A DNA stretch of 35,347 nt from the IMG/VR virus record IMGVR_UViG_3300008450_000185, positions 1 through 35,347 of that record; one strand, 5' to 3'. Source of the stretch: a virus. The notes under the pieces were generated by a model, which ran no database searches, was not told the DNA's origin, and worked only from the letters and a program-made list of their open reading frames with translations. This document shows, in pieces, positions 1-35,347 of this stretch. The stretch's first letter is position 1; every line of letters begins with the position of its first letter. A program made the position numbers and the translations under genes.

Positions 1-31
1 TCCTGCCACCCCTGCAAGAGGAGGATTTCAA

Positions 32-202
32 ATGATCAAGATAACCATATCCAAGGGAGTAATCCAAAACCACATAAATGACCTACTCCACCGAGTTCAG
101 TTACTTATGAAAGGAAAAACTCTGAGCAACCATGAACTAAATGACATGCAAGAACTACTCTGGCGCGTCGAGCACTACATCCACCAAGGAGAAGATAAAT
201 GA
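32..202 (+). CDS. Small hypothetical protein, 56 aa
   Basis: This short open frame begins with ATG at 32, about 8 bases after a strong GAGGAG ribosome site (19-24). It ends with a TGA at 200-202 that overlaps the ATG of the next gene (ATGA). The product starts MIKITISKGV and is polar with long helical stretches. It has no cysteine cluster, no membrane segment and no motif I recognise. The tight coupling to the following membrane-protein gene and the good ribosome site are the reasons for calling it. It belongs to a run of tiny genes at the left edge of an early-type plus-strand operon that must begin outside the window. Function unknown. Confidence 0.6.
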   Translation: MIKITISKGVIQNHINDLLHRVQLLMKGKTLSNHELNDMQELLWRVEHYIHQGEDK

Positions 203-384
203 TCGAGTTCACTATCCTTGAGTTAACGCTCATAGTCTTGTGCGGTTGCCTGTTTGCGCGGGGTATGCACCACCGGGCCAAGGCGAAGGCGGTGTGTCAG
301 CTAGTCGACGCCATGTGCGAGAGTGACGATGTATTCAAGCGAGTAAAGCAAGCCCGCGATCTCATGGAGGAATCAAATGTTTGA
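199..384 (+). CDS. Small membrane protein, 61 aa
   Basis: The gene starts at ATG 199 inside the stop of the previous gene. Residues 3-20 form one hydrophobic segment (FTILELTLIVLCGCLFARG), followed by a positively charged stretch (HHRAKAKA) and an amphipathic acidic/basic helix. This looks like a single-pass inner-membrane protein with a cytoplasmic C-terminal helix, by the positive-inside rule. I recognise no family. Its 3' end overlaps the start of the next micro-gene, whose GGAGG ribosome site lies within this coding sequence. Early host-membrane modification is possible but is inference. Confidence 0.6.
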   Translation: MIEFTILELTLIVLCGCLFARGMHHRAKAKAVCQLVDAMCESDDVFKRVKQARDLMEESNV

Positions 385-466
385 AAACGAAGACAAATTC
401 ACACGAGTAGTGTTCCTGCTCGCCCTGATTGTCGTGGCGCTCGACTTACTGTATTGGCGACCATGA
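377..466 (+). CDS. Micro membrane protein, 29 aa
   Basis: A 29-codon frame starts at ATG 377, seven bases after a GGAGG ribosome site (366-370) and inside the end of the previous gene. The product is MFENEDKFTRVV followed by a hydrophobic helix (FLLALIVVALDLLYW), a typical tiny single-pass membrane protein with an acidic N-terminus. The stop (464-466) overlaps the ATG of the next frame at 463. The ribosome site, the position in a coupled series and the clear membrane helix support it. It is too short for a family assignment. Confidence 0.5.
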   Translation: MFENEDKFTRVVFLLALIVVALDLLYWRP

Positions 467-663
467 AAACCGGCTGGCCTACGCCACACCTGATGCAAGA
501 CGACTGCCGCAAGCTGTCCATATGGTTTGCGACCCGACTCGATGCCCGACATGCGTTCCTCAAAAACTTGGGAGACCCTCATGACATACCGAGCAGTACG
601 GCTCACATTACTTATATCCGTCGTGGTGATTCTTTTCCTAGACCTCATGCTGGGCACACATAG
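463..663 (+). CDS. Hypothetical protein, 66 aa
   Basis: The frame starts at ATG 463 in an ATGA overlap with the preceding micro-gene. It encodes a basic, histidine-rich soluble product beginning MKTGWPTPHLMQDD. The first 35 residues look like normal protein, but the C-terminal third (from about residue 40) is rich in Pro, His and Arg and overlaps another possible membrane micro-gene in a different frame (581-667). The real gene may therefore have a shorter ancestral form, or both frames may be used. No family recognised. Confidence 0.4.
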   Translation: MKTGWPTPHLMQDDCRKLSIWFATRLDARHAFLKNLGDPHDIPSSTAHITYIRRGDSFPRPHAGHT

Positions 664-667
664 TTAA
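581..667 (+). CDS. Possible micro membrane protein, 28 aa
   Basis: A 28-codon frame at ATG 581 lies almost entirely inside the 3' part of the 463-663 frame, in another frame. A GGGA ribosome-like site sits at 570-573. The product has a basic N-terminus (MTYRAVR) and one strong hydrophobic helix (LTLLISVVVILFLDLMLG). Its composition is very like the 29-residue product encoded at 377-466, so the two could be a pair of small membrane proteins. The evidence is composition and position only. Confidence 0.35.
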   Translation: MTYRAVRLTLLISVVVILFLDLMLGTHS

Positions 668-715
668 TGTAAGACACCTGTCAGCTTACACCAACACAAT
701 CAAATATACAGGCTA

Positions 716-743
716 CCCTGACGTTCGTGCGTCACGCTCAGGG
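716..743 (+). promoter_or_regulatory. Possible stem-loop in the leader of the MoxR gene
   Basis: The 125-base gap 668-792 upstream of the MoxR-type ATPase holds no convincing gene. It contains a CCCTGA/TCAGGG inverted pair at 716-721 and 738-743, with an alternative inner pair TGACG/CGTCA at 719-723 and 730-734. No T-run follows, so it is not a simple terminator. It could be a regulatory RNA fold or chance. I saw no convincing sigma-70 promoter in the gap. Confidence 0.2.
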
Positions 744-792
744 GCAGGCATCTAGACGCACACCCTCAACACACAACCCCATAAGGACAATC

Positions 793-1791
793 ATGCGATA
801 CAGCAACATCAAAACATCTGTGCTCTCACAGTTCAGCGTCGATGGCGGTAACGCCGTTGTGCCATTCATTCTCGGTGCTCCGGGCGGCGGCAAGTCAGCC
901 TGTGCTCGAGATATCGTCAAGACTCTTGGCATCGAGAATGTCGTCGAGTTCACTGCATCACTGCGCGACCCAGTAGACGTGCTTGGAGTGCCTAACAACA
1001 CTGGAGAGTACACACGCTGGATTCCACCCCAAGAGTTCTACCAGCTTCGCAAAGGTGTCGGACGCGCGGCACTCATTCTGGAGGAACTGTCCGATGCGCC
1101 TGTCCCCATGCAGAACGCGCTGTGCGGTGTCATCTACGACAAACGTGCGGGTCAGCTTGATCTGTCGGACGAGTTGTTCATCATCGCCACGGGCAATCGC
1201 ACAGAAGACAAGTCCGGTGCCAATCGCATCACATCCAAGCTGGCCAACCGGACACGGCGCTTCGACTTCGTGGAGAACATCGATGACTGGACTGAGTGGG
1301 CGCTTGACAACGACATTGACCCTGTGCTGATTCAGTTCCTGCGCTTCCGTCCGGGCTTGCTGTCTGACTTCGATGCCAACCGGTTCGCCAACCCTACGCC
1401 GCGTTCATGGGAGCGGGTCAACCTCATCCCTGACAGCCTTGATGCTGCACTGTTCTTTGACAACTGCGCTGGCGAGGTCGGTGAGGGTGCAGCCGCTGAG
1501 TTCACGGGCTTTCGACGCATCTACATGTCACTGCCTAATGTTGACGCCATCTTGTTAGACCCCGCAGGTTCTGATGTACCAAAAGACCCAGCAACACTGT
1601 ATGCCCTTACAGGTGCGTTGGCTCGCAAGTCTACCAAGGACAACTTCGATCGTGTATCCAAGTACCTGTCCCGCATGTCGCCTGAGTTCAACGTCATGGC
1701 AACCAAGGACGCGATCAAGATGCAGCCTAGCATCAGGCATAGCCGTGCATTCACCGAGTGGGCAGCTGTCAATGCTGAGGTGCTGATGTGA
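793..1791 (+). CDS. MoxR-type AAA+ ATPase, 332 aa
   Basis: This is an AAA+ ATPase of the MoxR/dynein-like group, which generally acts as a chaperone-like motor paired with VWA-domain partners. Seen in the sequence: Walker A GAPGGGKS (residues 28-35, Lys34), Walker B LILEELSDAP with the acidic pair Glu97-Glu98, sensor-1 ATGN (132-135, Asn135) and an arginine-rich segment ANRTRRFDF (151-159) where the arginine finger is expected. I chose ATG 793, preceded by AAGGAC, over an in-frame GTG at 727, because residues encoded before 793 do not resemble the family. The stop overlaps the GTG of the next gene. The VWA-like protein encoded at 3429 is the expected partner. The substrate in phage infection is unknown. 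Confidence 0.88.
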   Translation: MRYSNIKTSVLSQFSVDGGNAVVPFILGAPGGGKSACARDIVKTLGIENVVEFTASLRDPVDVLGVPNNTGEYTRWIPPQEFYQLRKGVGRAALILEELSDAPVPMQNALCGVIYDKRAGQLDLSDELFIIATGNRTEDKSGANRITSKLANRTRRFDFVENIDDWTEWALDNDIDPVLIQFLRFRPGLLSDFDANRFANPTPRSWERVNLIPDSLDAALFFDNCAGEVGEGAAAEFTGFRRIYMSLPNVDAILLDPAGSDVPKDPATLYALTGALARKSTKDNFDRVSKYLSRMSPEFNVMATKDAIKMQPSIRHSRAFTEWAAVNAEVLM

Positions 1792-2021
1792 ACTGGAGTA
1801 CCAACCACGACGGCTCTACTTGGAAATTGGTTATCGACCGCAGACTTCGTTACTCGATCACTTACCTTGGGCGAACGCAAGTTGCCTTTGGTGGTGGTCA
1901 GATGCGATGGAAAGTCTTAGACCACCGCCGCTATGTTGAATCCCTAAACGACATACCTGAGTTCCATGACCTCGATGAGGCCAAGGCTTGGGTTTTAGCA
2001 ATTAACACACTGGAGCAATGA
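1788..2021 (+). CDS. Hypothetical protein in the MoxR/VWA cassette, 77 aa
   Basis: The gene starts with GTG at 1788, overlapping the ATPase stop as GTGA, so translation is probably coupled. The product (MNWSTNHDGSTWKL...) is predicted mostly beta-strand in its first 50 residues, with alternating hydrophobic and charged residues and a glycine run (AFGGGQMRW). It ends in a short helix. It has no recognised catalytic motif. It lies between the ATPase and its presumed VWA partner, so it may belong to the same complex, but that rests on position alone. Confidence 0.65.
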   Translation: MNWSTNHDGSTWKLVIDRRLRYSITYLGRTQVAFGGGQMRWKVLDHRRYVESLNDIPEFHDLDEAKAWVLAINTLEQ

Positions 2022-2022
2022 T

Positions 2023-2895
2023 ATGACACACACCAAACTATCGGACAAAGCAGTCCTAGTCAAGCTGACTATTCGTCGCGCAGCACTCACCAAGCGCGAC
2101 CACGGACTTACGGCAACCTTACAACGGCAGGAGAACGATACAAGTCTTACCGTTTTGACAAAGTTATTTAAGAATAAAGACTCAGCGATCAATCAGATCA
2201 TGGCCAAGTACGGCGAGGTCTACGCCTACCACAAGAAGCACACGCTGCCTTACGTTGACGCTGGCCCACGTATCCTGCCAAACGACATGTACATGGAGTA
2301 CACGCAAAATATGAAGCACCGCATCGCCGAGGTTGACAAGCTGCTCAGTACTTATATGCCAATGTATGACCAGCTAGTGGCTGATGACGTCATGTATCGC
2401 AACTCAGGCCATGCAGCAGGACGCGCCCATGCAAGCGAGTATCCGACCGCCGAGCAGTTCGGGTTGTCCATGTCAGCCGAGCTCAGGTTCCAGCCCATGG
2501 CAGATGCGTCACACTTTTTGTTCGACCTCAGTGCGGATGACTTGGCCGCGTTCAAACGTGCAGAAGACGAGGCGACAGCCGCAGTCAACACTGACACCAT
2601 ACAGCGCATGCTCAAGCCCATCGCGTCACTTGTTGCAAAGCTGGCCGAGTACCAAGGTGCCAAGGGTGAGCGGTTTCACAACAGCCTCATCGACAACGTG
2701 ATCGAGGGATGCAAGCTGGCTCGTAAGCTGGCGATCAACCCATCGACTGAATTGATTGACGAGATCGCTGCACTGGAGGATGCAGCACAGGGATACCTTG
2801 CAGACGTAGAAATGATTAAGGGTTCACCTAACAAACGCAACGAGGCCAAGCGCAAGCTGGAGGAAGTTGCAGCACGAATGGGAGCATTTGCATGA
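2023..2895 (+). CDS. Helical hypothetical protein in the MoxR/VWA cassette, 290 aa
   Basis: A 290-residue, largely alpha-helical soluble protein. Residues 1-130 hold several charged helices, a central part (about 140-185) contains FGLSMSAELRFQPMADASHF, and the rest is coiled-coil-like with an EAKRKLEEVAARMG tail. I recognise no family. It has no signal peptide, membrane segment or nucleotide-binding motif. It starts one base after the preceding stop, and its own stop overlaps the next ATG (2892), so it is locked into the operon between the ATPase and the VWA-like protein. It could be a scaffold or adaptor for the pair; this is inference from context. Confidence 0.7.
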   Translation: MTHTKLSDKAVLVKLTIRRAALTKRDHGLTATLQRQENDTSLTVLTKLFKNKDSAINQIMAKYGEVYAYHKKHTLPYVDAGPRILPNDMYMEYTQNMKHRIAEVDKLLSTYMPMYDQLVADDVMYRNSGHAAGRAHASEYPTAEQFGLSMSAELRFQPMADASHFLFDLSADDLAAFKRAEDEATAAVNTDTIQRMLKPIASLVAKLAEYQGAKGERFHNSLIDNVIEGCKLARKLAINPSTELIDEIAALEDAAQGYLADVEMIKGSPNKRNEAKRKLEEVAARMGAFA

Positions 2896-3419
2896 ACAAC
2901 AACGAACGAGGGCGTATCACTGGTATGCCCGGCACTGAAGTATCTGTCACCTTGTACCCAGATCGGCTAGGTGTGAGGATGCGTAACAGCATCATTCGCA
3001 TGGTAGAAAACAGGGTACTAGTAGGCGGCTGGTCATCACAGTCAGCAATGATAGGAAAAGCACTGGCTGCCAAGTACGGGTTGCAAATAAGCAGAAACAA
3101 CGGATACGGCTTGCAAGTCATCGGCATCAATGCTAGTGCAGCACCGTTGGTGCAAGAAATACTTCATGCAGACTGGATAGCATGGTTACTGGACAACCCG
3201 TCCCACCGCGAGGGTTACTACAAGGTCTCGTACGATAACGCTATGGCTAATCTCGCGGAGCACGATTCGGACTTCTATATTCCCCTGCGCTACAAAGAAT
3301 CAATCCGTAAGGTTGCAGTAATTTTAGCCGAGCACACTACACAGGAGTTAAAAGACAAATCACAGGAAGTTGCCAACCTACTCAGAGGCACTGAGCCTAT
3401 ACATCTCTTATCTTTCTAA
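2892..3419 (+). CDS. Hypothetical protein in the MoxR/VWA cassette, 175 aa
   Basis: The gene starts at ATG 2892 within an ATGA overlap. The product has a beta-rich N-terminal half (TEVSVTLYPDRLGVRMRNS, then VLVGGWSS) and a helical C-terminal half. No catalytic signature or membrane segment is visible. It ends nine bases before the VWA-like gene, whose GGAG ribosome site (3420-3423) directly follows this stop. It is the third unknown gene between the ATPase and the VWA-like gene. Function unknown; a role in the same complex is plausible from gene order. Confidence 0.65.
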   Translation: MNNNERGRITGMPGTEVSVTLYPDRLGVRMRNSIIRMVENRVLVGGWSSQSAMIGKALAAKYGLQISRNNGYGLQVIGINASAAPLVQEILHADWIAWLLDNPSHREGYYKVSYDNAMANLAEHDSDFYIPLRYKESIRKVAVILAEHTTQELKDKSQEVANLLRGTEPIHLLSF

Positions 3420-3428
3420 GGAGTCATC

Positions 3429-4529
3429 ATGGCAGTCACCAAACTAGACAGGGCCAAAGTTGCCGTTGTCACTCAGCATCCGTTCTTCGCATCTATCCTC
3501 ATGAAGCGCCAGCTTATCGAAGACAACACCATTCCGACTGCTGCTGTCGATCAGCGTGGGCAGATTTACTACAACAAGGAGTTCTTCGAGGGTCTTGAGG
3601 TTGACGAGATCGTGTTCGTCTTAGCCCACGAGGTTGGCCATGTCATCGGTCAGCATGCACTGCGCCGTGGTGCTCGTAACGCCAAGAAGTGGAACATCGC
3701 TGGTGACGCGTGGATCAACGACATGCTCAAGGATGCTGGCATCGGTTCTGTCATACCCAACTGTGTCAACATGCCCGGCTCCAAGGACGACACTGTAGAC
3801 AACATCTACAACAATCTGCCGGATGATCCTGACGGCCCCGGCGGTACAGGCGATGACCTGATCGAGCGCGGCCCACCTTTGTCAGCTGATGAGGCTGATC
3901 GTATCGACGCTGAGACTCGTGTCGAGATTGCACAAGCAGCGCAAGCAGCTAAGGCTCAGGGTAAGATGCCAGCTTCGCTGGCTAAGATCGTTGCTGACCT
4001 CATCGACAGCCACACGCCATGGCAAGATATCCTCGAGCGTTATATGACCACCTTCACTCGCGGTGACTACACATGGGCACGACCTAACCGCCGCTTCGCT
4101 GACGTATACCTGCCGTCTACCGGCAAGTCCCCTGAGATGGGTGAGGTTGTCATCCAAGTCGACGTGTCTGGTTCTATCAGCAAGAAAGAGCTTGACCACT
4201 ACAACGGGCACTTACAACGCATCGTGTCACTGTGCAACCCTAGCCGCGTACATGTCTTGTATGTCGACACTGCTGTAGCCAAGCATGAGGTGTTCGAGCA
4301 AGGCGAAGAGGTAGCACTTACTTTCTACTGTGGCGGCGGCACTGACATGGAAGAAGGCTTCAACTACATCGCCAAGGAGGGCATCAAGCCAGAAGTGTTC
4401 GTGTGTCTCACAGACGGATACACAGACTTCAATACAGCCAACGCTCCTGACTATCCGGTAGTGTGGTGTATCTCTAGTGACATCGAGGCCCCTTACGGCG
4501 ACAATATCCATTTTACTCTGGAGCAATGA
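3429..4529 (+). CDS. HExxH metallopeptidase-like / VWA-like protein (DUF2201 type), 366 aa
   Basis: Two parts are visible. Residues 1-190 form a metallopeptidase-like domain with HEVGH (His67, Glu68, His71) and a downstream AGDAWIND segment around Asp93 that probably supplies the third metal ligand. Residues 235-366 form a VWA-like domain with a MIDAS-type motif DVSGS (Asp245, Ser247, Ser249), a GGGTDM loop and CLTDGYTD. This order matches the DUF2201/VWA-like family. VWA proteins commonly partner MoxR ATPases, and one is encoded at 793-1791 in the same operon. A Gly/Pro/Asp-rich linker (PDDPDGPGGTGDD) lies near residues 129-143. Whether the peptidase site is active cannot be told from sequence. 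A host-directed protease or a complex-remodelling role are both possible. Confidence 0.85.
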   Translation: MAVTKLDRAKVAVVTQHPFFASILMKRQLIEDNTIPTAAVDQRGQIYYNKEFFEGLEVDEIVFVLAHEVGHVIGQHALRRGARNAKKWNIAGDAWINDMLKDAGIGSVIPNCVNMPGSKDDTVDNIYNNLPDDPDGPGGTGDDLIERGPPLSADEADRIDAETRVEIAQAAQAAKAQGKMPASLAKIVADLIDSHTPWQDILERYMTTFTRGDYTWARPNRRFADVYLPSTGKSPEMGEVVIQVDVSGSISKKELDHYNGHLQRIVSLCNPSRVHVLYVDTAVAKHEVFEQGEEVALTFYCGGGTDMEEGFNYIAKEGIKPEVFVCLTDGYTDFNTANAPDYPVVWCISSDIEAPYGDNIHFTLEQ

Positions 4530-4530
4530 C

Positions 4531-4680
4531 ATGGAAAAAGATATCGACAACGCAATCGACAAACTGACTGAGAAATACGACGAGGTACTGCGTGCATGCT
4601 ACGACGCACTAGCCGAAGACGTACCACAGCTAACGCGTGATGCGCTGAGAAAATCAATCGCTGAACACCTCGGCGAATGA
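4531..4680 (+). CDS. Small helical protein, 49 aa
   Basis: The frame starts at ATG 4531, eight bases after a GGAG ribosome site (4520-4523). It encodes an acidic helical peptide (MEKDIDNAIDKLTEKYDEVL...). An in-frame extension upstream overlaps the VWA-like gene in another frame and is not needed. It is the last gene before the hairpin terminator at 4687, so it closes the MoxR/VWA operon. No family is recognised. It could be a small regulatory subunit; that is a guess from position. Confidence 0.6.
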   Translation: MEKDIDNAIDKLTEKYDEVLRACYDALAEDVPQLTRDALRKSIAEHLGE

Positions 4681-4686
4681 CCCACA

Positions 4687-4708
4687 CCCCGCTTCGGCGG
4701 GGGCTTTT
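4687..4708 (+). terminator. Rho-independent terminator after the MoxR/VWA cassette
   Basis: A perfect six-base GC stem CCCCGC/GCGGGG (4687-4692 with 4697-4702) closes on a stable TTCG tetraloop and is followed by GCTTTT. It lies just after the stop at 4680. It separates the MoxR/VWA cassette from the next gene, which has its own ribosome site (AAGGAA, about 4749-4754). Confidence 0.85.
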
Positions 4709-4759
4709 ATCAAATGCTCATAGAGGCATTGGTACACACTTCAACACAAGGAACTTATC

Positions 4760-5425
4760 ATGGGAACTGTATACATAACCAATGAACTGAAGGATCGCGT
4801 TCGTTCAAAAATCAACGTGATGTGCAAGGCCGAACGCGCTCACGATTTACCAAACTTCCAGAAGCCAATCAATCTCGATGTAAGTGAGCTATACAACATT
4901 GGATGCTGGGGTAAAGCCAATGTACATCTGTGTGATCTCATACCAAAAGACTGGTTGTCTAAAAAGGAACATGTCGAAATAAAAATAATCAGCGAGGAAG
5001 ATATTACGTTAAAAACTTCAGTGGAGTTTGCTGGCCTGACCCGTGCGTACGCTAGACCAAAAGACGGTTACTACGGCCACACAAATTCTGAACTATCTAT
5101 CGAGTACGTGCGGTCTTTGCCTAAAGACACCGTGGGTCGAGCTGAAATACTTGAACACTGGGAACAAGCTATAGCTTCCAAGGAGATCGAACTGCGATGG
5201 GCAAAGATACAAGACGACATCTCTGTCTTCCTCGGCAAGTGCAAGTCACTCAACGAAGCTATAAAGTTGTTTCCCAATGTAGTGATGTACATCGACGCTG
5301 GCGACATGGAACGAGTCCAGCGTAAGGTAGAGCGTAAGTCTGAGCGCAAGCAGATAGTCAAAGAGATAGACACGCAAAGCCTTACGGCTGCTGCCATCGC
5401 AGCAAAACTCATGGGAACAATATGA
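4760..5425 (+). CDS. Phage hypothetical protein, possibly Nmad5-like, 221 aa
   Basis: The gene starts at ATG 4760 after AAGGAAC. The N-terminal helix (ITNELKDRVRSKI) is followed by a mixed alpha/beta middle and long charged helices from about residue 125. These include KSLNEAIKLFPNVVMYI (about 161-177) and a strongly basic segment (RVQRKVERKSERKQ, about 184-197). The overall plan recalls phage proteins labelled nucleotide-modification-associated domain 5, but I cannot confirm this by eye, and those proteins themselves lack a proven activity. No catalytic residues can be pointed to. The stop overlaps the next ATG (5422), so the two are translated together. Confidence 0.6.
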   Translation: MGTVYITNELKDRVRSKINVMCKAERAHDLPNFQKPINLDVSELYNIGCWGKANVHLCDLIPKDWLSKKEHVEIKIISEEDITLKTSVEFAGLTRAYARPKDGYYGHTNSELSIEYVRSLPKDTVGRAEILEHWEQAIASKEIELRWAKIQDDISVFLGKCKSLNEAIKLFPNVVMYIDAGDMERVQRKVERKSERKQIVKEIDTQSLTAAAIAAKLMGTI

Positions 5426-6069
5426 CACCACGAGATACATTCAATAAGCTGACAGCTAGGCAGCGCGACGAGATACTGGACAGGTATCGCTACTACAACA
5501 CAGATCACCTTGACTGGTGGGACAACGTGTATGAAAACTTCAGAGCTGAGATGGAGGCCGTCGGTATTGAGGTAGACCAGATTTACTTCAGTGGTTTCTC
5601 ATCGCAGGGGGACGGTGCATGCTTCGAGGGTCGTGTGCAAGACTGGCCCAAGTTTCTTACGTCTGTGGGGTATACATGCCCAGCACTCATAGCTCTGGCT
5701 GAACAAGTCTGGACTCTCAGTGTGAGACATAGCGGGCGCTACTACCACGAGAACTGCACACTGTTTACCTACGACGCAGACAACCCGAACAACTACACCG
5801 AGTTCGAGTGGGATGAGTTTGTGTATAGAAACAGTCCGTACAGCACCGACATTCAGAACGCTACGTTCTGGGCTGTTCTTAGAAAGTATGACTTCGCCAA
5901 ACTTGAAGAAGAGTTCAGGGCCGAATTTAAAAGCCACATGCGTACTCTGTACAACGATCTGAGATCGGAGTTCGAGCACCTTACATCCGATGAAGCTGTA
6001 CTAGAAGGATTGATTGCCAACGGCCTGCTCTCTGAAACCATTAACGAACTGGAGGAAACTTATGCCTGA
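5422..6069 (+). CDS. Conserved phage protein of unknown function, 215 aa
   Basis: The gene starts in an ATGA overlap at 5422. The sequence is acidic and rich in Tyr, Trp and Phe, with the notable block YFSGFSSQGDGACFEG (about residues 54-69). I recall that block from proteins of many unrelated phages, where it has no assigned function. Histidine and tyrosine follow in HSGRYYHENC (about 103-112), and the C-terminus is a long acidic helix. The conserved glycine-aspartate block suggests a binding or catalytic site, but no family with known activity is recognised. It is placed between an Nmad5-like candidate and a winged-helix protein. Confidence 0.7.
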   Translation: MTPRDTFNKLTARQRDEILDRYRYYNTDHLDWWDNVYENFRAEMEAVGIEVDQIYFSGFSSQGDGACFEGRVQDWPKFLTSVGYTCPALIALAEQVWTLSVRHSGRYYHENCTLFTYDADNPNNYTEFEWDEFVYRNSPYSTDIQNATFWAVLRKYDFAKLEEEFRAEFKSHMRTLYNDLRSEFEHLTSDEAVLEGLIANGLLSETINELEETYA

Positions 6070-6526
6070 TTTAAAAACTGAATTAAAAAAACTAGAAGCT
6101 CTGTCATTTAACGACGATGGCGAAACACAACAGGAAACAAACATGGCTGAACCCAAACAAGCGGGAATATCCGTTAGGTTTTTTAATATTATTCGGGACA
6201 ACCCCGGAAGCGCTAGGCGCGAACTGCTGGCAAAGGCTCGGGCTATTGGAGTTGCTCAGGGGTCATCTTCAACTTTACTGACGCAGTTCTGCAAGCGAGG
6301 ACTTGTTAGGACAGTAGAAAGTAACAATGGGTACAACACTTTTTTTAGTGTTGGTGATTACTACAAGCCCGGGTACGTTAAAAAAGCTGCGTCACCTAAA
6401 GCAGCCAAGGCCAAGCCAGTGCAAGAACCCTTACAAGATGTTGATGTGCAAGGCATGCTCAACAACATGTCTATTACCAAAGCTCGTGCGCTGTACGATG
6501 AGCTGAAGAAAATATTTGGAGGTTGA
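6062..6526 (+). CDS. Winged helix-turn-helix protein, probable regulator, 154 aa
   Basis: I chose ATG 6062 because GGAGGAAAC precedes it directly; longer in-frame starts overlap the previous gene. Residues 1-30 are acidic and probably disordered. Residues about 35-100 look like a winged helix: RFFNIIRDNPGSARRELLAK, then a recognition-type helix around SSSTLLTQFCKRGLVR, then a wing (TVESNNGYNTFFSV). An Ala/Lys/Pro linker leads to a short C-terminal helix. It probably binds DNA and could regulate this operon. No binding site can be named. Confidence 0.65.
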   Translation: MPDLKTELKKLEALSFNDDGETQQETNMAEPKQAGISVRFFNIIRDNPGSARRELLAKARAIGVAQGSSSTLLTQFCKRGLVRTVESNNGYNTFFSVGDYYKPGYVKKAASPKAAKAKPVQEPLQDVDVQGMLNNMSITKARALYDELKKIFGG

Positions 6527-6528
6527 TG

Positions 6529-6735
6529 ATGTGGAGATATTTATGGACAGAATTTCGCCTCATGCTGAGAACTGTAACTCCGGCACAGGCTGTGTCGCAT
6601 GAGTTGCTGCATGCAGAGCACGAGTTGCTACAAGCAGAGAGCGCAGTCGAGTACGCGACTTCGCTAGTTACCTACAACAAGCAGCGGGTCAAGCGCCTCA
6701 AGGCGTACTTGGGCAAGACTGAGGAGCCGACATGA
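6529..6735 (+). CDS. Small coiled-coil protein, 68 aa
   Basis: A GGAGG ribosome site (6518-6522) lies inside the end of the winged-helix gene, six bases before ATG 6529. ATG 6526 is also possible but is closer than ideal. The product is almost wholly helical, with a run of heptad-like residues (SHELLHAEHELLQAESAVEY) and a basic end (NKQRVKRLKAYLGK), so it is probably a small dimeric coiled coil. Its stop overlaps the next ATG (6732). Unknown function. Confidence 0.6.
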   Translation: MWRYLWTEFRLMLRTVTPAQAVSHELLHAEHELLQAESAVEYATSLVTYNKQRVKRLKAYLGKTEEPT

Positions 6736-6998
6736 AAACAGTATGCGACACAGGCAGAACTCTCTGCCCTCACAAGCCTCAATGCGCCCATCTCTGCCAC
6801 TTCACTGATGCGGGGCTGGAGGAGCCAGAGACGCGCAAGGTCAAGCCGTATCCGGCAGTGCCGGAGGACATTCCACCAGTGCCGGAAACATGGCACAGGA
6901 TTGGAGCGTTAATGCTTTGGTCTATTTTTACAGTGCTGGCAGTGATCTGCCTTGGGCTGTTTCTTACTGGCGCTTGGATTTGGAGCTTACTGATATGA
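6732..6998 (+). CDS. Small membrane protein with cysteine cluster, 88 aa
   Basis: The gene starts in an ATGA overlap at 6732. Near the N-terminus are four cysteines and nearby histidines (CPHKPQCAHLCH; Cys5, Cys12, Cys18, Cys22) that could bind zinc or form disulphides. A proline-rich linker (YPAVPEDIPPVPETW) leads to one strong membrane helix (about residues 58-86). This organisation suggests a membrane-anchored cytoplasmic metal-binding head. No family is recognised, and the stop again overlaps the next start. Confidence 0.65.
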   Translation: MKTVCDTGRTLCPHKPQCAHLCHFTDAGLEEPETRKVKPYPAVPEDIPPVPETWHRIGALMLWSIFTVLAVICLGLFLTGAWIWSLLI

Positions 6999-7201
6999 AC
7001 AAGACACTTGAAGCATGGCTGCGTGGGTACATCCTGTTCGATGTAAACGGTACAAGGTTCTTGCGCTACAACTCAGCACTGGCCCGGCGCAAAGCTACTG
7101 AGGGGAATGTGGAGTTCAACGGCTTGCACATCTTTAAAGGATGGCAGTGCTTTTTTGTTCGGTTTGATAAACCGCAGGAGGTTGTATGGGAGGTTGTATG
7201 A
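6995..7201 (+). CDS. Hypothetical protein, 68 aa
   Basis: The gene starts at ATG 6995 in an ATGA overlap with the membrane-protein gene. The product is soluble and beta-rich, with aromatic residues spaced as in small SH3-like or OB-like folds (GYILFDVNGTRFLRY, then FKGWQCFFVRF). No motif assigns a function. The stop overlaps the next ATG at 7198, which has its ribosome site (GGGAGG) in this gene's last codons. Confidence 0.55.
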   Translation: MNKTLEAWLRGYILFDVNGTRFLRYNSALARRKATEGNVEFNGLHIFKGWQCFFVRFDKPQEVVWEVV

Positions 7202-7401
7202 CACCAGAGCAAACACTTGATTGGCTGGCCCAAAAACACTTCGATCAGTGCCGTGAAGACCGCCCTGTTCAGCATTGGATTCGCAAGATGAAGTCTGAGT
7301 TGCCGCCTCAGTTAGAGGAGCGCTATTTCTGTCAGCGATGCGGCAAGCCTGTTAGCCTGACTACAATTCACACATGCACACCACCAAGGGAGAACATATG
7401 A
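7198..7401 (+). CDS. Small zinc-ribbon-like protein, 67 aa
   Basis: I chose ATG 7198 (ATGA overlap, GGGAGG about 7187-7192) over an in-frame ATG at 7186 that would put the ribosome site inside the gene. The first 40 residues are helical. The C-terminal part has CQRCGK and a later HTC (YFCQRCGKPVSLTTIHTC), which could form a small zinc knuckle. The partner is unknown. A ribosome site for the next micro-gene (AAGGGAGA) lies near its end. Confidence 0.55.
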   Translation: MTPEQTLDWLAQKHFDQCREDRPVQHWIRKMKSELPPQLEERYFCQRCGKPVSLTTIHTCTPPRENI

Positions 7402-7511
7402 TAATAGAACGTGCAGCCGGTTCACAGGCTTTTTACGGATTTCCTGACGGGCCGGTAAGTGCGTCAAACGCGGGCGGCAAATGCGTGACTGATGGAGAGA
7501 CATCACCATGA
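7398..7511 (+). CDS. Micro-gene product, 37 aa
   Basis: A 37-codon frame between ATG 7398 and TGA 7509-7511. It is preceded by AAGGGAGA and overlaps both neighbours by four bases. The product (MIIERAAGSQAFYG...) is Gly/Ser/Ala-rich with no motif. Its exact fit between two overlapping stop/start pairs is the main evidence that it is translated. It may serve mainly to couple translation to the zinc-ribbon gene that follows. Confidence 0.45.
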   Translation: MIIERAAGSQAFYGFPDGPVSASNAGGKCVTDGETSP

Positions 7512-7747
7512 ACTGCCCAAAATGCGGAGTATGGACTAGCGTGCTTGACACGCGAAACAAAGGCTCATTTACAGTACGCCGCCGCGAGTGTGCGAACGCC
7601 CATCAATTCACCACGGAAGAACATGTCAAACTTCAAAACTTGGACGCTAGAAAATCTAGCGAAATTCGCGCAGGAATCGAACAACAAGATGATCGAGCAG
7701 AACGAGAGGATAGAGGAGCTACAGCGCGACCTCAAGGACGCCATTGA
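7508..7747 (+). CDS. NrdR-like zinc-ribbon protein without ATP-cone, 79 aa
   Basis: The first 37 residues closely follow the zinc ribbon of NrdR-type regulators: MNCPKCG, then VLDTR, then VRRREC, then a C-x3-H-x-FTT pattern (CANAHQFTTEE) in which histidine seems to replace the fourth cysteine. NrdR proper continues with an ATP-cone domain; this product instead has about 40 polar residues (EQQDDRAEREDRG) that overlap another frame starting at 7623. It may be a stand-alone phage zinc ribbon that binds nucleic acid. An NrdR-like role in ribonucleotide reductase control is not supported. It starts in an ATGA overlap at 7508. Confidence 0.6.
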   Translation: MNCPKCGVWTSVLDTRNKGSFTVRRRECANAHQFTTEEHVKLQNLDARKSSEIRAGIEQQDDRAEREDRGATARPQGRH

Positions 7748-7841
7748 GGCGTACCGTGGGCTAAACCGCCAGATACAATCCGATGTTAGCAAAGGCGTAA
7801 CCGGCGTAGACCACGCCCATCGGGATGTTGCCCTTAAATAG
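7623..7841 (+). CDS. Small coiled-coil protein, 72 aa
   Basis: The frame begins at ATG 7623 after GGAAGA, inside the zinc-ribbon gene in another frame. Residues 1-50 form a clear coiled coil (NKMIEQNERIEELQRDLKDA), the kind of sequence unlikely to arise as a shadow. The last 27 codons lie antisense to the minus-strand membrane gene 7761-7901, and the C-terminal residues look less protein-like. It is the last plus-strand gene before the convergent island. Function unknown. Confidence 0.5.
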   Translation: MSNFKTWTLENLAKFAQESNNKMIEQNERIEELQRDLKDAIEAYRGLNRQIQSDVSKGVTGVDHAHRDVALK

Positions 7842-7901
7842 TTGCTCCACAGCGATGCCAGCGTAGATCACCGTGACAAGAATGATTAACCAGCCGCTCA
7901 T
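7761..7901 (-). CDS. Small membrane protein, 46 aa
   Basis: On the minus strand, ATG at 7901 opens a 46-codon frame ending at 7761. The product is MSGWLIILVTVIYAGIAVEQ, then a short loop LFKGNIPMG, then VVYAGYAFANIGLYLAV: two membrane helices joined by a basic Gly/Asn turn. I recall near-identical small membrane proteins in other phages and prophage-like contigs, which makes this a real gene despite its size and weak ribosome site. Its last 81 bases are antisense to the plus-strand frame 7623-7841. It lies downstream of the metallophosphoesterase gene and probably shares its transcript. Confidence 0.7.
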   Translation of the reverse strand: MSGWLIILVTVIYAGIAVEQLFKGNIPMGVVYAGYAFANIGLYLAV

Positions 7902-7945
7902 AACATACCCATTTTTGGCATGATCGTGCTAGTTTTGGGTATGTT
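7902..7945. repeat. 10-bp perfect inverted repeat between two minus-strand genes
   Basis: AACATACCCA at 7902-7911 is repeated inverted as TGGGTATGTT at 7936-7945, with a 24-base spacer. The spacer contains a near-palindrome (GCATGATCGTGC, 7918-7929). It exactly fills the gap between the metallophosphoesterase stop and the small membrane-protein start. It could be an RNA stem-loop controlling the small gene, a transcript-processing site, or a protein-binding site. No T-run follows in either direction. Confidence 0.5.
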
Positions 7946-8919
7946 CATAGCTCTGAGACATCAATGACTTCACCACGGAACTCTACGCAACCATTGCCAA
8001 AGTCGTGAACAAGTTCCGGCCACAGCAGTTGACTGTTGAAGAAGGTCAGGATGGCAAAGCCACTGCGCCAGTTCGTTGGGTTGTCTTCTAGGTAGTCAAC
8101 AAATTGTGGGCCGGTTGGATTAGCTAGTGTGCCGGTGTCAACGCCGAACCTGTTGCCGGTGTAGTCCGCAAATGGAGTCACTTTAAGGCTGTGCAAGTGG
8201 CCGGTGACGATTGTCTTACCACTGTTGACTGTGTTGTTGTGTGTTGCGTGAATGCCGCCCTTGTAGCGGTGCTTGACAACCACATCTTCAGTCGGCCAAC
8301 AAGCCCAGCAGGATGTCCATGCTGGGAAATGATCTTTAAGGGAGAAACCTTTGACGCCTTCAAATTCTGCTGCATTGGCAGCAAGACGATTTTCAAACCG
8401 GCTGTCGTGGTTGCCAAGTGTCCAGATCAGCTTGGCCCGTCCAGCATCCTCCTCGATCTCGCCCAAGCTGGCCTCACACGCCTTCAATTCTTGGATGATC
8501 GACGGTTTTGTATCCCAACCGATACGAGGGTATCTACTGATAGACGCTCCATCGAACGCGTCGCCGTTGTTGATAACTGCCTTGGGCTTGAACTCCCTGA
8601 TCGCCCAGAGCAGGCCCTTGAAAGCAGTGGTGCGGATGCCCGGCCAGAAGTGAGCATCGCTGAACACAATGACTGTGCCGTTCTCAATGCCAAGTTGATG
8701 ACGCGCCGCGTGAATATGGGCGGTCTGCAAGTGAGCGTAGTTTTTACTTCTACTTTGATCAGAGGCTACTAACTGGATTTTGTGCGTTTGCTCAATTCGC
8801 CTACGCCTTTGATGAACTGACGATACATCAATACCAATTGTTTTTGATATTTTTGAGGCAGAGCGTAGTGTTTTCCATAACTCAATGAACTCCGCATCGC
8901 TAACTTTTGGTGCAGGCAT
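7945..8919 (-). CDS. Calcineurin-like metallophosphoesterase with N-terminal helix-turn-helix, 324 aa
   Basis: Residues about 5-45 look like a helix-turn-helix (SDAEFIELWKTLRS, SKTIGIDVSSVHQRRRRIE). From residue 82 the metallophosphoesterase motifs follow in order: SDAH (Asp88, His90), NNGDAFDG (Asp120), GNHDSR (Asn170, His171, Asp172), GIHATH (His224/His227) and GHLH (His241, His243). All metal ligands expected for a dinuclear enzyme are present. I chose the start at 8919 because AAGGA lies five bases upstream, inside the end of the previous gene; an in-frame start at 8946 lacks this. The substrate (phosphodiester, nucleotide or phosphoprotein) is unknown. The DNA-binding-like head suggests a nucleic-acid target. 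Confidence 0.85.
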   Translation of the reverse strand: MPAPKVSDAEFIELWKTLRSASKISKTIGIDVSSVHQRRRRIEQTHKIQLVASDQSRSKNYAHLQTAHIHAARHQLGIENGTVIVFSDAHFWPGIRTTAFKGLLWAIREFKPKAVINNGDAFDGASISRYPRIGWDTKPSIIQELKACEASLGEIEEDAGRAKLIWTLGNHDSRFENRLAANAAEFEGVKGFSLKDHFPAWTSCWACWPTEDVVVKHRYKGGIHATHNNTVNSGKTIVTGHLHSLKVTPFADYTGNRFGVDTGTLANPTGPQFVDYLEDNPTNWRSGFAILTFFNSQLLWPELVHDFGNGCVEFRGEVIDVSEL

Positions 8920-8920
8920 A

Positions 8921-9292
8921 TCATTCCTTGGTGAGGACGCGCTCAAGCACGTTGATTACTCGGTGTTCTGCTGCTTCAATTTGCTCCTCTGATGATCCTC
9001 TGTCTGTCGCTATTTGTATCAAATCGTAGGTAAGTATGTGCAAGCACTCATGCAATGCAGTTTTTCTCAAAGTCTCTGGCGTAATCTTTTCAGCGCCAAA
9101 GTCACCGATGCGGTATGTCGCCAGTCGTGCTGGCTGGTTGAATTCAACGGACGCCATTGCGCCCTTAGCTGGCTTTGATCCACGCTCAATGCGCCAATCA
9201 CCTAGTGACAATTCTTCTTGCCAGAAGGTCATACATTGGTCAAACAGAAGCGCTTGTTCTGCGCTTGGCATGTTCTTGACGGGGTTTTTCAT
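8921..9292 (-). CDS. HExxH metallopeptidase-like small protein, 123 aa
   Basis: The start at 9292 is preceded by AAAGGACGAGC; a longer frame to 9331 lacks a ribosome site. The product has one central motif, KTALHECLHILTYDL (His81, Glu82, His85). This is a zincin-like HExxH with a downstream acidic helix that may supply the third ligand. The first 70 residues include WQEELSLGDWRIE and a beta-rich segment, resembling small phage zincin-like proteins. It may cleave a host or phage protein, but activity is unproven. It is followed at once by the metallophosphoesterase gene and is the first gene of the minus-strand island. Confidence 0.7.
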   Translation of the reverse strand: MKNPVKNMPSAEQALLFDQCMTFWQEELSLGDWRIERGSKPAKGAMASVEFNQPARLATYRIGDFGAEKITPETLRKTALHECLHILTYDLIQIATDRGSSEEQIEAAEHRVINVLERVLTKE

Positions 9293-9335
9293 GCTCGTCC
9301 TTTTTGCTATCGAACTTTTGGAGGATAACACGAAC

Positions 9336-9363
9336 TTGTGACTTATTTATGTCAGCCTATATT
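9336..9363 (+). promoter_or_regulatory. Candidate sigma-70-like promoter for the replication module
   Basis: In the divergent gap 9293-9418, TTGTGA (9336-9341) and TATATT (9358-9363) stand 16 bases apart, matching a bacterial housekeeping promoter at about four and five of six positions. Between them lies a TGAC-N8-GTCA palindrome (9339-9354), well placed for a repressor or activator. The start at 9419 is 56 bases downstream. No promoter has been shown; a minus-strand promoter for the 9292 gene must also lie here but I could not pick one. Confidence 0.4.
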
Positions 9364-9418
9364 TTCGCACATTTGGAACTTTTATGTCGTATCTATTAAC
9401 TAAAGAAAGAAAAGTCTC

Positions 9419-9769
9419 ATGACACTCGCACAAGCACAAAACATAATTGGCACAAGTGTATTTGGTCAGGCACTCAGCGGCGGCACCCTCACAGCCTCAG
9501 GGAACGCAGCCATGCAGAGCGCAGCCTATAACTCTATGCTGCAAAACGCACACAGCGCATCAAACCCTCCTATCATTGGTAATAGTGGCGCATCTAACAA
9601 ACGCATATTTGCTGGTCATATAGATGTTAGCCAAGTTGCCAACGGCTACGTAGTTAACATCGCTACCAAAGAAGGCTATGAGTTCACAACCTACATTGCT
9701 TCTACCATCGTGGAAGTCAACAAGATCATTGCCGCAGCAATGGTTGCATTTCAATTGGAAGATAAATGA
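9419..9769 (+). CDS. Hypothetical protein, 116 aa
   Basis: This is the first gene of the replication operon, just after the divergent promoter region. An AAAGAAAGAAAAG stretch (9402-9414) precedes ATG 9419. Residues 1-60 are Ala/Ser/Gly/Asn-rich and low in complexity (SGGTLTASGNAAMQSAAYNS). The rest is a compact mixed fold (GYVVNIATKEGYEFTTYIAS, then a hydrophobic helix VEVNKIIAAAMVAF). I believe similar C-terminal segments occur in other phages, but no function is known. Its stop overlaps the polymerase start (ATGA, 9766-9769), so the two are translated together. Confidence 0.65.
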   Translation: MTLAQAQNIIGTSVFGQALSGGTLTASGNAAMQSAAYNSMLQNAHSASNPPIIGNSGASNKRIFAGHIDVSQVANGYVVNIATKEGYEFTTYIASTIVEVNKIIAAAMVAFQLEDK

Positions 9770-11721
9770 TACCTGTATACATAGACTTTGAAACTTACTG
9801 GAGCACTACGCACACACTGTCTCGCATGTCTCCTACGGAGTACATCACGCACCCTGAAACCGAAATCATTTCGGTAGCTATTCGTGAAGGGAACCAGCCT
9901 ACGTATGTACTGTTCGGTGAGCAGGTAATACGAGAGCACTTGCAAGACATGGACTGGAGCGACAAGATGGCCGTAGGCCACAACATGTCCGGCTTTGACT
10001 CGATGATCCTTGCGTGGCGTTTCAACATCAAGCCTAAGATGTATGGTTGCACTGCTGCCATGGCGCGGTCCAAGTACTCTAAGACCGGAGTATCTGTGGG
10101 TGGCAAGTTCCTCACTGGTGTGTCACTCAAGAAGCTGGCTGCTGAGTTTAAGGTTGGTGCCAAGCTAGACCTCGAAGCCACGAACACCAAGGGAAAGCAT
10201 CTGTGCGACTTCAGCCCTAAGGAGCTAGCTCAGATGGAGGAGTACAACAAGGTGGACACTTACCTGTGCGCCGAGTTGTTCAAGAAGTTGGCCGTGGGCT
10301 TTCCCAAGGCAGAGCTGCTGCACATCGACATGACTACACGCATGCTGGTTGAGCCTAAGTTCCAGCTGGACTACGACATGGTGAACAAGGCGCTGGAGGA
10401 TGTGAAGGCTGAGAAGGCCAAGTCTCTCAACGACCTGTATCACTTACTGTTCGACAACACTGAGCGAGTAGCCCGAGCTCTCGATGGTGACAACACAGAC
10501 CCTGAAGAGTACGTCCGCATGACCATGGCAAGCGCCGCCAAGTTTAGTGAGTTGCTCAAGTCGCGTGGCGTCGAAGTTCCCATGAAGCAGTCGCCTACTA
10601 ACCCAACAAAGCTGACAACTGCACTGGCCAAGACTGATGATGCGTTCATCGCACTGCAAGACCACGAAGACCCGATCATCGCCGCTGCTGCCCGTGTGCG
10701 CCTTGAGGTCAAGTCAACTCTGCTGGAGACACGACTCGAAGCGTTCCTGAAAGCCGCTGACGCATGTGATGGTCGCTTGCCCGTGCCACTCAAGTACGCT
10801 GGCGCTGACACCACTGGCCGCTGGTCTGGTGAGCAGTACAACATGCAGAACCTACCCCGTATAAACCCTAAGTCGCCCAAGCCGTCCGATGCTCTGCGTA
10901 ACTCACTGCGAGCGCCCAAGGGGCACAAGGTTGTCGTTGCTGACTTGTCGGGCATCGAGTTGCGGGTCAACCACTTTTTGTGGAAGGTCAAGCAGTCTAT
11001 GGACTTGTACACCGCTGACGTTGAAGCTGACTTGTATCGCTCGTTTGCGGCTGCGCGTTACGGCATCGCCGAGAGTGAGGTGTCCAAAGATCAACGGCAG
11101 CTGGCCAAGATCGCTCAGCTGGGTCTAGGCTTCGGGGCTGGTGCGCCTACGTTCCGCAAGGTGGCAAAGCTCATGGGCGGTCTGGACTTGTCAGAAGCTG
11201 AATCGCTTGAAGTTGTGACTGCATGGCGTGACACGTACCACGACATTGTTGCTGGGTGGAAGTCGTTTCAGAGCAACATCCCCAATATCCAGCAAGGCGT
11301 CGAAACAACCATTGACCCATGGGGGCTGTGCGTTACCGAGAAAAACGCTGTGCGTCTGCCGTCCGGTCGTCGCATCCACTACCCCGGCCTGACAAAAGAA
11401 TCCGACAACGGCAAGACAGAATGGTGGTACGGCAGTGGCCGCAGTCGGGCTCGTATCTACGCCGGAAAAGGCGTGGAGAACTTGGTGCAAGCCCTTGCAC
11501 GCGACGTGCTCGCAGAGCATGCACAGCGCATGTTCCAGCGCACTAAATACCGCCCATCCCTGACAGTTCATGACGAGCTGGTATATGTTGTACCCACAAC
11601 TGTGGCACAGGACGTACTTGATGAGCTGCAGAGCATAATGCGAAGCGGTGTGTCGTGGTGGCCCGAGCTGATTACATGGTCAGAAGGCGACTTAGGCGAC
11701 ACGTATGGGGAGGTGAAATAA
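9766..11721 (+). CDS. Family A DNA polymerase with 3'-5' exonuclease, 651 aa
   Basis: This is the replicative polymerase. The exonuclease domain has IDFETYW (Asp7, Glu9), GHNMSGFDS and YNKVDTYL. The polymerase domain has TTGRWSGEQYNMQNLPR, motif A ADLSGIELRV (Asp393), motif B RQLAKIAQLGLGFGAG (Arg444, Lys448) and motif C VHDELVYVV (His602, Asp603). There is no 5'-nuclease domain, and the length is normal for phage PolA. In motif B the position matching E. coli Phe762 is Leu452, and Tyr766 is replaced by Phe456. Leu at 762 has been linked in phage surveys to slower replication and temperate lifestyle. The start overlaps the previous gene. Nucleases and a PrimPol-helicase lie downstream. Confidence 0.96.
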   Translation: MIPVYIDFETYWSTTHTLSRMSPTEYITHPETEIISVAIREGNQPTYVLFGEQVIREHLQDMDWSDKMAVGHNMSGFDSMILAWRFNIKPKMYGCTAAMARSKYSKTGVSVGGKFLTGVSLKKLAAEFKVGAKLDLEATNTKGKHLCDFSPKELAQMEEYNKVDTYLCAELFKKLAVGFPKAELLHIDMTTRMLVEPKFQLDYDMVNKALEDVKAEKAKSLNDLYHLLFDNTERVARALDGDNTDPEEYVRMTMASAAKFSELLKSRGVEVPMKQSPTNPTKLTTALAKTDDAFIALQDHEDPIIAAAARVRLEVKSTLLETRLEAFLKAADACDGRLPVPLKYAGADTTGRWSGEQYNMQNLPRINPKSPKPSDALRNSLRAPKGHKVVVADLSGIELRVNHFLWKVKQSMDLYTADVEADLYRSFAAARYGIAESEVSKDQRQLAKIAQLGLGFGAGAPTFRKVAKLMGGLDLSEAESLEVVTAWRDTYHDIVAGWKSFQSNIPNIQQGVETTIDPWGLCVTEKNAVRLPSGRRIHYPGLTKESDNGKTEWWYGSGRSRARIYAGKGVENLVQALARDVLAEHAQRMFQRTKYRPSLTVHDELVYVVPTTVAQDVLDELQSIMRSGVSWWPELITWSEGDLGDTYGEVK

Positions 11722-11817
11722 ACATTGACACCACTCATCAAACTGATAAGATGGCATTTACAAACACAAGTCCTAGCCGTCAAATGACGAGTTGGGGCGG
11801 CAACGCATTGGATCAAG

Positions 11818-12474
11818 ATGGCAAACCCAGCATGGACTTACTCTCAGCTAGATACGTTCGAGACCTGTCCTCGTAAGTTCTATCACCTCAAGGTCAAGCG
11901 TGATGTGGTCGAGCCGCCTACGGTACACACCGAGTGGGGTACGAGAGTACACACTGCGTTTGAAGACTTCATCAAGAACGGAGTCATGCTGCCGGAAGGC
12001 ATGGATCAGTGGCAGAAGCTGGCGTTCAAGCTAGCAGCACTACCGGGCCAGAAGATGTGCGAAACGCAGTACGCCCTAGACCATAACTTTCAGCCAACAG
12101 CATGGGGTGCTGCATGGACTCGCGGTATCGCAGACTTTGTTGTTATCCATGGAGACAAAGCTGTTGTCGCAGATTACAAGACCGGCAAGCGCAAGCCCAC
12201 TGAACAGCTAGACCTGTACGCCAACTACATATTTGCCCATCACCCAGAAGTTCAGAAGGTAACAACCGGATTCATCTGGCTCAAGGAAAAGAAGATTGAC
12301 TGGAAGCCTGTGGAGCGCAAGGAAGTGCCCATCATCTGGCAGGGCTTCGTACCCCGCGTGGCCAAGCTGGAGTCTGCATACGAGCGCGACAAGTGGCCAG
12401 CCAAAACGTCAGGGCTGTGTAAGGCATGGTGTTCAGTATTGAGTTGCGAATTCAACGGGAGAAAAAATGGCTAG
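11818..12474 (+). CDS. Cas4/RecB-like PD-(D/E)XK nuclease with putative Fe-S cluster, 218 aa
   Basis: The protein has the plan of the Cas4/AddB/RecB nuclease family. An N-terminal SQLDTFETCPRKF carries Cys17, His45 follows in TRVHTAF, the active-site Asp106 is in RGIADFV, and DYK (Asp119, Lys121) and QLDLY (Gln130 to Tyr134) follow. A C-terminal CKAWCSVLSC cluster (Cys201, Cys205, Cys210) with Cys17 can hold a 4Fe-4S cluster. Such enzymes degrade single-stranded DNA ends and act in recombination. ATG 11818 is forced by an upstream in-frame stop, but its ribosome site (GGATCAAG) is weak. No cas1 or cas2 is nearby, so a replication or recombination role fits better than CRISPR. Confidence 0.85.
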   Translation: MANPAWTYSQLDTFETCPRKFYHLKVKRDVVEPPTVHTEWGTRVHTAFEDFIKNGVMLPEGMDQWQKLAFKLAALPGQKMCETQYALDHNFQPTAWGAAWTRGIADFVVIHGDKAVVADYKTGKRKPTEQLDLYANYIFAHHPEVQKVTTGFIWLKEKKIDWKPVERKEVPIIWQGFVPRVAKLESAYERDKWPAKTSGLCKAWCSVLSCEFNGRKNG

Positions 12475-12811
12475 AACACCAGAAGGCAAAGTAAAAGACG
12501 CTTGCAGGAAGTTCCTCATAGCGCGGGGCGCGTGGTTCTTTATGCCTGTGTCTAACGGCATGGGGCAAGTCGGCATCCCCGACATCATCATTTGCTACCG
12601 TGGAATTTTTGTAGCCATTGAAACTAAGGCACCGGGTAAGCGCAGTCAGACAACTCCTAACCAAGACAGAGTTCTCGAGGCAATACAGAAAGCCGAAGGC
12701 TTTGCTTGGGTAGTGGACAATGTTGATGACCTGCAACCCCTGTTCGATTCCATCGACGTTTACTTCAAATTGGAGAGACCAAATGACCAAGTCAACATCA
12801 CGAAAACTTGA
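12467..12811 (+). CDS. VRR-NUC domain nuclease, 114 aa
   Basis: A stand-alone VRR-NUC nuclease of the PD-(D/E)XK superfamily. N-terminal GKVKDACRKFL is followed by NGMGQVGIPDIIICYRG (Asp39) and AIETKAPG (Glu52, Lys54). A glutamine-rich helix (SQTTPNQDRVLEAIQ) and an AWVVDNVDDL end follow, all standard for phage VRR-NUC proteins of this length. Family members cut branched DNA such as Holliday or flap structures. The start overlaps the Cas4-like gene by eight bases and has GGGAGA just upstream, which places two different nucleases under coupled translation. Confidence 0.9.
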   Translation: MARTPEGKVKDACRKFLIARGAWFFMPVSNGMGQVGIPDIIICYRGIFVAIETKAPGKRSQTTPNQDRVLEAIQKAEGFAWVVDNVDDLQPLFDSIDVYFKLERPNDQVNITKT

Positions 12812-13049
12812 GTACCAAAAAGCATACAACGCAAAGCCAGAAGAGGTGGCCAAGCGAGTGAAGAACAACGCCGCACGACGCGAAGCGATTAAAGACGGCA
12901 AGGCCAAGGTGGGCGATGGTAAAGACGTAGCCCACAAGAAATCACTGGAGAACGGCGGCAGCAACCACAAGGCCAACGTAGCCGTTCAAGAACGAAAAAC
13001 CAACCGGGGCTGGAGAAAAGGTAGCGGCTCCTACAACCCTGACAAGTAA
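12783..13049 (+). CDS. HNH-like small protein, 88 aa
   Basis: I chose ATG 12783, preceded by GGAGAGACC, over an upstream in-frame start inside the VRR-NUC gene. The protein is very basic. Its centre, DVAHKKSLENGGSNHKANV (about residues 47-65) followed by ERKTNRGW, follows the spacing of an HNH motif (xxxH-x-x-PL-x-x-GG-x-N-x-x-xN-x-x-V). The first histidine doublet is reduced to AH, and no zinc-binding cysteines are present. It may be a weak or inactive HNH nuclease or a DNA-binding remnant. The stop forms TAATG with the next gene. Confidence 0.6.
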   Translation: MTKSTSRKLEYQKAYNAKPEEVAKRVKNNAARREAIKDGKAKVGDGKDVAHKKSLENGGSNHKANVAVQERKTNRGWRKGSGSYNPDK

Positions 13050-14620
13050 TGCTAATTCACAAAGAAAAAAAAGCAGTCGTTCTTAATCTTCGCAACCCAA
13101 CACGAGTAACGACTGTCATACCAACCGCAGTGTTGGTCGAACACAAAGGCGAGACACTGGTGGCAGTGCCACACAGACCTGATGAAACTCGGGTGCTGCG
13201 TAACTTGGGCTTTGAGATTCCTGATCCCATGCCCATGCACTACGACTGGCCCAAAGTCAGTGGTAGGCACAGTCCGTTTTCCGCTCAACTGGATACGGCT
13301 TCGTTTCTGTCTATGAACAGTCGTGCGTTCTGTCTTAACGACATGGGCACGGGCAAGACTAATTCTGCGTTGTGGGCGTACGACTACTTGCGCCGCACTA
13401 AGACAGTCAAGAAGATGCTTGTCGTGTGCCCTCTGTCTACCATGGAGCGCACATGGGCTGACTCAGTGTTTCAGACGTTCCCTCACTTAGACTGTACGGT
13501 GCTGCACGGTTCCAAGGACAGACGTAATAAGCTGCTCAAGCAAGACTCGGACATTTACGTCATCAACATCGACGGCCTAGCTACCATCAAAGACGCTCTA
13601 TCTAAACGCCCTGACATTGACTTGGTTGTGGTGGACGAGCTTGCCTTGGCGCGTAACTTCAGCACTGATCGCTGGAAGATTCTTAACCTCATATGCAACA
13701 AGCAGTCTAGCCGCCGCGTGTGGGGCATGACCGGGTCTCCAACTCCCAACGCTCCTACCGACGCATGGGCTCAATGCAAGCTGGTAACGCCTGACAACGG
13801 CAACGTGCCTAAGTACTTTAGTGCGTTTAGAGATCGTGTGATGCGACAGCTAACACCTTTTAAGTGGGCAGCGAGGGAAGATGCGAACGAGACTGTGTAT
13901 CAGATGATGCAGCCGTCCATCAGGTTCTCACTCAATGACTGCGTGGACTTACCAGACCAGACGTTTATCTCCCGCGATGCACCCCTTACAAAGGAGCAGG
14001 ACAAGGCCTACAAGGACATGATGAGCAAGCTGGCTACCGAGTACTCCGGCGGTCAGATTCTTGCTGTCAACGAAGCCGTGAAAGCCAACAAGCTGATTCA
14101 GATTGCGTGTGGTGTTGCGTACGGAACAGGTGGTGAGATGGTAGTGATCCCATCCAAGCCTCGCATGGACGTACTGAAAGAAGTCATCGAAGAGTCTGAG
14201 GGCAAGGTCATTGTATTTGTACCACTAACCGGGGCATTGGAAAGCGTGGCGTCAGAACTGCGTAAGGATTGGACGGTAGAAACGGTGTATGGGGGAACAA
14301 GTAAATCAGAGCGCGACAGAATTTTTAGTGAGTTTCAACGCAACGCTGACCCTCGTGTGTTGGTAGCTAACGCATCGACTATGAGCCACGGGCTGACACT
14401 GACGGCGGCTTCTACCATCGTGTGGTACGCCCCAGTTCACTCGAATGAAACTTACGAACAGGCTTGCGCTCGCGTACGGCGACCGGGCCAAACAAGAACC
14501 ACAGTGATCGTTCACATTGCAGGTACGGATGTTGAGCGGCGTGTGTATAAAAGACTGCAAGACAAACAGTCTATGCAGGGTGTGTTACTCGACATGATGA
14601 AAGAGCGGATAGACCAATGA
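13049..14620 (+). CDS. SNF2-like SF2 helicase/ATPase, 523 aa
   Basis: This is a two-lobe SF2 enzyme. Lobe 1 has DMGTGKT (motif I, Lys103), VVVDELALARN (motif II, Asp196, Glu197) and MTGSPTPN (motif III). Lobe 2 has KVIVFVPLTGAL, VLVANASTMSHGLTLTAAS (motif V) and QACARVRRPGQTRT (motif VI, Arg475, Arg478). The RRPGQ form and the whole layout match the SNF2/RapA-like group used by phages for replication, recombination or chromatin-like remodelling. These usually translocate on duplex DNA rather than unwind long tracts. A Q-motif-like region lies just upstream of motif I (HSPFSAQLDTASF). The gene starts in a TAATG overlap. Confidence 0.92.
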   Translation: MLIHKEKKAVVLNLRNPTRVTTVIPTAVLVEHKGETLVAVPHRPDETRVLRNLGFEIPDPMPMHYDWPKVSGRHSPFSAQLDTASFLSMNSRAFCLNDMGTGKTNSALWAYDYLRRTKTVKKMLVVCPLSTMERTWADSVFQTFPHLDCTVLHGSKDRRNKLLKQDSDIYVINIDGLATIKDALSKRPDIDLVVVDELALARNFSTDRWKILNLICNKQSSRRVWGMTGSPTPNAPTDAWAQCKLVTPDNGNVPKYFSAFRDRVMRQLTPFKWAAREDANETVYQMMQPSIRFSLNDCVDLPDQTFISRDAPLTKEQDKAYKDMMSKLATEYSGGQILAVNEAVKANKLIQIACGVAYGTGGEMVVIPSKPRMDVLKEVIEESEGKVIVFVPLTGALESVASELRKDWTVETVYGGTSKSERDRIFSEFQRNADPRVLVANASTMSHGLTLTAASTIVWYAPVHSNETYEQACARVRRPGQTRTTVIVHIAGTDVERRVYKRLQDKQSMQGVLLDMMKERIDQ

Positions 14621-15003
14621 AATTATCAGAAGCAGTGGGACTGTATATACAGCTCCGAGACAAGAAGGCAGAAATGAAGTCGGCGTTTGACGCTTCAGTT
14701 GCGCCCATCAATGAAAAGATGGACAAGCTGGAAGCCAAGCTGCTAGACGTATTTAACAAGACCGGCACAGACTCAGTTAAGACTGAGCATGGTACGGCTT
14801 ACACCGCTGTGCGTACAACCGCCAGTGTTGCAGATCGTGAAGCTTTCATGGACTACGTGAAAGCCAACGAAGAGTGGAGCTTGCTTGAGGTGCGTGCATC
14901 AAAGACCGCCGTTGAGCAGTTCTGCGAATCCAACGACAACGCGTTACCCCCGGGCGTAAACATGCGCTCAGAGCGTGTTGTCAACATCCGCCGTTCGGCG
15001 TAA
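14617..15003 (+). CDS. Conserved phage protein of unknown function, 128 aa
   Basis: The gene starts in an ATGA overlap with the SF2 gene. Residues 1-50 form a charged coiled coil (LRDKKAEMKSAFDA, EKMDKLEAKLLDVF). The rest is a small mixed domain (TEHGTAYTAVRTTASVAD, EWSLLEVRASKTAVEQF) ending in PPGVNMRSERVVNIRR. I recall similar proteins in many phages beside single-strand-binding-like genes, but with no proven function. Gene order suggests a role with the SSB-like protein encoded next. Confidence 0.75.
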   Translation: MKLSEAVGLYIQLRDKKAEMKSAFDASVAPINEKMDKLEAKLLDVFNKTGTDSVKTEHGTAYTAVRTTASVADREAFMDYVKANEEWSLLEVRASKTAVEQFCESNDNALPPGVNMRSERVVNIRRSA

Positions 15004-15030
15004 ACTAACTTCCCCTCAACAGAGAAAACT

Positions 15031-15963
15031 ATGAACATTATTCCTTTTGATTCCGGCAGTAGCCTGCCCGCGTTCCTTAAAAAAGTTGACATCGCTGCGC
15101 TCAACGCAGACCTAACAGCACACGCTGGGGGCGGCTTTCCAGTCATCTCCATCAAGGGCAAGGTCTTTGCAGTCGTGCGTGATGGCGATCGTGAAATTCA
15201 GATGAACCCCAAAGACCCGGACAGCGCGGCTACAAGCCTGAACGTGGTGTTGCTTAAAGCCAACAAGGGCACCAGCAAGGTGTTCTACATCAAGGGCTAC
15301 GACAAAGACACAAGCGAAGGCCAGAAGCCTGACTGCTACTCCAACGACGGTGTTGAGCCAGCAGCTGACGCTCAGAACAAGCAAGCCAAGAAGTGCGCGA
15401 CCTGCCCACACAATCAATGGGGCTCACGTGTCTCGGAGAAAGGTGCTACCAAAGGCAAGGCTTGCGCTGATGCGGTTCGTATGGCCGTAGCTCCGGCGGG
15501 TCAGATCAACGACGCCATGCTGCTGCGTGTGCCGCCTGCATCTATCAAGGCACTGGGTGAGTACGGTCAGATGTTGGCCAAGCGTGGTGTCGGCTACAAC
15601 ATGGTTGTCACCAAAGTTGGCTTTGATTTGCAAGCAGAGTCTCCTAAGTTGACGTTCGCCGCCGTTGGGTTGTTGGACGATGACGGCTTTGCTGAGGTGC
15701 AAGAGATTGCTGCGTCCGATGTGGTGTCTAGTATTCTCGGTTCGTCCATCGTTGCTGCTCCTGCTGCGATTCTAGAATCCGCTGAAGAGGAAGAAGCTCC
15801 TAAACCTGTGGCCAAGGCCAAAGCCAAGCCTGTAGCGGAGGAGCCTGATGAGGAAGAAGCTCCTAAGCCTGTGGCCAAGGCCAAGGCCGCTGCTAAGCCG
15901 GTTTCAAAGCCGGTTGACGATGATATGGACCTCGATCTCGACGGCATTAACTTCGACGATTAA
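15031..15963 (+). CDS. SSB-like protein with zinc-finger-like segment and acidic tail, 310 aa
   Basis: The N-terminal half is beta-rich and OB-like (GGGFPVISIKGKVFAVVRDG). A possible zinc site follows: CYSNDG (about 111), CATCPHNQWGS (about 131-141) and KGKACADAV (about 150). After about residue 215 comes a Lys/Ala/Pro/Glu linker containing a repeated EEEAPKPVAKAKA unit. The protein ends DDDMDLDLDGINFDD. A strongly acidic end with a near-terminal aromatic residue is typical of single-strand-binding proteins such as T7 gp2.5 and bacterial SSB, where it recruits partners. I infer ssDNA binding. The gene lies between the SF2 ATPase module and the PrimPol gene. Confidence 0.7.
   Translation: MNIIPFDSGSSLPAFLKKVDIAALNADLTAHAGGGFPVISIKGKVFAVVRDGDREIQMNPKDPDSAATSLNVVLLKANKGTSKVFYIKGYDKDTSEGQKPDCYSNDGVEPAADAQNKQAKKCATCPHNQWGSRVSEKGATKGKACADAVRMAVAPAGQINDAMLLRVPPASIKALGEYGQMLAKRGVGYNMVVTKVGFDLQAESPKLTFAAVGLLDDDGFAEVQEIAASDVVSSILGSSIVAAPAAILESAEEEEAPKPVAKAKAKPVAEEPDEEEAPKPVAKAKAAAKPVSKPVDDDMDLDLDGINFDD
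15787..15888 (+). repeat. Two 39-bp direct repeats in the tail of the SSB-like gene
   Basis: Bases 15787-15825 and 15850-15888 are the same except for two A/G changes. Both encode EEEAPKPVAKAKA in frame. The repeat lengthens the flexible linker between the folded domain and the acidic C-terminal tip. It could arise by slippage and vary in number between relatives. Confidence 0.85.
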
Positions 15964-15970
15964 GCAACTC

Positions 15971-16003
15971 GTAAGGCCAGTGGTTGGAGTACACTGGCCT
16001 TAC
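15971..16003 (+). other. 12-bp perfect inverted repeat (stem-loop) after the SSB-like gene
   Basis: GTAAGGCCAGTG (15971-15982) is repeated inverted as CACTGGCCTTAC (15992-16003) around a nine-base loop. It has no T-run, so on its own it is not a classical terminator. It stands eight bases after the SSB-like stop and eight bases before a true terminator hairpin. It could protect the mRNA 3' end or aid termination. Confidence 0.75.
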
Positions 16004-16010
16004 TCTCTCA

Positions 16011-16030
16011 AGCCCGGTGTCGGGCTTTTT
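16011..16030 (+). terminator. Rho-independent terminator between SSB-like and PrimPol genes
   Basis: AGCCCG (16011-16016) pairs with CGGGCT (16021-16026) around a GTGT loop, followed by TTTT. This should end or thin the transcript of the upstream replication genes. The PrimPol gene starts only 50 bases downstream without an obvious promoter, so partial read-through is likely. Confidence 0.8.
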
Positions 16031-16047
16031 CGCTTTCTGGAGTGACC

Positions 16048-16083
16048 ATGAGTTGCAAAAAAACAACAGTGGGTGAAGCATGA
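16048..16083 (+). CDS. Possible 11-aa leader peptide upstream of PrimPol
   Basis: ATG 16048 follows a TGGAG ribosome site (16038-16042) and opens the frame MSCKKTTVGEA. Its stop (16081-16083) overlaps the PrimPol ATG (16080) as ATGA. The run of A residues (16057-16063) could be slippery. It may act as a coupling or attenuation leader for the long downstream gene. The frame is so short that chance cannot be excluded. Confidence 0.3.
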   Translation: MSCKKTTVGEA

Positions 16084-19000
16084 ACACCTTTGAGTTCCTC
16101 AAAACAATACTGCCTGAGTTCGGTATCCATTACCTAGCTCTGTTCAAAGAAGGTTACAAATTTCCGGCACACAAGGTTTACACAGACCTTGAGACAATGG
16201 CCGATGCCATCGAGGGGATGGCTGGCAGCAAGCAGCTGTCCGTGTACCACGCATGCGCCTCGTACCAAAAAGCCGTCATCGAGTTGGAAGAACTCGACGT
16301 TAAGGGCAACCCCAAGCGCAAGTACCGCATCCCTGAGAACTGGGACAGGGCCAAGGCTTTCTGGGTTGACGTTGACTGCGGCCAAGAGAAGTTCGACAAG
16401 GCTCAAGGCTACCTGACCAAGAAGGACGCTTGCATTGCCATGGCCAAGTTTGCCAAGGATGTTGGTATTCCACGCCCCATGCTGGTTGATTCTGGCAACG
16501 GGGTACATGCCTACTGGCCCTTGACACATGAGATCGGCCATGAGCTGTGGCGCAAGGTGGCTACAGTCCTCAAGGCTACGCTGGCCCACGAGAAGGTCAT
16601 AGCTGACCCGACACGTACAGCCGACTTCAGTTCTATCCTGCGCCCTGTGGGTTCGACCAACCGCAAGAACGGCGACGCCAAGACAGTCAAGCTGCTGGCT
16701 ACCTGTGAAGCTGTTGACCCCAAAGAGTTTGCCGTAACGCTGTTTGCCTATGCCAAAGAGAACAACGTCAAGCAGATCAAAGAGACGCCTAAGAAACAGT
16801 ACCAGCCGAACGATCTCAATTCAGACCTGACCGACCACCTGACCCAATACCCCGAAGTTCCAGTAGATGCCAATGTCATGGCCAGCAAGTGCCAACAGGT
16901 TGGAAAGATGCGCGACACCATGGGTGACGTGGACTACGAAACTTGGCGGGGCGTTATCGGTTTGTTGACCCACTGCGTCGATGGTCGTGAGCTAGCCCAG
17001 ACATGGAGCTCAAAGCGTGAAGAAACTGGCCACGGCCAAGTCGATTGGGATATCCGTTACGACACATGGGGCGCAGGCCCAACTACGTGCGAGTTCTTTA
17101 GCAAGTGCAACTCCGGCGGCTGCAACGGCTGCGCGTTTAAGGACAAGATTAAGACTCCGCTTGTTCTTGGTAGGGTAATCCCTGAGCCGGAAGAAACTAC
17201 CGCCGTCACAGTTACTGAAGAAGGTGTTGTGGAGCAAGCAGCTATACCGGCTCTGCCCCGTGGATACCAGTGGGACTCCGGCTTGTTGAGTCGCCTCATC
17301 CCTGACAAGGAAGGCGTGCTGCAGATTTTCCCGTTCTGCGAGAACCTGTTCTACCCAGTCACCCGTATCCGTGGTGAAGATGGCACGTTTCGTTACGGCA
17401 TCCGACTACACTTGCCCGATAAGCGTATCCGAGACTTTGAAATTTTGGGTGAGTCCGTGGCATCCCCTACCGACTTGCTGAGGGCTATGGCCCGGTACGA
17501 GTTAACAAAGAGTAACCACAAAAACGCTGGAGACCACATGGCGGCGTATCTTCTAGATCAACTGCAATCTTTAAAGCGCAGCATTACCGAGACCAATACC
17601 ATGACGGCTTTTGGTTGGAAGGACGAACATAAGTCGTTCCTCATTGGTGAGACCTTATTCAGTCAAGACGGAACCGAGCGCAAAGTATTGGTCGGCGGCA
17701 ACGCCAAGGAACGTGCCAGCGCATTTAAAAATGGACGTGGTAGCTTGGAAGGCTACGCTGAGGCCATGAATTTCATGTACAACAGACCGGAGGCCGTCCA
17801 CTGGCAGTACGCCATATGTGCTGGATGGGGCTCGCTGGTATCGCACCACTGCGAAGACCTGTACAAGGGCTTAATTCTGGCGCTGCAAGGCGGCAAGTCC
17901 GGTCGAGGCAAGACTACTGCATGCCACGCTGCGCTGGCGGCGTTCGGCAACCCTGAGAAGATGACGCTCAACTCCAAGGAAGGTTTCACTACCAACGCTC
18001 TGTGGGCTACGCTAGGTGTGTACAACAACATCCCTGTGCTGGCTGACGAGCTGACCAACATGGACGCTGGCGTCTTCAGTGATGTGGCTTATGGGGTGTC
18101 CAACGGGCAGGAGAAGGTTCGCCTGACATCCAAGGGTGGCGGTGTAGTATTCGCCAAGTCCTCCGAGTGGCGGCTGAACGTGTACGTGACTGGCAATCGT
18201 GACTTCTATGGGCTGCTGGCTGCTAACCAAGCCAACTCACAGGCCGAGGCTGTGCGCCTGATTCAGCTGAACGTGGATCGTTACAACCCGCTGATGCTTG
18301 TGGAACGGCTAGACTACCCCGACACCGAAGAAGGTGAGGACGCATGGAGATCAGCTTCTGCCATGGTAGCTGCTGAGAACATCAAGAAGATGACTGCCAA
18401 CTCCGGCCATGCCGGAGCCGCTATGGTCAAGTACGTTCTGGCCAACGAAGCTGAGGTCTACCGCGACATGCAGGCCATGCTGGGCAAGTTTACTGAGGTG
18501 CTGTCCAACCCCAAGTTCCGCTTCTATCGTGCGCATAGTGCATGCACTATGGTTGTAGCCAAGATTGCCAAGAAGTTAGGCATCGTTGGCTTTGACATCG
18601 ATGAACTGCAGAACTTTGTTGTAGCTTTACTACACGAGCTGTCCGATTCCGTTGAGGAAAACAATACTGTGACGTCTGAGGACGCGTTTCAGCGTATGGT
18701 CAGCATGTTGAGCCAGCGTATTATTGTTACCACAGAGTGCCGTGATAGCCGCGATGGCCGTGGCCCGGAGACCCCACGCAACAGAGTCAATGGCCCAATT
18801 GCAGGGCGTTACATCCTAGGTACGGCCAACAGTAAAGAGCTTGCTGGTCGGCTGATCTTGTCCCAGAAAGAGGTGCGGGAATGGTGTATGGCTAATCGCA
18901 CGGACTACCACTCTATGATGACCAGCCTGAAAGATGCCAAAGCGCTTGTGTCCCAAGGCGAAAAGTTTGTTATCACCCGAGGCACAGACTGCACATCTCA

Positions 19001-19112
19001 GCAGACACGATGCATTATCGTAGACACAAGACACCTAAACGCTGAATCAGCCACACCGGTATTGTCTTTGGTCAACAATCAATTTGACGGCGAGGCCGTA
19101 AACGCGGTATGA
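16080..19112 (+). CDS. Primase-polymerase fused to DUF927-type helicase, 1010 aa
   Basis: The N-terminal archaeo-eukaryotic primase domain shows FWVDVDCGQ (Asp97, Asp99), DSGNGVHAYW (Ser138, His143) and ILRPVGSTNRKNG (Arg188). About residues 270-360 form a PriCT-like region (DYETWRGVIGLLTH, then WDIRYDTWGAG) ending in a cysteine cluster (CNSGGCNGC) that may bind zinc. The C-terminal half is a DUF927-type P-loop ATPase with GGKSGRGKTT (604-613, Lys611) and VLADELTNMD (Walker B). Such fusions prime and unwind DNA in mobile elements and phages, and this is probably the replicative primase-helicase here, since no DnaB-like gene is seen. A GGTGAAG ribosome site precedes the start. Confidence 0.9.
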   Translation: MNTFEFLKTILPEFGIHYLALFKEGYKFPAHKVYTDLETMADAIEGMAGSKQLSVYHACASYQKAVIELEELDVKGNPKRKYRIPENWDRAKAFWVDVDCGQEKFDKAQGYLTKKDACIAMAKFAKDVGIPRPMLVDSGNGVHAYWPLTHEIGHELWRKVATVLKATLAHEKVIADPTRTADFSSILRPVGSTNRKNGDAKTVKLLATCEAVDPKEFAVTLFAYAKENNVKQIKETPKKQYQPNDLNSDLTDHLTQYPEVPVDANVMASKCQQVGKMRDTMGDVDYETWRGVIGLLTHCVDGRELAQTWSSKREETGHGQVDWDIRYDTWGAGPTTCEFFSKCNSGGCNGCAFKDKIKTPLVLGRVIPEPEETTAVTVTEEGVVEQAAIPALPRGYQWDSGLLSRLIPDKEGVLQIFPFCENLFYPVTRIRGEDGTFRYGIRLHLPDKRIRDFEILGESVASPTDLLRAMARYELTKSNHKNAGDHMAAYLLDQLQSLKRSITETNTMTAFGWKDEHKSFLIGETLFSQDGTERKVLVGGNAKERASAFKNGRGSLEGYAEAMNFMYNRPEAVHWQYAICAGWGSLVSHHCEDLYKGLILALQGGKSGRGKTTACHAALAAFGNPEKMTLNSKEGFTTNALWATLGVYNNIPVLADELTNMDAGVFSDVAYGVSNGQEKVRLTSKGGGVVFAKSSEWRLNVYVTGNRDFYGLLAANQANSQAEAVRLIQLNVDRYNPLMLVERLDYPDTEEGEDAWRSASAMVAAENIKKMTANSGHAGAAMVKYVLANEAEVYRDMQAMLGKFTEVLSNPKFRFYRAHSACTMVVAKIAKKLGIVGFDIDELQNFVVALLHELSDSVEENNTVTSEDAFQRMVSMLSQRIIVTTECRDSRDGRGPETPRNRVNGPIAGRYILGTANSKELAGRLILSQKEVREWCMANRTDYHSMMTSLKDAKALVSQGEKFVITRGTDCTSQQTRCIIVDTRHLNAESATPVLSLVNNQFDGEAVNAV

Positions 19113-19160
19113 TTTCTTCGCTAATTGCCATGTTAGCTCCCTTGTGTTGAGGAACTTTAA

Positions 19161-19191
19161 CCCCCGAGTCGAAAGGCCCGGGGGTTTTTTT
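19161..19191 (+). terminator. Strong rho-independent terminator at the convergent junction
   Basis: CCCCCG (19161-19166) pairs with CGGGGG (19179-19184) and seven T residues follow (19185-19191). It ends the replication operon. The stop codon of the last minus-strand late gene is at 19190-19192, so the same hairpin lies just beyond that gene and may also end late transcription, although the T-run on that side (TTAAAG) is poor. Confidence 0.85.
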
Positions 19192-19324
19192 ACTTCTTGG
19201 CTTTCATGCACTTGCCCATGGCAGTGCATTTGGCTTTGTTAGGACAGCCGGGGCATGGCTTAAAAGACGCAGCTTTTTTACCTGCGGGGGGCTTAGCCAT
19301 CATCATCTTTTTTCCGTACATCAT
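19190..19324 (-). CDS. Lys/Cys-rich micro-protein, 44 aa
   Basis: On the minus strand an AAGGAG ribosome site (19332-19337) precedes ATG 19324. The 44-residue product has a Met/Lys-rich start (MMYGKKMMMAKPPAGKK) and four cysteines in CPGCPNKAKCTAMGKC (C-x2-C-x5-C-x5-C), a likely zinc or disulphide knot, and ends KAKK. It is the last gene of the late block and abuts the terminator. The high positive charge suggests nucleic-acid binding. No family is recognised. Confidence 0.7.
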   Translation of the reverse strand: MMYGKKMMMAKPPAGKKAASFKPCPGCPNKAKCTAMGKCMKAKK

Positions 19325-19335
19325 GGTAGTGCTCC

Positions 19336-19527
19336 TTATTTCATCTTAGAAGTTGATTTCTTGCCTTCATACTTTTTTTCCATGGCAGCGTAGGACTTGC
19401 CTTTGGACATCATCTTTTCTTTGGCTTCCATCATTTTGGACTCGCCTTTACCAAAGGGGTTAGCTTTGGCTTTGCTGGCTTTGTTGGTGGCGGTGCGTTG
19501 ACCGCGCATAGGCAATGACTTCATCAT
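19336..19527 (-). CDS. Lys/Met-rich small basic protein, 63 aa
   Basis: The product is strongly basic and very rich in Lys, Met, Ala and Ser (KASKAKANPFGKGESKMM, then a KKYEGKK end), with almost no hydrophobic core, so it is probably disordered or nucleic-acid bound. The start at 19527 has GGAGA just upstream. It lies between a cysteine-rich basic micro-protein and a DUF5872-like protein, all on the late strand. A packaged DNA-associated protein is possible but untested. Confidence 0.65.
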   Translation of the reverse strand: MMKSLPMRGQRTATNKASKAKANPFGKGESKMMEAKEKMMSKGKSYAAMEKKYEGKKSTSKMK

Positions 19528-19544
19528 GGGAATCTCCAGTTAGG

Positions 19545-19778
19545 TTAACGGTACTTCGCGGTTTTCGCAGCGATCTTTTTGGGTTGCGCTACAAACTGTT
19601 TCCCCGCAGCTTTGCCAGCGCGTTTCGCACGCGTTGTCGCAGCATATTCAGCAGGGCTAAGACTTTTAATTGCAGATTCTGGCAAATATCGCTCACCAGT
19701 GACAGAAGATTTTTTACCACTTTTTGTGCTCCATTTCTGGTCGCCCCAGTCTTTGAGGGATTTCTGCGGTGCTTTCAT
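19545..19778 (-). CDS. DUF5872-like small basic protein, 77 aa
   Basis: I chose the start at 19778 (MKAPQKSLKDWGDQKW) because the family I recall begins there; an in-frame upstream extension overlaps the neighbour. The blocks WSTKSGKKS, TGERYLPESAI, LSPAEYAATTRAKRAG and KQFVAQPKKIA look like the DUF5872 family, short basic proteins found in phages and some large viruses. Function is not established. The protein has no cysteines and a high Lys/Arg content. The gene is translationally close to the next one (stop at 19780-19782). Confidence 0.75.
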   Translation of the reverse strand: MKAPQKSLKDWGDQKWSTKSGKKSSVTGERYLPESAIKSLSPAEYAATTRAKRAGKAAGKQFVAQPKKIAAKTAKYR

Positions 19779-19779
19779 G

Positions 19780-19974
19780 TCAGTCTCGATACCCGCCGCC
19801 AGCGGCCTTGTACTTTTTGGCAACCAGCTGGGCTTTTCTCGCGCTCCATTGCCCAGCAGCTGTGCCTTGAGTTGCAGCAGACTTCACCTGAGAAACAATC
19901 CGCTTGCGTAATTCTGGCTTGGTGTAGTTGCCAGCAGCGTTGACCGTAGACTTGGATTTTGGTTTGGTTGCCAT
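19780..19974 (-). CDS. Small conserved basic protein, 64 aa
   Basis: The product starts MATKPKSKSTVNAAGNYTKP and contains RKRIVSQVKSAATQG, then GQWSARKAQLVAKKYKAAGGGY. I recall this pattern (NAAGNYTKP to QWSARKAQ to GGGY) as a common small phage protein with no known function. It is basic and helical. It overlaps nothing upstream but starts right after the DUF6321-like gene stop, so they form a coupled pair. Virion or DNA-associated function is inferred only from the late position. Confidence 0.75.
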   Translation of the reverse strand: MATKPKSKSTVNAAGNYTKPELRKRIVSQVKSAATQGTAAGQWSARKAQLVAKKYKAAGGGYRD

Positions 19975-19975
19975 G

Positions 19976-20236
19976 TTAACAATTCCATGCTTTGAGTGAA
20001 AGAGCTTTGCGAGTGGGCTTACCCTTCTCGTCCTTCATCGGCCCCGGCATTCCACCCATACGGGCACAAAAACTAGCCCTACGGCCTGCGTCCGCTTTTG
20101 TCTTGGGGTTTGGTGCTGGCGGTTTCAGGCCGGGTTTACCCGGATTGGCCTTGTTATAAGACGCACGTCCGGCAGCATTCAGACCTCCCTTGGGGTCTTT
20201 GCCTTCTTTACGTGTCCATGCTGGTGTCTTTGCCAC
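19976..20236 (-). CDS. DUF6321-like small basic protein, 86 aa
   Basis: The blocks TPAWTRKEGKDPKGGLNAAG, then RRASFCARMGGMPGP, then DEKGKPTRKALSLKAW match my memory of the DUF6321 family of phage proteins. The product is basic, Gly/Pro-rich and ends in Trp-Asn-Cys. No catalytic motif or known activity. It starts three bases beyond the stop of the giant virion protein gene, so it is expressed with late genes. Confidence 0.75.
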   Translation of the reverse strand: MAKTPAWTRKEGKDPKGGLNAAGRASYNKANPGKPGLKPPAPNPKTKADAGRRASFCARMGGMPGPMKDEKGKPTRKALSLKAWNC

Positions 20237-20238
20237 GA

Positions 20239-23200
20239 TTAATCCTCCACTATAGATTCTGCCAGTTTGCGCTGGCCTTCCCGATATGCTACACCACCTA
20301 CCGTGCGCTTCTCGCGCTCCCGCTGCTCTTGCGGTGCTTTCAACAAGGTGGATACTGGTTGCGGTTTCAAGCCGTTACGCTGGCGAGCCTGCTGGAGTTT
20401 AGTCCATTCAGTGCGGGCTTCGGCCATAGCTGCGGTGTCTTTTTCACGGACAGCTTTTGTGTAGTCGTTCTTGATACGAGTAGTGCGCTCAGTAAAATTC
20501 TTGGTCACATCACGCATGCGATTCTGGCGCTCATAGGTCACAGCTTGCTGTACGACAGGCACACCCAGAGCAGTAAACACTGTATCGAGAGCGCTGATTT
20601 CGCTGTTCGGCAAGATCACATCACCGTTGCGACGGGTCATACCTTCAGCAGCTTGGCGACCCGCTTTCAGTGCGTCAGACACACCCTTGGGCATGGTCCG
20701 CTCAACACCCTTATAGTAGTCACCACTGGCAATTAAACCGAGGCCGTCAATCACACGAGATGTCATACCCAGAGCGGCACCGCCCATCAAGGTACCTAGC
20801 GCTTCGGCGCGGCCTGCGTTGGTGTTCAAGTCAGCGTTGCTGAATGGCATGATGGACAGCATATTACCAGCGCCGATCTTGCCGGACAAGTCCATACCGA
20901 CTACCGTGGGAGCGCCGCGCATGATTATGTCAGCCCACTCTGGGCCAATTGCTTTGCGCATGTCAGCAGTTAAGTCGTACGGCTCGTCATCGTCGCCAAA
21001 GAAGCCCAAGATTGCCGAGATAGCGGCGTAGCCGGGAAGGCCCATCATGCCAGCGAACACGGCGGTGTGGCTAAGCGAGTAGGCCAGAGTCCTCATTGCG
21101 GCTGCGCGTTCTTCGGGCTTGGTAAACGCATCGCGGAACAGCTTGGCGTAGAACGCAATCTGGATCAACTGGAACTTGCGGAACTGCAAAGCCACTTTAC
21201 CCCACTGGGTATTAAACGCACGAGGCGCGTTGAAGGCTGTGTAGTCACCATGGGTGTCAGTCAGGATGTCGGCAGCGTATTGCGTTGCTTTGTCAGCATC
21301 TTTGGTCTTGGCGAACTCAAGGCGGTACGCAGCGATGGCTGTAGACAAGCGATTGACAGCTTCGGTCTTTTGGACCGCCATACGCATGCCTTTGTTCAGG
21401 CGCTGTGCAAACTGGCTGAGTTTGCCGTCGGCTTCTACCTTGTACTCGTTGATTTCAGTGGCCAGACCAATGTCAATCTTGCCTTGGTTAACTAAGTTGT
21501 TGATGGCCGTGCGCACATCCGCAGGCACCTTGGAGAAATCAAACTGCTCGTCAAACAGCTTCACGTCCTTGAACAGAGGGCCCAGCTCGGTGTACGCCTT
21601 AGCCATCTCAGCAGCAGCCTTGGTGTAATCATGGCGACCCGCCATGGCAGGCAGCGACATCATAAACGGCTGGGTCAAGTTCTGTAGGTAGTAACCCGGA
21701 CTAGTAGCCAAGAAGAACTTAGACGCCAAGTTAGTCAGGCCGTTGATGAACGGGCTTGGCTGTGGGTCCAGCGTACCTGCGTAGCGTTGGGTCAGCTCAT
21801 CAAAGATTTCAGACTTGCGTTCGCGGTCGCCAGTGCGTGACTGGTTACGCATCTGCTGCAAGGCTTCTTGAATTTTAGGCTCGTACTCAACGCTGGCCAA
21901 GAAGTTGGCATCGGCACGGCCTTGCTGGGTAAACGACTGGAGCATGTCCACTTCACCGGCCACACCCCGACGGCGCATTTCAGACTTGCGGGCACTACCC
22001 TCAGCCAACGCCTCCAAATACAACTGGTTGATGATGTTGAGCAACTTGCCAGCAGTCGGGTCTTTCTTACCACTAGCGTCTTGGGCACGGCGGTCTACAG
22101 CGGCACGCATTTTTGTCAAGGCAGGCAGCATGGCCTCGCCGCTAAACGCCTCGTCAAACGACTCAGAGCGCGAAACAACTTGCGGATCAGTAAATACGCC
22201 TTGCTCTGCCAACCTGTCGCGCAAGCTACGGGCCTGCCACTTTGTGTCCGTGAACGACACATGGTAATGATCTGGGTCAGACTCCAGCTTCTTGATAGTG
22301 GCAGTGTCTTTGTTAGCCTTGGCTTTTTGATATTCCTCAGACTCACCGATCACCACGTACGAACCAGTGCGCTTAATCGGCGCGTAGGGCATGCCCTCAC
22401 GGATGCGGAACAGTGTCTGGAAACGCTTGAGCGTAGCAACTTTTTCAGCCTTGAGGGTAGCCTCGGTCTTGGTGTCACCGGAGTCCTGAGCAGCCTTAAT
22501 CATGGCGTCGTACTCAGAGTTGGTGGCGTTCAGCACAACTGTTTTCTTATTAGACAGCGTGGAGTCACCATGGGCAAATACGTCTTTTACGAACTGCTGG
22601 GCCTTGGGGCCTAACTTGTCAAAGGCAGCGCCCATCTCGGCATCACGGAACTTACCATAGCCCCACTTACCCATACGGGTGGACTCAAACAAGAACTCAT
22701 TGACTGAGCCGGGGCCGTCACCTTTGAACTTATTTTCGATGGACGCATAGCGGTCTGCAATCTTTTCGATCTTGCGTTCTTCTTCGCTGACCTTGGCGTT
22801 GCGTGAAGCTAGGCGGTCAGAAAAAGTTTGAGCAGCGGGTAGACCAGCAGCAACCGCACGCTTGACCAAGTCACTGGTAAACATCAAGTAGTCCAGACCC
22901 CTACCACCCAAGTCACCAAGAGCACCGGTCAAGTTACGTACCGGCTGCTGCGACATACGTGGCAGCTTGGCGATGTTGCGGTCGATCAGTCCTTGCTTTT
23001 GGCGGCTGGCTCGAGAAACTGTTTTAGCAAGCTGCGCCCCTTGTTGTCCAGTTTGAACTTGTCCTGACTGAGCACCTTGCTTGGCACCTTGGGCGGCTGC
23101 GTAGTTCGTTGCTTTAACTTGTTCATGCACTTTCTCCATAAAAGCGTGTGTGGTTGGCAGGTTATCACGGAGAAAATCCATGCCGCCATTCATGTTGGAA

Positions 23201-26200
23201 AAAGCCCACACCTGAGCAAAAACTTCCTCGCGGATTTCTTGAGCTGACAGCGAACGGTTCAGCTTGTCAGACATATCCAACGGGTAGTTTAGCAGGTAGC
23301 CCAATCCAGTGGTGTCGCTGTTGTCCTCAAAGTAGTTCAGGATTTCATCCGCAACGGTGCCGGGGCGCATGGCCATAGGCTCACCGTTTACCTTGGACAT
23401 CTTGAACTCGCGGTCGCCAGAGAACTTGCCTAAGCCGCCTTGCACTTCGTCGATACCATGGCCGACTTCGTGGAGTGTGGCAATGACAGACAGCTCTTTA
23501 TCCTTGAGGATTAAGCCGTTGTAAACAATCGTGCGCTTGCCGTCCATGATGGTGTAAATAGCATCCCACTTGACCGGGGAAAACGTCACCATCCAAGAGT
23601 CAATGGCGTCAACAGCGTTACCCATACCCGAGTTACGCAGACTATTGATACCAGCAGCAATGCCGTCTGAGTAGCCAGACAAGTCGTCTAGTGAAGCCTC
23701 TACAGACTCAAAATCAACGCCGTCTTGGTCGGTGCTGCGAACACTGCGACGCGACATGCGGGTAAAAACTTCTTGGGCTTTTGCTGGAGTTGGCGCTGGA
23801 GTTTTAGCGGGAAACATAGCCGCAGTAGCAGTCTGATCGTCAGGCAACACAAAGATCATGCCGCCGTTGAGCATGTCAATGTTTGGCAGAATGGACTTCA
23901 GGAAGGTGTCATGCGAGGTGTTGACACAGCCATAGCTGATTCGGTTGTCCTGTGCCGATGGACTTGCCAAGCGACCGGAACGGTTTTCTTTTGCGTCGCC
24001 AAGATAAGCAGCATGGACGGCAATAATTCCACCGTCTTCTTGAGTTTCTACTAACGTCAAGACCATACCACCTGCATAGTCGGAGTCTGGAACAGCTTGT
24101 AATGTAAATTTACCGGCAGGGGTTATCTTGGCTCCACCCTTCAACGACGAGACCGCGCCTTTTACATCACCAATGTCTTTGCCGTACAACGCTGCGTCTT
24201 GAACAAGCACAGAGCCATCTGCCCTAAATACATGCAGCATGCCGTTTGGCTTGTCGGCAATCATAAAACCTTTGCCTGAGGCCATGGCCGTAGGAGCCAT
24301 TGATTCATAGACTGACTGCGCTAGCACGGACATCTTGGCTTTAGCGTTTGCGGGGACTTCAGCCTTGGCTTGCGTAGCAACTGTTTCTTTGTAAACCTGC
24401 GGCAGGTTGAAGTCAAACTTGTTGGTCAGCCCAGTAGGATTAAAAATTACACCAGCAGCCAGCACACCCCCGGCAATGGCTTTAATGATGGAGCGGATTG
24501 CTCCAGCAACGGCCTCTGCACCCTTGGTAGAGTACAGCACCACATCAGCTTGGAGCTTGGCAAAGAACTCAGCCGTACTGCGCTTAACGCCGTAGTGTTC
24601 TTCCAGCTTCTGGGTCTGCGCAGCAGGCAGTTCGGCGACTGCGGTTTCTAGTATGGCTTGTGGGGCAGCAGGAACTTCAGCAGCAGCCGCTACCGAGGCA
24701 GGCTTCTCACCCATCAGTTTGTTGGCCGCAGCCAAGTTGGCTACGCCACGTTTTGCCAGATCAGTCCAGCGAGCCTGCTCGTTGCTATCCAACTCAGAGT
24801 ACGAAGGCATGCCGGGGAACTGTTCCGCTAATGCTGCCCACTGCTCCGCTGGAGTCTTGATTTGCACATTTTCTTGTGTTACTTCCGCTTTGACGGGCTT
24901 TGCACGGACGATTTTGGCTTTACCTTGGGTGGCAGCTTGGCCCCCTTTGGTGTCTCCTTTGCCCACTTCTTGGCCAGCTCCGGCTGGTTCTGAAACAGGT
25001 ACGCTCGCTGGGCTTGGCTTTTGAACGGCATCGGTTTTCTCCAGTTTGGCCAGTTTGACTGACAGCTCTTTGGTCTGCCCACTCTGAAATGCCACGGTGA
25101 CAGTAGTCGCATCGCCATCACCGGCAAAGCTTTTAATCACACCAGTGCCCAGCTTGGGGTTCTTGACGTTATCGCCCACGGCAAGGCCGTTGCGGTCAGC
25201 CTGCAGTTTGGCAGCACGCTCGGCGCGGAGCTTGGCAGCTTCGGCTTCTTTGGCGGCGTCTTTTTCTTCAACCGCTTTTTCAGCAGCTTCTGACTTGGCT
25301 TTGCCCTTGGTCTTCTTAGGCGCAGCAGCTTCAGGCTTGGCTTTGTATCCAGCAATCAGCGCGTCATATTCAGCGGCCAACTCGTTAATACGCTCAGTAG
25401 CAGCCGCCTCAGCTTGCGTTAAACCAAGCTGTTGTAATTCAGCAGCAGCTGTTTTTAACTCGGCAATGGTGTCCGCAATGGATACCAGCCTAGTAGCCAT
25501 TTGACTACCAGCAGTACTGGCTTTCTGCCATTCACGGGCATCGTCCAAGTTGCCAAACGCTTCACCAGCTTCACCCTCAATGCCAGCTTCTTTAAACGCG
25601 GCGGTCATGTCGCCGGACTCAACTTCGTCGTTGATGCGAGTGATTTGCTCGTCCAGCTCTGCCATTCGGGCAATTTCAGCTTTAGTTGGTTTTGCTTTAC
25701 CTTTAAGGCGCGACAACTCACCTTCGAGCTTACCGAGTTCGGTAGCCAAGGCTTTCTGGGCAGACTGAATGCCCAAACGATCAAACACCTGAGCCCGGTC
25801 AAAGCCCATGGAAACAGCGATGTCAGCCAGTTTTTCTGGGTTGCCAATTTGACGAACGCGGGATTCCGCAATGCCAAACGAGTCAGCAATTTCCTTGGCA
25901 ATGTTGCCCTTGTAGCCGCTCGGTACAGCACGACGTGCAGTAATATAGGCACGCAGAATCTGGCGATCTCGGTCTACGTTCTTGCCTTTGCCTAGCTGTT
26001 CTTCGATTACCGCGTTGAGGTCGTCCTCAGTAAAGTCGCGTTGGTCAGCACGCAAGCCAGCTTCGTCTTCACGCATGGCTTCGATTTCGGAGGCGTTTCC
26101 GGTGGCGCGAGCAATCTCCAAAGCGTCTTCAGATGTATCTACTAGCGCAGTGGTACCAGCGGCACCACGGGTAGTTGGTTCTTGTCTTTGCGGCGCTGCT

Positions 26201-27930
26201 TGGATGGCTTGAGGGGCTTGAGTGGCAAGTGGTGCTCCGGTAGTTACAGGGGTAGTCGGTTGCCCGGCGGCGATTGGAAGAACGCTAGTTTGTCGAAGTG
26301 GGGCTCCAACTGCTGGGGCACTTGCGTCCAAAGCTCCTCCGACAGGAGCAACGCGTCTTGCATCTCCCAGACCTCCTTGAACGATAGCGCCCCCGACTCC
26401 CACGCCTCCTGCAGGCTGTCGTACAGTAGAAATTGGTAAGCCAACTGGTGCCTCCTTGCGGGACTGAATGATGGCAGCATCCATGAGCTCGGTGGCCTTG
26501 GTGAGGCGGCTTGGAGTCATGTACTTTGCGGCTGCGTAGTTCCACACTGGAACCATAATTGGAGATGTAGGGTCAATGCCCTGCTCTTCCATCATAGTAA
26601 ACAGCTGGCGGCTGTTATTGTTCGGGACTACCTTGAGCTCGTCTCGCAAGAACACATCACGTGGATCACGCGTGGTAGCTACCTTAGAAGCCGCAAGGGC
26701 AGCAGCGGCAGTGTCGGCGGGGTTTGCCCCGGTCAAGTCCATGGCTGTGGAGCCACGCTGCATCAACTCACCAACAGTCAGTTCGCGTTCAACGCCAGTA
26801 GTAGCATCAGCAACAAACTGACCGCTAGGCTCATTGAAGGCAGTCTCAAACTGTTTTGCGTAGTCTTTACGCGATGGGCGTTCCACCCCAGTATTTATGT
26901 CAATAAACTTCTTCAGGCCAACAGTCTTATCCTGCGTTACAAACTGACTAGGGTCTGGGCGTGTAGTGGTATCAAGCGGCTTGGTCAGGTCTGACTCTGC
27001 GTTAGGACGTTGCGGACTACGGATACCGCCAACACCGCCAAACAAACCACCAAGCGTAACACCCCCAACAGCAGCGTCTAGGTAACGGCGATTGGCGGCT
27101 TCGTTAAAAAGAGTCTCGTTAGGGTCAACCGCCATGCGACCGGCGACTTGATTTATTAGCTCTTGGCTCGGCTCAGCAATACCTTCACCTGCGGCTCCAG
27201 TGCCTATCCCAGTTGCAACACGGCGCGTCAAGCTGCCATCAACGCTGATAAGCGGACGCAGGCCCCGGGCAATTTGACCTTCAATGCCAATAGCGTTTAG
27301 CGCTGCGTACGGAACACCGCCAAGAGCAGCAGCACCCAAGTTCTCCCCGCCAGCTTCACGTTGAGCCGACAAGATGTCACCGACGGCGCTTGGGTATCCA
27401 GCGGCAACCGCCCCTGCTTGGCTAGCAGCAGCACGAGTAAAGCCCATACGAGCCGCAGTTCCACCCAAAGATAAACCGCCTGTAAGCGCACCAGCAGCGG
27501 CTTCGCCTAAATATGGCAGCGCTTGGGCAGCTAAACCACCAGCGTAATTTAAACCGCTTCCAAAACCGGTGACGTCTCTAAAATCAGAGATACCGCCTAG
27601 CTCGGCAGCTCGTTGTTGTGCGTATGCAGCAGAGCCTTCGTTAGCTTGACGGCGAGCATCAAAAGCACCAGCTATACCTTCTGCACCAACACCGCGAGCA
27701 ATAGCCCCACCAAGACCTAATAAATTAGCTTGGTACTGGTCAACACCAGCAGAAATACGACTGCCAGTTAAGCCACGCCCAGCGCCAACGTAACCTACTT
27801 CGGCTGCGTACGCATCAAGAGATGGGTAATAGCTTTTGTACTGCTGAAAGGTACTTTGCAGAATGTCTTCATCCGTAAGGTTGCTAAGCCCGCCATTAGC
27901 TTTACGAATGTCTGCAATTGAACGTGGCAT
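20239..27930 (-). CDS. Giant polyvalent virion protein with L,D-transpeptidase-like and HExxH domains, 2563 aa
   Basis: A single uninterrupted frame. Residues 1-310 are Gly/Ala-rich with hydrophobic patches. A Pro/Ala/Thr linker (about 525-595) is followed by a helix-turn-helix (about 657-697, IAKEIADSFGIAESRVRQIG), a coiled coil (715-770), an SH3/Tudor-like segment (about 915-965, GDNVKNPKLGTGVIKSF) and a hydrophobic helix (about 1140-1165). A YkuD-like L,D-transpeptidase domain spans about 1190-1360 (ITPAGKFTL, His1306, ISYGCVN with Cys1335). HEVGH (His1487, Glu1488, His1491) follows near 1380-1600. The C-terminal 700 residues resemble large polyvalent protein-associated domains, with a hydrophobic segment near 2280-2308. 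Late-gene placement and size point to an ejected internal virion protein. AAGG precedes the start. Confidence 0.88.
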   Translation of the reverse strand: MPRSIADIRKANGGLSNLTDEDILQSTFQQYKSYYPSLDAYAAEVGYVGAGRGLTGSRISAGVDQYQANLLGLGGAIARGVGAEGIAGAFDARRQANEGSAAYAQQRAAELGGISDFRDVTGFGSGLNYAGGLAAQALPYLGEAAAGALTGGLSLGGTAARMGFTRAAASQAGAVAAGYPSAVGDILSAQREAGGENLGAAALGGVPYAALNAIGIEGQIARGLRPLISVDGSLTRRVATGIGTGAAGEGIAEPSQELINQVAGRMAVDPNETLFNEAANRRYLDAAVGGVTLGGLFGGVGGIRSPQRPNAESDLTKPLDTTTRPDPSQFVTQDKTVGLKKFIDINTGVERPSRKDYAKQFETAFNEPSGQFVADATTGVERELTVGELMQRGSTAMDLTGANPADTAAAALAASKVATTRDPRDVFLRDELKVVPNNNSRQLFTMMEEQGIDPTSPIMVPVWNYAAAKYMTPSRLTKATELMDAAIIQSRKEAPVGLPISTVRQPAGGVGVGGAIVQGGLGDARRVAPVGGALDASAPAVGAPLRQTSVLPIAAGQPTTPVTTGAPLATQAPQAIQAAPQRQEPTTRGAAGTTALVDTSEDALEIARATGNASEIEAMREDEAGLRADQRDFTEDDLNAVIEEQLGKGKNVDRDRQILRAYITARRAVPSGYKGNIAKEIADSFGIAESRVRQIGNPEKLADIAVSMGFDRAQVFDRLGIQSAQKALATELGKLEGELSRLKGKAKPTKAEIARMAELDEQITRINDEVESGDMTAAFKEAGIEGEAGEAFGNLDDAREWQKASTAGSQMATRLVSIADTIAELKTAAAELQQLGLTQAEAAATERINELAAEYDALIAGYKAKPEAAAPKKTKGKAKSEAAEKAVEEKDAAKEAEAAKLRAERAAKLQADRNGLAVGDNVKNPKLGTGVIKSFAGDGDATTVTVAFQSGQTKELSVKLAKLEKTDAVQKPSPASVPVSEPAGAGQEVGKGDTKGGQAATQGKAKIVRAKPVKAEVTQENVQIKTPAEQWAALAEQFPGMPSYSELDSNEQARWTDLAKRGVANLAAANKLMGEKPASVAAAAEVPAAPQAILETAVAELPAAQTQKLEEHYGVKRSTAEFFAKLQADVVLYSTKGAEAVAGAIRSIIKAIAGGVLAAGVIFNPTGLTNKFDFNLPQVYKETVATQAKAEVPANAKAKMSVLAQSVYESMAPTAMASGKGFMIADKPNGMLHVFRADGSVLVQDAALYGKDIGDVKGAVSSLKGGAKITPAGKFTLQAVPDSDYAGGMVLTLVETQEDGGIIAVHAAYLGDAKENRSGRLASPSAQDNRISYGCVNTSHDTFLKSILPNIDMLNGGMIFVLPDDQTATAAMFPAKTPAPTPAKAQEVFTRMSRRSVRSTDQDGVDFESVEASLDDLSGYSDGIAAGINSLRNSGMGNAVDAIDSWMVTFSPVKWDAIYTIMDGKRTIVYNGLILKDKELSVIATLHEVGHGIDEVQGGLGKFSGDREFKMSKVNGEPMAMRPGTVADEILNYFEDNSDTTGLGYLLNYPLDMSDKLNRSLSAQEIREEVFAQVWAFSNMNGGMDFLRDNLPTTHAFMEKVHEQVKATNYAAAQGAKQGAQSGQVQTGQQGAQLAKTVSRASRQKQGLIDRNIAKLPRMSQQPVRNLTGALGDLGGRGLDYLMFTSDLVKRAVAAGLPAAQTFSDRLASRNAKVSEEERKIEKIADRYASIENKFKGDGPGSVNEFLFESTRMGKWGYGKFRDAEMGAAFDKLGPKAQQFVKDVFAHGDSTLSNKKTVVLNATNSEYDAMIKAAQDSGDTKTEATLKAEKVATLKRFQTLFRIREGMPYAPIKRTGSYVVIGESEEYQKAKANKDTATIKKLESDPDHYHVSFTDTKWQARSLRDRLAEQGVFTDPQVVSRSESFDEAFSGEAMLPALTKMRAAVDRRAQDASGKKDPTAGKLLNIINQLYLEALAEGSARKSEMRRRGVAGEVDMLQSFTQQGRADANFLASVEYEPKIQEALQQMRNQSRTGDRERKSEIFDELTQRYAGTLDPQPSPFINGLTNLASKFFLATSPGYYLQNLTQPFMMSLPAMAGRHDYTKAAAEMAKAYTELGPLFKDVKLFDEQFDFSKVPADVRTAINNLVNQGKIDIGLATEINEYKVEADGKLSQFAQRLNKGMRMAVQKTEAVNRLSTAIAAYRLEFAKTKDADKATQYAADILTDTHGDYTAFNAPRAFNTQWGKVALQFRKFQLIQIAFYAKLFRDAFTKPEERAAAMRTLAYSLSHTAVFAGMMGLPGYAAISAILGFFGDDDEPYDLTADMRKAIGPEWADIIMRGAPTVVGMDLSGKIGAGNMLSIMPFSNADLNTNAGRAEALGTLMGGAALGMTSRVIDGLGLIASGDYYKGVERTMPKGVSDALKAGRQAAEGMTRRNGDVILPNSEISALDTVFTALGVPVVQQAVTYERQNRMRDVTKNFTERTTRIKNDYTKAVREKDTAAMAEARTEWTKLQQARQRNGLKPQPVSTLLKAPQEQREREKRTVGGVAYREGQRKLAESIVED

Positions 27931-27940
27931 AACGACAACC

Positions 27941-29581
27941 TTATTTTAGTCCGAGTGTCTGCACAGCTGCAGCAGTTAATCCCTCGGTTAGCGCGGCACG
28001 CTGCGCTCTCAATGCGTTAAGTCTATCACCGTACAGCCTAATCGCCGTGGTGTCTCCTGAACGAACTGCAGCAGATGCCTGAGCCTGAGCCTGCGTAATT
28101 GCTGTATCCAGTGCGGCAGCATCAGCTCTAATCTTTTCAATATCAACAGTAGACAAATCACCCGGGCCTCTGCGAGTTGTCGTTGCAGGTGTTTTTGCAG
28201 CTTTTTGAGCGTTTTGCTTTTGAAGACCAGCGTCTACATTGGCATCAGCAGGCCCACGACCATATAACTGATCTGCCCGAATAAGCGCATCAGTCGGCGA
28301 AAAACCAGCGTCAGTAAAACTCTTGACAGTGGCTGCGTAGTCTCTAGGTGTGAACTCAGGCCTTGCCGCTGCGCCCAGCGGTACGGCGTTACCAGCTTTG
28401 GCATTCGCCATGTTGAACTGCCGGATAAGACCTTGGCCTTTTGCGCCTACTTGTTCTTCTGGTGAGAGAGCTTCATACTCTGCTCGGATTTTTTGCGCTT
28501 CAACGTTAGCAGCGGCTTGTGTTTTGAGCATCTGCGCCTGTAGACCACGCAAACCGACAGTAGCGTCAGAAGCACGAGTTTGCGCGTTTTGCGCGTCAAT
28601 AGCACTCTCTGTCTTACGCAGGGCCATCATCCAAGAGCCAATGGTCTCAGGCTCAATGGCTTGCTTATTCAAAAACTCAGTAGCCAGCGCTTCGTTTTTA
28701 AACGACTGAGAACTCGTAACTTTGCCAGTTGCTTTATCAATAAAGTTAAGCGTGACAGCACCGCCCTTACCCGGCACAATAGCCAAGTCGGTCTTGTCGT
28801 CAAAGTCAGGGTCTGAGTTGTAAAGCTCACCCAACTGAGTAAGATTTTTGCCCTGTAGCTTTTTCTTGACAGAGTTCTTAAAGCTGTCCATCTCGCCTGT
28901 CTCAATTTGCAGACGTGTAGCCACAGCCGCTTGCCACTGTTTAGGAGTGAACTTAAACTGTTTAAACGCAGCGTCTTTGAGTTCTTGCGTGGTGGCGTCC
29001 GGGCGTTCGGCAGCAAATGTTGCAAAATCAGTTTCCCGTTGTATTTCGGCTTCCGCCCGCGCAAGCGCGTTAAGGCGCAACCCTCTTTCGGACTGCCCAA
29101 GCGAAAAATCCTGTGCGGCTCGGCCTTCGGCGGCTACGTCTCGGGCTTCGCGAGCTTCGGCGCGTTTTTCGGCAGCGAGAGCACGTTGTTGTTCGTATGC
29201 ACGGGCTTCCAGTGCATCAGCTTTTTCGACGTCGCCATACCGGCGGTATACACCCGCAAGGCCTTCGGCTCGTAGTGGAGCGGACGCTTGACGGGCTTCT
29301 TGACGAGTAGCAAAATTGGTGGGGCCGCTAGCTACAGAGTAGTCAGGGGCTGTGAGTCCTTGGCGGCGTGTCAGTTCTTCAATGGCTTGGTCATACGCCG
29401 CAGCCTGCGCCGGGTCTTGGTCACGCAGACTTTGAAGCTGCTGGATGTTTTCTTGCAAGCCGGGGCCATAAGCGCCTTCGGTGACGTTGTATCTTGCGGA
29501 TTCTTGCGCCAAGTCACTGGCTCTTTTAGCCCCGGCAATGGCTTCAAGGCCTACACCGATGTTGTTAAAATTTAGGCGCAT
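27941..29581 (-). CDS. Probable internal virion/structural protein, 546 aa
   Basis: A mostly helical, Ala/Gln/Arg-rich protein with long coiled-coil stretches (residues about 120-190, RAYEQQRALAAEKRAEAREA; and about 470-546). The middle (about 240-330) holds a small beta-rich domain (GGAVTLNFIDKATGKVTSS). No enzyme motif, signal peptide or membrane segment. It lies between the giant polyvalent protein and the S74-tailed protein, the position and composition of T7-like internal core proteins. I infer that it is packaged in the virion; direct family assignment is not possible by eye. Confidence 0.7.
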   Translation of the reverse strand: MRLNFNNIGVGLEAIAGAKRASDLAQESARYNVTEGAYGPGLQENIQQLQSLRDQDPAQAAAYDQAIEELTRRQGLTAPDYSVASGPTNFATRQEARQASAPLRAEGLAGVYRRYGDVEKADALEARAYEQQRALAAEKRAEAREARDVAAEGRAAQDFSLGQSERGLRLNALARAEAEIQRETDFATFAAERPDATTQELKDAAFKQFKFTPKQWQAAVATRLQIETGEMDSFKNSVKKKLQGKNLTQLGELYNSDPDFDDKTDLAIVPGKGGAVTLNFIDKATGKVTSSQSFKNEALATEFLNKQAIEPETIGSWMMALRKTESAIDAQNAQTRASDATVGLRGLQAQMLKTQAAANVEAQKIRAEYEALSPEEQVGAKGQGLIRQFNMANAKAGNAVPLGAAARPEFTPRDYAATVKSFTDAGFSPTDALIRADQLYGRGPADANVDAGLQKQNAQKAAKTPATTTRRGPGDLSTVDIEKIRADAAALDTAITQAQAQASAAVRSGDTTAIRLYGDRLNALRAQRAALTEGLTAAAVQTLGLK

Positions 29582-29582
29582 A

Positions 29583-30536
29583 TTAAATCTCCACCATTTC
29601 TACGCCAATCATGCCGTAGTTGACTGACTTAAATCCATTTGCATCCATAAAGACTGCTTCTGGCATAACTGCTTCAACTTCGTCCGCCATGACGCCACGG
29701 AACTTTTTGCCCGGCAAGAATGTGTACTCGTATTCGTACAGGTTAAAACCAGACACTGGATCAATGCCAGCAAGTTCAACATTAGTTTTTAGGCGTCGGT
29801 CAGAGAAAGCTGTATACGCCGCTGCGCCGCCCTTCAAAAGACTGCCGATATCCAGCCCTTGTTGCGACATACCAGCGTTATACGCAGAAGTCTGCGAATT
29901 GAGTATGCCGCCGTAAGTCTGGCCAGCTTGCTGCATACCTTGCATGTACTGACTTCCGGGAGCCATAGACGAACCAAGACCCGCTGAACCAGCGCCCGTA
30001 GCAGCGCCGTAAGCCGCAGTAGATGCACCGGCAAGGCCGCGTCCAAGGCCAACGGCGTCTAGTTTCCTAGCGTAGCCTATCTGTTCAGCCTGATTGCGAG
30101 CACCAGTCATAGCGCCAGCACGAGCAGAAGCAAGGCTGAGCGCGTTTTGGTTCTGCATTGCCATGGCGTTACCGGAGCCGGGGCCTACACCTCGCCGTGC
30201 CAGATTGCGCGATGTCATTCCTTCGGCGGCACCAAATGCACGGGCAGTATCAGCAGCAGCCTGTGCGGCTATCCGTTCTCGGTTTGCTTCAGTATCATAT
30301 TCTTGCGCCTGCGCAACAAGCCCTCGCTCTACCGGCCTAAACGTCTCTTGCTGGTAGTCGTAGTACTCCTTCGCCTGCTTCATCTGTTGCTCTTGGGAAG
30401 CCAACTGCTGGTTCGCAACGCGCTCGGCTATAGGCTTCATATCAGCGTACTGCCGTTCAGCAAACGCCAGCTGCTTTTCCCCGAGCTCTTTCATCGGCCC
30501 GTAGTCTGGTGGTGGTGGACTAGATTTACCGCCCAT
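29583..30536 (-). CDS. Virion protein with S74-like C-terminal chaperone domain, 317 aa
   Basis: Residues 1-110 are helical and charged (KQLAFAERQYADMKPIAE, then QAKEYYDYQQETF). Residues 110-240 are Gly/Ala/Ser/Gln-rich low complexity. The last 73 residues start SDRRLKTNVELAGIDPVSGF (Ser245) and continue FRGVMADEVEAVMPEAV and SVNYGMIGVEM. This is the pattern of the intramolecular chaperone of endosialidases and tail fibres (Peptidase S74), which normally trimerises and self-cleaves at the serine. Here the protein is encoded among internal virion genes and has no beta-helix before the tail. The proline run SSPPPPDYGP opens the protein. Confidence 0.82.
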   Translation of the reverse strand: MGGKSSPPPPDYGPMKELGEKQLAFAERQYADMKPIAERVANQQLASQEQQMKQAKEYYDYQQETFRPVERGLVAQAQEYDTEANRERIAAQAAADTARAFGAAEGMTSRNLARRGVGPGSGNAMAMQNQNALSLASARAGAMTGARNQAEQIGYARKLDAVGLGRGLAGASTAAYGAATGAGSAGLGSSMAPGSQYMQGMQQAGQTYGGILNSQTSAYNAGMSQQGLDIGSLLKGGAAAYTAFSDRRLKTNVELAGIDPVSGFNLYEYEYTFLPGKKFRGVMADEVEAVMPEAVFMDANGFKSVNYGMIGVEMVEI

Positions 30537-30539
30537 AAT

Positions 30540-30956
30540 TTACTCCTTGCGCAGCCATCTACAGGTATCAGGCCGCATTACCAAAATGTGCATGTCAGCA
30601 CCGGGGGCACCGTCTTTCATGACAAACTCTTCTTCAAACCCTAGGTGCTTATCGAATTCCAGTATTTTAGGCTCATTTGAAGGAACCATGCCAGTCAATC
30701 TTTTGAGCTTGCAGTACCGAAAGGCATAGTCACACACCGCCCTAAACAATGGAATGATCTGCTTGGTCTGCTTGGCAATGGCTATATGGCATGTAGCGTT
30801 TGATCCGTTGTAGTTGTTGATGACCACACCAGCCAGAATACTATCACCACTCACAACGCCAATAGCATAGAAACTGCCCCAGTCTGCGTTGTGGTTAACT
30901 TGCTCAGCAACCCATGCGCCAATACGTTCTTTCTGGTCATAAACAAGTTCTGCCAT
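30540..30956 (-). CDS. GNAT-like acetyltransferase fold protein, 138 aa
   Basis: The fold order of a GNAT enzyme is visible: an early helix and strand, then IAGVVINNYNGSNATCHIA-type strands (about 41-60), an acetyl-CoA-binding helix region (KQTKQIIPLFRAVCDYAF, about 62-79), YCKLKRLTGMVPSNEPKI and the end block HLGFEEEFVMKDG. The classic R/Q-x-x-G-x-A loop is not clear, so activity is uncertain. Many phages carry such a gene in the structural cluster. The substrate is unknown. It starts at 30956 and is three bases from the S74-tailed gene. Confidence 0.75.
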   Translation of the reverse strand: MAELVYDQKERIGAWVAEQVNHNADWGSFYAIGVVSGDSILAGVVINNYNGSNATCHIAIAKQTKQIIPLFRAVCDYAFRYCKLKRLTGMVPSNEPKILEFDKHLGFEEEFVMKDGAPGADMHILVMRPDTCRWLRKE

Positions 30957-30964
30957 GGCCTAGT

Positions 30965-31159
30965 TTATTGCAGTCTGGCTACGACGGCGTTTAACCGTAC
31001 GATAACGTCGGCCAAAGAAGCTGTATCAGGCAGGGGGCTAAGCCGATCAACATTTCGTGCTTGGGCTGTAATCTCGTCGATGTTCTGCTTCATGGACGAC
31101 AGCGCCCGATCCAAGTCAGCCTTCCCTGTCAGTACTGCGGGGATAGCGGCTTTGGTCAT
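30965..31159 (-). CDS. Small late protein, 64 aa
   Basis: The product is helical with a KADLDRALSSMKQNIDEITA segment (about residues 13-32) and DTASLADVIVRLNAVVARLQ at the end, giving two amphipathic helices that may form a coiled-coil bundle. I recall small proteins of this type beside tail genes, with no known function. The start overlaps the stop of the tail-protein gene by four bases (31156-31159). A small structural or assembly factor is the likeliest role. Confidence 0.7.
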   Translation of the reverse strand: MTKAAIPAVLTGKADLDRALSSMKQNIDEITAQARNVDRLSPLPDTASLADVIVRLNAVVARLQ

Positions 31160-33168
31160 GCGGATGTCCTAGACAACTCTTCGATAGACTCGGCCACAGT
31201 TACGTTGTACACGTTAACCGAAGCGTTTAGCCCGATAGCGTAAAGGTCGGTGTTGATATTAGCGGGAAGCCTAAAGAATTTAGAGGAAGTTACGTTCTTG
31301 GTAAATACGGGAAGCTCGTTAGCGTACAAAGTGAACTGCACCTTTCGCAAGGTATCCAACTCAACTGGCACAATGAAGCTGCCGTTAATCTCCAGCGCCA
31401 GCAGTTCAGCCCCGTTTAAGTGTCCAGCAACTGCATCAGCACCTAGAGCAATAAGCGCCTCGTTGGCTGTAATCTGGCTGGTGTCCACTGGAACGATGGC
31501 GCTATAGTCGGCGTGAACCTGTGCGGCCACAAACTTTACCGGCGCAGGGAACTGCAAGGCGACGCTTTGCCAGTCACTCTCGTAGTATTGTCCATCATCA
31601 ACATCCCACTCGTACAGCTTCTGGCCTTTGGCGATGTACAGCTTACCGTCAAGTTCATTGCGGTACAAGGCGTCCGCACTCTCGTCTACCTCGGTCACAC
31701 TGTCAGGGGACTCTATGTCCAGTACCAACATGCGGCTTTCCAACTGGCCTTGGTAGTAGGCGTAGTACTGGCCGTCATGGAACACGGCATCAAACGTAGA
31801 GGGGTTTAGCAGTGTCCACTCTTCCTCACGGTACAGTTTGCGTGTAATGCACTGAATCTGCTGGGTAGACACAAGCCACAGGCCGTCAAAGCTGGGGTAA
31901 AGCGCACCTCCGCCAAGGTCTACGACACCGCGCTTAGACACGCAAGGCGCGTAAGTCTCAAGCGTACTACCGGACATACCCTCGGGGTCTGAGCCTGTGT
32001 ACAGAATAGGATAGGTCTCTGTCAGCACGATCACGGAGTTACTTGCGGCAATGGCAGCTACGCCCACACCAGCAAACGAATAGCGGTTGCGCACCGGCCA
32101 TGAGTACGGCATGTAGGGGTCGCTAAAGCACAACTCGTTGCCAGCAACGCCAGCCAAGCAGCCGTTAGGCAGGCTGATAAGACTGGTCAAGTTCTTGGGT
32201 GGTGGAGAAGAATCAGCCGTGGGCAACTCTTCGCCCAGATCAGCAGCAAGCACAGTGTCGTTAAATGTCGTAGTCGCCACAGCAACTTCACCCACATACA
32301 AAAACAACCCGCTAGTGCCAACTGTGCGGTAGATGCGTTTGACCATGCCAGTCGTGTTGAACGGCGCGTTGCGTGCCCACGTACCGCCAGAAGTGTATGT
32401 CTGCGCCGTATCCAGCGACACAGTGACGCGGTTGTTTGCAACATCAACAGACTGCACGCGAAATGAGCCGTTAAGACTGGTCATCCCAACAACGCCAGCA
32501 AAAGTCAGCGTGTCGTACTGAGCAATGCCAAATACGCTGTTGAGCGTTACTCGCACTGTGTTGGAGCTTATAGTCGAAGCTGCGGTAATGGTTCCAGAAT
32601 TAAGAGGCGCAGTCTGTAAGCCAGTGATATTCCATGTAGCGGTAATGTGCGTCGTGTACACGGTAGACGGGGGAGACGGGGGTGACTCTTCACCAAACGT
32701 AGTGACGTATGTATACACATAAGACCGAGACTCACTAGCCCCGCTACCACCTGTATGTGCGACCGTAGGAGCTATCGTAGGGGCAGCAGTCCCCAGCGAA
32801 TACCATGCAGTTGGATATGGGGTCGATGAAATAGAAAGCGCGTATGTAGACATGCGCGGCTCAAACGACTCACTGGAAAAGTAGAACCTGCCGTCTGGGT
32901 CGTTGGCATTGGGTGATGGGACGATGTTTACATCCTGCGCCCAAGTAAGCCAGTTGTCAGCGTATGCGCCGTTTACAAAAGCTCTGTACCTGTAGACTGT
33001 TTCGATGTTCAGGCTGGTAGAAAACACCTGCTCAATACCAGCAAGGGGATCAAGGCTACCAGACGTAATCTTGCAGTTCAACGCACGGGTTGCGTGGTTG
33101 GGCGAAAGCAGGCGCTCGCTGATACGAGGAATCTGCCCACGGAACGCTTTGATGTTTACGGCTGTCAT
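31156..33168 (-). CDS. Tail structural protein (nozzle/tubular-like), 670 aa
   Basis: The N-terminus, FRGQIPRISERLLSPNHATRA followed by NCKITSGSLDPL within the first 45 residues, matches a common phage structural family. About residues 130-290 are fibronectin-like and Thr/Ser-rich (YTYVTTFGEESPPSPPS). The remainder is a propeller-like beta domain (about 290-520, GNELCFSDPYMPYSWPV; SFDGLWLVST) with a beta C-terminus. It is likely the tail tube lower part or nozzle, as in T7 gp12, though the family has also been left unnamed. GGGGCACATC precedes the start. Location next to the tail fibre and its chaperone agrees. Confidence 0.78.
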   Translation of the reverse strand: MTAVNIKAFRGQIPRISERLLSPNHATRALNCKITSGSLDPLAGIEQVFSTSLNIETVYRYRAFVNGAYADNWLTWAQDVNIVPSPNANDPDGRFYFSSESFEPRMSTYALSISSTPYPTAWYSLGTAAPTIAPTVAHTGGSGASESRSYVYTYVTTFGEESPPSPPSTVYTTHITATWNITGLQTAPLNSGTITAASTISSNTVRVTLNSVFGIAQYDTLTFAGVVGMTSLNGSFRVQSVDVANNRVTVSLDTAQTYTSGGTWARNAPFNTTGMVKRIYRTVGTSGLFLYVGEVAVATTTFNDTVLAADLGEELPTADSSPPPKNLTSLISLPNGCLAGVAGNELCFSDPYMPYSWPVRNRYSFAGVGVAAIAASNSVIVLTETYPILYTGSDPEGMSGSTLETYAPCVSKRGVVDLGGGALYPSFDGLWLVSTQQIQCITRKLYREEEWTLLNPSTFDAVFHDGQYYAYYQGQLESRMLVLDIESPDSVTEVDESADALYRNELDGKLYIAKGQKLYEWDVDDGQYYESDWQSVALQFPAPVKFVAAQVHADYSAIVPVDTSQITANEALIALGADAVAGHLNGAELLALEINGSFIVPVELDTLRKVQFTLYANELPVFTKNVTSSKFFRLPANINTDLYAIGLNASVNVYNVTVAESIEELSRTSA

Positions 33169-33203
33169 GATGTGCCCCAGTTTACTTTACGCTAAATAAC
33201 GCG

Positions 33204-33605
33204 TTACCGTACCGGCTTTATCGGCCAGACAATAGCAAACGGAAACTCGGGTTGCAGAGGGACATCTCGCAGCGCTTGCCGATACGCAGACCACTTAGTT
33301 TTGATGGCTTGTGGCACATCCCCGGCTTGTGTCCAATCTGTTTGCGCTAACTTGAGGTCCCGCTCTTGCCTGATTGCGCTGGCAAGTTCTTCTTCAGTTG
33401 GGGCGGGTGGCGGCACAAACTCCGCAATCTCTCCGTAGACCCCTGCCAAAATGTTCTGGTAAATCTGCTGCCCGTGTGCTTCAGGGTCGTCTTTAGTCGC
33501 TGTAAACGGTAGCTCAGCATCCCACCCATCCCAACGGATTAGGACGTTTACACCGGTATGCTCTGCGTCACACCACTGCGGCTGCTTTGCATATTCAAGC
33601 TGCAT
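33204..33605 (-). CDS. Tail assembly chaperone-like protein, 133 aa
   Basis: The central and C-terminal part, RQERDLKLAQTDWTQAGDVP followed by KTKWSAYRQALRDVP and FPFAIVWP, is the signature of phage tail assembly chaperones (Phage_tail_APC type) encoded beside tail fibres. A beta-rich start (MQLEYAKQPQWCDAEHTGVN) and a PPPAPTEEEL linker precede it. These proteins usually help fibres fold or attach, and the fibre gene ends just one base upstream. A short palindrome TAACGCGTTA (33197-33206) overlaps its stop. Confidence 0.85.
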   Translation of the reverse strand: MQLEYAKQPQWCDAEHTGVNVLIRWDGWDAELPFTATKDDPEAHGQQIYQNILAGVYGEIAEFVPPPAPTEEELASAIRQERDLKLAQTDWTQAGDVPQAIKTKWSAYRQALRDVPLQPEFPFAIVWPIKPVR

Positions 33606-33606
33606 A

Positions 33607-34560
33607 TCAAGACACGCGAAGCCAGAGCGACGGACAGTTGTTGTTGTTGACGTTTACGCCGTTGTATTCGTAGGAACCCTCGATGTACCCCATCAACATC
33701 CATGTACCAGAAGGAGCGCCGCCCTCGGGGGTGCTTACGTAGTTGCCGCTACCAAACCTGCCGCCAGCGCACTGAGCAGACCTGTACCGCAGATTAGAAC
33801 CCGCGATTGACGTGCCCGTAGCAACCACCGAGTTGGTTGTGTAGCTCATAAAGGCGTAGGTCCCGACAGCACCCACAGCAGCCCCGGCAGTGGCGTTAAG
33901 AACAGTTGCAGTGGTAACCCCAGTGCCCGTAGACGCCGCAGTGATCCGGCCTTTGGAGTCAACTGTGATGTTTGCCGTTGTGTAGGAACCCGCTGACACC
34001 GCCGTGTTTGCCAGTGTCGCAGCTGCTGTGACATTAGTCGTTCCATCAAAAGAAGGGCTTGTATAAGTCACATCACCAGTAAGCGCGATTGTTCGCCCCG
34101 TTGCCAGCGCAGTAGCCGTTCCGGCGTTACCAGTCACGTTACCAGTCACGTTACCAGTGAGATTACCCGTTATGGCAGAAGTGAACGTATTGGTTCCAGT
34201 GAACGTGTTGTTCTGACCGGGTAAATCCAAGGCTGTTTGTATGTCGGCAGCTGTGATGCGAAGCCCAACCACTGTACCGGCAACGAACGCCAGAGCAGTT
34301 GTGCCGTCGTAGCCACGAATGACGTTTGAGCAAACACCGGAGCCTGCTGTACGCGTGCGAACGGCAACAATCTCTACAGCACCCGAAGAGTCTTGAAGTG
34401 TTGCTTTAAACCAACTGTTGGCAGATGGCAAAGACGACGAACCTACGTTTGCCACAGGGAATAAATCGGCTTTGGCCGACTCAATCACAAACGAGGTAAC
34501 AGAACTGTTGATACTAGAGACCAACAACGCCCGAGCGTTGTTCTTAAACTGTTGTGCCAT
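33607..34560 (-). CDS. Tail fibre protein, 317 aa
   Basis: Residues about 1-110 form a helix/beta head with GYDGTTALAF that probably attaches to the tail. Residues about 115-240 are repetitive, with FTGTNTFTSAITGNL and several NVTG units, then TIALTGDVTYTSPSFDGTT and TTANITVDSKGRITAAS; such segments occur in trimeric beta fibres. The C-terminal tip (about 250-317) has Asn/Gly/Tyr-rich beta structure (YIEGSYEYNGVNVNNNN) that would contact the host. No S74 tail is present on this protein. Receptor is unknown; this is the likely host-range determinant. Confidence 0.88.
   Translation of the reverse strand: MAQQFKNNARALLVSSINSSVTSFVIESAKADLFPVANVGSSSLPSANSWFKATLQDSSGAVEIVAVRTRTAGSGVCSNVIRGYDGTTALAFVAGTVVGLRITAADIQTALDLPGQNNTFTGTNTFTSAITGNLTGNVTGNVTGNAGTATALATGRTIALTGDVTYTSPSFDGTTNVTAAATLANTAVSAGSYTTANITVDSKGRITAASTGTGVTTATVLNATAGAAVGAVGTYAFMSYTTNSVVATGTSIAGSNLRYRSAQCAGGRFGSGNYVSTPEGGAPSGTWMLMGYIEGSYEYNGVNVNNNNCPSLWLRVS
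34126..34161 (-). repeat. Three 12-bp tandem repeats in the tail fibre gene
   Basis: GTTACCAGTCAC occurs twice (34126-34137, 34138-34149) and once with two changes (34150-34161). On the minus strand it encodes NVTG units in frame. The array could gain or lose copies by slippage and alter fibre length. Confidence 0.8.
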
Positions 34561-34601
34561 ATTGTGCTCCTGCGATAGTGCTCATTGTACCTGTAGGCCG
34601 C

Positions 34602-35192
34602 TTACGCGCCAAGTACCTCAAGAGCGTGTGCGATGTGTTTCTTGCGGTCATCTAGGCCGATTATTCCACCGTTAATCTTTTTGGTCATGCCCTCGATGTC
34701 GTTAGCATCTGCAAAGGCGTTGAGCCCGCTCTTATCCCAGAACCACGCTGCGGTCAAGGCGGCGTATTCTTTGGTCAGCACAAGGTCGGGGTCAGCAACA
34801 AAGTCCACGCCCAAGGCATCCGAGGCCAAGCGGTAGTTGTCTTTGCCGGTCAACTGGATCAGGCCACGGCCTCGATACTTCCAGCCATCCCCCTCCTCGG
34901 TGTTACCCATCCGGCCAGAGTAGACCTTGTTGGCAATTTTCTCGGGCTGGCGATGAAACGGCTGCGCCGCCTCTTCTGACGGGAATCGGCTGGGCCATGT
35001 GCCGCGCAGCCCCTTGGCGCTGTAATTCAGGTTCTCTTGCAGAGTCTTGAAGTTGGCCGACTCATGGGCACACTGCCCAATGAACGCGGCTTGGCGCTCG
35101 GGGGTGTTGATCTCAAAGCGGAAAAAAGAGGACTCCAACGGCTCAAGCCATGATGGGTCGATGTGCATTTCAGCAAGTTGGTCTTCGGTCAT
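34602..35192 (-). CDS. GH19-type endolysin, 196 aa
   Basis: The sequence fits phage GH19 chitinase-fold endolysins. IGQCAHESANFKTLQENLNY carries the first catalytic Glu44, followed by KVYSGRMGN, then EEGDGWKYRGRGLIQLTGK with the second acidic residues near Glu99/Glu100, and AALTAAWFWDKSGLN. The enzyme cleaves peptidoglycan sugar chains. There is no signal peptide or membrane anchor, so it would need a holin; the gene whose stop overlaps its start (35189-35192) encodes a two-helix membrane protein. No spanin pair is seen in the window. Confidence 0.92.
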   Translation of the reverse strand: MTEDQLAEMHIDPSWLEPLESSFFRFEINTPERQAAFIGQCAHESANFKTLQENLNYSAKGLRGTWPSRFPSEEAAQPFHRQPEKIANKVYSGRMGNTEEGDGWKYRGRGLIQLTGKDNYRLASDALGVDFVADPDLVLTKEYAALTAAWFWDKSGLNAFADANDIEGMTKKINGGIIGLDDRKKHIAHALEVLGA

Positions 35193-35347
35193 TTCTTGTT
35201 CATTTTCATGTCAGCCAACTTCTCGACCGTGCGTCCGCCAAAGTAAGCAAGAAAGATGATTTGCCCCCACTGGCCCAGCAGATTTACATAGGACTCTTGT
35301 GCGTTGTAGCCAAACGCTGACATCATTGTGAACAGGAAGAACGCTAC
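35189..35347 (-). CDS. Holin-like membrane protein, partial (5' end beyond window)
   Basis: The frame is open from the window edge (35347) to TGA at 35189. The visible 52 residues have a hydrophobic segment VAFFLFTMMSAFGYNA, a loop, a second hydrophobic segment LLGQWGQIIFLAYFGG, and a basic tail RTVEKLADMKMNKK. Small size, membrane helices, a basic C-terminus and overlap with the endolysin start support a holin. Homologues of this kind carry further residues at the N-terminus, which lie outside the window. Confidence 0.75.
   Translation of the reverse strand, partial: VAFFLFTMMSAFGYNAQESYVNLLGQWGQIIFLAYFGGRTVEKLADMKMNKK

Follow-up and report, generated by a model that had tools for sequence, protein, structure and literature searches.

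A giant polyvalent-type protein and its genomic surroundings

The window analysed here, a viral metagenome record of 35,347 bases taken over its whole length, encodes on its minus strand a protein of 2563 aa in a single uninterrupted reading frame (20239..27930), with the extent that the first-pass annotation had assigned to it. The conserved C-terminal region of this giant (residues 1887-2543; 20302..22272, minus strand) matches the PLxRFG tail model NF032893 (E 1.1e-93, 315 bits), and a search against PHROGs returned the DarB-like family phrog_10089 (1.3e-60). Giants with a similar tail were found in 33 phage records, encompassing phages of Gram-negative hosts and of Microcystis, and Pfam-type searches identified LPD38, LPD39, LPD23, ART-PolyVal and GNAT domains in homologous giants. 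Interchangeable effector domains are here combined with a PLxRFG tail in one multidomain giant, which identifies it as a polyvalent protein. It resembles the polyvalent proteins described previously, DarB-like and PLxRFG proteins included, in being a late-gene product of several thousand residues with swappable domains, an HExxH motif and the PLxRFG tail (PMC5512222). The HExxH instance, HEVGH (residues 1487-1491; 23458..23472, minus strand), is a zincin-type metalloprotease motif typical of polyvalent proteins (PMC5512222) and lies immediately downstream of the YkuD domain described below; since it is retained in relatives without YkuD, it belongs to a separate domain.

Two further segments of the giant showed similarity to known domains. 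Residues 918-965 (25036-25179, minus strand) resemble a PcrA/UvrD-type tudor domain (TIGR01075, 2.3e-7; PF21196, 6.8e-4, below cut-off), and residues 653-695 (25846-25974, minus strand) a sigma-70 region 4-like helix-turn-helix (E 0.007, below cut-off). Because the tudor domain of PcrA/UvrD contacts RNA polymerase, its counterpart in the giant may be host-takeover cargo.

Upstream of the giant lie, in this order, genes encoding a 546-aa protein (27941..29581) and a 317-aa protein (29583..30536), both on the minus strand, beyond which come an acetyltransferase gene and one for an internal virion protein (phrog_511). The 317-aa product matched the virion/DNA-ejection family phrog_8003 (1.1e-36) and the DNA ejection protein family phrog_4287 (1.9e-13). 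It ends in a Peptidase_S74 domain (PF13884, 9.8e-9), an endosialidase-type intramolecular chaperone that is usual in tail fibres and odd for an internal protein. By gene order, the 317-aa and 546-aa proteins occupy the positions of T7 gp14 and gp15, the latter adjoining the giant in several relatives; gp14/gp15-like genes precede the giant in the same order in L100, L101, L104, L105 and L107, and partly in others. The layout is similar to that of T7 gp14-gp15-gp16, with the giant in the third, gp16-like position (PMC8954989). T7 gp16 couples a periplasmic wall enzyme, an N-terminal lytic transglycosylase, to membrane helices (PMC8954989), and the window giant likewise combines a wall enzyme domain with a hydrophobic helix; it differs from gp16 in that the wall domain is internal, optional and of another fold, the likeness being one of arrangement and not of demonstrated sequence similarity. 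In phage P1, DarB is a component of the virion head (PMC5512222). Synteny with an ejection cassette and the polyvalent-type tail suggest that the giant is very probably an internal virion protein, packaged and ejected with the DNA, in agreement with its first-pass description as a virion protein.

The window also encodes a separate GH19 enzyme (34602-35192). In the early region, a pair of plus-strand genes (727-1791 and 3429-4529) encodes products of which, by eye, one resembles a MoxR-type AAA ATPase and the other a VWA-domain/metallopeptidase-like protein.

An internal domain with a YkuD fold

On the basis of short motifs, the first-pass annotation had proposed the layout of a YkuD L,D-transpeptidase around residues 1190-1360 of the giant. 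The motifs are present (DKPNGMLHVF from residue 1226, ITPAGKFTL from 1269 and ISYGCVN from 1331), His1306 and Cys1335 lie exactly where it placed them and the layout holds, whereas the proposed start is some 30 residues too early, the modelled domain encompassing residues ~1219-1365 (23836..24276, minus strand). AlphaFold2, run with an input alignment of 34 sequences, yielded a confident model of this domain (mean pLDDT 89.4, pTM 0.86), and every PDB match obtained with Foldseek at E < 0.001 was a YkuD-fold enzyme (Pgp2, E 1.5e-5). Structural alignment with VIA-align gave Z scores of 13.2 for Csd6, 12.8 for the M. smegmatis Ldt, 12.8 for the E. faecium Ldt (Ldtfm), 12.6 for YkuD and 12.0 for Pgp2. 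His1306 and Cys1335 (127 and 156 in model numbering) sit at strand edges, the former within strand 125-128 and the latter immediately before strand 157-159. Between the Cys and the point at which the aligned core ends, the model has 27-31 residues and known YkuD enzymes have 22-28, counted from their catalytic positions (in part following PMC4599014), so that the two differ by no more than a few residues. A further set of PDB matches with low E-values, to NHL-repeat proteins, was rejected, as it summed repeated matches of a short beta-hairpin with no single stretch significant.

Searches of Pfam, NCBIfam, PHROGs and PDB sequences with the window domain made no YkuD call, and PF03734 was matched neither by the full protein nor by the domain. 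The domain hence escapes standard annotation, since Pfam, NCBIfam and the PDB sequence search do not recognise the window sequence. The profile search proposed at first pass nevertheless succeeded with distant relatives that align with the window domain over its full length: L080 (34.4 bits), L089 (33.1) and L081 (24.1) exceed the PF03734 cut-off of 23.4 bits, and through them the kinship of the window domain with PF03734 is established by sequence. A phmmer search of PDB sequences with L080 and L089 returned no YkuD chain, and residue equivalence to canonical Ldts was taken from structure and from the Pfam-positive relatives. The structural model and these relatives together indicate that residues ~1219-1365 have a YkuD fold.

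The predicted catalytic base, His1306 (24013..24015), and the predicted nucleophile, Cys1335 (23926..23928), both encoded on the minus strand, are invariant in 38/38 relatives. This set includes stand-alone bacterial proteins and extends down to ~30% identity, and invariance is confined to 12 of its alignment columns, which include H1306, R1317, S1332, G1334, C1335, N1337 and a preceding T-x-A-G. The spacing between His and Cys is 29 in 33 of the 38 relatives and varies from 28 to 34 overall. At residue 1333 the relatives have Tyr, Phe, Thr or Leu, and none has His. The resulting signature, H-X28-S-[YF]-G-C-[IV]-N, is accompanied by an Arg in the His-Cys loop (Arg1317; 23980..23982, minus strand) that never varies and marks the subfamily. 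The Asn at Cys+2 (Asn1337; 23920..23922, minus strand) is likewise present in all 38 relatives, and mycobacterial Ldts also have Asn at this position. In a published comparison, this position is mostly Arg in transpeptidases and Asn is seen in DpaA-like proteins (PMC8263019).

The canonical L,D-transpeptidase motif is HXX14-17-(S/T)HGCh (PMC9638812), and the YkuD-type motif has also been given as H(S/G/D)X14-19C (PMC4599014). The window group departs from the former through its longer spacing and the replacement of the second His, and because of these two differences we file the domain as a new YkuD-fold subfamily outside the canonical motif group; judged by its sequence, the window domain is a distinct YkuD subfamily. 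With respect to mycobacterial and enterococcal Ldts and B. subtilis YkuD, it shares the fold (Z 12-13, with identities reaching 26%) and the catalytic His/Cys, and differs in having S-[Y/F]-G-C in place of SHGC and a longer loop with the invariant Arg1317. The best match, H. pylori Csd6 (138 residues, 2.8 A), also presents the fold and the His/Cys pair, but it is only 16% identical, and the window domain differs from both Csd6 and C. jejuni Pgp2 in its His-Cys spacing of 29, against H(S/G/D)X14-19C (PMC4599014), in showing no visible NTF2-like domain and in sitting within a phage giant.

When 16 YkuD-bearing giants were compared, the majority of them sharing 20-42% identity with the window protein, most of the invariant columns lay within the YkuD domain, and dN/dS against the closest relative is ~0.1 (with dS near saturation), in line with strong purifying selection. 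It is very improbable that the domain is an inactive, structural element kept for folding or ejection only, given this ratio and a catalytic site whose residues all stay constant down to ~30% identity, against variation at most other positions.

An exchangeable module linked to a hydrophobic helix

Giants with unrelated tails share with the window protein only residues ~1085-1377 (23800..24678, minus strand), a block that comprises a helical part, a linker and the YkuD domain. Close relatives identified through the tail instead differ in precisely this region: in nine of the 12, neither the giant nor any other part of the record encodes YkuD, six of these nine records being 57-62 kb long. L096 matches the window giant over residues 47-1052 (64%) and 1341-2563 (86%), the intervening stretch being unmatched, and its slot (L096 residues 1049-1273) holds an ADP-ribosyltransferase (ART)-like sequence instead of the YkuD module. 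The slot of other close relatives, L097, L101, L102 and L105 among them, contains an ART-like domain or ART plus a zincin, and ART-PolyVal was detected by Pfam in 2/8 YkuD-less giants. The slot behaves as an effector exchange site within one gene, its cargo differing between phages whose giants otherwise share 80-90% identity in the C-terminal part. The YkuD module is optional, since it is missing from whole records of close relatives, and constitutes swappable cargo.

All six YkuD-less 57-62 kb records keep a separate GH19 enzyme. As close relatives do without the module and yet retain this enzyme, the YkuD module is not the basic wall-opening tool of these phages. We also abandoned the notion of YkuD as a substitute for a T7-like transglycosylase, because no lysozyme or transglycosylase was found in 16 YkuD-bearing and 8 YkuD-less giants and the slot holds effector domains.

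Within the module, residues 1143-1163 (24442..24504, minus strand) form a conserved, predicted hydrophobic helix that follows basic residues and is signal-anchor-like; residues 1147-1163 are the most hydrophobic 17-mer of the giant. In 36/36 YkuD-bearing giants examined, a hydrophobic peak precedes the Cys by 181 +/- 6 residues, with a mean of 1.69, as compared with 0.62 in random 70-residue stretches, of which 3% reach 1.6; in 13 of the 36 giants the peak is below 1.6. Net charge around the helix averages +2.1 before and +0.1 after it in these giants. The swap regions of L096, L098, L104 and L107 show no comparable peak (0.27-0.77), and longer replacement regions in L097, L101, L102 and L105 reach 1.1-1.6. 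These features suggest that the segment resembles a signal anchor and would direct YkuD to the periplasm. AlphaFold2 predicts confident helices over residues 1089-1163, then a disordered linker and then YkuD, and it puts the hydrophobic helix inside the confident helical bundle, so that in this model the segment may instead be a buried core helix.

Scans of viral contigs yielded 53 loci encoding relatives of the domain. Nearly all those whose frame was followed encode giants, and complete frames give about 2,100-5,000 aa; short stand-alone proteins are encoded by L086 and L090. Other stand-alone cousins (L108, L110, Comamonas), of ~220-315 aa, have signal-like N termini. Three full-length and one partial stand-alone matches were obtained in 100 Burkholderiales genomes, and further stand-alone relatives are encoded on Comamonas, Variovorax and Sphingomonas plasmids; one stand-alone cousin is named L,D-transpeptidase by PGAP. 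BFVD contains similar uncultured-phage proteins, one of them automatically named L,D-TPase domain protein. The YkuD module is real and widespread in uncultured phages.

No cultured phage matched the window domain over its full length. Queries with distant relatives returned from them nothing but proteins limited to the catalytic half, in phages of Stenotrophomonas and Xanthomonas: stand-alone proteins of ~115 aa in Stenotrophomonas phage DLP_5 (L127, 2420-2770) and Xanthomonas phage XacN1 (L129, 1369-1716) that resemble only the His...NGC-I/V-N catalytic half of the window subfamily. All 34 members of alignment A2 matched phrog_38499 (117 positions), which may represent the same group. YkuD-type phage sequences have thus been catalogued before: the PhaLP catalogue of phage lytic proteins holds 10 YkuD entries (PMC8310338), and XacN1 ORF390 is a short 'L,D-transpeptidase'; ORF390 and proteins of phrog_38499 size differ from the window domain in being stand-alone, of ~115 aa, and in containing the catalytic half only.

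One named replicon encodes a full giant, the 60.6 kb, phage-plasmid-like E. coli plasmid pSTEC648_2 (CP061838.1), which carries holin and lysozyme genes. This giant (L128, 8755-15711; 2318 aa), annotated as a hypothetical protein and preceded immediately upstream by a separate GH104 gene, contains a signal-peptide-like segment followed by a divergent YkuD domain; the sequence at the helix position, KALIRKIRNALAAALVGITLWNAQPVADVHAA, resembles a complete signal peptide. The YkuD module of pSTEC648_2 had no match in complete E. coli genomes.

Proposed function and alternative readings

The modelled fold and the conserved dyad make it very likely that the domain is an enzyme acting on meso-diaminopimelate-type peptides. 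As to what it does for the phage, we propose, with a probability of roughly 0.5, that it is an accessory periplasmic YkuD effector module of an ejected polyvalent giant, with hydrolysis or exchange as the likeliest chemistry; an accessory role, and not that of a basic wall-opener, is assigned because close relatives manage without it. The giant would be packaged and then ejected together with the DNA, the hydrophobic helix would insert in the inner membrane, and the YkuD domain would face the periplasm. There it would attack peptidoglycan stem peptides at the L-centre of their meso-diaminopimelate, most likely forming an acyl-enzyme that is then either hydrolysed, as in the L,D-carboxypeptidase Csd6, or used for exchange, as in Tlde1a, crosslinking being the less likely outcome. 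Stems altered in this way near the entry site might allow the conduit to fit, or might blunt crosslink repair by the host.

Precedents for such chemistry exist, as the YkuD fold also serves hydrolases, namely the L,D-carboxypeptidases Csd6 and Pgp2 and the amidase DpaA (PMC4599014, PMC8263019, PMC12729407), and the exchange enzyme Tlde1a has a YkuD-type fold (PMC9638812). Tlde1a, a type VI secretion effector with an altered LDT fold, is also comparable in being a delivered YkuD-type domain that acts on the periplasmic wall of another cell, although its delivery is different, it has a capping subdomain of its own and it retains the His before Gly-Cys (PMC9638812). Structure does not choose between chemistries, because Csd6 and mycobacterial transpeptidases are tied within 1 unit of Z. 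The best match to Csd6, which has carboxypeptidase activity only, the Asn at Cys+2 and the missing His of SHGC hint weakly against crosslinking. In Tlde1a, removal of the His before Gly-Cys (H129A) retains exchange and abolishes most crosslinking (PMC9638812). The missing His does not, however, forbid crosslinking, since the true transpeptidase LDTGo crosslinks with a Glu (Glu262) at the His position of SHGC (PMC10864386).

A broader formulation, in which many uncultured short-tailed phages inject an anchored YkuD protein whose periplasmic part rewrites peptidoglycan at the level of crosslinks, protein anchoring or stem length, resealing the entry wound or excluding competitors, while its other parts act in the cytoplasm, appears rather doubtful. 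We consider it unlikely that the domain is a true L,D-transpeptidase, the activity suggested at first pass, forming 3-3 crosslinks that reseal the wall after DNA entry or harden it against a second phage. The YkuD fold with its intact His/Cys pair, the Z scores of 12-13 with mycobacterial and enterococcal transpeptidases and the PGAP name of the stand-alone cousin would all fit such an activity, but the domain has S-x-G-C without the His and a residue other than Arg at Cys+2, its best structural match is a carboxypeptidase, and close relatives live without the module. In addition, a virion contains few copies of its ejection proteins, insufficient for the whole sacculus, which makes a sacculus-wide change implausible.

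It is quite unlikely that the module attaches or detaches a protein at the peptidoglycan, in the manner of LdtA/B/C, DpaA and Braun's lipoprotein, to anchor the conduit or to release the outer membrane locally. YkuD enzymes are known to do both (PMC8263019; PMC12729407), Asn at Cys+2 occurs in DpaA-like proteins and a trans-periplasmic conduit would be a plausible substrate; against this, no target motif or crosslink was observed, and DpaA ranks below Pgp2 and several Ldts in Foldseek (8ikr, E 4e-4).

A cytoplasmic site of action, with peptidoglycan precursors or recycled stem peptides as substrates, deserves mention because the neighbouring ART and zincin cargo normally acts in that compartment, and the slot of relatives holds ART-PolyVal and zincin domains. 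This location is decidedly unlikely, as every YkuD module comes with the signal-anchor-like helix, which the short swap regions lack, and stand-alone cousins have signal-like N termini. To our knowledge, moreover, no cytoplasmic YkuD enzyme has been described.

The YkuD fold and polyvalent ejection proteins are both already known. The main text of Iyer et al. (2017) covers lysozyme, SpoIID-like and DD-peptidase wall domains and makes no mention of YkuD or transpeptidases (PMC5512222), and we found no description of a YkuD or transpeptidase domain in polyvalent or virion proteins in the openly accessible literature; a few YkuD-bearing polyvalent proteins are automatically annotated in UniProt. 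Judging by the searchable literature, the combination of YkuD fold and polyvalent ejection protein appears not to have been described before, nor does the subfamily or the linked anchor.

The signature defined here marks apparently uncharacterised exported bacterial proteins, which NCBI labels L,D-transpeptidase on general grounds. Known phage entry enzymes mostly cut the wall. If the proposal of an accessory periplasmic effector is true, YkuD as optional ejected cargo would add a wall-modifying activity to the repertoire of injected effectors, and the repair, marking or weakening of the wall by phages after entry would become testable.
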